From NCBI GenBank assembly GCA_002831545.1, contig CP025095.1:310001-374000 (forward strand): 64,000 bases of DNA. The letters are read 5' to 3'. How positions within the stretch are numbered: the stretch's first letter is position 1; each line of letters starts with the position of its first letter. Source of the stretch: Streptococcus suis. Its GTDB lineage: Bacteria > Bacillota > Bacilli > Lactobacillales > Streptococcaceae. The notes under the pieces are model-generated. The model searched no databases. It worked only from the letters and a program-made list of their open reading frames with translations, and was not told the origin of the DNA. Positions 1 to 64,000 of this stretch are shown here, one piece after another. The position numbers and the translations under genes are program-made.

Positions 1-1
1 G

Positions 2-142
2 ACGTGGGCGGGTGTTGTGCCAGTCTATATTGAACAAGGCGAAGAAGCTGCGCGTGAATGGTTACGTACTGTTGGTCGTGAAAATATTGAGGGACTTGAT
101 GCAGTCTTGTCTCAAACAGCAACTTCTTGGCTAGAAAAATAA
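2..142 (+). CDS. 3' end of an unidentified gene, possibly FMN-binding split-barrel (pyridoxamine oxidase-like) family
   Basis: An open frame runs from the window edge to a TAA at 140-142 and encodes about 46 residues beginning [14 protein letters not shown] and ending TSWLEK. The start lies outside the window. The [12 protein letters not shown] strand resembles the C-terminal part of small pyridoxamine 5'-phosphate oxidase-like flavin proteins, but the fragment is too short to be sure. The downstream lac control region begins about 30 bases after the stop, so this gene appears to be a separate transcription unit. Confidence 0.45.
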
Positions 143-175
143 TTAAAAAAATTACCATTTTCTTAAAAGAAAGGG

Positions 176-203
176 TTTACATTTCCTGAGAATATGCTAT
201 AAT
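176..203 (+). promoter_or_regulatory. lac operon promoter
   Basis: The -35 is TTTACA (176-181) and the -10 is TATAAT (198-203), separated by 16 bases. The TGC just before the -10 gives an extended -10. It sits directly upstream of the antiterminator target and the leader terminator of lacT. Confidence 0.8.
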
Positions 204-226
204 AATCTCATCAGCAAGAATAGAGT

Positions 227-256
227 GGATTGTAACTAATTCGATTAGGCAAGACT
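227..256 (+). promoter_or_regulatory. Ribonucleic antiterminator (RAT) site for LacT
   Basis: GGATTGTAACTAATTCGATT followed by AGGCAAGAC has the layout of RAT sites bound by BglG/LicT/LacT proteins. Its 3' end overlaps the first arm of the terminator at 251-306, so RNA folding as RAT excludes the terminator. This is the standard arrangement for PTS-controlled antitermination. Confidence 0.8.
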
Positions 257-306
257 ACAAATGGATTTGAGAGTAGGATATTCTCGGTTTGTTTGTAGTC
301 TTTTTT
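251..306 (+). terminator. Leader terminator controlled by LacT
   Basis: GACTACAAA (253-261) pairs with TTTGTAGTC (292-300), followed by a run of Ts. An inner stem lies between the arms. It should stop transcription before lacT unless LacT stabilises the overlapping RAT hairpin. Confidence 0.85.
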
Positions 307-329
307 GCTTAAAAATATAGGAGGGATAC

Positions 330-1163
330 ATGTTTAGGATTATACAGTCACTAAATAATAACGCTGCCCTGGTGAAAAATGAACATGGGGAACAGGCAGT
401 CGTGATGGGATTAGGTATAACCTTTCAAAAGAAAAAAGGGGATTTAATTGTTAAGGACAAGATAGAAAATATCTTTTCGCTAAAAAATGATGAAGCCAAA
501 GAAAATTTTCTGACCTTATTAAAAGATATTCCACTAGATTTTATTTCGGCAACCTACACGGTTATTAATCATCTGGTAGAAACTTATCATTACCCTGTAC
601 AAGAATATCTATATGTGACACTGACAGATCATATCTATTGTGCATATCAGGCGGTTTTAAAGAATACTTATCAAGAAAGTAGGCTACCCAATATTTCAGC
701 CGAATATCCATTAGAATATAAAATGGCGCGCGAAGCCTTAGCTATGTTTCGAGAAAAGTTGCTAAATGATTTTCCAAATGATGAGATTGGTAAAATTGCA
801 CTTCACTTAATCAATGCAAAAGGTGAAACAATTCATCCCACTAGTGAAGAACATGACATCAGTAAGAAAATTATTGCTGAGGTTGAACAAATTTTGATAG
901 AGAATGGGATTAGACGCTCAAAAGACAATAGCAATTTTTATGATCGTTTTATGATCCATCTGTCCTATTTTCTGAATTACTTAGATAGATCCCATCAGTC
1001 AAATGAATCGATTGCTAGTTTGGAACAGTACATCAAGCTCCAGAATCCAAGAGCCCATCAGGTTGGAAGTCAGATTTTTGAGATGATTACTTCATTGGTT
1101 GATGAGCCAGTAAATGATAGTGAAAGGTTCTATATTGTATTACATATTCAACGGTTATTGTAA
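330..1163 (+). CDS. lacT: BglG/LicT-family transcription antiterminator, lactose operon regulator
   Basis: This 277-residue protein has the normal BglG-family length. An N-terminal RNA-binding domain of about 55 residues (MFRIIQSLNNNAALV...) is followed by two PTS regulation domains, recognisable by conserved histidines (NHLVETYHYP..., LTDHIYCA, IALHLINA, MIHLSYFLNYL, VLHIQRLL). Such proteins bind the RAT RNA upstream and allow read-through when their PRDs are dephosphorylated by the cognate EII and phosphorylated by HPr. AGGAGGG precedes the ATG. Because lacF, lacE and lacG follow, it most likely matches LacT of lacTEGF operons rather than a beta-glucoside regulator. Confidence 0.88.
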   Translation: MFRIIQSLNNNAALVKNEHGEQAVVMGLGITFQKKKGDLIVKDKIENIFSLKNDEAKENFLTLLKDIPLDFISATYTVINHLVETYHYPVQEYLYVTLTDHIYCAYQAVLKNTYQESRLPNISAEYPLEYKMAREALAMFREKLLNDFPNDEIGKIALHLINAKGETIHPTSEEHDISKKIIAEVEQILIENGIRRSKDNSNFYDRFMIHLSYFLNYLDRSHQSNESIASLEQYIKLQNPRAHQVGSQIFEMITSLVDEPVNDSERFYIVLHIQRLL

Positions 1164-1167
1164 ATCA

Positions 1168-1270
1168 TACTCTTCGTAAATCCAATTCAGACGTTGTTGC
1201 CTCAACTTGATGAACTTTAGTTCTATCTACGTTTTCGTCGCCTAGTCTGAATGGTATTTCCATTGAGTAC
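1168..1270. repeat. Short extragenic repeat (RUP-like), copy 1
   Basis: This about 103-base non-coding segment starts ACTCTTCGTAAATCC and ends GGTATTTCCATTGAGTAC, so its ends are imperfect inverted repeats. A related segment with the same ends and internal blocks (CGTTGT, AGTTCTA, CCTAG) lies at 58448-58550 ahead of hrcA. It sits between lacT and lacF and leaves the lacF ribosome site intact. It looks like a miniature transposable element of streptococci, but I cannot name the family with certainty. Confidence 0.5.
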
Positions 1271-1293
1271 ATAAAAAATAGGAGGTTCATATT

Positions 1294-1611
1294 ATGAACA
1301 GAGAAGAAATTACGTTATTAGGTTTTGAGATTGTTGCATTCGCTGGTGATGCTCGTTCTCGTTTGATGGAGGCACTGGCTGCTGCTCAAAAAGGCGACTA
1401 TGCAAAAGCAGAAGAACTAGTTGAAGCTGCCAATGCTTGTATTGTTGAAGCCCACCATGCTCAGACAAGTTTGTTGCAGAAAGAAGCGGCTGGTGAGGAT
1501 TTAGCCTTTAGTGTGACGCTCATGCATGGCCAAGACCATCTCATGACCACATTATTATTGAAAGACATGATGAGTCATATGATTGAACTTTACAAACGAG
1601 GTGATAAGTAA
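1294..1611 (+). CDS. lacF: PTS lactose-specific enzyme IIA
   Basis: A 105-residue all-helical IIA protein of the lactose/cellobiose family, which works as a trimer. The LMHGQDHLM segment carries the predicted phospho-accepting His78, with Asp81 and His82 nearby, matching the well-studied IIA-Lac active site. It passes phosphate from HPr to the IIB domain of LacE. An AGGAGG lies just upstream of the ATG, and the stop overlaps the lacE start by one base (TAATG), so the two are translationally coupled. Confidence 0.93.
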
Positions 1612-3290
1612 TGAATAAATTGATTGAATTCATTGAGAAAGGGAAGCCTTTCTTTGAAAAGATTTCGAGAAACCCTTATTTAAGGGCTATCCGTGATGGT
1701 TTTATCGCTGCCATGCCGGTTATCTTGTTCTCAAGTATCTTCCTATTGGTGGCTTTCGTGCCTAATATCTTTGGCTTTACTTGGTCTGATGAAGCAGTTG
1801 CGGCTATCATGAAACCTTACGGTTATACAATGGGTATTGTAGCTGTCTTAGTTGCAGGAACGACCGCAAAATCATTGACAGATGCGTTTAACCGTCAATT
1901 GCCAAAAACCAATCAGATTAACTTCATTTCAACCATGATTGCCTCAATTTCAGGTTTCCTATTACTGGCTTCTGATGGTATTGAAGGTGGATTTGCCAAT
2001 GGTTACATGGGAACTAAGGGGCTTTTGACAGCCTTTCTAGCAGCCTTCATTACGGTTAATATCTATAAGGTCTGTGTGAAAAACAATGTCACCATTCGTA
2101 TGCCAGACGAAGTTCCACCGAACGTATCCCAGGCATTTAAAGATGTGATTCCATATGCATTGTCTATCTTTGTCTTGTATGGAATTGATCTTGTGACACG
2201 TCAATTCCTTGGAACAAACGTTGCTGAGGCGATTCTGAAATTATTTGAGCCTCTATTTACAGCCGCAGATGGTTATGTTGGTATTACAATTATCTTTGGT
2301 GCCTATGCTTTGTTCTGGTTTGTAGGGATTCATGGCCCATCTATTGTGGAACCAGCGATTGCAGCCATTACTTATGCCAACATTGAAACCAACTTCCAGC
2401 TTCTACAGGCGGGTCAACATGCGGACAAAATCCTGACTTCAGGTACTCAAATGTTTATCGTGACAATGGGTGGTACAGGTGCTACCTTGGTTGTGCCATT
2501 CATGTTTATGTGGTTGACTAAGTCTAAACGAAATAAAGCAATTGGACGTGCTTCAGTTGTTCCAACTTTCTTTGGTGTAAACGAACCGATCTTGTTCGGT
2601 GCACCACTTGTACTCAACCCAGTATTCTTTGTTCCATTCATCTTAGCTCCAATTGCTAACGTATGGATTTTCAAATTCTTTGTTGATACGCTTAAAATGA
2701 ACAGTTTCAGCGTTAACTTGCCATGGACAACTCCAGGACCATTGGGGATTGTAATGGGGACAAACTTTGCTCCACTTGCCTTTGCACTAGCTATCTTATT
2801 GGTAGTTGTCGATGTACTTATCTATTATCCATTCTTGAAAGTTTACGATGAGCAGATTCTCGCTGAAGAACAATCAGGGAAAGTTGAAAATAGCTTGAAA
2901 GAGAAAGTGGCGGCTAATTTCAATACTGCGAAAGCGGATGCTATTCTTGAAAAAGCTGCAGTCGATACCGAAATTTCTGAGCAAACAAATGTTTTGGTAC
3001 TTTGTGCAGGAGGTGGTACAAGTGGATTGCTTGCTAATGCGTTAACTAAAGCTGCAAAAGAATATGGTGTTCCAGTTACAGCTACAGCAGGAAGCTATGG
3101 GGCGCACCGTGAGATTTTGCCAGAGTATCAATTAGTCATCCTTGCACCTCAAGTAGCATCAAACTACGATGACATTAAACAAGAAACTGATGCATTGGGT
3201 ATTAAACTTGCCAAAACCGAAGGGGCTCAATACATTAAACTCACACGTGATGGTCAAGGTGCTCTTGACTTTGTCAAACAACAGTTTTAG
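1611..3290 (+). CDS. lacE: PTS lactose-specific enzyme IICB
   Basis: This 559-residue fused permease has a lactose-family IIC membrane domain over roughly residues 1-430 with many hydrophobic segments. A linker leads to a cytoplasmic IIB domain from about residue 455. The IIB phospho-cysteine is in [12 protein letters not shown]. The C-terminal stretch (YGAHREI..., [21 protein letters not shown]) is typical of LacE rather than of cellobiose enzymes. It imports lactose as lactose-6-phosphate for LacG. Translation is coupled to lacF. A 162-base inverted-repeat element follows the stop codon. Confidence 0.93.
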
Positions 3291-3450
3291 AACCTGTATT
3301 CACAGTTCAGCACTTCCATCTAAGGCTAGTTTTTCAGCTACTCATCGTTAGTTTTTTTCAAAATACAGTCAGTATTCCCTCAAAAAACCGTCTTGATTAG
3401 CGAAAAACTATCTCTTATATACAAGCACTTTACTTGTGAATACAGGTTCT
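3289..3450. repeat. MITE-like element with terminal inverted repeats between lacE and lacG
   Basis: AGAACCTGTATTCACA at 3289-3304 is the exact reverse complement of TGTGAATACAGGTTCT at 3435-3450. The 130 bases between them have no coding potential. The left arm overlaps the lacE stop codon. Perfect 16-base ends on a small AT-rich element suggest a miniature inverted-repeat transposable element or a long mRNA hairpin. Confidence 0.65.
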
Positions 3451-3456
3451 TAATCA

Positions 3457-3506
3457 AAAGGGGAGGGAGTTATCATCTCCAACTCCTACCCCTTTATTTA
3501 TTTTTG
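3457..3506 (+). terminator. Intercistronic hairpin upstream of lacG
   Basis: AAAGGGG...GGAGTT pairs with AACTCC...CCCCTTT in a stem of about 15 pairs with a short loop, followed by the T-rich TTATTTATTTTT. It could end part of the lacE transcripts or protect mRNA ends, lowering lacG relative to the transporter. Confidence 0.6.
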
Positions 3507-3520
3507 ATAGAAGAAGGTAG

Positions 3521-4930
<1,410 letters not shown>

Positions 4931-4939
4931 AACTAATAT

Positions 4940-4974
4940 AAGGATGCCTAGCTCAAGTTAGCATCCTTGTTTTC
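4940..4974 (+). terminator. Hairpin after lacG
   Basis: AAGGATGC (4940-4947) pairs with GCATCCTT (4961-4968), followed by GTTTTC. It is a modest intrinsic terminator that probably only partly separates lacG from the mutarotase gene 20 bases downstream. Confidence 0.7.
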
Positions 4975-4994
4975 ATATAAGGGAGGCAGTTTTT

Positions 4995-5888
4995 ATGCTC
5001 GAATTAAAAAATGAGAACTTAACAGTACAATTTTCTGAATTAGGTGGGCAAATTATTTCTATTAAAGACAAGGATGGTATCGAATATCTTTGGCAAGGAG
5101 ATCCGACCTATTGGAGCGGTCAAGCACCAGTTCTATTTCCGATTTGTGGAAGTTTACGAAATGATTGGACTATCTATGCACCTGCAGAAAGATCGACATT
5201 TACAGGCACAATTCCGAGGCATGGACTTGTGAGAAAAATGATGTTCAAAAATGTAAATAGTACTGAAAACTCTTTAGAATTTTCTGTTTCATCAAACGAA
5301 GAAACCGTAAAAAATTACCCTTTTGAATTTGAACTTTCCATTAACTACTCTCTACTTGGCAATACAATTCGGACAGAATATCGGGTGAAAAATCTTGAAG
5401 GACATAGAAAGCTACCTTACTTTATTGGGGGTCACCCAGGTTTTAATTGTCCCTTGTTGGATGGTGAGAGTTATGAAGACTATTATTTAGAATTTGAAAA
5501 AGTAGAATCTTGTACAGTACCTAGAAGTTTTCCAGAAACTGGCTTACTTGATCTGCGAGACCGCCGGCCATTCTTGGAAAATCAAAAAACATTGGACTTG
5601 TCCTATAAACTGTTTGAGCATGATGCCATCACATTGGATCAGTTAGCATCACGAAAGGTAACCTTGAAATCCAAAAATCATCAGAAGAAACTTTCGATTT
5701 CATTTGATGATTTTCCATATTTAGTGATTTGGTCAACTACAAATCAGAGTCCCTTTATCGCATTAGAACCATGGAGCGGACTCTCTACTTCATTGGAAGA
5801 ATCTGATATTTTTAATGCCAAACGAAGTATTAGCTATGTTGCTCCAAAAGAGGTTGATACAAAATATTTTGATATTATTATTGAGTAA
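4995..5888 (+). CDS. lacX: Aldose 1-epimerase family protein (LacX-like)
   Basis: The 297-residue protein belongs to the galactose mutarotase-like superfamily. It shows the family's LWQGDPTYWSGQAPVLFPICGSLRND region, an RHG(L) motif near residue 77 and GGHPGFNCPL around residue 148, which hold the catalytic histidines. Its length and position next to lacG match LacX proteins. The likely role is interconverting anomers of a sugar (or sugar phosphate) released by LacG; the exact substrate is uncertain. The ribosome site is GGGAGG. Confidence 0.82.
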   Translation: MLELKNENLTVQFSELGGQIISIKDKDGIEYLWQGDPTYWSGQAPVLFPICGSLRNDWTIYAPAERSTFTGTIPRHGLVRKMMFKNVNSTENSLEFSVSSNEETVKNYPFEFELSINYSLLGNTIRTEYRVKNLEGHRKLPYFIGGHPGFNCPLLDGESYEDYYLEFEKVESCTVPRSFPETGLLDLRDRRPFLENQKTLDLSYKLFEHDAITLDQLASRKVTLKSKNHQKKLSISFDDFPYLVIWSTTNQSPFIALEPWSGLSTSLEESDIFNAKRSISYVAPKEVDTKYFDIIIE

Positions 5889-5920
5889 CCTTTTGAAAAT
5901 GTTTATTCGTTACAGAAATT

Positions 5921-5929
5921 TGGTAAAAT
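5921..5929 (+). promoter_or_regulatory. Extended -10 promoter placed for a leaderless transcript
   Basis: TGGTAAAAT (5921-5929) forms an extended -10. No good -35 is visible. The predicted transcription start, about seven bases after the -10, falls within a few bases of the ATG at 5940, and no Shine-Dalgarno sequence is present. Confidence 0.5.
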
Positions 5930-5939
5930 AGTTCGAATA

Positions 5940-6779
5940 ATGAAAAAACTAAAAAATATTAAGCCACGATGCTTTGTTTTTATTTGTATCCTAATTTTTC
6001 TTGCTTTAGGTTTTGATAGTCGGCTTCAAGTAACTCATTACAGGCTTGTTAGTCCCAAAATATCTCAGTCAATCAGACTTGCTCTAATTACTGATTTACA
6101 CTCATCAAATTACGGTAAAAATCAGATACAAATCGTGGAAACATTAGAGAAAGAAGGCCCAGATGTCATTTTATTAGGTGGAGATATTTTTGATGATGAA
6201 CTTTCTGACAGAAAAACTCTAGAATTGTTGAGCGGGCTAGGAAAATTTAATCATACTTACTATGTGTCAGGTAATCATGAAATATGGAGTAATCGATATG
6301 ATCAGATGCTGGAACATCTGAGACAACAGAATGTGGTTGTATTATCTGGAAATAGTAGTAGAGTTGATGTAAGGAGGCAGTCCATCACTATTTCAGGCAT
6401 TGATGATCCTGAATATTTTCAAAAGTATGATACTAGTGAGAGTTTGCTAGACCAACTTGAAGCCATAAAAAGGAAGCAAATAAGCACTGACTTCCAAGTT
6501 TTACTAGCTCACCGACCAGAACTAATTGATACTTATCAAAAGTATGGATTTGATTTAGTGTTATCTGGTCATGCGCATGGAGGACAATGGAGAGTGCCTT
6601 ATTTGGTTAATGGTGTATTTGCGCCTAATCAAGGTTTTCTTCCGAAATATGCAGGTGGTTTATATGAAGTTGAAAATTCGTATTTTATTGTAAGCAGGGG
6701 TCTGGCCAAAGAATCTACACGAGTACCAAGATTCTTTAATCGCCCAGAAATTATCATTATAGATCTTGTTAATCCGTAA
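5940..6779 (+). CDS. Membrane-anchored metallophosphoesterase
   Basis: The 279-residue protein has an N-terminal membrane anchor (CFVFICILIFLALGF, residues 11-25). A calcineurin-like phosphoesterase domain follows. Metal ligands are seen in LITDLHSS, LLGGDIFDD, VSGNHE, LLAHRPE and LSGHAHGGQ, which form the five usual motifs. It resembles YkuE/YaeI-type phosphodiesterases, some of which act on lipid phosphates; the substrate here is unknown. The ATG is the first start after an in-frame stop at 5886 and has no ribosome site. A strong terminator follows. Confidence 0.85.
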   Translation: MKKLKNIKPRCFVFICILIFLALGFDSRLQVTHYRLVSPKISQSIRLALITDLHSSNYGKNQIQIVETLEKEGPDVILLGGDIFDDELSDRKTLELLSGLGKFNHTYYVSGNHEIWSNRYDQMLEHLRQQNVVVLSGNSSRVDVRRQSITISGIDDPEYFQKYDTSESLLDQLEAIKRKQISTDFQVLLAHRPELIDTYQKYGFDLVLSGHAHGGQWRVPYLVNGVFAPNQGFLPKYAGGLYEVENSYFIVSRGLAKESTRVPRFFNRPEIIIIDLVNP

Positions 6780-6801
6780 CTTCACTTCTTTCTAATCACT
6801 C

Positions 6802-6835
6802 AAAAACCCACTGACTTAATTAGCCAGTGGGTTTT
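6802..6835. terminator. Bidirectional terminator
   Basis: AAAACCCACTG pairs with CAGTGGGTTTT at 6825-6835, with A-rich and T-rich flanks on either side. It ends the metallophosphoesterase unit. A hairpin in the equivalent place occurs at the right end of the mobile element (17097-17127). Confidence 0.85.
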
Positions 6836-6859
6836 ATTACTTATCCGAATCAAAAACTT

Positions 6860-6989
6860 ATTTCAAAAAAGGTAGTGATTCGACTGATTTGTACTGCAAT
6901 GTAATGAAAGTTCATCTTTCAAAAACCGCATAAAATCAATGTTTTGACGCCTATTGACGTGTAGTGAATCCCTATTTCACCTCAGTAAA
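6860..6989. other. Left attachment region (attL) with a second copy of the right-arm sequence
   Basis: ACCTCAGTAAA at 6979-6989 is repeated exactly at 17284-17294 inside rpmG. Read on the minus strand, the segment just left of it spells TTTACTGAGGTGAAATAG, the last five rpmG codons plus stop with different synonymous codons. The preceding 110 bases also resemble the element's right arm (for example TTTTGACGCCTATTGACGTG against TTTTGACGCCTGTTGACGTG). That is more homology than simple attB displacement requires. Confidence 0.7.
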
Positions 6990-7061
6990 GGTTAAGTATT
7001 ATCTATTTTAGCTGTTAGAAACGTTTATATATCAACGTTTTTGTAATGTTCCTTAGTAAAA

Positions 7062-7089
7062 GGTAGAGTGAATGGTAGAGTAGTTATTG
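7062..7089. other. Integrase arm-type repeats, left end
   Basis: GGTAGAGT occurs twice in tandem (7062 and 7074) followed by AGTTATTG. The same arrangement, GGTAGAGT twice followed by TCTTATTG, lies at 17163-17190 at the other end of the element. These are probable integrase arm-binding sites. The left set overlaps the integrase stop codon. Confidence 0.6.
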
Positions 7090-8349
7090 CGTTAGTTCAG
7101 CAATCTTATCAAGATAAATACCCACAGCTTCTAACTTTCGTTGAGGTGCTAATTCAGCGTAAGTATCCATTGTGGTTGAAATTGATTTATGTCCCATTCT
7201 GACTTGGAGTTCTTTCCAGTTTGCACCAGCATTAAGCAACATTGAAGCATGAGTGTGTCGGAATAAATGGAAACCATAATCTGGTAATCCTAGACCTGCT
7301 AATCTATTCTTGAGAGTTGTTCGCTCGTTTCTATCACACATATAGTTTCCGTATATTGTTGGGAAAATCAATTTTGTTTCAGGTCTATTGTGTAATTTAA
7401 GATATTCGTTCATTTCATTGTGAAAATCTCGAAGTTCTTCAAGTATAGATAAAGGAATTGGAATAGAGCGATTGCCTGCATCGGTTTTTGGAGTTGCTTT
7501 ACAGATGACTTTCCCTTTTGTTCCAGTCTTTTTGTTAGCGGTTTTCCAAAGTAATGTTTTGTTGACACCAATAGAGGATTCTTCAAAGTTCAAATCATCA
7601 ATTGTCAATGCCAATAACTCATTTATACGCAAGGCTGAAGCTAAGAGTGTGTTACAAATCAACTTAAACCGTCGATTGGCTCTACTGTTATCTAAACTTT
7701 CAAGATAATTGAGCCACCTAGCGAGACTATCATCATGTAAAACCATGATACGTTGCTTGCTAGACTTGGGCTTGGGCGGAATCTTGATAGTATTGACAGG
7801 ATTAGAGGTCAGACCATAGTTAGTAATGCCATAGTCAAAAATATCTTTCAACTTATGAATAACAGCACCGAAATCTTTTGCACATCCTTTATTTGCACGC
7901 TTCACACCAGATTCAACTGATTTTTTTGATTTCTTTGCTAGGTCATTTAACCATAGCTGAATATCGGCAGATTCAATTTTATCTGGTTTGTAATCTCCGA
8001 ATTTAGGAATAATATAATTATCTAGGTAGCCCCTTACCCTATTTAATGTATTGTGTGAACTAACCCAAGTTTGATAAGCTTGAAACCAAGCTTCGGCTAA
8101 ATCTTCCAGCGTATTAATAGGCACATTCTCTTTTCGAGTAAATCCATTTCTTTCAAATTCTAAGCGAGCTTGAATAACTTCTCTATCAAGTTGCTTAAGT
8201 GTTTTTGCAGTAATAGTTGTTGTGACTTGTTTGCCAGTTTTAACATCTTTACCAAGAAATGCTCCTTTTAGCGTATATGAAATGGATTTATCTTTTTTGA
8301 TTTTTTTAATGACTTTTTTGCCATTATGGATAATTGTTTCAGTTTCCAT
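7084..8349 (-). CDS. int: Tyrosine recombinase (integrase) of the rpmG element
   Basis: This 421-residue phage-type integrase has an N-terminal arm-binding domain and a SAM-like core-binding domain (about residues 65-170). The catalytic domain shows the Arg of ASALRINELLAL, the His/Arg of HLFRHTHASMLL, a His in MGHKSISTT and the nucleophilic Tyr of MDTYAEL. It catalyses excision and integration at the rpmG 3' end. It is the leftmost gene of the element, next to attL. The small HTH gene and rep lie upstream on the same strand. Confidence 0.93.
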   Translation of the reverse strand: METETIIHNGKKVIKKIKKDKSISYTLKGAFLGKDVKTGKQVTTTITAKTLKQLDREVIQARLEFERNGFTRKENVPINTLEDLAEAWFQAYQTWVSSHNTLNRVRGYLDNYIIPKFGDYKPDKIESADIQLWLNDLAKKSKKSVESGVKRANKGCAKDFGAVIHKLKDIFDYGITNYGLTSNPVNTIKIPPKPKSSKQRIMVLHDDSLARWLNYLESLDNSRANRRFKLICNTLLASALRINELLALTIDDLNFEESSIGVNKTLLWKTANKKTGTKGKVICKATPKTDAGNRSIPIPLSILEELRDFHNEMNEYLKLHNRPETKLIFPTIYGNYMCDRNERTTLKNRLAGLGLPDYGFHLFRHTHASMLLNAGANWKELQVRMGHKSISTTMDTYAELAPQRKLEAVGIYLDKIAELTQ

Positions 8350-8437
8350 ATTTGCCTTTCTTCAGGATATTGAAGCAGGCTAAAATAGTTACCACTCTTT
8401 CTTTTAGATAATACTATTTTAGCACAAAACTTCAACA

Positions 8438-8686
8438 TTAGGAGTTCAAGAAGTCAATAACATCGTCTAATAAATAGAAGACGGTTCGAGTTCCCTCTAT
8501 AGGAGGTTCTAATCTTTTTAATCCTTTTTGTTCCCAGGTTTTTAGTGTGTTTGGAGAGATATTTAGTTGTCTTAGCAATTCTCGTTGCTGAATTATCTTT
8601 AGTGGTCTGCTCTGTTCTTTGATTTGAATGAGCTTGATAAGTGTTTGCAATAACTGTTCAATTTGTTCTAACTTTTCGTTATTCAT
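8438..8686 (-). CDS. Small helix-turn-helix protein, probable excisionase
   Basis: An 82-residue protein with an N-terminal helix (MNNEKLEQIEQLLQTLIKLIQ). Its MerR/HTH_17-like winged helix reads RELLRQLNISPNTLKTWEQKGL and ends FYLLDDVIDFLNS. Proteins of this size next to a tyrosine integrase usually serve as excisionases or regulators of int. It overlaps the 3' end of rep by eight bases, so the two are co-translated. The function is inferred from context. Confidence 0.7.
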   Translation of the reverse strand: MNNEKLEQIEQLLQTLIKLIQIKEQSRPLKIIQQRELLRQLNISPNTLKTWEQKGLKRLEPPIEGTRTVFYLLDDVIDFLNS

Positions 8687-9284
8687 CGTTGTCTTTCTCC
8701 TCTGTATTGGCAGTCTGTAACCGATTTGGATTATGCCGTCGTGAATCTAAATACTTAGCAAAGAAATAGGTACGTTCAATAATGAGTCCTAACAAATTTG
8801 TATTGTTTGCTCGTGCATACCAAACTAACTCTTCAAATTCGGTAAAGTCGTTTTCTTCGATAATATCAACCACTTCATGAATAAAATCTGAGGTTTTCAC
8901 TTCCATTAAGAATTTATCCAAATCAAAGCCACAACCAACTTCAATATCTTCGATATTATAGGGGGTCTTCTCTGGATTCTCAGCATGTGTAAAATAGTCA
9001 AATAAACCTGTTGGAGACATAACAACCTCGACATGTGCTGGACCGTTTAGTTTATCGCTGATGATATTTGATACTTGGGAATAACTTTTTAGTGAATCAA
9101 AGAAGAATGCACCGTGTTTGTGTGATTTTTTGAACTCTCCTGTTTGTCTGTTCACATCTTTGTTGTGCCAAGGGCTAAGGATAAATGGAATATGGAGTTC
9201 TTCCAAGATGTTTAAATAATCCTCTGGCGCACTCTCTTCGTAGAATAAGAAAGTCCACTTTGAGGAGCGTTGTTCTTTTGCCAT
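8679..9284 (-). CDS. Rolling-circle replication initiator, pMV158 RepB-like (Rep_2)
   Basis: The 201-residue protein begins MAKEQRSSKWTFLFYEESAPEDY, like pMV158-family Rep proteins. It carries their conserved ILSPWHNKDVNR and SHKHGAFFF (metal-binding His) motifs and the tyrosine-containing GLFDYFTHAENPEKTPY motif. It should nick one strand at the origin at 9383-9416 just upstream. On a mobile element it may serve for replication after excision and possibly as the transfer relaxase, since no other relaxase is visible. I chose the ATG at 9284 because GAGG lies nine bases away; a TTG six bases upstream is too close. Confidence 0.85.
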   Translation of the reverse strand: MAKEQRSSKWTFLFYEESAPEDYLNILEELHIPFILSPWHNKDVNRQTGEFKKSHKHGAFFFDSLKSYSQVSNIISDKLNGPAHVEVVMSPTGLFDYFTHAENPEKTPYNIEDIEVGCGFDLDKFLMEVKTSDFIHEVVDIIEENDFTEFEELVWYARANNTNLLGLIIERTYFFAKYLDSRRHNPNRLQTANTEEKDNDE

Positions 9285-9314
9285 AGGCAATTACCTCACT
9301 TTGCTATATCTTTT

Positions 9315-9355
9315 CTATATATAGGAGATTTTGGGTATACTTTTCGGAATTTTTT
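9315..9355 (-). promoter_or_regulatory. Repeated promoter/operator box, copy A (upstream of rep)
   Basis: On the minus strand, AAAAAATTCCGAAAA is followed by ten variable bases and AATCTCCTATATATAG. The same two blocks with the same spacing occur at 11611-11652 ahead of the other leftward operon. TATATA could act as a -10, but TTCCGA is not a normal -35. Confidence 0.6.
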
Positions 9356-9382
9356 GGACAAAATTTGTGATTATTGATTATT

Positions 9383-9416
9383 GAGCTATTGGGGGTCGTA
9401 GTAACCCCAATAGCTC
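9383..9416 (-). other. Rolling-circle double-strand origin (dso), pMV158 type
   Basis: Perfect 12-base arms GAGCTATTGGGG (9383-9394) and CCCCAATAGCTC (9405-9416) flank a ten-base loop. On the minus strand the loop reads TTACTACGAC. TACTACG/AC is the established nick sequence of pMV158-family Rep proteins, presented in a hairpin loop. It lies about 100 bases upstream of the rep start, as in those plasmids. Confidence 0.85.
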
Positions 9417-9433
9417 ATGGTTGAATAGAACAT

Positions 9434-9486
9434 AATAAAAAAAGGGGGGGCTGTTTGGCTCTTGCTAATGCAAGCCACAGCCCCCA
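9434..9486 (-). terminator. Terminator of the leftward transfer operon
   Basis: On the minus strand GGGGGCTG.GGCTTG pairs with CAAGAGCC..CAGCCCCC, followed by seven Ts. It lies immediately after the stop of the membrane-protein gene at 9491 and isolates that operon from the origin and rep. Confidence 0.85.
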
Positions 9487-9490
9487 AAGA

Positions 9491-10096
9491 TTAACGTTTT
9501 TTACCAATGAACCATAATTGATTGCGGACTCGAATAGGAGATGAGAAATAGTAATCAGTATGCTGACTAGCAATTTCCTCTTTTAATAGTGCTTCCATAT
9601 CCTTTAGAATTTTTTGTCCCTGTTGGTCTCTTGGAACTTTGATGAAGATAGTGACAGAATCAGTCTGAATATCAACCATACATTTACGGACAGCTCGATT
9701 AAATCCGTTGTTTACAGGGGTTGATGTTGGTACAGTCTGATGTTCAGGACTTGTTACTTTCTGTACTTTTTCACGTTGAAATAAGAAATTTCTAAGAGAA
9801 AAAGTATGATAAACAGATTTCACATAGTTCATAAGTGTGTCTGTTTTCCACCGTTTGACAATTTCTATTCCAATCAATACTAAGGATAAGGACAAGCAAA
9901 TGAGAGCTAGTCCGTAACTAATAGAACTGATTTTATCAGTAATAGTTGTGACAGTCTCCAACTTGAACAGAGTATTGGTATTCAATTGAATAGATAGACT
10001 ATTGAAAAGCCAACCGAACAAATACAAGATAGGAGCGATGAGAAGCAGATTCAGAATGAAATTGAAACTTCTCATGAAATAGGTTTTAGTTGTCAT
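9491..10096 (-). CDS. Element-encoded membrane protein
   Basis: A 201-residue protein that I do not recognise. Two membrane segments are clear: about residues 13-31 (FILNLLLIAPILYLFGWLF) and 60-80 (YGLALICLSLSLVLIGIEIV). A soluble C-terminal part of about 110 residues follows, containing SVTIFIKVPRDQQGQKILKD. It overlaps the FtsK-like gene upstream by four bases (ATGA type), so the two are co-expressed. It probably assists the coupling ATPase during transfer; no enzymatic motif is visible. Confidence 0.75.
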   Translation of the reverse strand: MTTKTYFMRSFNFILNLLLIAPILYLFGWLFNSLSIQLNTNTLFKLETVTTITDKISSISYGLALICLSLSLVLIGIEIVKRWKTDTLMNYVKSVYHTFSLRNFLFQREKVQKVTSPEHQTVPTSTPVNNGFNRAVRKCMVDIQTDSVTIFIKVPRDQQGQKILKDMEALLKEEIASQHTDYYFSSPIRVRNQLWFIGKKR

Positions 10097-11193
10097 AGGA
10101 TACCTCGTTTAGTGTAGTAAGTTGGGCAGAGCAGAGGCAGAACCTGATAAGGGTGTTCATTATCAATAACTTGAATGATACCTGTACCATGTCCAGTTGG
10201 AATAACAATCCCTTCAGGGTCTAAGTCAGGAAATAAAAATTGGGTGGTTTTCTGATTGATATTTCCAATTTGCAATAATACGTTAAGTTGTTCCCTTACT
10301 GATATGGGAATGGTATTGTGGTCAAAACGTTGGCTAACTAAGAAGAGATGGATTTTAGTTGCTCTCCCTAACAAGGCAATTTGTGAGAGCAAGGCGAAAA
10401 AGGCTTCTTTGATGTTCTTATTGACTCCCTCTGATAGAGCAAGCACTTCATCAATGACAATGGTTAGATGGGTAAATTGATGGTTAGGATTATCATACAA
10501 GATAGCTTGCCTTTTCTGAATGAGAGTTGCACACTGACTTAATTGTTCATTAACCTGTGAAACAAAATCGGATTTCGAACGATTTTCGACAGGGTGGATA
10601 ACCGCAATGTGATTTTCTCTAGCCCACCTGCTTGGGGTATCGACCTTGGGATCGATGATTATCAAGTCAGACATATGCTTCAGTACACTCAAGAAGTAAG
10701 TGAGAGCGTACGATTTCCCAGAGCCTGAATTTCCAGCAATAGCCCAGTGATTTACTTTGTCTAAGTTAAGTTCAAAGTGTTTCATGATTGGGATTTTTCC
10801 TTTCGGTAAGCTGGATGAAAATTTATCTAAATCAGGAATCGCCAAGCGTTCTGAAATCCCTTTTTTCCAAGGGAAGAATAATCCACGTTGAATGTGTAGG
10901 TCATCCGTTTCTAAGGGAACAAAGTAGGTAGCATTTTGTTTTAGAAGCGTATACTGTGGATAAAGTGAAGCGTTGGCAATCAGAAAGATTTTCTTGTATA
11001 AGTCATCGTCTAAGATGTAAGCACATGGTAACCGAGGTACGAAAATGAAACCGTCTTCTTGGATAATGATATTAAATGAGTTCGTGTAACTGGTTTCTCC
11101 CTGCATTAAAGCCCCCAGAGCCATGTTTAGGCTCTGGAGCAGATAAGATTGCAGAAAGGATTGGTTAATCACATTAGGATTTTTTGAACTCAT
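10093..11193 (-). CDS. FtsK/SpoIIIE-type coupling ATPase (TcpA-like)
   Basis: The 366-residue protein has a Walker A motif GNSGSGKSYAL near residue 155 and a Walker B motif HLTIVIDEVLAL near residue 250, then LGRATKIHLFLVSQRFD, as in the FtsK/HerA superfamily. Its size matches TcpA-type coupling proteins of mobilizable elements, which hand the relaxase-DNA complex to a conjugation machine. There is no obvious N-terminal membrane segment; the co-translated neighbour may supply one. Its start overlaps the upstream gene's stop. Confidence 0.85.
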   Translation of the reverse strand: MSSKNPNVINQSFLQSYLLQSLNMALGALMQGETSYTNSFNIIIQEDGFIFVPRLPCAYILDDDLYKKIFLIANASLYPQYTLLKQNATYFVPLETDDLHIQRGLFFPWKKGISERLAIPDLDKFSSSLPKGKIPIMKHFELNLDKVNHWAIAGNSGSGKSYALTYFLSVLKHMSDLIIIDPKVDTPSRWARENHIAVIHPVENRSKSDFVSQVNEQLSQCATLIQKRQAILYDNPNHQFTHLTIVIDEVLALSEGVNKNIKEAFFALLSQIALLGRATKIHLFLVSQRFDHNTIPISVREQLNVLLQIGNINQKTTQFLFPDLDPEGIVIPTGHGTGIIQVIDNEHPYQVLPLLCPTYYTKRGIL

Positions 11194-11513
11194 TATCGTA
11201 CCTCCTTGATACCGTTAGCTTTGAAATATATGTTATATTTCACTTCGCAGGCTTGTAGAGTGTCAAATTGAATCATGGATTGAAAAGCTGGTAGCTCAAT
11301 CGACTCTTCAAATTTCACTTGGAAAGGGTCTTGTCCCTCTTGCACAAACCAAGCTTTGTAGGCTACGATTTCTCCTGTCGGCTTGCCATCTTCAAATCGT
11401 TGTTGTGGTTCAAGCTCGGAACTAAGTGAGAAAATCGGTTGTTTTTGACTGATGATTTTGTCAGCCAATGAAGTGGTATAACCACCTTTTGTGGTTTTTA
11501 TTTTGAATGCCAT
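11193..11513 (-). CDS. Small conserved protein of the mobile element
   Basis: A 106-residue protein starting MAFKIKTTKGGYTTSLADKI. I do not recognise it. It is rich in beta-strand patterns (GEIVAYKAWFVQEG, PFQVKFEESIEL, CEVKYNIYFKANGIKEVR), as in a small OB-fold or other DNA-binding barrel, but this is only an impression. AGGAGG lies eight bases before the ATG, which makes this start better than the longer open frame from 11573. It is the first gene of the operon with the FtsK-like ATPase. Confidence 0.7.
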   Translation of the reverse strand: MAFKIKTTKGGYTTSLADKIISQKQPIFSLSSELEPQQRFEDGKPTGEIVAYKAWFVQEGQDPFQVKFEESIELPAFQSMIQFDTLQACEVKYNIYFKANGIKEVR

Positions 11514-11610
11514 AGGCAGTTCCTCCTGTGTAATAGAAAATAATGTGAATGAGACGTGCTCGGTTTTTATCATGAGCTGGATACTGTATCTAGGTCATAT
11601 CCATCACCTC

Positions 11611-11652
11611 CTATATATAGGAGATTCAGAATATGGTTTTCGGAATTTTTTT
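11611..11652 (-). promoter_or_regulatory. Repeated promoter/operator box, copy B
   Basis: CTATATATAGGAGATT, ten bases, then TTTTCGGAATTTTTT (plus-strand reading) repeats copy A at 9315-9355 with identical blocks and spacing. It lies about 100 bases upstream of the operon starting at 11513. It is therefore likely to drive or control transfer and replication genes together. Confidence 0.6.
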
Positions 11653-11692
11653 AAAAAAACTAGTAGTCTTTTGTTGACTACTAGTTAATCTA

Positions 11693-12121
11693 CTATGATT
11701 GCATTTTTTTAAGAACCTGTTTACAGGCTTCCTTGTAGTACTTTTTAGCAGTCTTATCAGACCGACCAATTAGTTGACTAGATTTTGTAGCATTTAGACC
11801 ATTTTCAAATATAGCTTTAAAAACGATACGGTGTTTTTCATCTAATTCAGTGAATGCTTCAAGATAAAGTTGTTCTTCTACTTGCTTGATTACATTGTCT
11901 TCGCCAGAATAAGAATCACTCGGAATAAGTTCTTGGAGTGTTGTCTCACGTCCATCTTCGGATACTACAAAGTCTAAGCTAGATACTTGATGGTATCTCA
12001 TTTTACGTTGATAGTTCTCTTCTTGTCTGTCCATATCATCTAGGACTTTTAACCAAAATTCTTGTTCAGCTGGTTCAATGTTAGAAACGAGTTCAACGTT
12101 TGTATAATAATGAGTTGGCAT
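11693..12121 (-). CDS. Sigma-70 region-4-like DNA-binding protein
   Basis: The 142-residue protein has a C-terminal helix-turn-helix typical of sigma factor region 4 (ELDEKHRIVFKAIFENGLNATKSSQ... then GRSDKTAKKYYKEAC). The N-terminal half is acidic and lacks a recognisable region 2. AGAGG precedes the ATG. Similar small sigma-like proteins regulate mobile elements. As the first leftward gene it may act on the two identical promoter boxes at 9315 and 11611; that link is inference. Confidence 0.7.
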   Translation of the reverse strand: MPTHYYTNVELVSNIEPAEQEFWLKVLDDMDRQEENYQRKMRYHQVSSLDFVVSEDGRETTLQELIPSDSYSGEDNVIKQVEEQLYLEAFTELDEKHRIVFKAIFENGLNATKSSQLIGRSDKTAKKYYKEACKQVLKKMQS

Positions 12122-12431
12122 AGTCGCCTCTTTCTAACAGCCCAATTTTAGGAGTAGAAAGAAACTTATATGAGCAACGATTGAATGCCGAGGTGTCAAA
12201 AAAGCACACCAAATAGACGGCGAAACAATTCTATACAAGATATAACCTTTATCGCTATATCATCATATTTGTTTCAATCCGTTCCATTTGGTGGCCACCA
12301 TTTGGGACTGTATTAAATATTTCTGCAAGATTTCTCTTACACTATTATCTTACTCAAAATCTAATGAGTTTTTGTATTATGCTCTTCGTTAGAAAATGGT
12401 AAAATATAAATGAGTAGGAGGCAGAAGTCAC
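12122..12431. other. Divergent intergenic region of the element
   Basis: The 310 bases separate the leftward transfer genes from the rightward cargo. They contain a perfect palindrome GGTGGCCACC near 12291-12300, AT-rich stretches, and an extended -10 (TGGTAAAAT, ending 12405) with AGGAGG for the gene at 12432. An oriT could lie here, but I see no recognised nick motif. Confidence 0.45.
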
Positions 12432-13589
12432 ATGCTATCTAAGGAAGACAAACAACAAGTAAAAGAGATTATTGAAGCTAATAAATGGTATACATATGAG
12501 GAAGCTGAATCTGAGTTGAGAAAGCATTGGAATCCTGATAACGATAAAGATGGTGATTACTTAACCATGAAACGTAGTCAGATTCAAAAGATATTGCGTT
12601 CAGACATTATCGGCACTTATTTGGAAATTCATAAACGGAAAAAAGACCAGTCTGACGATGACTGGTTTATGAAAACTATTTATGGTTGGTCTCAAAAAGA
12701 ACAATTTTATCTAGATTATAGCGATGGAACAGAAAAAGAGTATTATGAGGAACTACATGTATTTCCCAAATATGATAAGCTTTTTTTGGATTCGGATTTG
12801 GAGCAGAGTATAATTTTATCAGCTTTTGATGAATTGCTGAATGATGTTGATAAAGTTGAAATGAGGGAGATTTATGAGGAACTGAATGGCTCATTTGGCA
12901 AAGGGAAAATTCCATTTTTAATGACAGAACCATATCTTTTTGCATTGAAACACGAAATAGAGAGGCGACAATACCCTACAAAAATTCTCTATCTTGACCC
13001 ACATTCGCCCAAAGAAATCCTTTCTAGGCTGTCAGAAAAATCAACCCAGGAAAGCCTCCAAACCGAAATGTTTTCTGTGATAGATGAGTTCATCCAAAAT
13101 GTTAATGATAAAGTGTTTATTCATCAATCAGCACGAGATGTTGAAAAGCTAAGATTTCAAGAGATTTCAAGTTTTTTCAAAAAATGGGAATTCATTTGTC
13201 CCTCACAAATAATAGCATTAGAGAGTGTACTCATAAATGAGGGGCTTCTTGAAAAATTCAATAATACTTTTCAAATGTTTAGCCAACCGTTTGAATATGT
13301 GATTGATGGTGATATCATAAAGAACAAGCTAATTAAAAAATATTTATCAGAAAATGCTGAATCGCTCTCTAGAGATGAATTAGTTCAAGGGCTAAAAAAA
13401 TCTATTTATTCATTTGAAAAATATGAACTGACAAAATTTGAGATTGCTTTATCAAAAGATACAGAATTTATAAGTGATTCAGCTATGTTCAGACATAAGA
13501 TTTCTAGGCGAATACATCAAATATTTAGAAGTTTAAATGTGGATTCCATTCTATTTGAATCACTTGATAATGCAGGGATTCATGAATAG
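12432..13589 (+). CDS. Unknown protein, first cargo gene
   Basis: A 385-residue soluble, charged protein with no family I recognise. The N-terminal ~60 residues (KEIIEANKWYTYEEAESELRK...) look like a helical DNA-binding module; the rest is mostly helical with many aromatic and acidic residues. No signal peptide, membrane segment or catalytic motif stands out. AGGAGG precedes the ATG. It is alone between the divergent promoter region and the ABC operon (76-base gap), and its codons are very AT-rich, as in the rest of the cargo. Confidence 0.75.
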   Translation: MLSKEDKQQVKEIIEANKWYTYEEAESELRKHWNPDNDKDGDYLTMKRSQIQKILRSDIIGTYLEIHKRKKDQSDDDWFMKTIYGWSQKEQFYLDYSDGTEKEYYEELHVFPKYDKLFLDSDLEQSIILSAFDELLNDVDKVEMREIYEELNGSFGKGKIPFLMTEPYLFALKHEIERRQYPTKILYLDPHSPKEILSRLSEKSTQESLQTEMFSVIDEFIQNVNDKVFIHQSARDVEKLRFQEISSFFKKWEFICPSQIIALESVLINEGLLEKFNNTFQMFSQPFEYVIDGDIIKNKLIKKYLSENAESLSRDELVQGLKKSIYSFEKYELTKFEIALSKDTEFISDSAMFRHKISRRIHQIFRSLNVDSILFESLDNAGIHE

Positions 13590-13665
13590 TATTAATGTAT
13601 TTTTAATTTAGTAAATCATTAACCGAAAATAACATTTAGTAAAAAATTAAAATTAGGAGGATACT

Positions 13666-14415
13666 ATGTTTAATAATGTAGCTGTTAATGCAATTGACCT
13701 AACAAAAGATTTTCTACTGGAAAAAAATAAGAAGGTGTCGGTACTAAAGGGAGTGACATTATCCGCAGATTATGGTGAATTTATCTCCATATTAGGTATC
13801 AGTGGCTCAGGAAAGTCAACTTTGCTAAATTGCTTAGCAAGTTTATCAGAGCCATCTAGTGGCGAGGTTGTTATAAACGGTGTGAATCCATATAGGCTAA
13901 AAGATGGCAAACTGGCTAAATTTAGACGTGAAGACATTGCTATTATTTTTCAAAATTATAATCTAGTTCCTGCTCTACCAGCATTGGAAAATGTTACACT
14001 ACCTCTAAGACTTTCAGGGAAGACTGCCGATAGGAATCAAGTAAAAACCTTATTGGATAATCTGAATTTTAAAGCCGACCTATCGTCATTAGTATCAACA
14101 CTATCAGGAGGAGAACAGCAGAAGGTTGCTATTTCTCGTGCTATTTTATCAGATAGTAAGGTTATTTTTGCTGATGAGCCGACTGGTGCTTTAGACAGTA
14201 TTTCTAGGAAATTGATTTTTGAATCGCTTAGAAAGATGGCTGATGAGGGGAAGTGTGTTTTAATGGTTACACATGACATTGAGCTTGCATCTAAAACAGA
14301 TAAAGCATTTATTTTAAAAGATGGTTACATTTCGCAAGAAATTACTAATCCATCAGCTGAAGAACTTTATCAGGCTCTTGAAACTATTGGCAAGAGAGGT
14401 GAGAGTATATGTTAA
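13666..14415 (+). CDS. ABC transporter ATPase (MacB/LolD/BceA-like)
   Basis: The 249-residue ATPase shows Walker A GISGSGKST, Q-loop IIFQNYNLV, signature LSGGEQQKVAISRA, Walker B VIFADEPTGALD and a switch histidine in MVTHD. The family powers FtsX-type permeases that expel or remove peptides, lipoproteins or antibiotics. It overlaps the permease gene by seven bases and is the first gene of the cargo operon, with AGGAGG upstream. The substrate is unknown; antimicrobial peptide export or resistance is the usual role of such pairs on mobile elements. Confidence 0.88.
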   Translation: MFNNVAVNAIDLTKDFLLEKNKKVSVLKGVTLSADYGEFISILGISGSGKSTLLNCLASLSEPSSGEVVINGVNPYRLKDGKLAKFRREDIAIIFQNYNLVPALPALENVTLPLRLSGKTADRNQVKTLLDNLNFKADLSSLVSTLSGGEQQKVAISRAILSDSKVIFADEPTGALDSISRKLIFESLRKMADEGKCVLMVTHDIELASKTDKAFILKDGYISQEITNPSAEELYQALETIGKRGESIC

Positions 14416-15725
14416 GACTTATTGTGTATCAGTTTCAGTATTCAAAGAGACAATGGTTTGGGACAATTCCATTATTACTTGTATCTAGCCTAATTGTTGG
14501 GACATCTTTATTTGGCATTACTAGCTCATCAAGAATTTCAAATATCAATGCTTCGCAACTTTTTCAGATGTTGATTATATTTGGAGGTATTACTCTATTT
14601 TTTCTCATTTCAAATAATATAAGATTGCTAATAGACATATTTAAAAAGGACTATGAGTTATGGACTATCTTAGGTGCGAGTAAATCTCAGCTATCTTTAC
14701 TTGTAGCTGGTCAATTTTCCATAATGGCAGTCATTGTTAGCAGTTTTGGGACAATCCTTTCCTTCGTTGTGACAGATAGTTACTATAAATTTTTACAAAA
14801 TTTATTAGGAAGAGATGAATTACCTGATTTGGTTATTACATCCAATATTCAGACTGTATTATTGAGTATTTTAATAGTACCAACAATTGTTGGATTAGGA
14901 GCTTATTTTTATTCTATTCGATTATTAAAAAAAGAATCAAATTCAAAATCAAATGGTAGAAATTGGAGAGTTAAGGCGACTAAGTTTATTAATATTTCTG
15001 TTCGTCTATTCTTATGGTTACTGTGTATAGGTATTATTATTTCAGCAGGTTTTACCAATAATAGAGAAGTGATTGTGACACAATCTGGTATGATTTTACT
15101 TTTATTGATTACTCATATATTGATTATTCAAGTTCTATCTCCGTCCACCCAGATTTGTTTAATAAAATTATTAATGAAGATTCTCCCATCTGAAAATTAT
15201 GCAATCAATACAAGTTTTTGGAACCTACTATACAATCCTAGTTATTTGAAGAGTATACAGACTTCGATGACTATGGGGGTAACTCTCATTTCTGGATTCA
15301 TCCTCTATACCAGAAATATGTACTCATTTATGAATACTATAAATAGTGTCCACGAAGCAAGAGCCTCCTTCATTGCCTATCTATCTGCACCAATAGTGCT
15401 TATTATTACTAGTTTTATTTCTATAACAATATTATCTTCTAATAAAGACATTGAAGATATTAGACAGTTACAAATATTAGGCACAACAAAATTACAACTT
15501 TTTAAAATACGCATTGCAGAAGCAATAATGCACTCAATAATAATTTCATTTGTCTCTGTAATTTTTAATGCTATTGTGTTAATGTTAGTTCGCTTTATAG
15601 GGCAACGTTTAGGGCAGAGTTTAGCAGAAATAGCAGGTTTTTGGCAACCTAGCCTTATTATTCTTTGTTTGTTAGTTATCTTTTATAGTATTACAAAGGG
15701 GTTTTATTTATTTAAAGATAGATAA
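14409..15725 (+). CDS. FtsX-like ABC transporter permease
   Basis: A 438-residue membrane protein with about eight hydrophobic segments in two halves. Each half holds the FtsX-family loop (YELWTILGASKSQL near residue 93, IRQLQILGTTKLQL near 353). There is no large extracellular domain of the BceB kind, so it is more like a compact peptide-export or immunity permease. It is translationally coupled to the ATPase gene. The next gene starts 27 bases downstream, so the four cargo genes probably share one transcript. Confidence 0.82.
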   Translation: MLRLIVYQFQYSKRQWFGTIPLLLVSSLIVGTSLFGITSSSRISNINASQLFQMLIIFGGITLFFLISNNIRLLIDIFKKDYELWTILGASKSQLSLLVAGQFSIMAVIVSSFGTILSFVVTDSYYKFLQNLLGRDELPDLVITSNIQTVLLSILIVPTIVGLGAYFYSIRLLKKESNSKSNGRNWRVKATKFINISVRLFLWLLCIGIIISAGFTNNREVIVTQSGMILLLLITHILIIQVLSPSTQICLIKLLMKILPSENYAINTSFWNLLYNPSYLKSIQTSMTMGVTLISGFILYTRNMYSFMNTINSVHEARASFIAYLSAPIVLIITSFISITILSSNKDIEDIRQLQILGTTKLQLFKIRIAEAIMHSIIISFVSVIFNAIVLMLVRFIGQRLGQSLAEIAGFWQPSLIILCLLVIFYSITKGFYLFKDR

Positions 15726-15752
15726 ATTGAAAAAGTTACAGAGAGGATTACA

Positions 15753-16214
15753 ATGCCAAGTGATAAAATTTTTGAAATACCTATTCCTAGTGATAATGAT
15801 GGATTTATTGTTTTAAAATGTCCAATTTGTAGTGAAAAATTTATGATTCAAGTCCAAGATGTAAATGATGATAGCTTGATAGATGTTTGGTGCCCTAAGT
15901 GTGGTCTCAAGAGTGATAATTATTTAGATGATGATGTAAATGATTTGGCAGAAAATATAATTCAAAACTATGTTGCTGATTTATTAAATGATTTTTCGAA
16001 GGATATGGAGAGAACATTTAGAAACAATAAAAATATACAATTTAAAGGAAGTAAAAAGATAGCTAGAGAATCAGAAATGCCAATTGGAAGAAAGGTTGGA
16101 GACTTCGAAGAGAAAAAATACTTGTGTTGTGATAAAGTAGTAAAATTACGAACTACAACAAAATTCGAAGGTGGTTATTGTCCGTTTTGTGGGGAGTTAG
16201 TAGATGGAGATTAA
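15753..16214 (+). CDS. Double zinc-ribbon protein of unknown function
   Basis: A 153-residue protein with four cysteines in an N-terminal ribbon (KCPICSEKF and VWCPKCGLK) and a C-terminal ribbon-like pair (YLCCDK and YCPFCGELV). An acidic helical linker of about 60 residues separates them. I do not recognise the family. AGAGAGGA precedes the ATG. It overlaps the following gene by 11 bases, so the two products are made together and probably act together. Such ribbons commonly bind nucleic acid or protein. Confidence 0.72.
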   Translation: MPSDKIFEIPIPSDNDGFIVLKCPICSEKFMIQVQDVNDDSLIDVWCPKCGLKSDNYLDDDVNDLAENIIQNYVADLLNDFSKDMERTFRNNKNIQFKGSKKIARESEMPIGRKVGDFEEKKYLCCDKVVKLRTTTKFEGGYCPFCGELVDGD

Positions 16215-17007
16215 TAAAAAAGAACTTAGAAAAATTAGTAGAAGATTTAGAACATTGGCTTCAAATGTGATGAATGCTTATTTCGAAGAACAGACAGATG
16301 CATTAATAGAATTTCTAGATTATATTAAGAGGACATCTTTGATATTTGATTATGTCGAAAGTTTAGCTTATGACATAGAGGGGTTAGAATCAGAACTTGA
16401 TAGGATTGCTTCCTCATATGGAAGTAAAGCTTTAGAACTGGGGACTGATAGCCGTAGAAGAACTTATCTTTTATATAGAGCTTTTGACTATATTGCCCTT
16501 AAAAAGTTGCCTACAACTAATTTTGGATGGTACTATGCACATAGTAAAAAATATCAAGATATGGCAAAAGCATTTGGAGATAGGTTGATTTATCCATTTG
16601 TTTTAGAAATTGAGGAGTATATTAAGGATATTGCGACAGATATGGGATTTGATAATGACAGTTCATATAATATAACGATTAATAGTTCAGGAGTACAAGT
16701 AAATATTGCCGAACATGGTGGTACAGTCAATGCTGAGCAAGGAAATATCATTAATAAAGAGGAACTTTCTAGAGCTATAAAGAATGTGGAAAATGCCATT
16801 GAAACAGTAGAAAATAGTGAGTCTAAATCAGTACTCAAGCAGAACTTAGAGATTGTTAAAAATGAGGTTCAAGAAGTACAACCTAAAAAGGCAATTTTGA
16901 CTTCAGCTTTTAATACAATGAAATTCATCGCAACTACTGTTGCCTTAACCCCTGATTTAGCAGAAGGAATTAAATTGCTTGCCTCAGTAATTGGAATAAA
17001 AATCTAG
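16204..17007 (+). CDS. Unknown protein, last cargo gene
   Basis: A 267-residue protein. A helical N-terminal domain (about residues 1-145) is followed by a short beta-rich segment, YNITINSSGVQVNIAEHGG then TVNAEQGN, and a helical C-terminal part ending in a hydrophobic stretch (FIATTVALTPDLAEGIKLLASVIGIKI). A module with this kind of TINSSGVQVNIA strand followed by helices occurs in various bacterial conflict proteins, but I cannot assign a function. It is coupled to the zinc-ribbon gene, and GGGGAG lies before the ATG. A strong terminator follows. Confidence 0.72.
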   Translation: MEINKKELRKISRRFRTLASNVMNAYFEEQTDALIEFLDYIKRTSLIFDYVESLAYDIEGLESELDRIASSYGSKALELGTDSRRRTYLLYRAFDYIALKKLPTTNFGWYYAHSKKYQDMAKAFGDRLIYPFVLEIEEYIKDIATDMGFDNDSSYNITINSSGVQVNIAEHGGTVNAEQGNIINKEELSRAIKNVENAIETVENSESKSVLKQNLEIVKNEVQEVQPKKAILTSAFNTMKFIATTVALTPDLAEGIKLLASVIGIKI

Positions 17008-17096
17008 GAAAGAGACATTTTTTAGGTGAGAATATATGAAAAGCTACAAATTGTAACTTGGAATATAAAAGCTCTGCAAAAACATAAAAAATCAAA

Positions 17097-17127
17097 AAGC
17101 CCTGCTATCGAAATGATAGCAGGGCTT
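17097..17127. terminator. Terminator at the right end of the element
   Basis: AAGCCCTGCTATC (17097-17109) pairs exactly with GATAGCAGGGCTT (17115-17127) around a five-base loop. It closes the cargo operon about 90 bases after its last stop and protects rpmG from antisense read-through. Confidence 0.85.
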
Positions 17128-17159
17128 AACTTCAATATCCAAATGATATATTTATCTAA

Positions 17160-17294
17160 AAAGGTAGAGTAAAAGGTAGAGTTCTTATTGATTTGTAGCA
17201 CAATTTATTGAAATCCAAAAATTCAAAAATCGCTTTAAATCAATATTTTGACGCCTGTTGACGTGTACTGAAACCCTTACTTAACCTCAGTAAA
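17160..17294. other. Right attachment region (attR) overlapping the rpmG 3' end
   Basis: It holds tandem GGTAGAGT arm repeats (17163-17190) and the TTTTGACGCCTGTTGACGTG block, and ends at the core ACCTCAGTAAA (17284-17294). The core lies within the last codons of rpmG. The element supplies the final VK-stop codons, so L33 stays intact after integration. Confidence 0.75.
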
Positions 17295-17426
17295 AATAAC
17301 GTGTTTACGCAATTTTGGTGAGTATTTTTTCAATTGAAGACGGTCTGGAGTGTTACGTTTGTTTTTTGAAGTAAGGTACAAACGCTCACCAGATTCTTTG
17401 TGTTCAAGTGTAATATTTACGCGCAT
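17277..17426 (-). CDS. rpmG: 50S ribosomal protein L33
   Basis: Read on the minus strand, the 49-residue product starts [20 protein letters not shown] and ends KHVIFTEVK. It has no CxxC pairs, so it is the zinc-free form of L33. The gene lies 15 bases downstream of rpmF. Its 3' end is the integration site of the element to the left, and the last codons come from the element side of attR without changing the protein. Confidence 0.95.
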
Positions 17427-17441
17427 GGTATCTCCCTTCTA

Positions 17442-17624
17442 TTATTCAGCTGAAGCAGCCTTAGCGATTTTACGTCCTTTGTAGTATCCTTTCAAAGATA
17501 CACGGTGAGAACGTGAGTAATCTCCAGTAGTTTCGTCAAATTTCACAGTTGGAGCTGCTACTTTATAGTGAGTACGACGTTTGTTTTTCTTCGCTTTTGA
17601 AGTGCGACGTGCAGGTACTGCCAT
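17442..17624 (-). CDS. rpmF: 50S ribosomal protein L32
   Basis: A 60-residue basic protein, [20 protein letters not shown]..., of typical streptococcal L32 length. It lacks the zinc-binding cysteines found in many L32 proteins, so it is the cysteine-free type. It is transcribed with rpmG; a GGAGG-like ribosome site lies before the ATG. Confidence 0.96.
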
Positions 17625-17866
17625 TTCTTTCTTCCTCCATTAAATGTCAGGGCCAAGCCCCTTTTAAATCTAAAATAGTGTGTATGACTTTCGCCAACTT
17701 TAACAGTATAACAAAAGTTTTTTGTAAAGTAAAGTTACTTGACAGATTTTTTGAAAAAAATTTGTTCAATTGTATTTTCCTATTTTCCTATTTTTATTTA
17801 AGTATTGCACTTAATTTTTCTTCCCCAAAATTTTTTGAAAAACTTCTCAAAAATCATGCAAAAAAC

Positions 17867-17922
17867 TTGACAAAATGCCTGCTATACTAGTATAGCAGGG
17901 CTTGACACTTCGGCCAAGCCCT
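17867..17922 (+). promoter_or_regulatory. Promoter, 22-bp palindrome and leader hairpin for the surface protein
   Basis: TTGACA (17867-17872) and TATAGC (17891-17896, 18-base spacer) form a likely promoter. A perfect 22-base palindrome (17878-17899, centre TATACTAGTATA) covers the -10. Next, AGGGCTTG (17897-17904) pairs with CAAGCCCT (17915-17922) in the leader, upstream of the AGGAGG. The palindrome is a candidate operator or attenuator stem. The rest of 17625-17866 is AT-rich and holds the divergent rpmF promoter region. Confidence 0.5.
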
Positions 17923-17949
17923 TCCTATTAGCCTAAACAGGAGGAAATA

Positions 17950-20568
17950 ATGAAAAAGAACAAGTATATATATGGCAAAATCGCGGCAACTACTGCTATC
18001 ACCCTTGCAACCGTTGGTGCATCTACCGTATCAGCAGACACACAATATGGTATTTTCTTAAACCGTGTGACTGGTGAGTGGCAAACTGTTAACCATGCCA
18101 CAGGCGAAATTGTAAAATCTGAACCAAATGGAACTTACTCTTCTTATGAAGAAGCTCAAGCATCATTGGCAACATCAACTGTTGAGGCTCCAGTTACAAC
18201 TGAAGCACCAGCCGCGGAAACTACTGCTGTCGAAGCACCTAAAACATCAGCTGATGTCAAACCAGCTCTTGAAGCTCAACAAGCTGTTGTTGACGCTACT
18301 GCTCAAGATGCAACTAACGCTCAAGCTGATGCAGACACAGCTAACCAAGACGTTACCACTGCTCAAGCAGACGTTAACACAGCAACACAAGCTGTATCTG
18401 ACGCAGAAGCTAACGCTGCCAATGCAACACCTGCTAATATTGCAGCAAACCAAGCTGACCAAACAGCAAACCTTGCTGACCAAGACGCAAACGCTACTGA
18501 AACAGATGAAGTTAACGCTGAAATCGCATCACAAAATCAAACTGTCGCTGACGCACAAACTGCTGTTGATACTGCTCAAGCAGAAAAAGACGCCGCTGAT
18601 GCTAACGTAACTGCTAAAGAAGCAGACGTCAAATCAGCACAAGACGCCCTTTCTGGTACTGGTCTTGCTGAAGCTCAAGCTAACCTGGATAATGCAAGCA
18701 AAGCTGTTACAGATGCTAACGCTAACGTTGATACTGCAACCCAAGCCTTTGAAGACGCTAAGAAAGCTGACGCTAACCGTGATGCAAAAATCAAAGCTGC
18801 TGAAACTGAGGTTGCTGTAAAATCAGACGCTGTCGATACAGCAAAAGCTAAATTGACTGCTGCTCAAAATGAGTCTAAAACAACAACTGACGCACTCAAT
18901 AAAACAAATGACGCTGTTAAAACAGCATCAGATGCTTTGGCAAATGTTGACACTGTTACAATTGCAGACTTGACTCAATTCAAAGCTGATAAAGCCGAAG
19001 GTGACTCAGACTTTATGACTGATTCAGGTGCTACTGTTATTGAACAATCAACGGTATCAATCGGTAAAGACAGCAAATCAGTAATTGTTGATATTGATAA
19101 TCTTACAAATGAGCAAAAGATTTCAGCTTCACAATTATATGTACAAGGTTTAACTCAAATTCGTCAAGCGTTAAATGGATTGACATCAACTGCTGTCACA
19201 CAAGCAGCCATTGATTTAGCACAATTACGTGCTGACCAATATGAAGCGCGTGGAACAAACCCATTAACAGACGGACATATCGGAGCTGGTGCTGAAAACC
19301 TAATTCGTTTAGGTTCAAAATCAACCATTCAAACTGAAGAAGATTTGAAACGTGCTGTATACAATGCTCTATTGGGAACATCATTTGCAGATGCTCCATC
19401 AAATTGGGGTCACTTGCGAGCAAACTTAAACTTCGCAAATAATATTGGTATTGCTATTGCTAACATCAATGGTGATTATTGGTTGGTTGTAGCATTCACA
19501 AATGACGGCACCCCAATCACCAACCCTAACGACCCAGCAACACTTCAAGCAACACTCACTCAAGCTCAGGCAGACCAATCAGCAGCACAAGCCGCATCTG
19601 ATACTGCTCAAGCAAATCTTGTAAAAGCAAGCTCAGATTACGCTAAAGCTCTTGAATTGAAGACTCAAGCAGAGAAAACTCTTGCTGATGCTACGGCAAC
19701 ACCGCTTCAAACTCAAGTTGCTGAAAACAACCTACGTCTTGCTACTATTGCACTTCAAAACGCTGAAGCTCGCAAAGCAGACGCTCAAAAAGCTGTTGAC
19801 AACTTCTCAGCAAATCTTGCTGAAAAGAAAGCAGCTCTTGATACTGCTAAAGCTGAACTTGCTACAGCACAAGCTACTGCAACTGCAAAAGCTGAAGCTC
19901 TTAAAACAGCTAAGACTGAACTTGCTAAACAACAAGCTACACTTGATAGCTTGAATAAAGATAAAGACGCTCTTCTTGCAGAAAAAGACCGTTTGGTTGA
20001 AGAAGCAAAAGCACTTGCTACTGAGTTGAAAGGTTATCTTGAAGCACCAGCAATTCTTGCTAACGCTCAAGCAACACTTACTGAAAAACAAGCGGCTCTT
20101 ACTGAAGCACAAGCTAAAGCTGAAACAGCACAAGAAAAACTTGAAACTGTTACTGCTAAACTTGCAGCAGAAGAAAGCAAATTGGCTGAACTTCAAGCAG
20201 AGTACAACAAGCTCAAAGATCTTGAAAACAAAGCAAAAGACAATGTCATTGCAACACTTCCAGACGGAACAATCGTTGCAGTACCAAAAAATGCACCAAC
20301 TGCTGCTGAAAAACCAGCTATTGATATTGATGCAGTCAAAGACGCTATTACTAAAGGTAAAGATGTAACAGTTGTTGACGGTGAAGTTGTGGTGACGAAC
20401 CCACAAGCAGGTGTCACCGTCACACCACAAGGTATTACTTACTCACGTGTAGACCGTGCTAAGACCTTGCCAAACACAGGGGAACAAACAAGTTTGTTGG
20501 CACTCGCAGGTGTGGCAGTATTGTCTAGTCTTGGTCTTGCAAGTGCAAGAAGACGCAAACAAGGATAG
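17950..20568 (+). CDS. LPXTG surface protein, SEC10/PgrA-like
   Basis: An 872-residue cell-wall protein. It has a signal peptide cleaved near STVSADTQ (residue 30). Long Ala/Lys/Asp-rich coiled-coil stretches occupy about residues 105-330 and 530-770. A globular centre at about residues 350-510 (LYVQGLTQIRQAL..., ARGTNPLTDGHIG..., GDYWLVVAFTN) matches the SEC10/PgrA surface-exclusion family. A sorting signal LPNTGEQ, a hydrophobic segment and RRRKQG close the protein. Sortase A should anchor it. AGGAGG precedes the ATG. Related proteins act in adhesion or aggregation; the role here is not known. Confidence 0.88.
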   Translation: MKKNKYIYGKIAATTAITLATVGASTVSADTQYGIFLNRVTGEWQTVNHATGEIVKSEPNGTYSSYEEAQASLATSTVEAPVTTEAPAAETTAVEAPKTSADVKPALEAQQAVVDATAQDATNAQADADTANQDVTTAQADVNTATQAVSDAEANAANATPANIAANQADQTANLADQDANATETDEVNAEIASQNQTVADAQTAVDTAQAEKDAADANVTAKEADVKSAQDALSGTGLAEAQANLDNASKAVTDANANVDTATQAFEDAKKADANRDAKIKAAETEVAVKSDAVDTAKAKLTAAQNESKTTTDALNKTNDAVKTASDALANVDTVTIADLTQFKADKAEGDSDFMTDSGATVIEQSTVSIGKDSKSVIVDIDNLTNEQKISASQLYVQGLTQIRQALNGLTSTAVTQAAIDLAQLRADQYEARGTNPLTDGHIGAGAENLIRLGSKSTIQTEEDLKRAVYNALLGTSFADAPSNWGHLRANLNFANNIGIAIANINGDYWLVVAFTNDGTPITNPNDPATLQATLTQAQADQSAAQAASDTAQANLVKASSDYAKALELKTQAEKTLADATATPLQTQVAENNLRLATIALQNAEARKADAQKAVDNFSANLAEKKAALDTAKAELATAQATATAKAEALKTAKTELAKQQATLDSLNKDKDALLAEKDRLVEEAKALATELKGYLEAPAILANAQATLTEKQAALTEAQAKAETAQEKLETVTAKLAAEESKLAELQAEYNKLKDLENKAKDNVIATLPDGTIVAVPKNAPTAAEKPAIDIDAVKDAITKGKDVTVVDGEVVVTNPQAGVTVTPQGITYSRVDRAKTLPNTGEQTSLLALAGVAVLSSLGLASARRRKQG

Positions 20569-20580
20569 ATGGCTAAAATG

Positions 20581-20617
20581 AAAAAATCTTCTTACTATGA
20601 CAGTAGGAAGATTTTTT
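20581..20617 (+). terminator. Terminator of the surface-protein gene
   Basis: AAAAAATCTTC..ACT (20581-20596) pairs with AGT..GAAGATTTTTT (20602-20617). It is symmetric and could work in both directions. The 160 bases that follow (to 20778) show nothing recognisable. Confidence 0.85.
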
Positions 20618-20778
20618 GGATTGCCAAAATTATTGAAAAGCTTGTTCTATTCCGACAGTTTTGGGGAATTTTTAATGATTTCTTTTACCGTTATTGGAAT
20701 GGTAATGCTTATTGAGAAGGGTTGAAATAGAAAAAAATCTAGGACTTTGCTAAAATAGTCAAAAAAGAAAGAAAATAC

Positions 20779-20805
20779 TTGACAGCATATATATATATAT
20801 ATAAT
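20779..20805 (+). promoter_or_regulatory. Promoter with an (AT)8 tract in the spacer
   Basis: TTGACA (20779-20784) and TATAAT (20800-20805) are 15 bases apart, and eight AT units (20787-20802) make up most of the spacer and run into the -10. Gain of one unit would give the optimal 17-base spacing, so slippage could switch expression of the downstream gene. Confidence 0.65.
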
Positions 20806-20849
20806 GGTTATAGGACAAGTTCCAATTATTCAATATAAAGGAGAACTGT

Positions 20850-21551
20850 ATGAAAACAGTTGGAAAGTTTTTTGCGAAAAAGTTGGCTAGCCTCTTAGTC
20901 TTGCTGCTGGTTTTAGGTATAGGTATTTTCTGGTTTAGAAATAGCATCCTAGCATGGTTCCAGGGAACCCATAAGGTTCAATATGAATTTGTCATTAAGA
21001 AGTTTGAAGCGGAAAGCAAGCTGGTTGTAGCAGGTGCTGAGGTGGAGACGACTGCCAACCAGACCTTTGAAAACAATAAATTAAAGGAATGGCCAGACTG
21101 GACAGAGCCCATTACCAAGCTCTTTGTAGGACGTGAAATGTCCGTTGATATTCCTGTGCAGACGGAGTTCAAGCTGGTCTTGGAGGGCATTGGTCAGTCT
21201 GATGTTCAGATTCAAAACAATACCTTAACCTTCAAGAAACCTGTGCTTGTTGAAGTTGATTCTCAGCAACATGGAGAAATCAAAATCAGCAATAATAGCA
21301 ATGGTTTGCTAGACAAGGCTGTCGATGTCTTCACTTCTGGACAAAAGGCTCAGGAATTTCTAAATGATAAATCCCAAGAAGCCATTTATAAGACAAGCGA
21401 GGAAGTATTGAATGACGCAGGACGCCAAGAAAAAGTAGCGGCCTTTGCAGAAACAGCCTTAGAAAACCTCCTCAATCTCAACTCCGAAGAAAAACTTGAG
21501 GTTGAAATCGAAGTTGCCGACTTGAATTTCCAGATTGTGGATAAGAAATAG
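20850..21551 (+). CDS. Membrane-anchored DUF4230-like protein
   Basis: The 233-residue protein has a single N-terminal membrane segment (LASLLVLLLVLGIGIFWF, about residues 11-28). A predicted extracytoplasmic domain follows (EFVIKKFEAESKLVVAGAEVETT...), resembling DUF4230 proteins, whose function is not established. AAGGAG precedes the ATG. The (AT)8 promoter spacer upstream suggests variable expression. A weak G:U-containing hairpin follows the stop. Confidence 0.75.
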   Translation: MKTVGKFFAKKLASLLVLLLVLGIGIFWFRNSILAWFQGTHKVQYEFVIKKFEAESKLVVAGAEVETTANQTFENNKLKEWPDWTEPITKLFVGREMSVDIPVQTEFKLVLEGIGQSDVQIQNNTLTFKKPVLVEVDSQQHGEIKISNNSNGLLDKAVDVFTSGQKAQEFLNDKSQEAIYKTSEEVLNDAGRQEKVAAFAETALENLLNLNSEEKLEVEIEVADLNFQIVDKK

Positions 21552-21562
21552 TTTTTTTAAAC

Positions 21563-21594
21563 AAGGTCGTGTCAGTAGGCACGGCTTTGTGTCT
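21563..21594 (+). terminator. Weak terminator
   Basis: ACAAGGTCGTG pairs with CACGGCTTTGT, including two wobble pairs, after the DUF4230-like gene. The T tract is short, so read-through toward hisS is possible. Confidence 0.5.
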
Positions 21595-21665
21595 GCTCTG
21601 CCATTTCCAAAAAAGACTAAAATATGATAAAATAAGGGGCAAGATATAGAGAAGTGAGAAGACCT

Positions 21666-22949
21666 ATGAAACTACAAAAACCAAAAGGAACACAGGATTT
21701 ACTACCGCAGGATTCTGCTAAATGGCAGTATGTGGAACATTTTGCTCGTAATATTTTCAAGCAGTACAATTACGCTGAGATTCGTACACCGATCTTCGAG
21801 CATTACGAGGTGATCAGCCGTTCGGTTGGCGATACGACGGACATTGTGACCAAGGAGATGTACGATTTCTATGACAAGGGAGAACGTCATATTACCCTCC
21901 GTCCAGAAGGGACAGCGCCCGTTGTCCGTTCTTATGTAGAAAACAAGCTCTTTGCTCCAGAAGTGCAAAAGCCAGCTAAGTTCTACTACATGGGCCCAAT
22001 GTTCCGCTACGAGCGTCCGCAGGCTGGTCGTCTACGCCAGTTCCACCAGATTGGTGTGGAGTGTTTTGGTTCCAATAACCCAGCGACAGACGTAGAAACC
22101 ATTGCTATGGCCTATCACTTCTTTGAAGAGTTGGGAATCAAGGACATTCGCCTCCACCTCAACAGTCTGGGAAATCCCGAGAGTCGTGCCGCTTATCGCC
22201 AGGCTTTGATTGACTATCTGACCCCACTCAAGGACCAGCTATCTAAGGACAGCCAGCGTCGCTTGGAAGAAAATCCCCTGCGTGTGTTGGATTCCAAGGA
22301 AAAGGAAGACAAGGTCGCGGTGGAAAATGCGCCGTCTATCTTGGATTACTTGGATGAAGAAAGTAGAATCCACTTTGAAGCGGTCAAGTCTATGTTGGAC
22401 AGCCTAGGTATTGCTTACACCATTGACACCAACATGGTGCGTGGTTTGGACTACTACAACCATACTATTTTCGAGTTTATGACAGAGGTAGGTGGCAATG
22501 ACCTGACCATCTGTGCTGGTGGTCGCTACGACGGCCTGGTGTCTTATTTCGGTGGGCCAGAAACCGCTGGTTTTGGCTTTGGTATGGGGATTGAACGTCT
22601 CATCCTAATCCTTGAAAAGCAGGGCATCGAGCTCCCTCTCGACACCCAGTTAGATGTTTACATCGCGGTTTTAGGTCAGGAGGCCAATAGCGGAGCGTTG
22701 GAGCTGGTTCAAGCCATCCGCAAGCAAGGCTTCCGAGCAGAGCGTGACTATCTGGACCGCAAGCTCAAGGCCCAGTTCAAGTCAGCAGATGTCTTTGGAG
22801 CCAAGACCATTATCACACTTGGTGGAAGCGAGCTAGAAAGCGGACTGGTTGTGGTTAAGAATAACCAGACAAGAAGTCAAGTTGAAACAAGCTTGGAAGC
22901 ACTCAAAACAGATTTTGCAAGTATTTTAGAAGAATTGGAGAAGCAGTAG
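21666..22949 (+). CDS. hisS: Histidine--tRNA ligase
   Basis: A 427-residue class II synthetase starting [14 protein letters not shown]. It shows motif 1 near [23 protein letters not shown], motif 2 in [17 protein letters not shown], the histidine-binding [13 protein letters not shown] and motif 3 in [11 protein letters not shown], then an anticodon-binding domain. It charges tRNA-His in the cytoplasm. A GTG four codons upstream is in frame, but the ATG at 21666 fits the family start and its spacing to GAGAAG. aspS, often its partner, is not adjacent. Confidence 0.96.
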
Positions 22950-22970
22950 TCTAAAGCTGCTTCTTTTTAT
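22939..22970 (+). terminator. hisS terminator
   Basis: AGAAGCAG (22939-22946) pairs with CTGCTTCT (22957-22964), followed by TTTTATTTT. The stem includes the last hisS codons, so the stop codon lies in the loop. Confidence 0.8.
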
Positions 22971-22980
22971 TTTAGAAAGC

Positions 22981-23010
22981 AAAAAAGAAGCGATTGGATA
23001 ATCACTTCTT
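22981..23010 (-). terminator. adhP terminator
   Basis: On the minus strand AAGAAGTGAT pairs with ATCGCTTCTT, followed by a T run. It faces the hisS terminator and separates the convergent genes. Confidence 0.75.
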
Positions 23011-23029
23011 GAAAATAGTGGAGAACGCA

Positions 23030-24055
23030 TTAGTGTGAGTGGCAGAAGTCAAGTACCATACGGCCTTGAATAGTTCCCGCTGCCATTTCATCAAAGACTG
23101 CTTCAGCATCTTCGACTGGACGTTTTTGAACGACTGGAACAACTAGACCGATAGCACCAAAGTGGAAGGCTTCTTCCAAGTCTTTACGAGTACCCACCAG
23201 AGAGCCGACAACCTTGATACCATCTAGTACGGTCTTGACAATGCTGAGATCCATATATTCAGATGGGAGTCCTACAGCAACTACATAGCCACCTGCACGA
23301 ACACTGTCAATAGCTTGGTTGAAGGCTACTTTGGAAACAGCCGTTACGACAGTTGAGTGAGCACCGCCACCAGTAATTTCTTTAATATATCCAGGAACAT
23401 CTTCTACTTCAAGTCCGTTAATCGTCACATCTGCACCAACTTCTTTGGCGAGTTCCAATTTATCATTATTAATGTCTACAGCGATAACATGAGCGTTGAA
23501 GACTTTTTTAGCGTATTGTACAGCAAGATTTCCGAGTCCGCCAGCACCATAGATAGCGATCCATTGACCTGGTTCCAAGTGAGCTTCTTTAATCGCTTTG
23601 TAGCAAGTAACGCCAGCACAAGTGATAGAACTTGCTTGAGCTGGATCAAGACCTTCTGGAACTTTTACTGCATAGTCTGCTGTTACAATACATTGCTCAG
23701 CCATACCACCGTCAACAGAGTAGCCTGCATTTTTTACGGTACGGCAGAGAGTTTCGCGACCGGTTGTACAATATTCACACATACCACAGCCTTGGAAGAA
23801 CCAAGCAACGCTGACACGGTCGCCGACCTTCAAGCTGGTCACATCAGGAGCGATTTCTGTAACAATACCGATTCCTTCGTGACCAAGAACGCGACCAGGA
23901 ACCTTACCAAAATCACCATTGGCAACGTGGAGGTCAGTGTGACAAACACCACAGTACTCAATTTGGACCAAAGCTTCGCCAGCTTCAAGTGGACGAAGTT
24001 CTTTTTCAACAACGACAACACCAGTAGATTCTGGATTAACAACAACTGCTTTCAT
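23030..24055 (-). CDS. adhP: Zinc-dependent alcohol dehydrogenase
   Basis: The 341-residue medium-chain dehydrogenase has the catalytic zinc ligands in CGVCHTDLH and LGHEGIGIV, four structural-zinc cysteines ([15 protein letters not shown]), and the NAD-binding [13 protein letters not shown] near residue 170. It reduces aldehydes such as acetaldehyde with NADH, or runs in reverse. AGGAGG precedes the ATG. A Rex operator upstream and the divergent adhE point to control by the NADH/NAD ratio. A hairpin (ACACATTT/AAATGTG) lies in its leader. Confidence 0.93.
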
Positions 24056-24112
24056 GGCAGACCTCCTATTTATTGCAGCACATTTTTTAAATGTGTTAAT
24101 ATAGATATTTTC

Positions 24113-24130
24113 TTGTTAATAATATCACAA
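24113..24130 (-). promoter_or_regulatory. Rex operator of adhP
   Basis: TTGTTAATAATATCACAA matches the 18-base Rex palindrome (TTGTTAA/TTGTGA half-sites). It lies about 60-75 bases upstream of the adhP start, over the likely promoter. A second dyad, TCACAATGTGA, overlaps it. Confidence 0.75.
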
Positions 24131-24229
24131 TGTGAACAAAAATGCAAGAGTAGAGAAGGAGGAACAAATGAATATAAAATTGAAAATTATCACGTAATTA
24201 CTACAAAATTTTCAAAAAAATCTATTTAC

Positions 24230-24244
24230 ATGGAAGCGTTTTCT
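24230..24244 (+). promoter_or_regulatory. CcpA cre site 1 upstream of adhE
   Basis: ATGGAAGCGTTTTCT fits the cre consensus WTGNAARCGNWWWCA except for the last base. It lies far upstream of the adhE promoter in the 445-base divergent region. Confidence 0.6.
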
Positions 24245-24363
24245 TAGCAAACTAGTATCGTAAATGTTAGAGAAAGAATAAATGATAAAGATTTGTCTTA
24301 CTTTATATATTTTTCGACCAAACAAAGCAGAAACAAATCTGAATGTTTTCTGAAAAAAAGAAA

Positions 24364-24378
24364 AAGTAAGCGCTTTCT
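24364..24378 (+). promoter_or_regulatory. CcpA cre site 2 upstream of adhE
   Basis: AAGTAAGCGCTTTCT contains the core NAARCGYTTWC and lies about 40 bases upstream of the adhE -35. Carbon catabolite control is likely, in addition to Rex. Confidence 0.55.
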
Positions 24379-24395
24379 ATAACAAAACAGAAAAA

Positions 24396-24413
24396 ATGTG
24401 AAAAAATTAACAA
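24396..24413 (+). promoter_or_regulatory. Rex operator 1 of adhE
   Basis: ATGTGAAAAAATTAACAA is one mismatch away from an ideal Rex palindrome. It ends seven bases upstream of the -35 hexamer. Confidence 0.7.
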
Positions 24414-24419
24414 TTTCTC

Positions 24420-24447
24420 TTTACAAATAATTTAAAAAGTTGTAGAA
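24420..24447 (+). promoter_or_regulatory. adhE promoter
   Basis: TTTACA (24420-24425) and TAGAAT (24442-24447) with a 16-base spacer, bracketed by the two Rex operators. The transcription start should fall at the edge of operator 2. Confidence 0.7.
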
Positions 24448-24452
24448 TAACA

Positions 24453-24470
24453 TTGTGAAAAAGTTAACAA
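24453..24470 (+). promoter_or_regulatory. Rex operator 2 of adhE
   Basis: TTGTGAAAAAGTTAACAA is a full Rex-type palindrome placed over the transcription start. Rex bound here would block initiation when NADH is low. Confidence 0.85.
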
Positions 24471-24500
24471 AATGTTGACATGAAAATTTGGAGGAACACA

Positions 24501-27152
24501 ATGGCTGATAAAAAAGTTGTATCACCAGAAGAAAAATTAGCAGAAGCTCGCAAGCACGTTGATGAGCTTGTTCAAAAAGGTTTGGTTGCTCTTGATGAGT
24601 TCCGCAAACTTGGTCAAGAAGAGGTAGACTACATTGTAGCTAAGGCTTCGGTAGCTGCTCTTGACAAGCACGGTGAATTGGCAATGCACGCTTTTGAAGA
24701 AACCAAACGTGGTGTATTCGAAGATAAGGCAACTAAAAACTTGTTTGCTTGTGAGCACGTTGTCAATAACATGCGCCACACGAAAACTGTTGGTGTTATC
24801 GAAGAAGATGAAGTGACAGGTTTGACTTTGATTGCTGAGCCGGTCGGTGTTGTTTGTGGTATCACACCAACAACAAACCCAACTTCTACAGCAATCTTTA
24901 AATCATTGATTGCCTTGAAGACACGTAATCCAATCGTCTTTGCCTTCCACCCATCTGCGCAAGAATCTTCTGCTCATGCAGCTCGTGTTGTCTATGAAGC
25001 AGCTGTGGCAGCTGGTGCTCCTGAAAACTGTATCCAGTGGATTACAAAACCATCTATGGAAGCAACATCTGAGTTGATGAAACATGATGGTATTGCAACA
25101 ATCCTTGCAACTGGTGGTAACGCAATGGTGCGTGCAGCTTACTCTTGTGGTAAACCTGCTCTTGGTGTAGGTGCAGGTAACGTTCCAGCCTATATTGAAA
25201 AATCAGCAAATATTCGTCAGGCAGCACATGACATCGTTATGTCTAAGTCATTTGACAACGGTATGGTCTGTGCGTCAGAACAAGCAGTTATCATTGATAA
25301 AGAAGTTTACGATGAGTTTGTAGCAGAATTCAAATCTTACAAAACTTACTTCGTTAATAAGAAAGAAAAAGCTCTTCTTGAAGAATACTGCTTCGGTGTA
25401 AAAGCCAACAGCAAAAACTGTGCTGAAGGTAAATTGAACGCAGACATCGTTGGTCGCCCAGCTGCATGGATCGCTGAGCAGGCCGGCTTCTCAGTGCCAG
25501 AAGGTACAAACATCTTGGCAGCTGAGGTTGCTGAAATCGGTGAGAAAGAACCATTGACTCGTGAGAAATTGTCACCTGTTATTGCCGTCTTGAAAGTTGA
25601 TGGTCGTGCAGAAGGTCTTGAAGCAGCTCGCCAAATGGTTGAATTCCACGGTCTCGGCCACTCTGCAGCTATTCATACGGAAGACGCAGAATTGGCGAAA
25701 GAGTTTGGTACAATCGTACGTGCTATCCGTGTTATTTGGAACTCTCCATCTACTTTCGGTGGTATCGGTGATGTTTACAACGCATTCTTGCCATCATTGA
25801 CACTTGGTTGTGGTTCTTACGGACGCAACTCAATCAGTGATAACGTAAGTGCTATGAACTTGCTCAACATCAAGAAAGTAGGAAGACGTAGAAATAATAT
25901 GCAATGGTTTAAAGTTCCTTCTAAAACATACTTCGAACGTGATTCTATCCAATATCTCCAAAAATGCCGTGACGTTGAACGTGTCATGATCGTTACAGAC
26001 CGTGCCATGGTAGAACTTGGATTCCTAGATCGTATCATCGAACAATTGGACCTTCGTCGTAATAAAGTTGTTTACCAAATCTTCTCAGACGTTGAGCCAG
26101 ATCCAGACATCACAACGGTTTATAAAGGTACAGAATTGATGCGTACCTTCAAACCAGATACAATCATCGCACTCGGTGGTGGTTCACCAATGGATGCTGC
26201 CAAAGTTATGTGGCTCTTCTACGAACAACCAACAGTTGATTTCCATGACCTAGTTCAAAAATTCATGGATATCCGTAAACGTGCCTTCAAGTTCCCAGAA
26301 CTTGGTAAGAAATCTAAGTTTATCGCGATTCCAACTACCTCAGGTACAGGTTCAGAAGTAACACCGTTCGCCGTAATCTCTGATAAAGCAAACAACCGTA
26401 AATACCCAATCGCTGACTACTCATTGACACCAACTGTGGCAATCGTTGACCCAGCACTCGTATTGACAGTACCTGCTCACGTTACTGCCGATACTGGTAT
26501 GGACGTATTGACTCACGCTACAGAAGCATATGTTTCAACAGTAGCCAACGACTTTACAGATGGTTTAGCACTTCAAGCTATCAAACTAGTATTTGAAAAC
26601 CTTGAAAGCTCAGTGAAGAATGCTGACTTTGTATCACGTGAGAAAATGCACAACGCATCAACTATGGCAGGTATGGCCTTCGCCAACGCATTCCTAGGTA
26701 TTTCTCACTCAATGGCTCATAAGATTGGTGGACGTTTCCATACCGTTCACGGTCGTACAAACGCTATCTTGCTTCCATACGTTATCCGCTACAATGGTAC
26801 TCGTCCAGCCAAGACAGCTACATGGCCTAAGTACAACTACTATAAAGCAGATGAAAAATACCAAGACATCGCTCGTCTTCTAGGCTTGCCATGCTCAACA
26901 CCAGAAGAAGCTGTTGCAGCATACGCACAAGCAGTTTACGACCTCGGTGAACGCATCGGTATCCAAATGAACTTGAAAGCACAAGGTATCGACGAGAAAG
27001 AACTCAAAGAACACTCTCGCGAATTGGCTCTTCTTGCCTACGAAGATCAATGTACCCCAGCTAACCCACGTCTAGCAATGGTTGACCACATGCAAGAAAT
27101 CATCGAAGATGCCTACTACGGTTACAAAGAACGTCCAGGTCGCATCAAGTAA
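24501..27152 (+). CDS. adhE: Bifunctional acetaldehyde-CoA/alcohol dehydrogenase
   Basis: The 883-residue fusion converts acetyl-CoA to acetaldehyde and then ethanol, regenerating two NAD. The N-terminal aldehyde dehydrogenase domain (about 1-440) has its catalytic cysteine in GMVCASEQ. The C-terminal iron-dependent alcohol dehydrogenase domain (about 455-883) has GGGSPMDAAK and metal-binding histidines in SHSMAHKIGG and HGRTNA. Such proteins form spirosomes. The ATG at 24501 follows GGAGG; an in-frame ATG at 24480 lacks one. Two Rex and two cre sites lie upstream. Confidence 0.96.
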   Translation: MADKKVVSPEEKLAEARKHVDELVQKGLVALDEFRKLGQEEVDYIVAKASVAALDKHGELAMHAFEETKRGVFEDKATKNLFACEHVVNNMRHTKTVGVIEEDEVTGLTLIAEPVGVVCGITPTTNPTSTAIFKSLIALKTRNPIVFAFHPSAQESSAHAARVVYEAAVAAGAPENCIQWITKPSMEATSELMKHDGIATILATGGNAMVRAAYSCGKPALGVGAGNVPAYIEKSANIRQAAHDIVMSKSFDNGMVCASEQAVIIDKEVYDEFVAEFKSYKTYFVNKKEKALLEEYCFGVKANSKNCAEGKLNADIVGRPAAWIAEQAGFSVPEGTNILAAEVAEIGEKEPLTREKLSPVIAVLKVDGRAEGLEAARQMVEFHGLGHSAAIHTEDAELAKEFGTIVRAIRVIWNSPSTFGGIGDVYNAFLPSLTLGCGSYGRNSISDNVSAMNLLNIKKVGRRRNNMQWFKVPSKTYFERDSIQYLQKCRDVERVMIVTDRAMVELGFLDRIIEQLDLRRNKVVYQIFSDVEPDPDITTVYKGTELMRTFKPDTIIALGGGSPMDAAKVMWLFYEQPTVDFHDLVQKFMDIRKRAFKFPELGKKSKFIAIPTTSGTGSEVTPFAVISDKANNRKYPIADYSLTPTVAIVDPALVLTVPAHVTADTGMDVLTHATEAYVSTVANDFTDGLALQAIKLVFENLESSVKNADFVSREKMHNASTMAGMAFANAFLGISHSMAHKIGGRFHTVHGRTNAILLPYVIRYNGTRPAKTATWPKYNYYKADEKYQDIARLLGLPCSTPEEAVAAYAQAVYDLGERIGIQMNLKAQGIDEKELKEHSRELALLAYEDQCTPANPRLAMVDHMQEIIEDAYYGYKERPGRIK

Positions 27153-27564
27153 GGATTTTCGTCACGATACACCGTTAAAGCTCCTTGCCTAACTTTAGTT
27201 ATGCCTACGTCGCTTTGCCTTGTCTCGTTTAGAAAATCATTCCTTGATGGTTTGGGTAGTTTCGTCAATCTGCCTAGAAAGACTTAGGACTAGAAAAAGT
27301 CTAGGTAGGAGTAGCAAATCGTATCCTACTCAGTTGAACGGAGTAGGATTTACAGGTAAATTGCCTCCAAATATCGTAAGACAATCCTCTATTTTAAAAA
27401 TAGGGGATTGTTTGTTTAGAAATAATGGTGGAGATTCTGTAAAAAGCGAAAGTGGTTGGAAAGTTAGGGTTTAGCCGAGAAAAAAAGACTTTTCTATCTA
27501 TCTTTCACAATTTTCTGTCAATTTATGGTAGAATAGAAAAAATAGATTTTTTATGAGGGATACC
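27153..27564. other. Intergenic region after adhE with hairpins
   Basis: No convincing gene. ATCCTACTC (27323-27331) pairs with GAGTAGGAT (27341-27349) without a T tract. A strong terminator-like hairpin (ACAATCCTCTATTTT, 27381-27395, pairing into 27411) is followed by a T-rich stretch. 27170-27230 has blocks resembling the short repeats at 1168 and 58448 but is degenerate. The thrC promoter, TGGTAGAAT (-10 at 27529-27534), lies near the end. Confidence 0.5.
27381..27418 (+). terminator. adhE-side terminator
   Basis: ACAATCCTCTATTTT and AAAATAGGGGATTGT form a nearly perfect stem with one wobble pair, followed by TTGTTT. It is the first strong intrinsic terminator after adhE. Confidence 0.75.
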
Positions 27565-29049
27565 ATGACACTAGTTTATCAATCAACACGCGATGCTAAA
27601 AATACTGTATCGGCTAGTCAGGCGATTTTGCAGGGCTTGGCGACAGATGGTGGTTTGTTTACACCGATTTCCATTCCAACAGTTGACTTGGATTTTTCAG
27701 TTCTCAAAGACGCTTCTTATCAAGAAGTTGCCAAGCTGATTTTGTCGGCTTTCTTGGATGATTTTACGGCAGATGAACTGGACTACTGTATCAACAATGC
27801 CTACGACAGCAAGTTTGACACGCCAGTTATTGCCCCAGTTGTTAAGCTCAACGGTCAGTACAATTTGGAACTCTTCCGAGGTTCAACCATTGCCTTTAAG
27901 GATATGGCACTGTCTATCCTGCCTTACTTGATGACAACTGCGGCTAAAAAGCATGGTTTGGAAAACGAGATTGTCATCTTGACAGCGACTTCAGGCGATA
28001 CAGGCAAGGCGGCTATGGCTGGCTTTGCGGATGTCCCAGGCACGCAAATCATTGTCTTCTACCCACGCGATGGGGTGTCTAAGGTCCAAGAATTGCAGAT
28101 GACCACGCAGACAGGGGCTAATACGCACGTGGTGGCCATTGATGGAAACTTCGACGATGCTCAAACCAACGTTAAGCAGATGTTCAACGATGAGGCCCTC
28201 CGTGCCAAATTGGTGGCTAAGAAACTCCAGTTTTCATCTGCCAACTCTATGAACATCGGCCGCTTGGTGCCACAGATTGTGTACTATGTCTATGCCTATG
28301 CTCAGCTGGTCAAGACTGGCGAGATTGCTGCGGGCGACAAGGTCAACTTCACCGTTCCAACAGGAAACTTCGGGAACATCTTGGCGGCTTATTACGCCAA
28401 GCAAATCGGTCTGCCAGTTGGCAAGCTCATCTGTGCTTCCAACGATAACAATGTCCTAACCGACTTCTTCTCGACTGGCGTTTATGACAAGAACCGTACC
28501 TTCCGCGTGACCACCAGTCCGTCCATGGACATCTTGGTGTCTTCTAACTTGGAGCGGTTGATTTTCCATCTCTTTGGCAATGACGCTGCAAAAACAGCCG
28601 AGCTCATGGAAGCCTTGAACACGGCTGGTCAGTATGATATTCAAGGAGCTGACGCGGAAATCCTCTCTCTCTTTGCTGCCGCCTTTGCGACAGAAGAAGA
28701 AACTGCTGCAGAAATCAAGCGAGTCTATGACGAGTCAGACTACATTGAAGATCCACATACGGCTGTTGCTTCAGCTGTCTATAAACAGTATGTGGAGCAA
28801 ACAGGTGACCAAACTCCGACAGTGATTGCTTCTACAGCCAGTCCTTATAAGTTCCCAGTGGTTGCGGTAGAGGCTGTGACAGGCCAGTCAGGCTTGACCG
28901 ACTTTGAAGCCCTTGCTAAACTGCATGAGATTTCAGGTGTAGCCCTGCCGCCAGCTGTGGACGGCTTGGAAACGGCACCTATTCGCCACACTACCGTTGT
29001 TGCAGCAGCAGCTATGCAGGCTGAGGTAGAACGCTATTTGGGTGTTTAA
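27565..29049 (+). CDS. thrC: Threonine synthase
   Basis: The 494-residue PLP-dependent enzyme converts O-phosphohomoserine to threonine. FRGSTIAFKDMALS carries the PLP lysine; TATSGDTGKAAMAGF and PTGNFGNILAAYYAKQ are the phosphate- and cofactor-binding loops of the family. Length and start (MTLVYQSTRDAKN) fit. The ATG at 27565 follows GAGGGA; an in-frame ATG at 27553 has no ribosome site. It is monocistronic between terminators; homoserine genes are not nearby. Confidence 0.95.
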   Translation: MTLVYQSTRDAKNTVSASQAILQGLATDGGLFTPISIPTVDLDFSVLKDASYQEVAKLILSAFLDDFTADELDYCINNAYDSKFDTPVIAPVVKLNGQYNLELFRGSTIAFKDMALSILPYLMTTAAKKHGLENEIVILTATSGDTGKAAMAGFADVPGTQIIVFYPRDGVSKVQELQMTTQTGANTHVVAIDGNFDDAQTNVKQMFNDEALRAKLVAKKLQFSSANSMNIGRLVPQIVYYVYAYAQLVKTGEIAAGDKVNFTVPTGNFGNILAAYYAKQIGLPVGKLICASNDNNVLTDFFSTGVYDKNRTFRVTTSPSMDILVSSNLERLIFHLFGNDAAKTAELMEALNTAGQYDIQGADAEILSLFAAAFATEEETAAEIKRVYDESDYIEDPHTAVASAVYKQYVEQTGDQTPTVIASTASPYKFPVVAVEAVTGQSGLTDFEALAKLHEISGVALPPAVDGLETAPIRHTTVVAAAAMQAEVERYLGV

Positions 29050-29065
29050 TCTATAAATGATTGCT

Positions 29066-29098
29066 AACAAACTGTTCAGCTGAGCAGTTTGTTTTCTT
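29066..29098 (+). terminator. thrC terminator
   Basis: AACAAACTG (29066-29074) pairs with CAGTTTGTT (29085-29093); the loop region can pair further (TCAGCTGA). A T-rich tail follows. Confidence 0.88.
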
Positions 29099-29117
29099 TG
29101 TATTGTTTAAATTAAAA

Positions 29118-29146
29118 TTTACAGACAATTCAAAGAATGGTATAAT
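29118..29146 (+). promoter_or_regulatory. Promoter of the transport operon
   Basis: TTTACA (29118-29123), a 17-base spacer and TATAAT (29141-29146) preceded by TGG. A dyad CATCAGTGTGATG (29165-29177) lies just after the likely start site and could be an operator. Confidence 0.8.
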
Positions 29147-29194
29147 AGGAGCTAGTTTGACACACATCAGTGTGATGATAAAATGAAAAAATAG

Positions 29195-30961
29195 GTGAAC
29201 TATGGCACAAGAACAGGAGAAAATCTCCAGAGAAAAGAAAAAGCCCTCTTGAAGCGGCTCAAAGAACGCATCAAGCCCAAGATGAAGCTGGTCTATTTGG
29301 CGGCCTTTCTATCCTGGGTGCAATTTTTGATGCGGATTATTTCCTTCTACCTGATTGCTAAGGGTTTTGTGACCTACTATGAGGGCGGACAGGTTGATTT
29401 AGTACGGTTTGTCCTCATCTTGCTAGGTCTCAATGCCTTTGGTTATGGTGCGGCTTTGATTGCTAAGCGTTTGCAGGGCTTGGGTTCCCAGTTTGCTCGG
29501 GATTCGCTCAAACAGTCCTTCTTCGAGGCTCTCTTGGCCAAGGACGGTCAGTTTGAGTCAAAAGCGACAGCGGCGGATGTCTTTAACATCGCCTCACAGG
29601 GGATTGATAGCCTGGATACCTACTATTCCTACTACATGGCATCTTCTCTGCGGACCCAGTTCAACTGTGCGACCGTTCTCTTGCTGGTTTTTCTGATTTT
29701 CCCGCTGGGTGCGGTCATTTTCATCTTGGCTTTGCCTCTGATTCCCATTTCTATCATCGCTATGCAGAAGCGGTCCAAGCGGATTATGAATCGCTACTGG
29801 GGCTCCTACATGGATGTGGGCAATCTTTTCCTAGACGACCTCAAGGGGCTTAATACCCTTTATTCCTATCAGGCGGATGAGACTTATGAGAAGACCTTCA
29901 ATGAGCAGGCCGAGGACTTCCGCGATGCGACCATGGAGTTGCTCAGTTTTCAGCTGCAAGCGGTGGGCTACATGGATACGGTCATGTATCTGGGGATTGG
30001 CTTGTCTGGTTTTGTGGCGGTCAATAGCCTAGCGGCAGGCAATTTGTCCCTCTTTAGTATGCTTTTCTTTGTCCTCATTGCGACGGAGTTTTTTGCACCC
30101 ATACGGGAGCAGGGCTACGGTATGCACTTGGTTATGATGAATACCAAGATGGCGGATCGCATTTTTGGTTTCTTGGACAGTATGACAGCGGAGCAGGAAA
30201 TCGATTCTGTCCATGTGCCTGCTTTTGACAGTCTAAAACTAGAAGATTTGGCCTTTGTCTACGGAGAAAAGCCAGTCCTAGAAGATATTTCTATGACCAT
30301 GACAGCTGGAAAGGTCTATGCCTTGGCAGGTGAGTCAGGGCAGGGGAAAACGACCTTGGCCCAGCTGCTCTTGGGACGCTTGCGGGCGGATAAGGGAGCT
30401 ATTTACTTAGGTGAGCAGGAGGTTTCGACTGTCAGCCAGTTGTCTCTGAATGAGCAGGTCCTCTATGTATCGGGCCAATCAACCTTACTTAACCAGTCTA
30501 TCTATGAAAATTTACGCATGGCTTGTGATTGGTCCAAGGAGGACATCTTGGCTTGGGCAGATCAGCATGGGGTCTTGCAGTTTGTTAAGCATTTGCCAGA
30601 TGGGTTGGACACGATTGTTGGTGATGATGATGCTTTCTTGTCGCCTGGTCAACGCCAGCAGGTTATCTGTGCCCGTGCGGTCTTGACCAAACGCTCCCTT
30701 TATATCTTTGACGAGGTGACCTCCAGCGTTGATCAGGACAATGAAGGTTTGATTTACGACCTCATTAACTTGGTGGCCAAGGATGCGATTGTTATTATTA
30801 TTACACATAAGATGAAGCAGGTGGAGCAGGCAGATGATATTCTCTTCTTGTCTGCGGAGGGGGCTGTGACAGGCAACCATGCCACGCTTTATCAGACTAG
30901 CTCGGCTTATGGTCAGCTGGTTAATCAACAAAGAGAATTGGAGGAAGCCGTTTATGGATAA
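29195..30961 (+). CDS. ABC half-transporter (membrane plus ATPase), N-terminus frameshifted
   Basis: The 588-residue exporter-fold protein has about six membrane segments (residues 30-300) and an ATPase domain: Walker A GESGQGKTTLA, an imperfect signature LSPGQRQQV, Walker B RSLYIFDEVTSS. The native start seems to be ATG 29202, preceded by AGGTGA, but that frame stops at 29252 after MAQEQEKISREKKKPS. One extra A in the A5 run (29238-29242) would join it to the main frame. As sequenced, only a GTG at 29195 without a good ribosome site opens the long frame. It pairs with the next gene. Confidence 0.8.
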   Translation: MNYGTRTGENLQRKEKALLKRLKERIKPKMKLVYLAAFLSWVQFLMRIISFYLIAKGFVTYYEGGQVDLVRFVLILLGLNAFGYGAALIAKRLQGLGSQFARDSLKQSFFEALLAKDGQFESKATAADVFNIASQGIDSLDTYYSYYMASSLRTQFNCATVLLLVFLIFPLGAVIFILALPLIPISIIAMQKRSKRIMNRYWGSYMDVGNLFLDDLKGLNTLYSYQADETYEKTFNEQAEDFRDATMELLSFQLQAVGYMDTVMYLGIGLSGFVAVNSLAAGNLSLFSMLFFVLIATEFFAPIREQGYGMHLVMMNTKMADRIFGFLDSMTAEQEIDSVHVPAFDSLKLEDLAFVYGEKPVLEDISMTMTAGKVYALAGESGQGKTTLAQLLLGRLRADKGAIYLGEQEVSTVSQLSLNEQVLYVSGQSTLLNQSIYENLRMACDWSKEDILAWADQHGVLQFVKHLPDGLDTIVGDDDAFLSPGQRQQVICARAVLTKRSLYIFDEVTSSVDQDNEGLIYDLINLVAKDAIVIIITHKMKQVEQADDILFLSAEGAVTGNHATLYQTSSAYGQLVNQQRELEEAVYG

Positions 30962-32616
30962 GAAAGAAATGCCAACAAGTGTGCTGATTCCGAGACTCTT
31001 GCAGTCCATGAAGCACCTCTTGCCACGGATTGCGGTGGCGGTTTGCTTTGCGGTCTTGGGACAGGTGGTGACCATTGCTATTCCAGTAACGCTGGTCTAT
31101 CTGGCTTTTGATGCCCTTACTGGCAATCCTGCTCCGCTATGGACCTTGGGAGCCCTAGTTATTCTAGCTCTTCTGCGGGGTGCTTTCCGCTATGGCGAGC
31201 ATTACTTTGGTCATTATGTGGCCTTTCATACCCTGGCGGCCTATCGTCGTTTGATTTTCGCAAAATTGCGGGCCTTGGCTCCTGGGAAATTGGACCGGCA
31301 GGACAGTGGTAGCCTGCTCAAGATGATTGGGGAGGACATTGAGGCCTTGGAGGTTTTCTTTGCCCATACTATTGCACCCATTTGTACAGGGATTCTGGTG
31401 GCTCTTGGTTTGACAGTCTATTTCGGTCTATCTAGTTGGGGGTTAGCTCTTCTAGCTTTTGTGACCTATGCCCTTTTGGCGATTGCCATTCCAAATCGTT
31501 TTGCTCAGCAGTTACAGCCCTTGCTCAAGGAGCAAAATGCCAGCCGCAAGGGTTATGTGTCCTATTTTATTGAAAGTCTCAAAAGCATGAAGGACTTGAT
31601 GCAGTTCCAGCAGACAGATGCTCGTTTTGCCAAGCTGACGCAGAAAAGCCAAGAGGTCAATGGTCAGGAGAGAAAGGTCGCTCAAACTAACTTCATGCAG
31701 TATGCCGTTTCCTTCTTGGTGGTAGGCCTGTCTATCATGGGCTTTGCCTGGCTGACCTTCGACTTGGTTGGCAGTCAGAGTTTGGACTTAGCGACAGGAG
31801 TAGCCCTGCTAGTTTCTTTCACTAGCTCCTTTGCTCCCTTCTTGGAGCTCAGCCGTCTGCCGCTTGGTTTCAAGCGGGCTATGAATGCTGGTCGCAATAT
31901 CTATGCTCTTTTGGATGAAAAAGAAGCAGAGCGAACAGGTGAGCTTGTTGAGGTCAGCATGACGGACATTGCTATTGAGCAACTGGACTTCGACTATGAC
32001 GACCGAGAAACAGAGCTTTATCGCAACCTGTCTGTCCAGTTTGAACAGGGGGGGGATTATTGGTTTGGTCGGTGAGTCCGGTGCAGGAAAATCGACTTTG
32101 ATGAAACTAATCATGCGGTGGTATGACTGGCAGCAAGGCCAAATCCGCCTGTCTGGCCTGGATAGTCGGCAGGTAGATAAGGCACATTTGCAAGGCTCTT
32201 TTGCCTATGTACCACAGGTGCCGCAAATCTTCCGCCAGACCATTCGGGAAAATCTTGTCTTGGGGCGGATGGATGTGTCAGACGAAACCATCATGGACTT
32301 GGCAGAAAAATGCCACATGAAAGAACGAATTTTGGCAGCACCGCAGGGCTTGGATACGCTAGTAGAGGCTAGTGACTTTTCAGCAGGAGAAGGGCAACGT
32401 TTGGAACTCATGCGGGCCTTGCTCAAAAATGCAGACTGCTATATCTTTGATGAGCCAACTAGTAACCTAGATTCGCTCAATGAAGCCCGCTTTATCCAAC
32501 TGGTTAAGGAACATTGTCAGGGCATGGTCTTCTTGATTTCTCATAGAAGTTCGACCATGGCCTGTGCGGATACCATTTTCCGCTTGGAAGACGGGCAATT
32601 AGTAAAGGAAAAGTAA
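30954..32616 (+). pseudogene. ABC half-transporter broken by a G8 tract
   Basis: The frame from ATG 30954 (GGAGG upstream, eight-base overlap with the preceding gene) encodes the membrane domain and the start of the ATPase, then stops at 32075 after FEQGGDYWFGR. The +1 frame continues GGIIGLVGESGAGKSTLMKL through signature SAGEGQRLELMRA and Walker B CYIFDEPTSNLD to 32616. The break is a run of eight Gs at 32048-32055 where seven would keep the frame. It is either an off-phase variable gene, a recent mutation or a sequencing error. The intact protein would have about 553 residues and pair with the upstream half-transporter. Confidence 0.85.
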
Positions 32617-33210
32617 ATGAAGAAATTACAAGTAAAAGATCTGATGGTAACAGGGGCTTTTGCTGCCCTCTACTTTGTTTGTGTGGGTCTAGGAACCTTG
32701 TTGAGCTTGGTTTTTGATCGTTCGGGTAACATGATGTATGCACCTGCTGGAGCAGCCCTTTTGGCAGGACCTGTTTATATGTTATTGGTAGCCAAGGTTG
32801 GTAAATTTGGTTCCATTAGTTTGGTGGGTGCGGTCATGGCCTGCTTCTTTTTCCTGTCAGGCTATATGACAGCGGCCTTTCTCCCAAGTTTGACCTTTGG
32901 TTTTTTGGCAGAAATGGTAGCGAAGTCAGGTCGCTATAAACAAAAATGGACCAATCTTCTTAGCTATGTCATTTTCTCTTTTGGAAACTTGGGACCTATT
33001 ATTCTTATGTGGTTCATGCGAGATGCCTATGAGGCCAATCTTTTGGCACGTGGAAAATCAGCAGAATACATCGCTCGTATCATGCTTGATTTCACTCCAG
33101 AGAATGTGCTATGGTTGTCAACGACCATTATCTTAACAGCTCTTATCAGTGGTTTGTTTGGTCAATACATGCTTCAGCGCTATTTTAAACAATCAGGTTA
33201 TCTTTCATGA
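32617..33210 (+). CDS. ECF-type substrate-binding (S) component, Trep_Strep/MptA-like family
   Basis: A 197-residue integral membrane protein with about six hydrophobic segments, starting MKKLQVKDLMVTGAFAALYF. The FAALYF/AAxxF pattern in the first helix and SGYMTAAFLPSLTFGFLAEMV are typical of the Trep_Strep group of ECF transporters. Unlike vitamin S components that share one energising module, it has its own T and A genes downstream. It starts right after the ABC gene stop and overlaps ecfT by four bases. The substrate is unknown. Confidence 0.8.
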   Translation: MKKLQVKDLMVTGAFAALYFVCVGLGTLLSLVFDRSGNMMYAPAGAALLAGPVYMLLVAKVGKFGSISLVGAVMACFFFLSGYMTAAFLPSLTFGFLAEMVAKSGRYKQKWTNLLSYVIFSFGNLGPIILMWFMRDAYEANLLARGKSAEYIARIMLDFTPENVLWLSTTIILTALISGLFGQYMLQRYFKQSGYLS

Positions 33211-33866
33211 AATTAGATGCTCGTACAAAAATTCTTCTCGTCATCTTCACTAGTTTTACCTATGGGATGAGGCTTACAATATTAGAAAATGCAGTGCTGG
33301 TCTTAGGCCTTAGCCTGCTTTTCTGGTTTTCTGGAAAGCGGAAAATGGCTATAATGAGTCCGATAGCCTATTCTATTTTTTGTCTGTTGTCCTATATTAC
33401 ATTTTTACCAGCATGGCTGACGCATTTGTTGCTTGTATTGACCTATACATGGCCTCCGCTTTTGGCAGGGCATCTATTACTGATGACGACAAGTGGTTAC
33501 GAACTCATTCATGGTTTGCGGAAATGGTACCTGCCAGAGGTATTTCTTTTGACGTTGGGAGTAATGTTTCGTTTCTTACCTGCCATTAAACAGGATGCAC
33601 GTACGATTTGTGCCTCTTTGAAGGTTAGAGGAATTTTTTTACGGAAGAGAGATGTGGTTTGTAAGCCACTCCAGTACATGGAGTTTTTCTTGGTTCCCTT
33701 GATGATGTCTCTCTTGCGAACAGCTCAGGAATTGACAGTAGCCAGTCTGACAAAAGGTTTGGCTGTATCTACGAAATCACCTGCATATATTCGGTCGTCT
33801 TGGACCGTGCTAGATTGGAGTCTTTGTTTATGTTGTCTCGGTTTTCTGATTCTCGTCCGGCTGTGA
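33207..33866 (+). CDS. ECF transporter T component
   Basis: A 219-residue EcfT-family membrane protein. The C-terminal coupling helices contain ASLKVRGIFLR and TVASLTKGLAVS, which carry the Ala-Arg-Gly type motifs that contact the ATPases. It links the S component to the ATPase and drives its toppling in the membrane. It overlaps the S gene by ATGA and runs 37 bases into the ATPase gene. Confidence 0.85.
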   Translation: MKLDARTKILLVIFTSFTYGMRLTILENAVLVLGLSLLFWFSGKRKMAIMSPIAYSIFCLLSYITFLPAWLTHLLLVLTYTWPPLLAGHLLLMTTSGYELIHGLRKWYLPEVFLLTLGVMFRFLPAIKQDARTICASLKVRGIFLRKRDVVCKPLQYMEFFLVPLMMSLLRTAQELTVASLTKGLAVSTKSPAYIRSSWTVLDWSLCLCCLGFLILVRL

Positions 33867-35266
33867 CGGTAAAAAATGTAGCATTAACTTATTCAGGAGC
33901 AGATAAACCAGCCTTGCAGATAGAGGATCTGACCATTCCAGAAGGCCAGTGTGTTGTTTTATGTGGGGAGAGTGGCTCTGGGAAGTCTAGTTTTCTCAAG
34001 GTGTTAAATGGTTTGACGCCAGAATATTATCCTGCTCAGCTTTCGGGACAAATTTTCTTAGGGGACTTGGATTTACAAAAATCTAGTCTGGAAGAAATAT
34101 CTCGGCACATTGCTTCAGTCTTTCAGCATCCGTCTACTCAATTTTTTCATAGTCAGGTCTTGCAGGAATTGGTCTTCCCTTGTGAAAATCAGGGTTTGTC
34201 AAGAGAAGAAATCGAGAATCGCCTGGCTTGGGTTATGGAATTATTTGGTTTGGCTTCTCTTAGTCAGCGAACGATTTCCAGTCTATCAGGTGGTCAGCAA
34301 CAACGTCTAGCCTTGGCCGTTGCAGCTATGCAAGGGACAGATGTCTTGGTTTTAGATGAGCCGACTGCCAACCTAGATCAGGAAGGGATTGTGATTGTAG
34401 AGGACATCTTGAAAACTTTAAAAAGCCAAGGCAAGACCATTATTATTGCCGAGCATAGACTGTCTTATCTCAGTCAATTGGCAGATCGCTATTTATATTT
34501 TCAAGATGGGCAAGTGGTGACGGATTATCTAGCAGATGAGTTTTTAAGTCGGACAGAAGAGTGCCGTCAGGATATGGGCTTGCGTTGCTATGATTCGGCA
34601 CCTTATGGACGAGCAATAGCAGAGCGAGCCAGTCAGTTTGTCAGTGATGAGCAAGGTTTGCTTGTTGAGAATTTGTCTGTCAGCCAGTCAGGAAACCTTC
34701 TATACCAGATTGAAAAACTCTGCTTGGCACCAGGTCAGGTGGTTGGTCTGGTTGGTCCTAATGGCTCTGGCAAGACGAGTTTGGCTCAATTTTTGGTTGG
34801 TCTGGCAGATGATAAGAAGGCTAGGATTTCTTGGCAGGGGCAGTCCTTGACCAGTCGCCAACGCCTTGAAAAAACAGCCTTTGTCATGCAGGAGGTCCGT
34901 CTGCAACTCTTTTCTGAAACAGTTGCTAGGGAACTAACCTTGGGTCAAAAAGATGAGAAAATTGATGAGGATTTGGTCAGCCGTTTTCGCTTGGAGGACT
35001 TGCTGGATAGGCACCCAGTCAGTTTGTCGGGTGGTGAGCAGCAACGCTTGATGATGGTGGCTAGCTTATTGGCGGACAAGGAGATTCTTGTCTTTGATGA
35101 GCCAACTAGCGGTTTGGATTTAAGACAGATGCAGGAAGTAGGCAGGGCTCTTCTTGAAGTAAAAAAGAAAAATAAATTAGTGCTATTGATTTCCCATGAC
35201 GAAGAACTCTTGGAGCTGGTTTGTGATAAAATAGTGGATATCAAACAGTTGAGATGGGGAGTATGA
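33830..35266 (+). CDS. ECF transporter duplicated ATPase (fused EcfA-type)
   Basis: The 478-residue protein holds two ABC ATPase domains. Domain 1 has GESGSGKSS, LSGGQQQRLALA and VLVLDEPTANLD. Domain 2, from about residue 275, has GPNGSGKTS, LSGGEQQRLMMV and ILVFDEPTSGLD. One polypeptide therefore replaces the EcfA1/A2 pair. I chose ATG 33830 because GGAG lies nine bases upstream; the longer open frame begins at a TTG inside ecfT. Confidence 0.9.
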   Translation: MLSRFSDSRPAVTVKNVALTYSGADKPALQIEDLTIPEGQCVVLCGESGSGKSSFLKVLNGLTPEYYPAQLSGQIFLGDLDLQKSSLEEISRHIASVFQHPSTQFFHSQVLQELVFPCENQGLSREEIENRLAWVMELFGLASLSQRTISSLSGGQQQRLALAVAAMQGTDVLVLDEPTANLDQEGIVIVEDILKTLKSQGKTIIIAEHRLSYLSQLADRYLYFQDGQVVTDYLADEFLSRTEECRQDMGLRCYDSAPYGRAIAERASQFVSDEQGLLVENLSVSQSGNLLYQIEKLCLAPGQVVGLVGPNGSGKTSLAQFLVGLADDKKARISWQGQSLTSRQRLEKTAFVMQEVRLQLFSETVARELTLGQKDEKIDEDLVSRFRLEDLLDRHPVSLSGGEQQRLMMVASLLADKEILVFDEPTSGLDLRQMQEVGRALLEVKKKNKLVLLISHDEELLELVCDKIVDIKQLRWGV

Positions 35267-36540
35267 ACAAACAGAGGAAAGAAATACTAAGGATTGCTTT
35301 GCCTGCCATGGCAGAAAATATTCTTCAAATGCTGATGGGGATGGTGGATTCCTATCTGGTAGCTAGTCTTGGGCTTGTTGCCCTTTCAGGAGTGTCTTTA
35401 GCTAATAATATCTTGGCGGTTTATCAGGCACTATTTATTGCTCTAGCGGCAGCTATTTCTGCACGCTTGGCTCAAATGCTGGGACAGGGTAAGACTGAGA
35501 AGGTGAGCTATCTTGCTAGTGAAGGTCTTAAAGTGACCCTATTTGTCAGCTTGGTTTTAGGGGTGGTTGCAGTTTTGGCAGGTCCGTCCTTGCTGATAGG
35601 TTTGGGAGCTGAAGTTGCTGTTGCCAAGGCAGGTGGTCTTTATCTCATCTTGGTTGGTGGAGACATTCTCTTTCTCGGTCTGATGATGAGTTTTGGGGCT
35701 ATGTTAAGGGCTTTAGGTCAGCCTCGTTTTCCTATGTATATCAGTCTGCTTTCCAATCTCCTCAACGCTCTCTTTTCGGCTTTTGCTGTTTTCGTGCTTC
35801 ATGCTGGCGTGGCTGGAGTTGCACTTGGAACAGTCTTATCACGGCTGGTAGGTTGTTTTCTGCTGTGGGCAAAGCTGTCTATCCCTTTTGAAAAATGGAC
35901 ATGGTCTTGGGATGTAGAACTCATTCGTCTTGCTTTACCAGCTACTGGGGAACGCCTGATGATGCGGGCTGGAGATGTGGTGGTTGTTGCCTTGATAACT
36001 AGCCTTGGAACAGCAGTTGTAGCAGGCAATGCTATTGGAGAAACGCTAACCCAGTTTAACTATATGCCAGCCATGAGCATTGCTACAGCAACCATTATTT
36101 TGACGGCTCAACATCGACAGGATCAGTTAGCGGTTCAAAGGATTTTTAAAACGAGTTTGCACCTATCACTCATATTTATGCTTTTGATGGCGGCAACGAC
36201 TTATTTTGCAGGTCCGTTTTTGACCAGTCTGTATTCAAGAGAGCCTCAAGTAGTTCAAGCCAGTCAGACAGTCCTACTCTATTCTATGCTCGGAGTTCCT
36301 GTTACAGCAGCTACCCTTATTTTAACTGCCTTGTGGCAGGGCTTGGGCAATGCCAAGCTACCCTTCTATGCAACTAGTTTAGGGATGTGGCTGGTCCGCA
36401 TAGGTCTTGCTTATTTGCTTGTAGGTATCTTTCAGTTGGGGTTGCAGGCCATTTGGATAGCAACCATAGTAGACAATGCCTTTCGTGCAGGACTTTTGTA
36501 TGTTCAATATAAGAGGGTAGGAAAAGTTAAAACGGATTAA
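35263..36540 (+). CDS. MATE-family efflux transporter
   Basis: The 425-residue protein has about 12 membrane segments in two related halves, with the MATE pattern MLMGMVDSYLVASLGLVALSGVSLANN near the N-terminus. It exports organic cations or other small molecules using a sodium or proton gradient. It overlaps the ATPase gene by four bases (ATGA), which is why I prefer this start to the ATG nine bases earlier. Being last in an uptake operon, it may export a metal-binding compound or protect the cell from it. Confidence 0.88.
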   Translation: MNKQRKEILRIALPAMAENILQMLMGMVDSYLVASLGLVALSGVSLANNILAVYQALFIALAAAISARLAQMLGQGKTEKVSYLASEGLKVTLFVSLVLGVVAVLAGPSLLIGLGAEVAVAKAGGLYLILVGGDILFLGLMMSFGAMLRALGQPRFPMYISLLSNLLNALFSAFAVFVLHAGVAGVALGTVLSRLVGCFLLWAKLSIPFEKWTWSWDVELIRLALPATGERLMMRAGDVVVVALITSLGTAVVAGNAIGETLTQFNYMPAMSIATATIILTAQHRQDQLAVQRIFKTSLHLSLIFMLLMAATTYFAGPFLTSLYSREPQVVQASQTVLLYSMLGVPVTAATLILTALWQGLGNAKLPFYATSLGMWLVRIGLAYLLVGIFQLGLQAIWIATIVDNAFRAGLLYVQYKRVGKVKTD

Positions 36541-36557
36541 GGAATATCTAAGAAAAC

Positions 36558-36590
36558 TTTCAGTTTCGTTTAAGTTTGTAGATATATACT
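36558..36590 (+). promoter_or_regulatory. CiaR-type promoter, copy 1
   Basis: TTTCAG-N5-TTTAAG (36558-36574), then exactly ten bases, then TATACT (36585-36590). This is the arrangement of CiaR-activated promoters (TTTAAG-N5-TTTAAG ten bases from the -10). Confidence 0.82.
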
Positions 36591-36596
36591 ATCATC

Positions 36597-36668
36597 AAGC
36601 TAGAAATAGCGAAATTCTTTTTCATATAATCTCCTAGAAGACAGTCGACTGCGGTCGGCTGTTTTCGT
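36597..36668 (+). ncRNA. CiaR-dependent small RNA (csRNA), copy 1
   Basis: The predicted start is seven bases after the -10. The RNA carries the segment TTCATATAATCTCCT (36621-36635), complementary to a Shine-Dalgarno plus AUG region. It ends in the hairpin ACAG.CGAC/GTCG.CTGT followed by TTTT. Two close relatives lie at 45634 and 45809. Size, promoter and anti-SD loop match streptococcal csRNAs, which repress translation by pairing with ribosome-binding sites. Confidence 0.8.
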
Positions 36669-36669
36669 G

Positions 36670-37196
36670 TTTCTATGTGTTTTGAAAATTTTATCCATTT
36701 ACCTGGAAATTTATGGTCGTTTAGACAATACCTTTGGTTATAGTTGTTTGAATTAGGAAAAGTCTAGCATCAAGTTATAGTGTCAGTAGCCCACTCTCAA
36801 AATAACTCTAAAATTTTCAAATTTATAAATGCAAACACGTCCTGTTTTAAATTCAATTCGTTATAATTCAATGCAAGAAAAGCTGGGCAAGACATCTATG
36901 ATAGCTCCGCCATTCTCTATTTCTAGCTCAACCTAGCTTTCGCATTTTTATGCTCGGGCTGAAACATTTCAATGAACGGTTTAACTCCACTGGATTATTT
37001 AACCTAGTTGTGCTGTACTTTGTAGAAGTGACTGGTAGCTCGTTGCCTTTTACTAAAAGTAAACTGATATTCAATGAAAATCTATAATTACCGGAGTTTA
37101 TACCTGTTTACACCAACTGAAATAATAATGTTAATGAAAACACAAAAAGCGTTTCTCCCCATTCTCTCCATTTTGGTCTCAATTTTATACTATTTG
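36670..37196. other. Long intergenic region before the adhesin
   Basis: No gene is supported. A hairpin-like pair, AAAGCTGGG (about 36880) with CCTAGCTTT (about 36936), is visible. A piece near 37073 (ATTCAATGAAAATC) resembles the end of the short repeat family at 1168/58448 in reverse. The rest looks degenerate. Confidence 0.4.
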
Positions 37197-37250
37197 TTGA
37201 ATAATTTGTCAAATGTTGATATAATGACATTGGATAATATATATATATAT
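37197..37250 (+). promoter_or_regulatory. Adhesin promoter and (AT)7 tract
   Basis: TTGAAT (37197-37202), 17 bases, TATAAT (37220-37225). Seven AT units (37237-37250) lie in the early leader. The ribosome site AAGGAG (37296-37301) lies five bases before the ATG at 37307. Confidence 0.6.
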
Positions 37251-37306
37251 GCTTGATTGCGTATGTTTTATATATAGAGCAAGTTTTCTTTATATAAGGA
37301 GTGTAT

Positions 37307-40300
37307 ATGAATCGTCAGCGATTTAGCAAGAACTTTGATGAAATTGACCGTAAGAGTCAAGTGAAGATGTACAAAGCTGGTAAAAACTGGGTTCGGAAAG
37401 TAATATCTCAGATTAGTCTTTTACGAGTAATTCGTAGCCGTGATGATGTAACCGCTAACATAAGCACTGTTGAAAATAGGGATTGTTTGGATAATCGATG
37501 TCATGAATACTTGAAGTCTATTTTAGCTTTGGGGGCGGCAATTACAGGTACTTCTGTTTCACCGACTGCTTTTGCAGAAGAGTATCCTCTTGTTGTGGAG
37601 CAAGAAGTAGAAAGTAGTATTGATACTCTTGTTGATAAAGATGTAGTAATTGTTGAAAGAGTTTCTTCAGAAATAATTGTTGATAGTCACCTACTGATTT
37701 CAACAGATCCATCTCCATCATCAAATGTCAACCAATCCATTGATCGCATGGTTTCAGCTAGTGGCAGTGAATCTGTTAGTGCTTCCTCCTCGGCTAGTGG
37801 CAGTGAATCTGTTAGTGCTTCCTCCTCGGCTAGTGGCAGTGAGTCTGTTAGTGCTTCCTCCTCGGTTAGTGGCAGTGAGTCTGCTAGTGTTTCCTCCTCG
37901 GTTAGTAGCAGTGAGTCTGTTAGTGCTTCCTCCTCGGTTAGTAGCAGTGAGTCTGTTAGTGCTTCCTCCTCAGTTAGTGGCAGTGAGTCTGTTAGTGCGT
38001 CAGAGTTGGTGAGTACATCGGTTAGAGAATCATTGTCAACAAGCGAAAGTGAACCGCTGAACGCGAATGGAACTGTGAATAAATCAGAAACCATTCGTAT
38101 CGCAGCAGAGTTGGAATACACCACACTGGACAATGCCATCCGCAACTTAAGGCACGCCCTATCTTTCCCAGAAATTTTTGAAGAAACAGGGAATGAAGAA
38201 AAGTATGGAAAGTATCGACAAGCCTTATCTCTTGCTAGACTTGCTTTAGAACAGGCCATCGCCCTTAGGGAAAAAGACTCGGTCAGTCAGGTAGAGTTAG
38301 ACGCTATGGCCTTAAAAGCGGGTCAAGCTGCGATAAGTTTAAATGGTCGAATAGCCCAAATCAATCCGATTACGGCTGTAGAGGGGACAAGTACTCGAGC
38401 AACGGATACTGTAAGACCGGAGATTCTTAAAACAAATGACCTAATAATCTTCAATAAAAGGACGATTACAACTCCATTAGTTTTTGGAGAGGTTAGAGAA
38501 GCAAGCAATCCTTCTTCATGGAAAGATTTTGGTATTAACTATGCATCCAATACCTATACAGCTGATAGTATAAAGGGAGGAAATAACATTCTTTTGGACT
38601 TCCCTGGTTTACAAGTAAGACATAGTTTGAAAACGGGGACGAGAGATGTATATCAGATAACAATATCTGGAACTGCTACCTATAAACAGGAAGTAAATGG
38701 AAGAACATATTTTACTCGTGCTCCGTATATCGTGGATGGCGCTGGGAATATACCGCTCTTTTATGTCAATGGAGCATGGAAGGAATCTAAAATCATCATT
38801 GTTGAAGTGGAAGATGGGAACCATTACATCAATATGAATTGGGGAGAGGCAGTAACCTCTAATAAACTGACTGAGAAAGCTAGCCTGCATACTAAAGCTG
38901 GGAACCCTTGGACTGATAAAAACGTATTGAACAATATTGTGATTCGTCCAACGGGTCAACTTCCAGCAGTGAATGAATCCAAAAACGTTGCTGTTGACCT
39001 TTCTGTAAACGGTCAATCGAATACAGCAACCGCAAATATTTATGTTAATTATCCTCCTCAAATAACAACTGCAAGCAATATGTATGTATTTAAGGGGGAG
39101 AGCGTAAATAGACAACTTATTCAGATAACAGAGAGTGGACCAGCGAATTTTGGAGGAACTGTAAAAAGTGCTACCTTTAATACATATGTACAAGGGTTAA
39201 CTATATCGACAACTGGTTTGGTGCAGGGGACGGTTCATGCAAATGCAACTCTTGGAAGATATACACGTACTGTTTCAGCTACAGACAACCTAAACAACAC
39301 TAATACATCAAATTCATTCGGAATCTATTATATGGATTTAACTGGCGGAGAGTTAACGTCTGAAATTGGTACAAAAATTACAAACGATCAAATTAGAAAT
39401 TTACTCCTTGCTAATTTACAATCTGGTGGAGAAAGTGTATCAAGCAACGTAAGCTTTAGTATACCTGAGCATGAAATGAGTTTAGGAATACAAACAATAA
39501 ATGTTGTAGCAACAGGTACAAACGGGAACTCGAAGACCGTTCAAGTGAAGTTGAATTACCGAGACACCCAAGCACCTACCGTTACAAGAACCCAGTCCGT
39601 TATTTACGTATTTGATAATGTACCAATTAAACTATTGAATCCGAACAATCCTCAAGCGGTTTCTCCAGTTGCCGATAAATTAAAAATTGCAACGGTTACG
39701 GATGTGTCTGGAGTGGCCACGACTGCGGACATACTCACCGCTGTAGAAGCTGAAAATGACAACAAAAAAGGTTTGACCGTTACAGTTGAAGGAAGTACGG
39801 CTAGTCCAAAAGAAGTCTTTGTCTCGGGTCAAACCGCAGCCTCTTTCAATCTGCCATCTGGATTTTACAACAATTTCGTTAAAATTGCAGATACCCAAGG
39901 TAATGCGACTACCTATCAAACAGAAAGTGCCAAATTTAAAATGCACTTGCTGGATACGAGTGTCACGCCTATTGTCGCACGAGATATTGATGCGACAGGT
40001 TTCACACGTGTGACGGCAGAAGATATACTCAATGCAGTCAATGTAGACTATGGTGCTGTCACTCAAGATGAGCAAAATGCAGTCAAAGTTCGCAAGGAGC
40101 TTCTGTCAAATTCAGATACAGGAGACAGGGTAACTCTTGGTACAAAAAGGGCTACAGTGCGTGTCTACACAGCTAGCAACACCTATAAAGATGTTGATGT
40201 TACGTTCGACTATGTAGATAGAACTAGACCACGTATCACCGTCAAGAAAGATGTTTCTGTCTTTGCTAATCGACCTGTTGAATTGATCGAGCCAAACACA

Positions 40301-40463
40301 GCAGCTCCCGTAATCGCAACCGATAGCTCAATGCCGTTGACCTATAGTATGCCAGATGCATCAGGAGTGACGGTCAATTCTACTACAGGTAAAGTGCAAG
40401 GAACGCTTAGTGCTACTGGTGCTGGATACTATACACGTGCGGTTACAGTGCTGGATGCTCATA
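37307..40463 (+). pseudogene. Serine-rich-repeat adhesin, 5' part (interrupted by IS)
   Basis: It encodes about 1,052 residues before the insertion. The N-terminal VKMYKAGKNWVRK fits the KxYKxGKxW signal of accessory-Sec (SecA2/SecY2) substrates; a hydrophobic core ends at SPTAFAEE (about residue 85). A short serine-rich region 1 (SASGSESV repeats, about residues 145-235) follows. The ligand-binding region and several immunoglobulin/cadherin-like repeats with DxTxP-type motifs (DTQAPTVT, DRTRPRIT) come next. The frame runs into the IS and stops at 40531. Its partner half is at 41564-45299. Confidence 0.88.
37752..38000 (+). repeat. Serine-rich repeat region 1
   Basis: About eight tandem 30-base units encode variants of SGSESVSASS. 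SRR1 regions of such adhesins are normally O-glycosylated in the cytoplasm before export. Confidence 0.85.
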
Positions 40464-40489
40464 CTCAACAAAAATCAAAAGCAAACCAG

Positions 40490-40987
40490 TCAAGTGTTTT
40501 TAAACCATTGTCTACTAACAATTGGTTTTAAAATAGACCAATCTAACTCTCGTATTACTTCTTGAAGCTTGTTTATCACATCGTCTAGTGTTTTAAAAGC
40601 TTTATTCTTAAACCCTCTCTTTCGAATCTCAGCCCAAACTTGTTCAATTGGATTCATTTCAGGAGTATAGGGAGGAATAAACTCAAAACCAATATTATGT
40701 GGTTTCTCTAAGGTACTTGATTTATGCCAAACGGCATTGTCCATCACTAATAAAATATAATCGTCAGGATAAGCTTCAGATAGTTGTTTGAGAAAAACAT
40801 TCATCCAATCTGTATTACAGCCCCCAGCGATAATGAAGAAGGACTCTCCTGTATGGGCATCAACAGCACCATAGCAATAGCGATACTCACGAATATAGTG
40901 ACTATGTACATGCGGTCTCACCCCTTTTGGTGCCCAGGCCTTCCCAATTTTACTGATCCGACCGAAACCCGCCTCATCTTGATACAT
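40490..40987 (-). CDS. IS630-family transposase, C-terminal ORF (orfB)
   Basis: This frame holds the DDE catalytic domain: the first Asp in MYQDEAGFGR, the second in LVMDNAVWHKS and the Glu in MNPIEQVW. The frame is open upstream of its ATG into the end of orfA (KRFKNSRRYHKVRL), so the active transposase is probably made by frameshifting from orfA rather than by starting here. Confidence 0.88.
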   Translation of the reverse strand: MYQDEAGFGRISKIGKAWAPKGVRPHVHSHYIREYRYCYGAVDAHTGESFFIIAGGCNTDWMNVFLKQLSEAYPDDYILLVMDNAVWHKSSTLEKPHNIGFEFIPPYTPEMNPIEQVWAEIRKRGFKNKAFKTLDDVINKLQEVIRELDWSILKPIVSRQWFKNT

Positions 40988-41012
40988 TAGCCTGACTTTA
41001 TGATAGCGACGA

Positions 41013-41525
41013 CTATTCTTGAAGCGCTTTCCTGTTTTCGTGAATGAAGATTTTATTTTTAGACGCTAGAATCGTTTCGGCGTCTGCTTTTTTAGGGTGT
41101 TCTGGTCTTGGCGTCACTTTGCGCCAACCATGGCGTTTAAGAATGGCATAGAATCCTTCCTTGGTCGTAGGGTGTCCAACCCGTTTCTGATAAGCTTCAT
41201 AGAGAGAGTTTATCGTCACAAATTCGCCATTTAGTGAGGCTGTTAACTGTTCTTTTAGAAACGCTTCCTCTTCTTGAAGGGTTAAATATTGACGGTTCCG
41301 TCCACCTCGCGTTTCTCTTACTAGAGCTGAAATCCCCTCAAGTTCGTACTTGCGCTGTAAGGACCAGATTGTATACTTTGAATAGCCGATGAGGTTAGTG
41401 ATTTCCTTATAGCTAAGACCTTCTGCTCTGAACAAGATAACTTGAAGTCGTCTATGAAATGGAGAATAGGTTTTATCTTTCAAATAAGTTTTTAATTCTT
41501 TCGTTTGTTCGATAGTAAGTTTCAT
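41013..41525 (-). CDS. IS630-family transposase, N-terminal ORF (orfA)
   Basis: A 170-residue protein with two helix-turn-helix parts (LSYKEITNLIGYSKYTIWSLQRKY and the LYEAYQKRVGHPTTKEGFYAILKRHGW winged helix) that bind the element ends. It ends at a TAG shortly after FIHENRKALQE. The catalytic part continues in the +1 frame. Confidence 0.88.
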   Translation of the reverse strand: MKLTIEQTKELKTYLKDKTYSPFHRRLQVILFRAEGLSYKEITNLIGYSKYTIWSLQRKYELEGISALVRETRGGRNRQYLTLQEEEAFLKEQLTASLNGEFVTINSLYEAYQKRVGHPTTKEGFYAILKRHGWRKVTPRPEHPKKADAETILASKNKIFIHENRKALQE

Positions 41526-41563
41526 AAATCTATTATAGGTTAGTTTTTGTTTTTTGAATAGTA

Positions 41564-44500
41564 TCAAAACAATAGCATAACATCAGGTGATTTTTGGATT
41601 CGATCCCTGTTTATCAATAATATGGGGAGCGATGGGACTATTACAGCCCTTGAGCGTGAGTATGGATTGGTTCCGACAGCAGATGATATTAAAAACCATG
41701 TCACAATAACGGGTGTAGATAACAATGGTCCAACGATTACCAAAGAAGTATTAGGAACTATTCCGAAAAATGTTAATGGACATGTACAAGTCCAGTTAAC
41801 AACGAGCGAAGGGGTTCGTACTGTTGTGACTGTACCAATCAATTACACCAACCAACGTCCGATTATTAACGTGCCAGCTAGAAAAGAAATCCTTCGAAAA
41901 CCAGTGGGGCAATCGACCACCATTGACTTGTCCGAAGGTGTGACTGTTACAGATAGAGAAGATGATCGTTCTCCATCAGATAACCTGACGACATCTGTCA
42001 AATATGAGATTGTAGATAGTACCAATCAAGTAGTGAGAACGGTTGGGCCTAGTACAGCATCAAAAATAGTTGACCTTACAGATCTTCCTGCAGGGGATTA
42101 TACAGTTAAGATTTCTGCGACAGATTCTGGAGCAACAACACCTGTCGTTGCAACCTATTCCCTTCGTGTAAATGTGGATACAACACCGCCAACGGTTGCG
42201 AATGCGAAGTCAGACATTTTTGTTTTCAAAGGAGTAGCAATTGACACAAATGCAACTGTAACAGGGGAACAACCATTGAAATGGGCGACTATTTCGGATG
42301 ATATTGCTGTGACAGACATTGTTGGAAGAAACAATTTAGTTGGTCTCTCGTTGGACTTGAACGGCAATTTAACAGGAATAAGTAATAGTACTGCAGGTTA
42401 CTACAGTAGAAGTTTGACTGTTACGGATGGTACAAACAGTGCAACTGCTGTATCAGTCAGAATCTTTGTCCTTGAGCCAAGTGGGGAAACAACGACACGG
42501 ATTCATGGGCACCATGTGCGTACAACGGATTTTGCCAATCTTGTGACATTGACATCTGGTTCTGGGTATGATAGCAATGGGTTCAAAGCAGCTGCTGGCT
42601 TGACATTTACACCAGTAGATGCACAAGGAAATGCTCTAACAGATAATCAATTACCAAAAACAGGGACAGGAAATCAAGTTCGTGTACGAGTGACGACAAG
42701 TCAGGGGGTTGTGACCTATGTAACGGTAACTGTTAATTATGATGCAAACACAAATCCAAGTCTAACGGTGAGCGATCAGACGATAGACAAGGGAGATGTG
42801 AGAGGAAATTCTATCGATTTATCAAGAGAAGTTACGGTTTCTGATAAAGAAGATGATCGTGATCCGAATGATAACAAAACCAAACGTGTTACTTATGAAG
42901 TTCGTTCTGCAGATGGGGCGAGGGTTATTAAGGCGGAAAGCGAGGATGTGACACTTCCGCTTACAACTACGGCCGGAACCTACAAAGTCATTGTCAAAGT
43001 TACGGACAGTGATGGTAGCGTTGTGACAAGAGAGTACACATTGACTATCACAGATCGTGTGTCTGCGAGTATCTCCTCCTCTGAGTCCGCGTCAACCAGC
43101 GCGTCTACCTCATCAAGTACCTCAACGAGTGCGTCCGCATCAGTCAGCGCGTCCACCTCATCAAGTACCTCAACGAGTGAGTCTGCGTCAACCAGCGCGT
43201 CTACCTCATCAAGTACTTCATCGTCTGAGTCCGCGTCAGTAAGCGCATCTACTTCAGCAAGTACTTCATCGTCTGAGTCCGCGTCAGTAAGCGCGTCTAC
43301 TTCAGCAAGTACCTCAACGAGTGAGTCTGCGTCAACCAGCGCGTCTACCTCAGCAAGTACCTCGTCCTCTGAGTCCGCATCAGTAAGCGCGTCTACCTCA
43401 GCAAGTACCTCGTCCTCTGAGTCCGCATCAGTAAGCGCGTCTACCTCAGCAAGTACTTCATCGTCTGAGTCCGCGTCAGTAAGCGCGTCTACCTCAGCAA
43501 GTACCTCAACGAGTGAGTCCGCGTCAATGAGTGCGTCTACCTCAGCAAGCACGAGTGCCAGCGCGTCCGCATCAACCAGTGCGTCTACCTCAGCAAGTAC
43601 AAGTGCTAGCGCGTCCGCGTCGACCAGTGCGTCTACCTCAGCAAGCACGAGTGCCAGTGAGTCCGCGTCGACCAGTGCGTCTACTTCAGCAAGCACCAGT
43701 GCCAGCGTGTCCGCGTCGACCAGTGCGTCTACCTCAGCAAGCACATCAGCTTCTGAGTCTGCATCAACCAGTGCGTCTACTTCAGCAAGTACCAGTGCTA
43801 GCGCGTCCGCCTCAACAAGTGCGTCTACCTCAGCAAGCACCAGTGCTAGCGCGTCCGCGTCGACCAGCGCGTCTACCTCAGCAAGTACCAGTGCTAGCGA
43901 GTCCGCGTCGACCAGTGCATCTACTTCAGCAAGCACAAGTGCTAGCGCGTCTGCCTCAACAAGTGCGTCTACTTCAGCAAGCACGAGTGCCAGCGCGTCC
44001 GCATCAACCAGTGCGTCTACTTCAGCAAGTACCTCGGCTTCTGAGTCTGCGTCAACCAGCGCGTCTACCTCAGCAAGTACCAGTGCTAGCGAGTCCGCGT
44101 CGACCAGTGCATCTACCTCAGCAAGCACCAGTGCTAGCGCGTCTGCCTCAACAAGTGCGTCTACTTCAGCAAGCACGAGTGCCAGCGCGTCCGCATCAAC
44201 CAGTGCGTCTACTTCAGCAAGTACCTCGGCTTCTGAGTCTGCATCAACCAGCGCATCTACTTCGGCAAGTACCTCAACGAGTGAGTCTGCGTCGACCAGT
44301 GCGTCTACCTCAGCAAGTACAAGTGCCAGTGAGTCTGCGTCAACCAGCGCGTCTACTTCAGCAAGCACCAGTGCCAGTGAGTCTGCGTCGACCAGTGCGT
44401 CTACTTCAGCAAGCACATCAGCTTCCGAGTCTGCATCAACAAGTGCGTCTACCTCAGCAAGTACAAGTGCCAGCGAGTCCGCGTCAACCAGCGCGTCTAC

Positions 44501-45299
44501 CTCAGCAAGTACTTCATCGTCTGAGTCCGCGTCAACCAGCGCGTCTACCTCATCAAGTACCTCAACGAGTGAGTCTGCGTCGACCAGCGCGTCTACTTCA
44601 GCAAGTACCTCAACGAGTGAGTCTGCGTCAACCAGCGCGTCTACCTCAGCAAGTACCTCATCGTCTGAGTCTGCATCAACTAGCGCGTCTACTTCAGCAA
44701 GTACCTCGGCCTCAGAGTCCGCATCAGTAAGCGCGTCTACTTCAGCAAGTACTTCATCGTCTGAGTCTGCGTCAACCAGCGCGTCTACCTCATCAAGTAC
44801 CTCAGCTTCTGAGTCTGCGTCGACCAGCGCGTCCATCTCAGCAAGTACTTCGGCTTCTGAGTTTGCGTCAACTAGCGCGTCTACCTCAGCAAGTACCTCA
44901 TCATCTGCGTCCGCATCAGAAGTTTGGATTACATCAAATGCTGGTGGAGCTTCCTTGGAATTACCGAAAATTGATGTACAATCTGTATCGGAATCTATAA
45001 GTGTTTCTCAATCAGTTTCGATCAGTTCATCTGCATCAGTGAGCACATCGACTTCAGCCAGTGCGTCCGCATCCGTGAGTGCATCAACTAGCGCATCTGT
45101 TTCAGCAAGTGCTTCAAGGTCTGAATCAATGATTCCGAACCAGCCAAGTTCAGAAACTGTAAGTCCAAAACCTGCAAGATTGCCGAATACAGGAGAAACA
45201 GCTTCAAATATATCTGGAGCAGTCAGTGCAACTCTGTTGCTAGGAGCCTTTACTCTTAAAGCTAAACGACGTCGTAAAAAAGACGAAGAAACTGAATAG
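41564..45299 (+). pseudogene. Serine-rich-repeat adhesin, 3' part
   Basis: The frame is open from the IS border ([15 protein letters not shown]...) through three more cadherin-like repeats. A serine-rich region 2 of roughly 680 residues (SASTSASTS and variants) follows, then LPNTGETAS, a hydrophobic segment and [13 protein letters not shown] for sortase anchoring. No ribosome site lies upstream, so it is probably not made as a surface protein. Removing the 1,100 bases of IS plus one TA leaves the two halves in different frames, so a further small change has occurred at the junction. Confidence 0.87.
43057..45120 (+). repeat. Serine-rich repeat region 2
   Basis: About 2 kb of tandem units, mainly 18 to 60 bases long, encode [13 protein letters not shown]-type repeats. 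Units vary at synonymous positions, so the array is long-lived, but recombination could change its length. Long antisense and out-of-frame ORFs here are artefacts of the repeat. Confidence 0.93.
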
Positions 45300-45339
45300 T
45301 TCGAATACGATGATGTCAGTAATCTAAAGATTATTTAAT

Positions 45340-45396
45340 AAAACTCTGTAATTTAGTAGTGAATAGAGTCATTACAAAGATTACAGAGTTTTTATG
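45340..45396 (+). terminator. Adhesin terminator
   Basis: AAAACTCTGTAAT (45340-45352) pairs exactly with ATTACAGAGTTTT (45380-45392), followed by more Ts. Confidence 0.8.
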
Positions 45397-45594
45397 AATT
45401 ACAATCAAATAAAACCAGATCAGTATAAAATATACAGTAGCATAAGAGGTGAAGTGGTCTATTCAGCTATTTTCTTCTAAGGAGTCGTATTTCCAAAAAG
45501 ATGACTTTCAAAGGAAAACTTCTTTTCTACTCGATTCGCCTTATATGTTAAATTTGTTTTTACTTTCAGAACTATTTTCAGAAAAACTTAGTAT

Positions 45595-45627
45595 TTTCAG
45601 TTTCGTTTAAGTTTGTAGCTATATACT
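45595..45627 (+). promoter_or_regulatory. CiaR-type promoter, copy 2
   Basis: TTTCAG-N5-TTTAAG (45595-45611), ten bases, TATACT (45622-45627), the same geometry as copies 1 and 3. Confidence 0.82.
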
Positions 45628-45633
45628 ATATTC

Positions 45634-45712
45634 AAGCTAGAAATAGCAAACAACTTTTCTTTTTCATATAATCTCCTAGAGAACAGTCGACCGCGGTCGG
45701 CTGTTTTCGTGT
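45634..45712 (+). ncRNA. CiaR-dependent small RNA (csRNA), copy 2
   Basis: The RNA body contains TTTTTCATATAATCTCCTAG and ends in ACAGTCGACCGCGGTCGGCTGT plus TTTT as terminator. It differs from copy 1 by a few bases and a short insertion before the anti-SD segment. It lies between the adhesin terminator and copy 3. Confidence 0.8.
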
Positions 45713-45769
45713 TTGGGTACAATTAGTAATTTCATAATCAAGAAAATATTTTCAGAAAAACTTTTTGAT

Positions 45770-45802
45770 TTTCAGTTTTGTTTAAGTTTGTAGATATATA
45801 CT
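45770..45802 (+). promoter_or_regulatory. CiaR-type promoter, copy 3
   Basis: TTTCAG-N5-TTTAAG (45770-45786), ten bases, TATACT (45797-45802). The shared upstream sequence ATTTTCAGAAAAACTT shows it is a tandem duplicate of copy 2. Confidence 0.82.
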
Positions 45803-45808
45803 GTATTC

Positions 45809-45880
45809 AAGCTAGAAATAGCGAATTTCTTTTTCATATAATCTCCAGAGAACAGTCGACTGTGGTCGGCTGTTTTCGTG
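45809..45880 (+). ncRNA. CiaR-dependent small RNA (csRNA), copy 3
   Basis: It contains TTTTCATATAATCTCC, but the following T of the anti-SD is missing (TCTCCAGAG). The terminator is ACAGTCGAC..GTCGGCTGT plus TTTT. The mvk promoter follows at once. Confidence 0.78.
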
Positions 45881-45904
45881 TCTTTTCTTCTCGGGCAAAA
45901 ATGG

Positions 45905-45910
45905 TATAAT
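45905..45910 (+). promoter_or_regulatory. -10 of the mevalonate operon
   Basis: TGGTATAAT is an extended -10 ending at 45910, about 26 bases before the mvk ATG. No clear -35 is visible because the csRNA terminator lies there. Confidence 0.55.
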
Positions 45911-45936
45911 GGTAGTGATTGTATAAGGAGAAAAGT

Positions 45937-46872
45937 ATGTCGGTAGTAGGGAAATCAAGCGGTAAAATCATTTTGATGGGAGAACATTCAGTAGTCTATG
46001 GTCAGCCTGCTATTGCCATGCCATTTTCTGCTGTGGAAATTACAGCTCAGGTGACTGCCCAAGGTCAGGCACTTAGTGTAGCTTGTGACTTCTATGAAGG
46101 CCTGGTTCACAAGATGCCCAAAATATGGGAAAGTCTCAAGCATGCCATCCGTTTCTCACTCTATCGTATTGGTGCGCCGACTGACCCAGCTATTCACATC
46201 GAAATCAGCTCCACCATTCCTGCCGAGCGAGGCATGGGGTCTAGTGCTGCGGTGGCAGTAGCCGTTGCCCGCGCCCTCTTTGCCTACTACGAAAAAGACC
46301 TGACGGACGGCGAACTCTGGGACATTGTCCAGTCTTCGGAAAAAATTGCTCACGGTAATCCCTCGGGCATTGATGCGGCGACTACCAGTGGCAAGTCCCC
46401 CGTCTTCTTTATCAAGCACCAGCCCATCGAACCTTTTGAGCTGAAACTCCGTGCCCACTTGGTAGTGGCTGATACAGGCGTGACGGGAAATACCCTAGAA
46501 GCCATTTCAGATGTGGCTGATTTGTTGGAGAAAAAGCCAGAGGCTATCAAGCTAGTAGAAGAACTAGGAAACTTGACCCGACAGGCCAAGGAAGATTTAG
46601 CCACAGACCAGGCAGAGCTTCTAGGCAGCAGAATGAACCAAGCTCATGCCCTCCTGCAAAAATTAGGCGTGTCTGATCCTAGCCTAGATAAGCTAGTCCG
46701 CCTTGCCCAAGAAAATGGAGCCCTCGGAGCCAAATTAACTGGTGGCGGTCGTGGCGGTTGCATGATTGCTCTTGTTAGAACAGGCCAAGATGCTCAGACT
46801 CTTGCTCAAATTCTTACCCAAGCAGGCGCCCGCCAAACCTGGATACAGTACTTAGGAGAAACCAATGACTAA
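45937..46872 (+). CDS. mvk: Mevalonate kinase
   Basis: A 311-residue GHMP kinase that phosphorylates mevalonate at the expense of ATP. Motifs are KIILMGEHSVVYGQPA (motif 1), PAERGMGSSAAVAVAVARAL (the ATP-binding glycine-rich loop) and KLTGGGRGGCMIAL (motif 3). AAGGAG precedes ATG 45937; the longer frame has no ribosome site. It overlaps mvaD by eight bases and starts the four-gene operon that leads to isopentenyl diphosphate, the precursor of undecaprenyl phosphate. Confidence 0.94.
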   Translation: MSVVGKSSGKIILMGEHSVVYGQPAIAMPFSAVEITAQVTAQGQALSVACDFYEGLVHKMPKIWESLKHAIRFSLYRIGAPTDPAIHIEISSTIPAERGMGSSAAVAVAVARALFAYYEKDLTDGELWDIVQSSEKIAHGNPSGIDAATTSGKSPVFFIKHQPIEPFELKLRAHLVVADTGVTGNTLEAISDVADLLEKKPEAIKLVEELGNLTRQAKEDLATDQAELLGSRMNQAHALLQKLGVSDPSLDKLVRLAQENGALGAKLTGGGRGGCMIALVRTGQDAQTLAQILTQAGARQTWIQYLGETND

Positions 46873-47890
46873 ACAAACAGGCCTTGCCCGTGCCCATACC
46901 AATATTGCCTTGATTAAATACTGGGGAAAACGCGATAAGGAATTATTCCTACCTATGAATTCCAGTTTATCCCTGACCCTTGACGCATTTTATACGGATA
47001 CCAAGGTTGTTTTTGACCCAGAATTAACTGCCGATGAGTTCTATCTCAACGGAATTTTACAAAAAGAAAAAGAAATTTTAAAAATTTCTCGATTTTTGGA
47101 TTTGTTTTGCGAATATATAGGTGAAAGGGCATTTGCCCGAGTGGAAAGTCTAAATTTTGTTCCGACTGCGGCTGGTTTGGCAAGCTCAGCATCAGCCTTC
47201 GCAGCCCTTGCACTTGCAACCGCAACTGCCTTGGATTTAGATTTGTCACCAGCTACCCTATCAACTCTTGCTCGTAGGGGCTCAGGTTCTAGTACCCGTA
47301 GCCTATTCGGTGGATTTGTTGAGTGGGACATGGGGACCGGTTCAGAAGATTCTATGGCCCATCCCATTGATGATGCGGACTGGGATATCGGCATGGTCGT
47401 CTTGGCGGTCAATACCGGACCGAAAAAGATTGCTAGTCGAGAGGGAATGGACCACACAGTTGCCACTTCACCATTTTACTCAGCCTGGGTAGATACAGCC
47501 AAACAAGACTTGGTGGACATCAAGGCAGCTATTGCTAGCCGTGATTTTGAAAAACTTGGTCAGATTACAGAGCACAATGGCATGAAGATGCATGCGACTA
47601 CGCTCTCTGCCAATCCACCCTTTACCTACTGGTCAGCCGATAGCCTAGTGGCTCAAGAGGCAGTCCGTCAGGTTCGTGAAGCAACTGGCTTATCAGCCTA
47701 CATGACCATGGATGCGGGACCAAATGTCAAGGTCCTCTGCCGAGCAAGTCAGATGGATGAGCTAGTAGCTGAATTGTCCAAAGTCTTCCCAAGAGAGAAA
47801 ATCATCACTAGTAAGCCTGGACCTGCTACCTACGTCCTCAGTGAAGACGAGTGGCAGACCTCACAAGCAGCGTTTGAAAAGGGCTTGTAG
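46865..47890 (+). CDS. mvaD: Diphosphomevalonate decarboxylase
   Basis: The 341-residue GHMP-family enzyme makes isopentenyl diphosphate from mevalonate diphosphate with ATP and loss of CO2. ARAHTNIALIKYWGKRD, AAGLASSASAFAALA and RRGSGSSTRSLFGGFVEW are the conserved substrate and ATP loops, and MTMDAGPNVKVL holds the catalytic Asp. It overlaps mvk; the stop is immediately followed by the mvaK2 start. Confidence 0.95.
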   Translation: MTKQTGLARAHTNIALIKYWGKRDKELFLPMNSSLSLTLDAFYTDTKVVFDPELTADEFYLNGILQKEKEILKISRFLDLFCEYIGERAFARVESLNFVPTAAGLASSASAFAALALATATALDLDLSPATLSTLARRGSGSSTRSLFGGFVEWDMGTGSEDSMAHPIDDADWDIGMVVLAVNTGPKKIASREGMDHTVATSPFYSAWVDTAKQDLVDIKAAIASRDFEKLGQITEHNGMKMHATTLSANPPFTYWSADSLVAQEAVRQVREATGLSAYMTMDAGPNVKVLCRASQMDELVAELSKVFPREKIITSKPGPATYVLSEDEWQTSQAAFEKGL

Positions 47891-47891
47891 C

Positions 47892-48971
47892 ATGAAAGTA
47901 CAAGTAAAGATACCTGGAAAACTCTTTCTAGCAGGGGAATATGCAGTTGTTGAGGCCGGCTATCCTGCGGTGATTGCGGCGGTTGACCAGTACCTGACCG
48001 TCACCATTGAAACAAGTGACCGAGGCCTTCTTCATTCCAGCCAGCAAGCAGATCTCTATCTGACCTGGGAGCGTAAGGAAAATAAGATTTTCATCCAAGA
48101 TAACCATCCCTATGCTCTGATTGAGACAGCTATGCAGGTAACGGAGGAATATCTGACGGCCAAGGGCTATGCTTGTCATGGAACCTATAGCCTATCTGTA
48201 CAGTCCGACCTAGATGACCAGACTTCAGGTGCCAAGTATGGTCTGGGGTCGTCAGGGGCAGTAACGGTTGCGACGGTCAAGGCCCTGTTGACCTACTACG
48301 GTCACCGACCAGATGCCCTCCTGACCTACAAGCTGGCAGCCTTGGCCCAGACCAAGCTAGGCATGACAGGTTCCTTCGGAGATTTGGCGGCTTCCAGTTT
48401 TGGTGGCTTGATCGCCTATCATTCCCTGGACCGTTCTTGGCTTTTAGGGAAAATGGCAGAGCTGTCCCTGCTGGATCTGGTCGAAAGTGATTGGCAAGGT
48501 TTGTCTATCAGCCCTATTCAGTTACCTGCAGGCTTAGACCTCTTGGTTGGCTGGACAGGGTTGGCGGCTTCGACGGATAGTCTAGTTTCCCGGATGGAAA
48601 GCCAAAAAAGTCAGGCAGAAAAAGAGCAAATTCATGTCCAGTTTCTAGCCGACTCTAAGACCTGTGTAGAGCAGTTGATAGTAGCTTGTCAGACAAATGA
48701 CTTGGTATCAGCTAGACAGGCTATTACTCAAAACCGCAAACTCTTACAGGATTTTGCGAGAGGAATGGGATTGGTCATTGAAACGCCTCAACTGAGTCAA
48801 CTCTGTGACCTGGCCCAGACCTATGGAGCGGTGGCCAAATCATCTGGTGCTGGCGGAGGTGACTGCGGCATTTGCTTGGTAGACAGTAAGGAACAAAAAG
48901 TAGCGATTGAGAAGGCTTGGCAACAAGCCGACATTCTTCCACTCCAACTAAAGATCACAAGTAGAGAATAA
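47892..48971 (+). CDS. mvaK2: Phosphomevalonate kinase
   Basis: The 359-residue GHMP kinase adds the second phosphate to mevalonate. Motifs: VKIPGKLFLAGEYAVVEAGYPAV, KYGLGSSGAVTVATVKALL and KSSGAGGGDCGICL. I chose ATG 47892, one base after the mvaD stop, because MKVQVKIPGKL is the usual start; a longer frame inside mvaD is not supported. Confidence 0.94.
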   Translation: MKVQVKIPGKLFLAGEYAVVEAGYPAVIAAVDQYLTVTIETSDRGLLHSSQQADLYLTWERKENKIFIQDNHPYALIETAMQVTEEYLTAKGYACHGTYSLSVQSDLDDQTSGAKYGLGSSGAVTVATVKALLTYYGHRPDALLTYKLAALAQTKLGMTGSFGDLAASSFGGLIAYHSLDRSWLLGKMAELSLLDLVESDWQGLSISPIQLPAGLDLLVGWTGLAASTDSLVSRMESQKSQAEKEQIHVQFLADSKTCVEQLIVACQTNDLVSARQAITQNRKLLQDFARGMGLVIETPQLSQLCDLAQTYGAVAKSSGAGGGDCGICLVDSKEQKVAIEKAWQQADILPLQLKITSRE

Positions 48972-48981
48972 GGAGAACCCT

Positions 48982-50079
48982 ATGTTTTATCTAGGAGAAT
49001 TTGGTTTAGACCGCAAGGATCAACACGTTGGCTTGGCCAACCAGCAATATAGTGCCACACCGGCCAAGGACTTTACGGAGACCTTGTTTGTCCATCATTC
49101 CCTGCCTCAAACCAAGGTGGATGAAGTGGATATTTCGACCAGCGTAGCTGGTTTGGACTTTGCCTTTCCTTTCTTCATCAATGCCATGACTGGCGGAAGC
49201 AAGAAGACGCGGGAAATCAATCGTCTGTTGGGAATTATGGGGCATTTTGGCAAGATTGCTCTGGCATCTGGTTCGGTCAGTGCGTCGATCAAGGATCCGT
49301 CTGTTGCGGAAACCTTCTCTGTTATGCGTCGGGAAAATCCTTACGGGATTATCTTTGCCAACCTAGGTGCCCACCACAGTGTTGAGAACGCCAAGCGGGC
49401 GGTGGATTTGTTGGAGGCAAATGCCATTCAGATCCATGTCAATGCTCCTCAGGAGATTGTCATGCCTGAGGGAGACCGTGATTTTACGATGTGGTTGAAG
49501 AATATTGAAACCCTGGTGCGGGAGATGGAAGTACCTGTCATCGTCAAGGAAGTTGGTTTTGGCATGAGCCGAGAAACGGTTGCCCAGCTGGCTTCTGTCG
49601 GTGTGCAAACAATTGATGTATCTGGTACTGGGGGGACGGATTTTGCCAAGATTGAAAATGCCCGTCGAACCTTCAATGACTATACTTATTTGGAGGGTTG
49701 GGGGCAGTCTACCGTGACTTCCTTGGTGGAGGCTATGTCTGTTTCTGAAGAAGTTCGCCCAAGCCTGATTGCATCTGGTGGTATTAAGACGCCACTAGAT
49801 ATTGTCAAATCATTGGCCCTCGGTGCAGACCTTGTCGGTATGTCCAACCATTTCCTCCAGTATGTCAAGGATGGTAAGGGGCATCGTTTTGACGACGGCT
49901 TGCAGGCTATTAAGACTTATCAATGGCAGATGGCTGAAATCATGACCATGTTGGGGGCTAAGAATATTGCAGATCTTCGCAAGAAAGATTTGGTTTTGGC
50001 TCCAAATGTACAAAACTGGTGCGAAGCGCGTGGGATTGACTGGAAAGCCTATGCCCGTCGGTCAGCGAATGTGAGTTAA
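48982..50079 (+). CDS. fni: Type 2 isopentenyl-diphosphate delta-isomerase
   Basis: The 365-residue FMN- and NADPH-dependent isomerase interconverts IPP and DMAPP. It shows RKDQHVGLAN near the N-terminus, NAMTGGSKKTREIN, the IQIHVNAPQE(I) strand, VIVKEVGFGMSRE and IDVSGTGGTDFAKIE with the FMN phosphate loop SGGIKTPLDIVKSLALGADLVGM. AAGGAG precedes the ATG. It closes the mevalonate operon. Confidence 0.95.
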   Translation: MFYLGEFGLDRKDQHVGLANQQYSATPAKDFTETLFVHHSLPQTKVDEVDISTSVAGLDFAFPFFINAMTGGSKKTREINRLLGIMGHFGKIALASGSVSASIKDPSVAETFSVMRRENPYGIIFANLGAHHSVENAKRAVDLLEANAIQIHVNAPQEIVMPEGDRDFTMWLKNIETLVREMEVPVIVKEVGFGMSRETVAQLASVGVQTIDVSGTGGTDFAKIENARRTFNDYTYLEGWGQSTVTSLVEAMSVSEEVRPSLIASGGIKTPLDIVKSLALGADLVGMSNHFLQYVKDGKGHRFDDGLQAIKTYQWQMAEIMTMLGAKNIADLRKKDLVLAPNVQNWCEARGIDWKAYARRSANVS

Positions 50080-50126
50080 AGAGAGATAGACTGATGTCTT
50101 CAGTTCTCAACAATGTAGAAAAATAA

Positions 50127-50157
50127 AAAAGCCAGGTCCATTTTGGAACTTGGCTTT
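50127..50157. terminator. Bidirectional terminator
   Basis: AAAAGCCAGGTCC pairs with GGAACTTGGCTTTT; A-rich and T-rich flanks let it end both fni and the convergent ABC exporter operon. Confidence 0.85.
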
Positions 50158-50173
50158 TGTCATGGAGTGGTGC

Positions 50174-51925
50174 CTAGGTCGCTGCTAACTGCCCTGCTTG
50201 CAACTGGTACATGCGGTGGTAGTGACCCTTGAGGGCTAGAAGTTCTTCGTGATTGCCTGACTCGATGATCTTTCCCTTATCCAAGACATAGATACAGTCG
50301 GCATCTTGAATAGTTGATAAACGGTGGGCAATCGCAATGGTTGTCCGCCCTTTTCGCATTTTTTCAAGAGAGGTCTGGACCGTTTGCTCTGTCTCCGAAT
50401 CGATATTAGCGGTAGCCTCGTCTAAAATGAGAATCTTAGGCTGGCTAGCCATGGTGCGTGCAAAGGCCAGCAGTTGCCGTTGCCCTGTCGAAAAGGCGGT
50501 ACCCCGCTCAGTGACCAAGTGGTCGTATTTCTCAGGAAGTTTTTCTATGAAGGGAGCAGCATCCACAAATCGAGTCGCTTCCTCAATCTCCTTCTGGGAA
50601 ATATCCTGATACATCTGGATATTGGACGCAATGGTTCCGTGAAAGAGGAAGGGATCTTGCAGGACTAGGCCGATCGCGGACCGCAATTCCTCTTGCGAAA
50701 AACTGCGGATATCCTGACCGTCAATCAGAATCCGCCCAGATTGGAACTCATAGAAACGCATAAAGACATTGATGATTGAGGATTTTCCAGACCCAGTGGC
50801 CCCTACGAAAGCAATGGTCTGCCCCTGTCTCACTTCAAAGGAAACCTTATCCAGAATTTGCCGCTTGCCGTCATAGGAAAAGCAAACATCCTCAAAGACA
50901 ATATGCCCCTTGTCAATCTTGGCCCCTCGGTCCAGCTGTAGTGGCTCCTCGATAGTCTGGTCCATGAGCGTAAAGACCCGTCCGGCAGATACCATAGAGG
51001 TTTGGAGGGTGGAAAAATGCTGCGTGACATCCAGCAAGGGATCGAAAAGACGATTGACATACTGGATGAAAGCATAGATAAGACCAGCAGAAATCCCAGC
51101 CTGTGACCAATCCAAACCAAAGTAGGTCATGAGCAGGGCATAGGCCAAAATCTTGACAAGTGACAGAGCAGGACGGAGAAAGAGACTGTCCAAGGCCATG
51201 GAACGGCTGGCATAGTTCAGATGTTCCTGGTTGATAGCTTCGAACTCTGCTTTTAAGCGGTCTTCCTGAGAAAAAGCCTGGATAATCCGAATGCCCTCAA
51301 TACTTTCAGCCAGTTTGCTGTTAATGGCACTCAGCAGACTTCTAGTCTTGGCCACAATAGGAGCTGACCGTTTTCTGTATTGATTAACCAAGACGAAAAT
51401 CAAGGGAAGAAAGAGGATGATCAGACAGGTCAATTTCCAATCCAGAGCAAACATGGTCGAAAGCGTGGTGATGATAATAAAGAGAGCGGAGATAAAACTG
51501 GATAAAATCCCTGAAAACATCTCTGAAATGCTCTCGGTATCGTTGGTGATTCGCGAAACAATGGAGCCACTCGGAGTCTGATCAAAATAAGCCATTCCCA
51601 ACTTTTCCATTCTCCCAAAAGCATCCCTGCGAATATCCCTCACAATGCTATAGGAAACTTTTGCAAACCAGAGATTTCCAAAATACTGGAGCAGCATTTG
51701 AAGCAGATAGAGGGCGAAGTAGGCCGCTAGAATAGCCACCGCAGTCTCAGAAATAGTAGAAATGTAGTGGTCGATAAAATAAGAAGCCAGAAGGGGAATC
51801 AAACTGCGAACAACAGTCGTCAGCAGCAAAAAGCTGAGGGCAAGGACTGTCAGCAGTCGATAGGCTTTGAGATAGGACAAGAGTCGCCAAAAAACACTAG
51901 CTTGCTTGGTTTTAGAGAGCATCAC
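50174..51925 (-). CDS. ABC multidrug-type half-exporter, second subunit
   Basis: A 583-residue fusion of six membrane helices (about 15-310) and an ATPase domain (Walker A GATGSGKSS, signature STGQRQLLAFARTM in place of LSGGQ, Walker B ILILDEATANID). It forms a heterodimer with the gene upstream, which it overlaps by 14 bases. The pair resembles BmrCD/YheIH- and PatAB/SatAB-like drug exporters. The substrate cannot be read from the sequence. Confidence 0.87.
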   Translation of the reverse strand: MMLSKTKQASVFWRLLSYLKAYRLLTVLALSFLLLTTVVRSLIPLLASYFIDHYISTISETAVAILAAYFALYLLQMLLQYFGNLWFAKVSYSIVRDIRRDAFGRMEKLGMAYFDQTPSGSIVSRITNDTESISEMFSGILSSFISALFIIITTLSTMFALDWKLTCLIILFLPLIFVLVNQYRKRSAPIVAKTRSLLSAINSKLAESIEGIRIIQAFSQEDRLKAEFEAINQEHLNYASRSMALDSLFLRPALSLVKILAYALLMTYFGLDWSQAGISAGLIYAFIQYVNRLFDPLLDVTQHFSTLQTSMVSAGRVFTLMDQTIEEPLQLDRGAKIDKGHIVFEDVCFSYDGKRQILDKVSFEVRQGQTIAFVGATGSGKSSIINVFMRFYEFQSGRILIDGQDIRSFSQEELRSAIGLVLQDPFLFHGTIASNIQMYQDISQKEIEEATRFVDAAPFIEKLPEKYDHLVTERGTAFSTGQRQLLAFARTMASQPKILILDEATANIDSETEQTVQTSLEKMRKGRTTIAIAHRLSTIQDADCIYVLDKGKIIESGNHEELLALKGHYHRMYQLQAGQLAAT

Positions 51926-53654
51926 TTTCCTCCTTTTCGAGTTGCTGCATCATATAGGTATCGTAATACCAGCCTTTTTCATCTAGTAATTCTTGGTGAC
52001 GACCTCGTTCTACGATTTTCCCGTCTTCAAGGACCAGAATCAAATCGGCATGGACAATAGCTGACAGGCGATGGGCGGTAATAATGGTGGTCTTATCAAG
52101 GCGTTCTTGCTTGATGGTTTCGAGAATAGCGTGTTCTGTTTTAGCATCCACCGCTGAGAGCGAATCATCCAAGAGTAGAATATCTGTATTGAGAATCATG
52201 GCACGGGCCATAGCCAACCGTTGCTTTTGTCCGCCAGAAAGGGAAATCCCCTTCTCACCAACCATGGTATCAAAGCGATCGGGCATATCCCGAATATCCT
52301 CATAGACATGAACAGCCCGAGCGGCCTCTTCTACTTGGTCTAGTGAGAGGTCTGGATTGCCAAAGCGGATATTTTCAGCAATGCTGGTCGCAAAGAGGAA
52401 TTGGTCTTGGGGTACATAGCCGATTAATCGTCGCAGGTCAGCTAGCTTGTAGTTCTTGATATTTTCCTGATTGAGCAAAATCTGTCCATTTGTCACATCG
52501 TATTCTCGCATCAGGAGCTTGAGCAGGCTTGTCTTCCCAGAGCCTGTTGGCCCCACAAGGCCAATTGTCTGCCCTTTTTTGATGTGAAACTGGATGTCTT
52601 GGAGGACTGGTATGTTATCATAAGCAAATTCGCTAATCTCATAGACAATCTCTCCATTGCTTGGTGCAGGCAGCGGTTGGTCTATTTCAACGACTTCTGA
52701 AGAAATGCTGAGAAGGGTCTGAATCCGATTGTAGGACACATCACCACGCTGGCTAATATTGACCAAAAAACCAATCGCCATAAGAGGCCAGATGAGGAGA
52801 TCTAAATAGGTCATGAAGGTTACTAGTTGGCCCAGACTGACCTGACCTTGCGAGATGAAGTGAGAGCCGACCAGAAGGGTCAGTAGGTAGGACAGGCCAA
52901 TGAAGAAGAGGACGGCAGGGTTGAACAGGGCATCGTACCGCATGGTTTTGATATTCTGCAAGAAGGCTGCTTGGTTGACTTCCTGAAAAGCCGCCGTTTC
53001 TTGTTCTTGGTAGCCAAAGGATTTGGTGACCTTTATACCAGAAACAGCTTCCTGTACCTTGTTGTTAAGCTCTGAAAAGGCTGCCTGTGAAGCCTTGAAA
53101 TTTTCATGGGTACGACGGCCTAGAAAATTAGTAGTGAGAGTCATGAAGGGCAGGGGCAAGATTGCCACCAAGGTCATCTGCCAGGAAATACTCAAACTCA
53201 TGGTGACCAGTGTGACCAAAGCAGTGACGGTGGCATCGACAAAGGACATGACGCCACCACCTGCTAGTCGGGTCAGGGCATTGATATCATTGGTTGCATG
53301 GGCCATTAAATCCCCAGTTCGATGTTGCTGAAAAAAGGATGGAGATAGGTGCATAAAGTGGTCAAACAGCCGAGCCCTCATGATTTTTCCTAGACGATAA
53401 GATGTTGCCAGGATGTTCATTCGCCAAAGATAGCGGAGGCCGTACATGGCCAAGGCTGACAAGATGAGCCCGGCTACCCCGAGTAGTAAGCGATGCTTAG
53501 TCAACTGTCCGCTGGCAATCTGGTCAATCAACTGCCCCATGATAGAAGCGGGAAGGAGATTGAGGAGGCTGACCAGGCAGAGTGATAAAACCCCAATCAG
53601 GTAGGCCTTTTTCTCAAGGGAAAAGAACCACCACAATTGTTTGATAATCTTCAT
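51912..53654 (-). CDS. ABC multidrug-type half-exporter, first subunit
   Basis: The 580-residue half-exporter has six membrane helices and an ATPase domain with Walker A GPTGSGKTSLL, signature LSGGQKQRLAMARA and Walker B ILLLDDSLSAVD. The Asp in place of the catalytic Glu after Walker B (LLDD) marks the degenerate site usual in heterodimeric exporters. ATG 53654 follows AAAGGA; the 17-residue upstream extension is unlikely. A leader hairpin (GTTGGT/ACCAAC) and an ACTAGT-centred dyad lie before the gene, near the IS at 53770. Confidence 0.88.
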   Translation of the reverse strand: MKIIKQLWWFFSLEKKAYLIGVLSLCLVSLLNLLPASIMGQLIDQIASGQLTKHRLLLGVAGLILSALAMYGLRYLWRMNILATSYRLGKIMRARLFDHFMHLSPSFFQQHRTGDLMAHATNDINALTRLAGGGVMSFVDATVTALVTLVTMSLSISWQMTLVAILPLPFMTLTTNFLGRRTHENFKASQAAFSELNNKVQEAVSGIKVTKSFGYQEQETAAFQEVNQAAFLQNIKTMRYDALFNPAVLFFIGLSYLLTLLVGSHFISQGQVSLGQLVTFMTYLDLLIWPLMAIGFLVNISQRGDVSYNRIQTLLSISSEVVEIDQPLPAPSNGEIVYEISEFAYDNIPVLQDIQFHIKKGQTIGLVGPTGSGKTSLLKLLMREYDVTNGQILLNQENIKNYKLADLRRLIGYVPQDQFLFATSIAENIRFGNPDLSLDQVEEAARAVHVYEDIRDMPDRFDTMVGEKGISLSGGQKQRLAMARAMILNTDILLLDDSLSAVDAKTEHAILETIKQERLDKTTIITAHRLSAIVHADLILVLEDGKIVERGRHQELLDEKGWYYDTYMMQQLEKEESDAL

Positions 53655-53805
53655 AAGTATCCTTTCTGAACAAAAGAAAGGTTGGTAGCTTGTCGCCACC
53701 AACAAATAATAGAATTCGGTGACACTAGTGTATCACAGACTGGTAGAAATGGAAAGTTTGGAACTTATACTATTCAAAAAACAAAAACTAACCTATAATA
53801 GATTT

Positions 53806-54318
53806 ATGAAACTTACTATCGAACAAACGAAAGAATTAAAAACTTATTTGAAAGATAAAACCTATTCTCCATTTCATAGACGACTTCAAGTTATCTTGTT
53901 CAGAGCAGAAGGTCTTAGCTATAAGGAAATCACTAACCTCATCGGCTATTCAAAGTATACAATCTGGTCCTTACAGCGCAAGTACGAACTTGAGGGGATT
54001 TCAGCTCTAGTAAGAGAAACGCGAGGTGGACGGAACCGTCAATATTTAACCCTTCAAGAAGAGGAAGCGTTTCTAAAAGAACAGTTAACAGCCTCACTAA
54101 ATGGCGAATTTGTGACGATAAACTCTCTCTATGAAGCTTATCAGAAACGGGTTGGACACCCTACGACCAAGGAAGGATTCTATGCCATTCTTAAACGCCA
54201 TGGTTGGCGCAAAGTGACGCCAAGACCAGAACACCCTAAAAAAGCAGACGCCGAAACGATTCTAGCGTCTAAAAATAAAATCTTCATTCACGAAAACAGG
54301 AAAGCGCTTCAAGAATAG
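53806..54318 (+). CDS. IS630-family transposase, N-terminal ORF (orfA)
   Basis: A 170-residue DNA-binding half, same as in copy 1. It stops at TAG 54316-54318. The catalytic half continues in the +1 frame from a point shortly before the stop. Confidence 0.88.
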   Translation: MKLTIEQTKELKTYLKDKTYSPFHRRLQVILFRAEGLSYKEITNLIGYSKYTIWSLQRKYELEGISALVRETRGGRNRQYLTLQEEEAFLKEQLTASLNGEFVTINSLYEAYQKRVGHPTTKEGFYAILKRHGWRKVTPRPEHPKKADAETILASKNKIFIHENRKALQE

Positions 54319-54343
54319 TCGTCGCTATCATAAAGTCAGGCTA

Positions 54344-54841
54344 ATGTATCAAGATGAGGCGGGTTTCGGTCGGATCAGTAAAATTGGGAAGGCCTGGGCA
54401 CCAAAAGGGGTGAGACCGCATGTACATAGTCACTATATTCGTGAGTATCGCTATTGCTATGGTGCTGTTGATGCCCATACAGGAGAGTCCTTCTTCATTA
54501 TCGCTGGGGGCTGTAATACAGATTGGATGAATGTTTTTCTCAAACAACTATCTGAAGCTTATCCTGACGATTATATTTTATTAGTGATGGACAATGCCGT
54601 TTGGCATAAATCAAGTACCTTAGAGAAACCACATAATATTGGTTTTGAGTTTATTCCTCCCTATACTCCTGAAATGAATCCAATTGAACAAGTTTGGGCT
54701 GAGATTCGAAAGAGAGGGTTTAAGAATAAAGCTTTTAAAACACTAGACGATGTGATAAACAAGCTTCAAGAAGTAATACGAGAGTTAGATTGGTCTATTT
54801 TAAAACCAATTGTTAGTAGACAATGGTTTAAAAACACTTGA
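54344..54841 (+). CDS. IS630-family transposase, C-terminal ORF (orfB)
   Basis: The 165-residue catalytic half with the DDE motif (MYQDEAGF, VMDNAVWH, NPIEQVW). The frame is open upstream to a TAG near 54263, giving an overlap of about 50 bases with orfA in which frameshifting could occur. Confidence 0.88.
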   Translation: MYQDEAGFGRISKIGKAWAPKGVRPHVHSHYIREYRYCYGAVDAHTGESFFIIAGGCNTDWMNVFLKQLSEAYPDDYILLVMDNAVWHKSSTLEKPHNIGFEFIPPYTPEMNPIEQVWAEIRKRGFKNKAFKTLDDVINKLQEVIRELDWSILKPIVSRQWFKNT

Positions 54842-55015
54842 CTGGTTTGCTTTTGATTTTTGTTGAGTATTAAAAACTAGGTAATTCTAGCCGTGGCCGA
54901 ATAGAAGAAACAGTTGGAGTTGTAAACACGTACGATACAGGTAGAAATCAAAAGATTTTTACCTTTTTCTGTATATTTATGATAAAATAAATGAAAATTT
55001 AGAAGAGGTGTTCAG

Positions 55016-55282
55016 ATGAAAGCTATTGTTACAGTTGTCGGTAAGGATAAGTCAGGAATTGTTGCGGGTGTTGCGACTAAGGTTGCGGAGTTAGGGCTCA
55101 ATATTGATGATATTTCCCAGACTGTTTTGGATGAGTATTTTACCATGATGGCGGTGGTGTCGTCGGATGAGAAGAAAGATTTCACCAAGCTTCGTGCAGA
55201 ACTAGAAGCCTTTGGTCAAGGTTTGAACGTGAAAATCAACATTCAAAGTGCTGCCATTTTTGATGCTATGCACAACTTGTAA
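55016..55282 (+). CDS. ACT-domain protein (UPF0237)
   Basis: An 88-residue protein consisting of one ACT domain, starting [39 protein letters not shown] domains bind small ligands such as amino acids. It lies 11 bases ahead of the UPF0210 gene, a pairing conserved in many Firmicutes, so it is probably its ligand-sensing partner. The promoter shows TGATAAAAT and the ribosome site is AGAGGTG. Confidence 0.88.
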
Positions 55283-55293
55283 GGAGAGCAATC

Positions 55294-56631
55294 ATGGATA
55301 TTAGACAGGTTAGAGAAACCATTGAAATGATTGAGGAGCAGAATTTCGATATTCGGACCATCACCATGGGGATTTCCCTCTTGGACTGTATCGATGCGGA
55401 TATTGAGAAGGCTGCTGAGAAAGTTTATACCAAGATTGTCACCAAGGCCAAGAACTTGGTAGCAGTCGGCGATGAGATTGCGGCAGAATTGGGCATTCCC
55501 ATTGTCAACAAACGGGTATCGGTGACGCCTATTTCCTTGATTGGTGCGGCGACGGATGCGACGGATTATCTTCCCTTGGCTCATGCCTTGGACAAGGCGG
55601 CTCATGAGATCGGAATCGATTTTATCGGAGGTTTTTCAGCTCTCGTTCAAAAGGGCTACCAAAAGGGTGATGAAATCCTCATCAACTCCATACCGCAGGC
55701 ATTGGCCCAAACCTCTAAGGTCTGCTCGTCGGTCAATATCGGCTCAACCAAGACGGGTATCAATATGACGGCTGTGCGGGACATGGGGCGGATTATCAAG
55801 GAGACGGCGGAAGCTTCTGATATGGGGGCGGCTAAACTTGTAGTCTTTGCCAATGCGGTCGAGGACAATCCCTTTATGGCGGGTGCCTTCCATGGTGTCG
55901 GTGAGGCGGATGTGGTCATCAATGTCGGCGTGTCTGGGCCTGGTGTGGTCAAGCGTGCTCTTGAAAAAGTCCGTGGTGAGAGCTTTGATGTGGTGGCGGA
56001 GACCGTCAAGAAGACCGCTTTCAAGATTACCCGTATCGGTCAGTTGGTCGGCAATATGGCCAGTGAACGCCTGGGTGTCAAGTTCGGTATCGTGGACCTG
56101 TCGCTTGCTCCAACGCCAGCCGTTGGCGACTCAGTAGCACGTGTTTTGGAGGAAATGGGTTTGGAAACCGTAGGTACGCACGGAACGACTGCTGCCCTTG
56201 CATTGCTCAATGACGCAGTGAAAAAGGGTGGGGTCATGGCCTGCAACCAAGTTGGCGGTTTGTCAGGTGCCTTTATCCCTGTGTCTGAGGACGAAGGCAT
56301 GATTGCGGCGGTACAAAATGGCTCCCTCAACCTTGAAAAATTGGAAGCTATGACAGCTATCTGTTCTGTTGGTTTGGATATGATTGCTATTCCAGAAACA
56401 ACGCCAGCTGAAACCATTGCGGCTATGATTGCGGATGAGGCGGCGATTGGGGTCATCAACCAGAAAACGACTGCGGTCCGTATTATTCCGCTCGGAAAAG
56501 AAGGGGACATGATCGAATTCGGTGGACTGCTGGGAACAGCTCCTGTTATGAAGGTCAATCAGGCTTCTTCTGTGGACTTTATCAACCGTGGTGGTCAGAT
56601 TCCAGCACCGATTCACAGCTTTAAGAACTAA
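55294..56631 (+). CDS. UPF0210 family protein (DUF711)
   Basis: A 445-residue conserved protein with glycine-rich motifs ([39 protein letters not shown]). The family is widespread, has no firmly established reaction and is nearly always next to the ACT-domain protein, as here. The fold is related to glycyl radical-like barrels, but the residues shown do not prove activity. AAGGAG precedes the ATG. Confidence 0.9.
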
Positions 56632-56635
56632 ATTG

Positions 56636-56668
56636 AAACCGATTGCCCAAGCAGTCGGTTTTTTGCTA
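56636..56668 (+). terminator. Terminator after the UPF0210 gene
   Basis: AAACCGA pairs with TCGGTTT, extended by inner GC pairs, and is followed by TTTTGC. Confidence 0.75.
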
Positions 56669-56698
56669 TAATAATAGAAAAGAGACAAGGAGAATGCT

Positions 56699-57394
56699 AT
56701 GGTAGAAACTAGATTGTATATTTCTCGTCACGGGAAAACCATGTTCAATACCATTGGACGTGTGCAGGGTTGGTGCGATACGCCGCTGACCAAGGTCGGT
56801 GAGGAGGGAATTCGTGAACTGGGCTTGGGGCTAAAGGATGCGGGCCTTGATTTTAAGCTGGCTGTATCCAGTGACTTAGGACGAACTGTTCAAACTATGA
56901 CCATTGCCCAGCGTGAGTTGGGGATTTTGGGAAAAATCCCTTACTACCAAGACAAGCGTATCCGCGAATGGTGTTTCGGTAGTTTTGAGGGCATGTATGA
57001 CGCAGACCTCTTCCAAGGTGTCCTGCCACGCTTGAAAGGAACCATTGATGTGGTTGGGATGAGCTACGAAGAGATTGCACATGGTATCCAAGAAGCTGAT
57101 ACAGCGGGTTGGTCAGAGCCTTGGGAAGTCTTGCGTGATCGCATTTTGACAGGCTTTGAATCTATCGCTCAGGACTTGGAAAAGCAGGGCGGAGGGAATG
57201 CTCTCGTGGTCAGTCACGGTATGACCATTGCGACACTGGTCAACTTGCTCCAGCCAGAAAGTCCGACCAATCTTTTCTTAGACAACGGCTCTATCACCGT
57301 CCTCAAATACGAAAATGGCAAGCTTGTAATTGAAGCAGTTGGGGATTTATCCTACCGCAAACGTGGGGCAGAATTGATTGCCCAAGGGAAATAA
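56699..57394 (+). CDS. Histidine phosphatase (phosphoglycerate mutase-like) protein
   Basis: A 231-residue protein with the catalytic RHG motif (YISRHGKTMFN, residues 7-17), a supporting Arg and Glu in RIREWCFGSFEGM, and the second histidine in VVSHGMTIATLV. This is the 2H-phosphatase fold. It could be a cofactor-dependent phosphoglycerate mutase or a broad phosphatase (GpmB/PhoE-like); the length and the WCFGSFEG variant favour the phosphatase group. AAGGAG precedes the ATG. Confidence 0.85.
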   Translation: MVETRLYISRHGKTMFNTIGRVQGWCDTPLTKVGEEGIRELGLGLKDAGLDFKLAVSSDLGRTVQTMTIAQRELGILGKIPYYQDKRIREWCFGSFEGMYDADLFQGVLPRLKGTIDVVGMSYEEIAHGIQEADTAGWSEPWEVLRDRILTGFESIAQDLEKQGGGNALVVSHGMTIATLVNLLQPESPTNLFLDNGSITVLKYENGKLVIEAVGDLSYRKRGAELIAQGK

Positions 57395-57432
57395 ATGTGA
57401 AATGAAATCAGGGATATTCTCTGATTTTTTTC

Positions 57433-57494
57433 TTGACAAGTGTATCGAGATGCGATACAATAAATGCATCGAAGTTCGATGTATCGTAGTGCGA
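57433..57494 (+). promoter_or_regulatory. padR promoter with tandem operator repeats
   Basis: TTGACA (57433-57438), exactly 17 bases, TACAAT (57456-57461). TGTATCG-N5-CGATACA fills the spacer and enters the -10. Two further units, GCATCGAAGTTCGATG (57466-57481) and GTATCGTAGTGCGA (57481-57494), follow in tandem. This is a likely autoregulatory site for the PadR protein. Confidence 0.75.
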
Positions 57495-57504
57495 AAGGAA
57501 TTTT

Positions 57505-57828
57505 ATGAACGACAAATTAAAACGGGTCTATGTTCCGATGACAGAAACAGCCTTCTATATTTTATTTCATTTACAGGAAGAACGGCATGGCTATGATATT
57601 ACGCAAAAGACCAAGCAAGTCACGGCAGGTCAGGTCGTGATTAGCCCTGGGACCATGTACGGCACCCTGTCGAAAATGGAGAAAGACGGCTTGATTGCCT
57701 TTGTCAGGGAAGAAGATAAGCGGAAGTTTTATAGGATAACAGAAACAGGTCGAGAAATTCTAGACATAGAATTGGCTCGGATTGAACGGCTCTATCGAAA
57801 TAGTAAGGGGGAAAGTTATGGAGACTAA
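57505..57828 (+). CDS. PadR-family transcriptional regulator
   Basis: A 107-residue winged-helix repressor (TETAFYILFHLQEERHGYDI, SPGTMYGTLSKMEKDGLIAF, KFYRITETGREIL), the short PadR type. The operators overlapping its own promoter suggest autorepression relieved by a ligand. It overlaps the DUF2812 gene by 11 bases; PadR/DUF2812 pairs are common in Firmicutes. No drug transporter follows. Confidence 0.9.
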   Translation: MNDKLKRVYVPMTETAFYILFHLQEERHGYDITQKTKQVTAGQVVISPGTMYGTLSKMEKDGLIAFVREEDKRKFYRITETGREILDIELARIERLYRNSKGESYGD

Positions 57829-58318
57829 GACAGAGTGCAAGGTATTTTTTATCACAGACTTTAGTCAACAAGCAGACTATCTCAGTGAGATGCATCAGCA
57901 AGGGTGGAAATTAGTTAAGATTAGCTGGCTCTTCTTTTATCATTTTGAAAAATGCCAGCCAGAAGAGGTTGTGTATCAGGTTGATTTTAAGGAATCAAAA
58001 AATAAAGATCGAGAAAACTATCTACATATGTACGAAGATTATGGGTGGGAGTTTGTCATATCCTGCCAAAACTTCGTTATTTTTAGGAAGGTAGCTGTAA
58101 AGGGAGATCTTGAGATATACGGTGATAGGGAAAGTAAGGTAGAGTTTGTGAAAACAATCTTCCAAAGACGCTATTTGCCATCTTTGGGACTGTACGGCAT
58201 TCTACTGGGAACAAGTTTGGGTTCGCGTCCAAGTTTTGTCTTAGGTATTTCTATTATTTATATACCTCTCTTATTATTACTTGGCTTGCGTTTTTATCGA
58301 CTTGTAAAAAACAACTAG
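57818..58318 (+). CDS. DUF2812 membrane protein
   Basis: A 166-residue protein. The DUF2812 part (about residues 8-95) shows YLSEMHQQGWKLVKI and YEDYGWEFVISCQNFVIFRK. Two hydrophobic helices follow near the C-terminus (LPSLGLYGILLGTSLG, FVLGISIIYIPLLLLLGLRF). Such proteins may be membrane partners of the PadR regulator. ATG 57818 follows AAGGGGGAAAG. The function is unknown. Confidence 0.82.
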   Translation: METKTECKVFFITDFSQQADYLSEMHQQGWKLVKISWLFFYHFEKCQPEEVVYQVDFKESKNKDRENYLHMYEDYGWEFVISCQNFVIFRKVAVKGDLEIYGDRESKVEFVKTIFQRRYLPSLGLYGILLGTSLGSRPSFVLGISIIYIPLLLLLGLRFYRLVKNN

Positions 58319-58334
58319 GTCCTCAGACTGATTT

Positions 58335-58361
58335 TTAGCACTCTAAGCAAAAGAGTGCTAA
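58335..58361 (+). promoter_or_regulatory. CIRCE operator 1
   Basis: TTAGCACTC-N9-GAGTGCTAA, a perfect HrcA operator, lies upstream of the -35. The run of Ts after it may also let it act as a terminator for the DUF2812 gene. Confidence 0.95.
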
Positions 58362-58378
58362 TTTTTTGTCTTTTTCTC

Positions 58379-58406
58379 TTGACAATCCATTTTTTCGGCG
58401 TATAAT
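58379..58406 (+). promoter_or_regulatory. hrcA operon promoter
   Basis: TTGACA (58379-58384) and TATAAT (58401-58406) with a 16-base spacer, between the two CIRCE elements. Confidence 0.9.
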
Positions 58407-58420
58407 GAGAGTATAAGTAA

Positions 58421-58447
58421 TTAGCACTCGATGCTATAGAGTGCTAA
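58421..58447 (+). promoter_or_regulatory. CIRCE operator 2
   Basis: A second perfect TTAGCACTC-N9-GAGTGCTAA, just after the transcription start. Two CIRCE sites around one promoter give tight HrcA repression. Confidence 0.95.
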
Positions 58448-58550
58448 TGCTCTTCAAAAATCAACACTATCCGTTGTCAGCTTGCCTTTGTGAACCTCAG
58501 TTCTACATTCGGCCTCGCTTCCTAGGCTACTGTCGATTTTCATTGAGCGT
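58448..58550. repeat. Short extragenic repeat (RUP-like), copy 2
   Basis: It starts GCTCTTCAAAAATCAAC and ends GATTTTCATTGAGCGT, matching the ends of the element at 1168-1270 and sharing internal blocks. It forms most of the hrcA leader between CIRCE 2 and the ribosome site. Confidence 0.5.
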
Positions 58551-58581
58551 AACTAAAACAGTGTTCATGAAAGGAGCGGAG

Positions 58582-59616
58582 ATGATTACCCAACGTCAAA
58601 ATGATATTTTGAATCTGATTGTTGAATTGTTTACGCGCCATCATGAGCCAGTTGGTTCTAAGGCCTTACAGGAAATGATTGCTTCTAGCTCTGCTACCAT
58701 TCGCAATGATATGGCTAAGCTAGAACAGTTGGGCTTGCTAGAAAAGGCCCACACGTCAAGTGGTCGGATGCCCAGTCGGGCTGGTTTTCAATACTTTGTC
58801 AACCACTCGCTCAATCTGGAACACATCAATGAAGAAGATGTTTATCAGGTGGTCAAGGCCTTCGACTTTGAAGCTTTCAAGCTGGAAGACATCTTGGAGC
58901 GGGCAAGTCAGGTCCTAGCGGATTTGACAGGCTACACTTCGGTTATCTTAGATGTGGAGCCTACCAGTCAGCAGTTGACTTCCTTTGACATCGTGCAACT
59001 CAGCAGCCACGATGCCTTAGCAGTCTTGACCTTGGACCAGTCCAAACCTGTCACCGTTCAGTTTGCCATTCCCAAGAACTTTTTGACTAGGGACTTGGAG
59101 GTGCTCAAACGCCTGGTGGATGAACGCTTCGTTGGACAGACGGTCTTATCCATCCACTATAAGCTGCGGACGGAGGTTCCCCAAGTGGTGCAGCGTTACT
59201 TTGCCACGACGGACAATGTCTTGGATCTCATGGACTACATCTTTTCCAATCTTTTCCAAGAATCTGTCTTTATCGGTGGAAAAGTTGCCTCGCTGACTTA
59301 CGGTAATCTAGCTACCTACCAACTCTTGGATAGTCCTCAGTTATTGGCACCAGAGTTGCGACAGGGCCTGGCTCCAGACCAGCAGACTAGTATTTCCGTG
59401 GCGGAACATAGGGATTCAGCCCTTGCAGATGTGACAGTCATTCATCATCGCTTTCCAATCCCATATCGGGGCATGGCCCAGATGAGTTTGCTCGGTCCTG
59501 TGAACATGAACTACCGCAGGCAGATGAGTTTGATCAACATCATCAGCCGCGTCCTATTTATGAAATTAACCGATTACTACCGTTATCTAAGTAGTAATCA
59601 TTACGAAGTCAATTAG
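58582..59616 (+). CDS. hrcA: Heat-inducible transcription repressor HrcA
   Basis: The 344-residue repressor starts [29 protein letters not shown] with the winged helix [31 protein letters not shown]-like and a dimerisation domain follow. It binds the CIRCE sites upstream and needs GroEL for activity, so heat stress releases it. AAGGAG lies five bases before ATG 58582; the 47-residue extension from 58441 comes from the repeat and is not used. Confidence 0.95.
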
Positions 59617-59628
59617 AAGGAGAATGCT

Positions 59629-60141
59629 TTGTCAGAAGAAATCAAAAACGAAGAAATCGTAGAAGAGGTTGAAGCAACAGAAGAAGTTGTGGAGACACCT
59701 GAAAAATCAGAATTGGATTTGGCAAACGAGCGTGCAGAGGAATTTGAAAACAAGTACCTCCGTGCCCACGCTGAAATGCAAAATATCCAACGCCGTGCTA
59801 ACGAGGAACGCCAAACCATTCAGCGTTACCGTTCGCAAGACTTGGCCAAGAAAATCTTGCCGAGCTTGGATAACTTGGAACGTGCCCTTCAAGTCGAAGG
59901 TCTGACAGAAGATGTCAAAAAAGGTTTGGAAATGGTACAGGAAAGCTTGATTCAAGCCCTCAAAGAAGAAGGGGTGGAAGAAGTCGCAACAGATGTCTTT
60001 GACCCAAATCTTCACATGGCTATTCAAACTGTTCCAGCCACAGACGACTGCCCAGCAGAACACATCGCACAAGTCTTCCAAAAAGGCTACAAGTTGCATG
60101 AACGTTTGTTGAGGCCTGCTATGGTAGTCGTATCAGAATAG
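59629..60141 (+). CDS. grpE: Nucleotide exchange factor GrpE
   Basis: The 170-residue cochaperone releases ADP from DnaK. The acidic N-terminus ([15 protein letters not shown]) and long coiled coil lead to the core [33 protein letters not shown] and the C-terminal beta domain ([11 protein letters not shown]). It begins with TTG at 59629, six bases after GAAGGAG; the only nearby ATG is in another frame. It is 12 bases after hrcA in the same operon. Confidence 0.95.
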
Positions 60142-62220
<2,079 letters not shown>

Positions 62221-62246
62221 GATGTGAGAGCGTTAAAAGAACGACA

Positions 62247-62297
62247 GAAAAATAGGAACTTGCCGCTGAATGCTTGCATTCAAGGTAAGTTATCTTT
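62247..62297 (-). repeat. Variable-core hairpin repeat, copy 2 (inverted)
   Basis: GAAAAATAGGAAC, stem GAATGC/GCATTC, AAGTTATCTTT: the reverse complement layout of the other copies. Confidence 0.6.
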
Positions 62298-62372
62298 TTT
62301 CCGAAGTTCTTAGCTCGAACTCAATTCTCATCTTTCCGAGAATAGAAATCATTCGTCAATAACATTCCAATC

Positions 62373-62401
62373 ACAGAGGTTGCAACCCAGCCTCTGTTTT
62401 T
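62373..62401 (+). terminator. Terminator between dnaK and dnaJ
   Basis: ACAGAGG (62373-62379) pairs with CCTCTGT (62391-62397), followed by TTTT. It would reduce dnaJ read-through and suggests dnaJ is expressed below dnaK. Confidence 0.7.
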
Positions 62402-62459
62402 GGGTAAATACCCTTCTAACTTTTACAGAATTGAATACGCCTACGACTCTTTGAAAAAA

Positions 62460-62509
62460 GATAAACTTTACCTAGATGCGAGGCATCGTCGGACCGTTTC
62501 CTATTTTTC
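62460..62509 (+). repeat. Variable-core hairpin repeat, copy 3
   Basis: GATAAACTT.CCTAG, core ATGCGAGGCAT, CGTCGG, GTTTCCTATTTTTC. The ends match copy 4 while the hairpin core is different. Confidence 0.65.
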
Positions 62510-62643
62510 TTTGAGTCGCTTAACGGCTTAATATCTTCATAGAAAGGAAAGTGTTCGTAACTGAACACGGGCTACTTTCTAATTTTCAAAGAAAGGAATA
62601 CAAGTTCGTTTATTCGAACACAGGCTAAAAACCTAGTGAAAAA

Positions 62644-62691
62644 GATAAACTTCCTAGTGTGTTTTACACACTGCGTCAGTTTCCTATTTTC
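62644..62691 (+). repeat. Variable-core hairpin repeat, copy 4
   Basis: GATAAACTTCCTAG, core TGTGTTTTACACA, GCGTCA, GTTTCCTATTTTC. It ends 35 bases before the dnaJ ATG. Between copies 3 and 4 lie two further hairpins with GAAAGGAA ends and cores TGTTCG/(CG)AACA (62543-62570 and 62592-62622). Confidence 0.65.
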
Positions 62692-62726
62692 ATACGGTTT
62701 TCTTAACGCCTTTTGTATCATAAACT

Positions 62727-63863
62727 ATGAACAACACAGAATTTTACGATCGTCTGGGGGTTTCTAAGGATGCCTCTCAGGACGAGATAAAAAAAGCTTA
62801 TCGGAAGTTGTCCAAGAAGTACCATCCAGATATTAATAAGGATCCGGGTGCGGAGGATAAATACAAGGAAGTCCAAGAGGCTTATGAGACCTTGAGCGAT
62901 CCGCAAAAACGGTCTGCCTATGACCAGTATGGTCCTGCTGGTGCCAATGGAGGCTTCGGTGGCGGAGCTGGTGGTTTTGGTGGTTTCGACGGAGCAGGTT
63001 TCGGTGGCTTTGAAGACATTTTCTCTAGTTTCTTTGGTGGAGGTGGTGCGACGCGCAATCCTAATGCACCTCGTCAAGGGGATGACTTGCAATATGCGGT
63101 CAATTTGAAATTTGAAGAAGCGATTTTTGGTGTGGAACGTGAAGTTTCCTATAACCGTGAGGCAACTTGTCGAACCTGTACAGGTTCAGGTGCCAAACCT
63201 GGAACAAGTCCGGTAACCTGTGGGCGTTGTCATGGTTCTGGAGTGATCAATGTGGACACCCAAACTCCACTTGGAACCATGCGTCGTCAAATGACTTGTG
63301 ATGTCTGTCATGGTCGCGGAAAACAAATCAAAGATCCGTGTACAACCTGTCATGGAACTGGTCATGAAAAACAAGCTCATACGGTAACGGTTAAGGTGCC
63401 AGCTGGTGTGGAAACTGGTCAACGTATTCGCTTGGCAGGTCAAGGTGAAGCTGGTTTCAATGGAGGTCCATACGGAGATCTCTACGTTGTCATTCAGGTC
63501 CAACCTTCAGACAAGTTTGAACGTGAAGGGACTACTATTCACTATAAACTGAACCTCAACTTTGTCCAAGCCGCACTTGGAGATACAGTTCATGTGCCAA
63601 CGGTTCACGGTGATGTGGATATGGTCATTCCTGAAGGTACCCAGACTGGTAAGACCTTCCGACTCAAAGGAAAAGGTGCACCAAGTGTTCGTGGTGGAGT
63701 CATCGGTGACCAATATGTGACGGTAAATATCGTCACTCCGACAGGTTTGAATGACCGCCAAAAAGCAGCTCTTAAAGAATTTGCGGCAGCTGGAAATATT
63801 GATGTCAAGCCCCATAAAAAAGGATTTTTTGACAAGGTAAAAGATGCCTTTGATGAATTGTAA
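62727..63863 (+). CDS. dnaJ: Chaperone protein DnaJ (Hsp40)
   Basis: The 378-residue type I J-protein has a J domain with the HPD motif ([10 protein letters not shown]), a Gly/Phe-rich linker (about 75-110) and four zinc-binding repeats ([32 protein letters not shown]). C-terminal substrate domains follow. It delivers clients to DnaK and stimulates its ATPase. Like dnaK it has no visible Shine-Dalgarno (GCCTTTTGTATCATAAACT before the ATG) and follows a hairpin repeat. Confidence 0.95.
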
Positions 63864-63883
63864 TTTGTTTTGAACAGATATTC

Positions 63884-63916
63884 AAAATCAGTAAGCGTGG
63901 CTTGCTGATTTTTTAC
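63884..63916 (+). terminator. dnaJ terminator
   Basis: AAAATCAG.AAGC pairs with GCTT.CTGATTTT, followed by more Ts; this ends the heat-shock operon. Confidence 0.85.
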
Positions 63917-63954
63917 TTTCATGATAAGCTAATAAAAAATACAAGGAGAAGCCT

Positions 63955-64000
63955 ATGTGGAAAGATGCGACGGAAATGGCCTTGGCTGTGCGAACAGGCC
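63955..64000 (+). CDS. 5' end of a probable amidase gene
   Basis: ATG at 63955 after ACAAGGAG opens a frame MWKDATEMALAVRTG that runs off the window. The start resembles streptococcal amidase-signature proteins, but only 15 codons are visible. Confidence 0.45.
   Translation, partial: MWKDATEMALAVRTG

Follow-up and report, generated by a model that had tools for sequence, protein, structure and literature searches.

Three CiaR-type csRNA genes around a split serine-rich-repeat adhesin gene of Streptococcus suis: a probable cargo slot and a mostly generic complementarity at the adhesin start

The serine-rich-repeat (SRR) adhesin gene of the window, the whole stretch of 64,000 nucleotides that was analysed from a Streptococcus suis genome consisting of a single contig of 2.72 Mb, is split and flanked by three CiaR-type csRNA genes. 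It is placed between csRNA gene 1 and csRNA gene 2 (Table 1). The adjacency is probably that of a csRNA-bounded cargo slot, with the csRNAs as ordinary trans-acting RNAs and the adhesin start as one moderately good match among many. In the proposed mechanism, the gap between the MATE transporter and mevalonate kinase genes of S. suis-type streptococci would hold a short array of csRNA genes, almost identical to one another and thus homologous substrates for recombination. Cargo would enter or leave between the csRNA copies, an SRR adhesin in this genome and an ABC exporter with a regulator in S. suis 614. The csRNA genes and the adhesin would be neighbours because the array offers this homology, and the RNAs themselves would be ordinary CiaR-type csRNAs fitting many starts by anti-Shine-Dalgarno plus anti-AUG pairing. 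A sequence-only reading of the locus had placed csRNAs beside the adhesin, and three CiaR-type csRNA genes were confirmed at 36558, 45595 and 45770.

Table 1. Features of the MATE–mevalonate kinase gap and its borders (window positions).
Feature	Position	Strand	Basis
MATE-family transporter gene, left border of the slot	35254..36540	+	ORF; Pfam MatE, E 5.8e-44
csRNA gene 1: CiaR box 36558-36574, TATACT ten bases on; RNA modelled 36596-36669	36558..36672	+	
Core of csRNA 1, TTCATATAATCTCCT; anti-Shine-Dalgarno plus anti-AUG	36621..36635	+	
Predicted adhesin promoter: TTGAAT and extended -10 TATAAT (37220-37225), 17 bases apart	37197..37225	+	Consensus scan; not evidence of function
Adhesin start region, AGGAGTGTATATGAA; 13/15 complementary to csRNA core; AUG 37307	37297..37311	+	
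SRR adhesin gene, 5' part; frame runs into IS element	37307..40531	+	ORF; KxYKxGKxW signal
IS630-family element inside the adhesin gene	~40461..41564	-	NCBIfam transpos_IS630; self-comparison; ends approximate
SRR adhesin gene, 3' part: serine-rich repeats and LPXTG anchor	41622..45299	+	ORF; profile searches
csRNA gene 2: RNA modelled 45633-45711; 89% identity with csRNA gene 1 across 120 bases	45595..45714	+	
csRNA gene 3: RNA modelled 45808-45880; 92% identity with csRNA gene 1 across 113 bases	45770..45881	+	
Mevalonate kinase-type gene, right border of the slot	45937..46872	+	ORF; relatives via tblastn

The traits of an SRR glycoprotein adhesin, a KxYKxGKxW signal (Pfam, E 1e-7; NCBIfam, E 2.6e-5), serine-rich repeats and an LPXTG anchor, were all detected, with the two gene pieces searched apart. 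The gene is not uninterrupted. An IS630-family element splits its frame, a feature absent from the sequence-only reading, and because of this interruption the strain probably makes no complete anchored adhesin. Self-comparison of the window revealed a second copy of the element at 53767-54870, with 1104 bases of perfect identity, and NCBIfam transpos_IS630 matched the ORFs of both copies. The product of the gene at the right border was recognised from its protein and is taken by us to be mevalonate kinase. Among named relatives, S. suis genomes came closest at the locus; in tblastn, their mevalonate kinase-type protein was 95-96% identical. A TA repeat stands at 37237-37251, in the leader predicted for the adhesin; it follows the promoter prediction and precedes the start codon. 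Its length could vary between strains.

The MATE gene stood beside the mevalonate kinase gene in 17 of the 25 named or MAG loci tested, and no ATG-started ORF of at least 60 aa lay between the two in 16 of these 17. The one filled locus, L080 of S. suis 614, comprises an ABC exporter-like gene and an RNPP-type regulator (L080:6274-10001). It is arranged like the window, as csRNA, cargo, csRNA and csRNA, and its flanks match the window up to 36692 and again from 45568. The gap held one to four csRNA cores at 11 of the 18 loci scanned (the 17 above and L086) and none at seven, where the mevalonate kinase was at most 82% identical to that of the window; three of these seven are titled S. suis. 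In L085 and L111, two csRNAs were present without cargo, and the left and right flanks of the window overlap inside one csRNA copy, as would be expected for cargo gain or loss by recombination between csRNA copies. Recombination is the route that we infer for the cargo. Four csRNA cores were arranged in tandem in L086:1-786, 218-219 bases apart and upstream of mevalonate kinase, on a contig that starts inside the array. This appears to be csRNA gene amplification. Among the loci compared, only one kind of cargo other than the adhesin was found, that of L080, and no strain was represented in both the empty and the filled state.

Denapaite et al. 2016 (PMC4863584) described islands that lie between duplicated csRNA genes in S. 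oralis and S. infantis, and csRNA genes as places where horizontally transferred DNA enters. As far as the available part of that report goes, its islands consist, like the window locus, of accessory genes that have csRNA copies at their borders and are missing from relatives, but they differ in species, locus and cargo, which comprises redox and transport genes. The window locus has the features of such an island, since csRNAs stand on both sides and the cargo is absent in relatives.

All three csRNA genes of the window carry TTTCAG-N5-TTTAAG, followed by ten bases and then TATACT. The box has one mismatch to TTTAAG-N5-TTTAAG and was classed as a CiaR box by the pattern NTTAAG-N5-TTTAAG before a -10 element. 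With up to three mismatches allowed, this promoter pattern matched only the three window csRNAs genome-wide. The flanking csRNA copies are direct repeats, 89-92% identical. Besides the copy listed in Table 1, the core was found exactly at 45663-45677 and with one mismatch at 45833-45847. The predicted folds showed the anatomy of csRNAs: a small 5' hairpin and a terminator hairpin, joined by an unpaired linker that contains the core TTCATATAATCTCC(T/A). In the linker of csRNA1, an additional weak hairpin was predicted. The genome has a fourth csRNA with a core at C1:68024, a longer body and a diverged box. With the gathering score of 57 applied, the Rfam csRNA family RF02379 did not match anywhere in the window; against csRNA1 it reached 28.2 bits (E 0.23). 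RF02379 is a model of csRNA1, and the gathering score is a curator's threshold and not a defining trait.

CiaR has been reported in S. suis 05ZYH33 (PMC3091779), and the boxes suggest that the window csRNAs depend on it. Three csRNAs were predicted in that strain, one of them at the ruvB locus (Marx et al. 2010, PMC3091779). In the available excerpt of that paper, these RNAs share with those of the window a CiaR-type box ten bases before the -10 element, two stem-loops and an unpaired linker of anti-Shine-Dalgarno and anti-AUG sequence. The excerpt mentions neither an adhesin nor the MATE–mevalonate kinase gap, and the csRNAs of the window are predicted from sequence.

The pairing claimed between the csRNA core and the adhesin start was borne out by sequence comparison, with 13 of 15 bases complementary and the Shine-Dalgarno and AUG blocks intact. 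Four matches to the core with at most two mismatches were found in the window, against a mean of 0.18 in 100 shuffles, and three of the four are the csRNAs themselves. A match at 13 or more of the 15 positions was rare, occurring in two of 313 sampled ATG starts, one of which was the adhesin, and this speaks against the generic reading. AGGAG at the spacing of the adhesin is typical of ribosome-binding sites, and the Met-Asn start dictates ATGAA; ten of the 15 positions are thereby matched in bases that serve other needs. The adhesin matches three of the five spacer bases; three or more were matched in 61 of the 313 sampled ATG starts, the adhesin included. When the csRNA1 linker was shuffled with CUCCU and CAU fixed, 77 of 400 shuffles scored equal or better, compared with one of 400 when the whole linker was shuffled. 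The complementarity between adhesin and csRNAs is real, and the constrained shuffles together with the ranks against real start sites identify it as mostly generic anti-start-site complementarity. The sequence-only reading had cautioned that generic Shine-Dalgarno complementarity could yield a weaker match by chance; the match at the adhesin consists mostly of the Shine-Dalgarno sequence plus ATGAA. In the predicted fold of the adhesin leader, the 15-base site is mostly paired, with a probability of being unpaired of 0.006 and an opening cost of 3.1 kcal/mol.

Start sites were ranked by the accessibility-corrected duplex energy of each csRNA with the start region. The sample comprised the window and 20 evenly spaced stretches of 20 kb (464 kb, about 17% of the genome), in which a simple caller that drops ORFs below 90 aa yielded 364 genes, 51 of them in the window. 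Such a ranking had been proposed in the sequence-only reading as a check on a dedicated role, and it counted against that role: the adhesin was 9th with csRNA1, 16th with csRNA2 and 17th with csRNA3. With the fourth csRNA it was 2nd. By duplex energy alone, it ranked 30th, 43rd and 35th with csRNA1, csRNA2 and csRNA3 and 6th with the fourth csRNA. The mean over the three flanking RNAs placed it 13th of 364 and first of the window's 51 genes, and the best score over the three placed it 19th and second, respectively. By energy, the adhesin start falls within roughly the best 2-5% of the genes sampled. Extrapolated to the whole genome, on the assumption of a representative sample, this would leave some tens up to about a hundred genes with better scores.

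Across the genome, 33 sites had at most two mismatches to the core. Judged by eye from the reading frames, they comprised four csRNAs, 13 implausible starts (internal or with no ATG in register) and 16 plausible starts including the adhesin. The 15 other plausible starts therefore match the core at 13 or more of 15 positions, and two of them, in a TM2-domain protein gene (L038) and the gene at C1:2710175 (L039), at 14 of 15. Eight of the 15 had a better energy with csRNA2 than the adhesin; ten were scored in full, whereas for the other five the accessibility cost of the csRNA itself was omitted, from the adhesin score used for comparison as well. The best of all sites scored, at about -20 kcal/mol, was the start of the lipoprotein gene L047 (C1:2236100-2237185, minus strand). 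Its start, AGGAGAACATATGAAAAAGAA, pairs with 19 of 21 csRNA linker bases and is unchanged in a 98% identical homologue of another genome (L191). As a candidate csRNA target, L047 stands above the adhesin. Lipoprotein, YSIRK-signal and transporter-like genes were among the high-scoring sites, some of the protein names being our own assignments by recognition. The start of L042, whose product is presumably BrnQ-like and was likewise named by recognition, matches the core at 13 of 15 but has average energies only (-9.5, -11.4 and -9.4). A dedicated target would be expected to pair clearly better than other starts, and the adhesin did not. The start of L006 (C1:678013), a gene for a YSIRK-signal, ZmpC-like surface protein, matches the core at 13 of 15.

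The sequence-only reading had proposed a dedicated circuit, in which CiaR-activated flanking csRNAs pair over the Shine-Dalgarno sequence and AUG of the adhesin and block its translation, so that the cassette carries its own regulator. We regard this as unlikely. The intact blocks within a complementarity of 13 of 15, the first or second place among the window's 51 genes and the best energy of 27 SRR starts with csRNA1 point towards it. Against it, the Shine-Dalgarno sequence and ATGAA explain the pairing, the cargo starts of L080 in the same slot pair weakly with the window's csRNAs, the adhesin start is predicted to be mostly paired in its own mRNA, and the adhesin gene is interrupted in this genome. 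That reading had itself named many equally good or better start sites as grounds for giving the circuit up, and the 15 others that are equal or better by count, eight of them better with csRNA2, amount to much of this. What stands of the claim that the neighbouring RNAs block adhesin translation is a start in the upper few per cent of genes that was the best SRR start with csRNA1; special support for a circuit of its own was not obtained. A highly doubtful extension is that the csRNA-bounded slot is a self-regulating cassette, in which surface-protein cargo is kept if its start happens to pair with the csRNAs. If true, envelope stress would shut down a newly acquired adhesin.

A broad csRNA regulon without dedication to this gene, which would modestly lower adhesin translation wherever the gene lies, has nearly an even chance of being right and is compatible with the cargo slot. 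The energy rank of the adhesin and the lipoprotein, YSIRK-signal and transporter-like genes at high-scoring sites agree with it. Among the listed csRNA targets of pneumococcus is brnQ, in keeping with the 13 of 15 matches of the BrnQ-like gene. Yet the effect is a prediction from sequence, the BrnQ-like start has only average energy, and secreted proteins often begin with MKK, so that their top ranking may be trivial. As pneumococcal csRNAs repress translation by pairing in the start region (PMC4507080) and the adhesin is placed in the top 2-5%, some repression of the adhesin by the csRNAs is plausible. Any effect of the csRNAs on adhesin translation, or the lack of one, is our inference, and csRNA control of the adhesin is possible, not specially supported. 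The rank among SRR starts, the first place of 51 in the window and the second of 364 with the fourth csRNA give a slight signal that the generic reading does not need. A chance neighbourhood, with the csRNAs unconnected to both control and arrival of the adhesin, would agree with the varied contexts of streptococcal csRNA genes, as far as the accessible text of PMC3091779 describes them. It is decidedly improbable in view of the flanks that overlap inside a csRNA in two empty-site relatives (L085 and L111) and of the other cargo between csRNAs in a third (L080). The csRNA-bounded cargo slot accounts for both.

Small RNAs that act on surface protein mRNAs or around start codons are known from related systems, here as given in the accessible parts of the reports. 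The multicopy sRNA LhrC of Listeria monocytogenes, under a two-component system, binds the adhesin mRNA lapB and impedes its translation (PMC4132741). It is a working parallel of the proposed circuit but differs in being experimentally shown, in belonging to an unrelated RNA family and in that gene adjacency plays no part (PMC4132741). In S. agalactiae, the CiaR-dependent sRNA Srn024 targets sap, which encodes an LPXTG wall-anchored protein, near the AUG, as tested with a translational fusion (PMC9603419). CiaR dependence and a wall-anchored target are shared with the proposed circuit, whereas the target is a pullulanase and not an SRR adhesin (PMC9603419). In S. pneumoniae, several csRNAs act additively on comC by pairing around the Shine-Dalgarno sequence and AUG, confirmed with mutants, and pairing strength was no predictor of the effect of single csRNAs (PMC4507080). 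The adhesin case would share this mode of pairing, which the mutants confirm for comC. None of the titles and abstracts among the matches listed described an SRR adhesin under csRNA control, which does not establish the absence of such a report from print. Since csRNAs, csRNA-bounded islands and sRNA control of an adhesin have already been described, the window locus belongs to known kinds. It adds the S. suis complex, with adhesin and exporter as cargo, to the cases in which csRNA copies bound accessory genes, and shows how broad csRNA anti-start-site complementarity makes a neighbouring gene look like a dedicated target. If regulation were also real, one locus would join acquisition and control of the adhesin.

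Comparison with other SRR adhesin genes gave a slight signal for the adhesin of the window. The adhesin and L199 matched the core at 13 of 15 among 28 SRR starts read, and the others at 5-12; in a wider set, of SRR starts less closely related, the matches likewise numbered 5-12 of 15. The signal peptide of L199 is 54% identical, and its stretch of 19.5 kb (L222) has no csRNA. For the energy comparison, 27 starts were scored, some rows being the same or nearly the same start and L198 being left out near its contig end; the csRNA-flanked adhesin, first with csRNA1, was third with csRNA2 and second with csRNA3. No csRNA was found around other SRR genes in 16 fetched stretches, of which the flank lengths differ and some end at contig ends. 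The SRR starts of L197, L198 and L051 lie within 0.7 kb of the contig start, so that any csRNA farther upstream would have escaped the scan. Three loose csRNA hits, one in L160 and two in L164, had two-mismatch boxes and no csRNA anatomy and were judged to be chance. A close adhesin orthologue for a co-variation test was not found in 147 relatives and 284 genus genomes; the nearest SRR signal peptides were 62-63% identical, with starts that match at 11 of 15. The genome of the window contains a second SRR adhesin gene (C1:897798-898073; L160, L212), whose fetched stretch of 19 kb has no csRNA; its open frame comprises 3254 codons and its start matches the core at 11 of 15.
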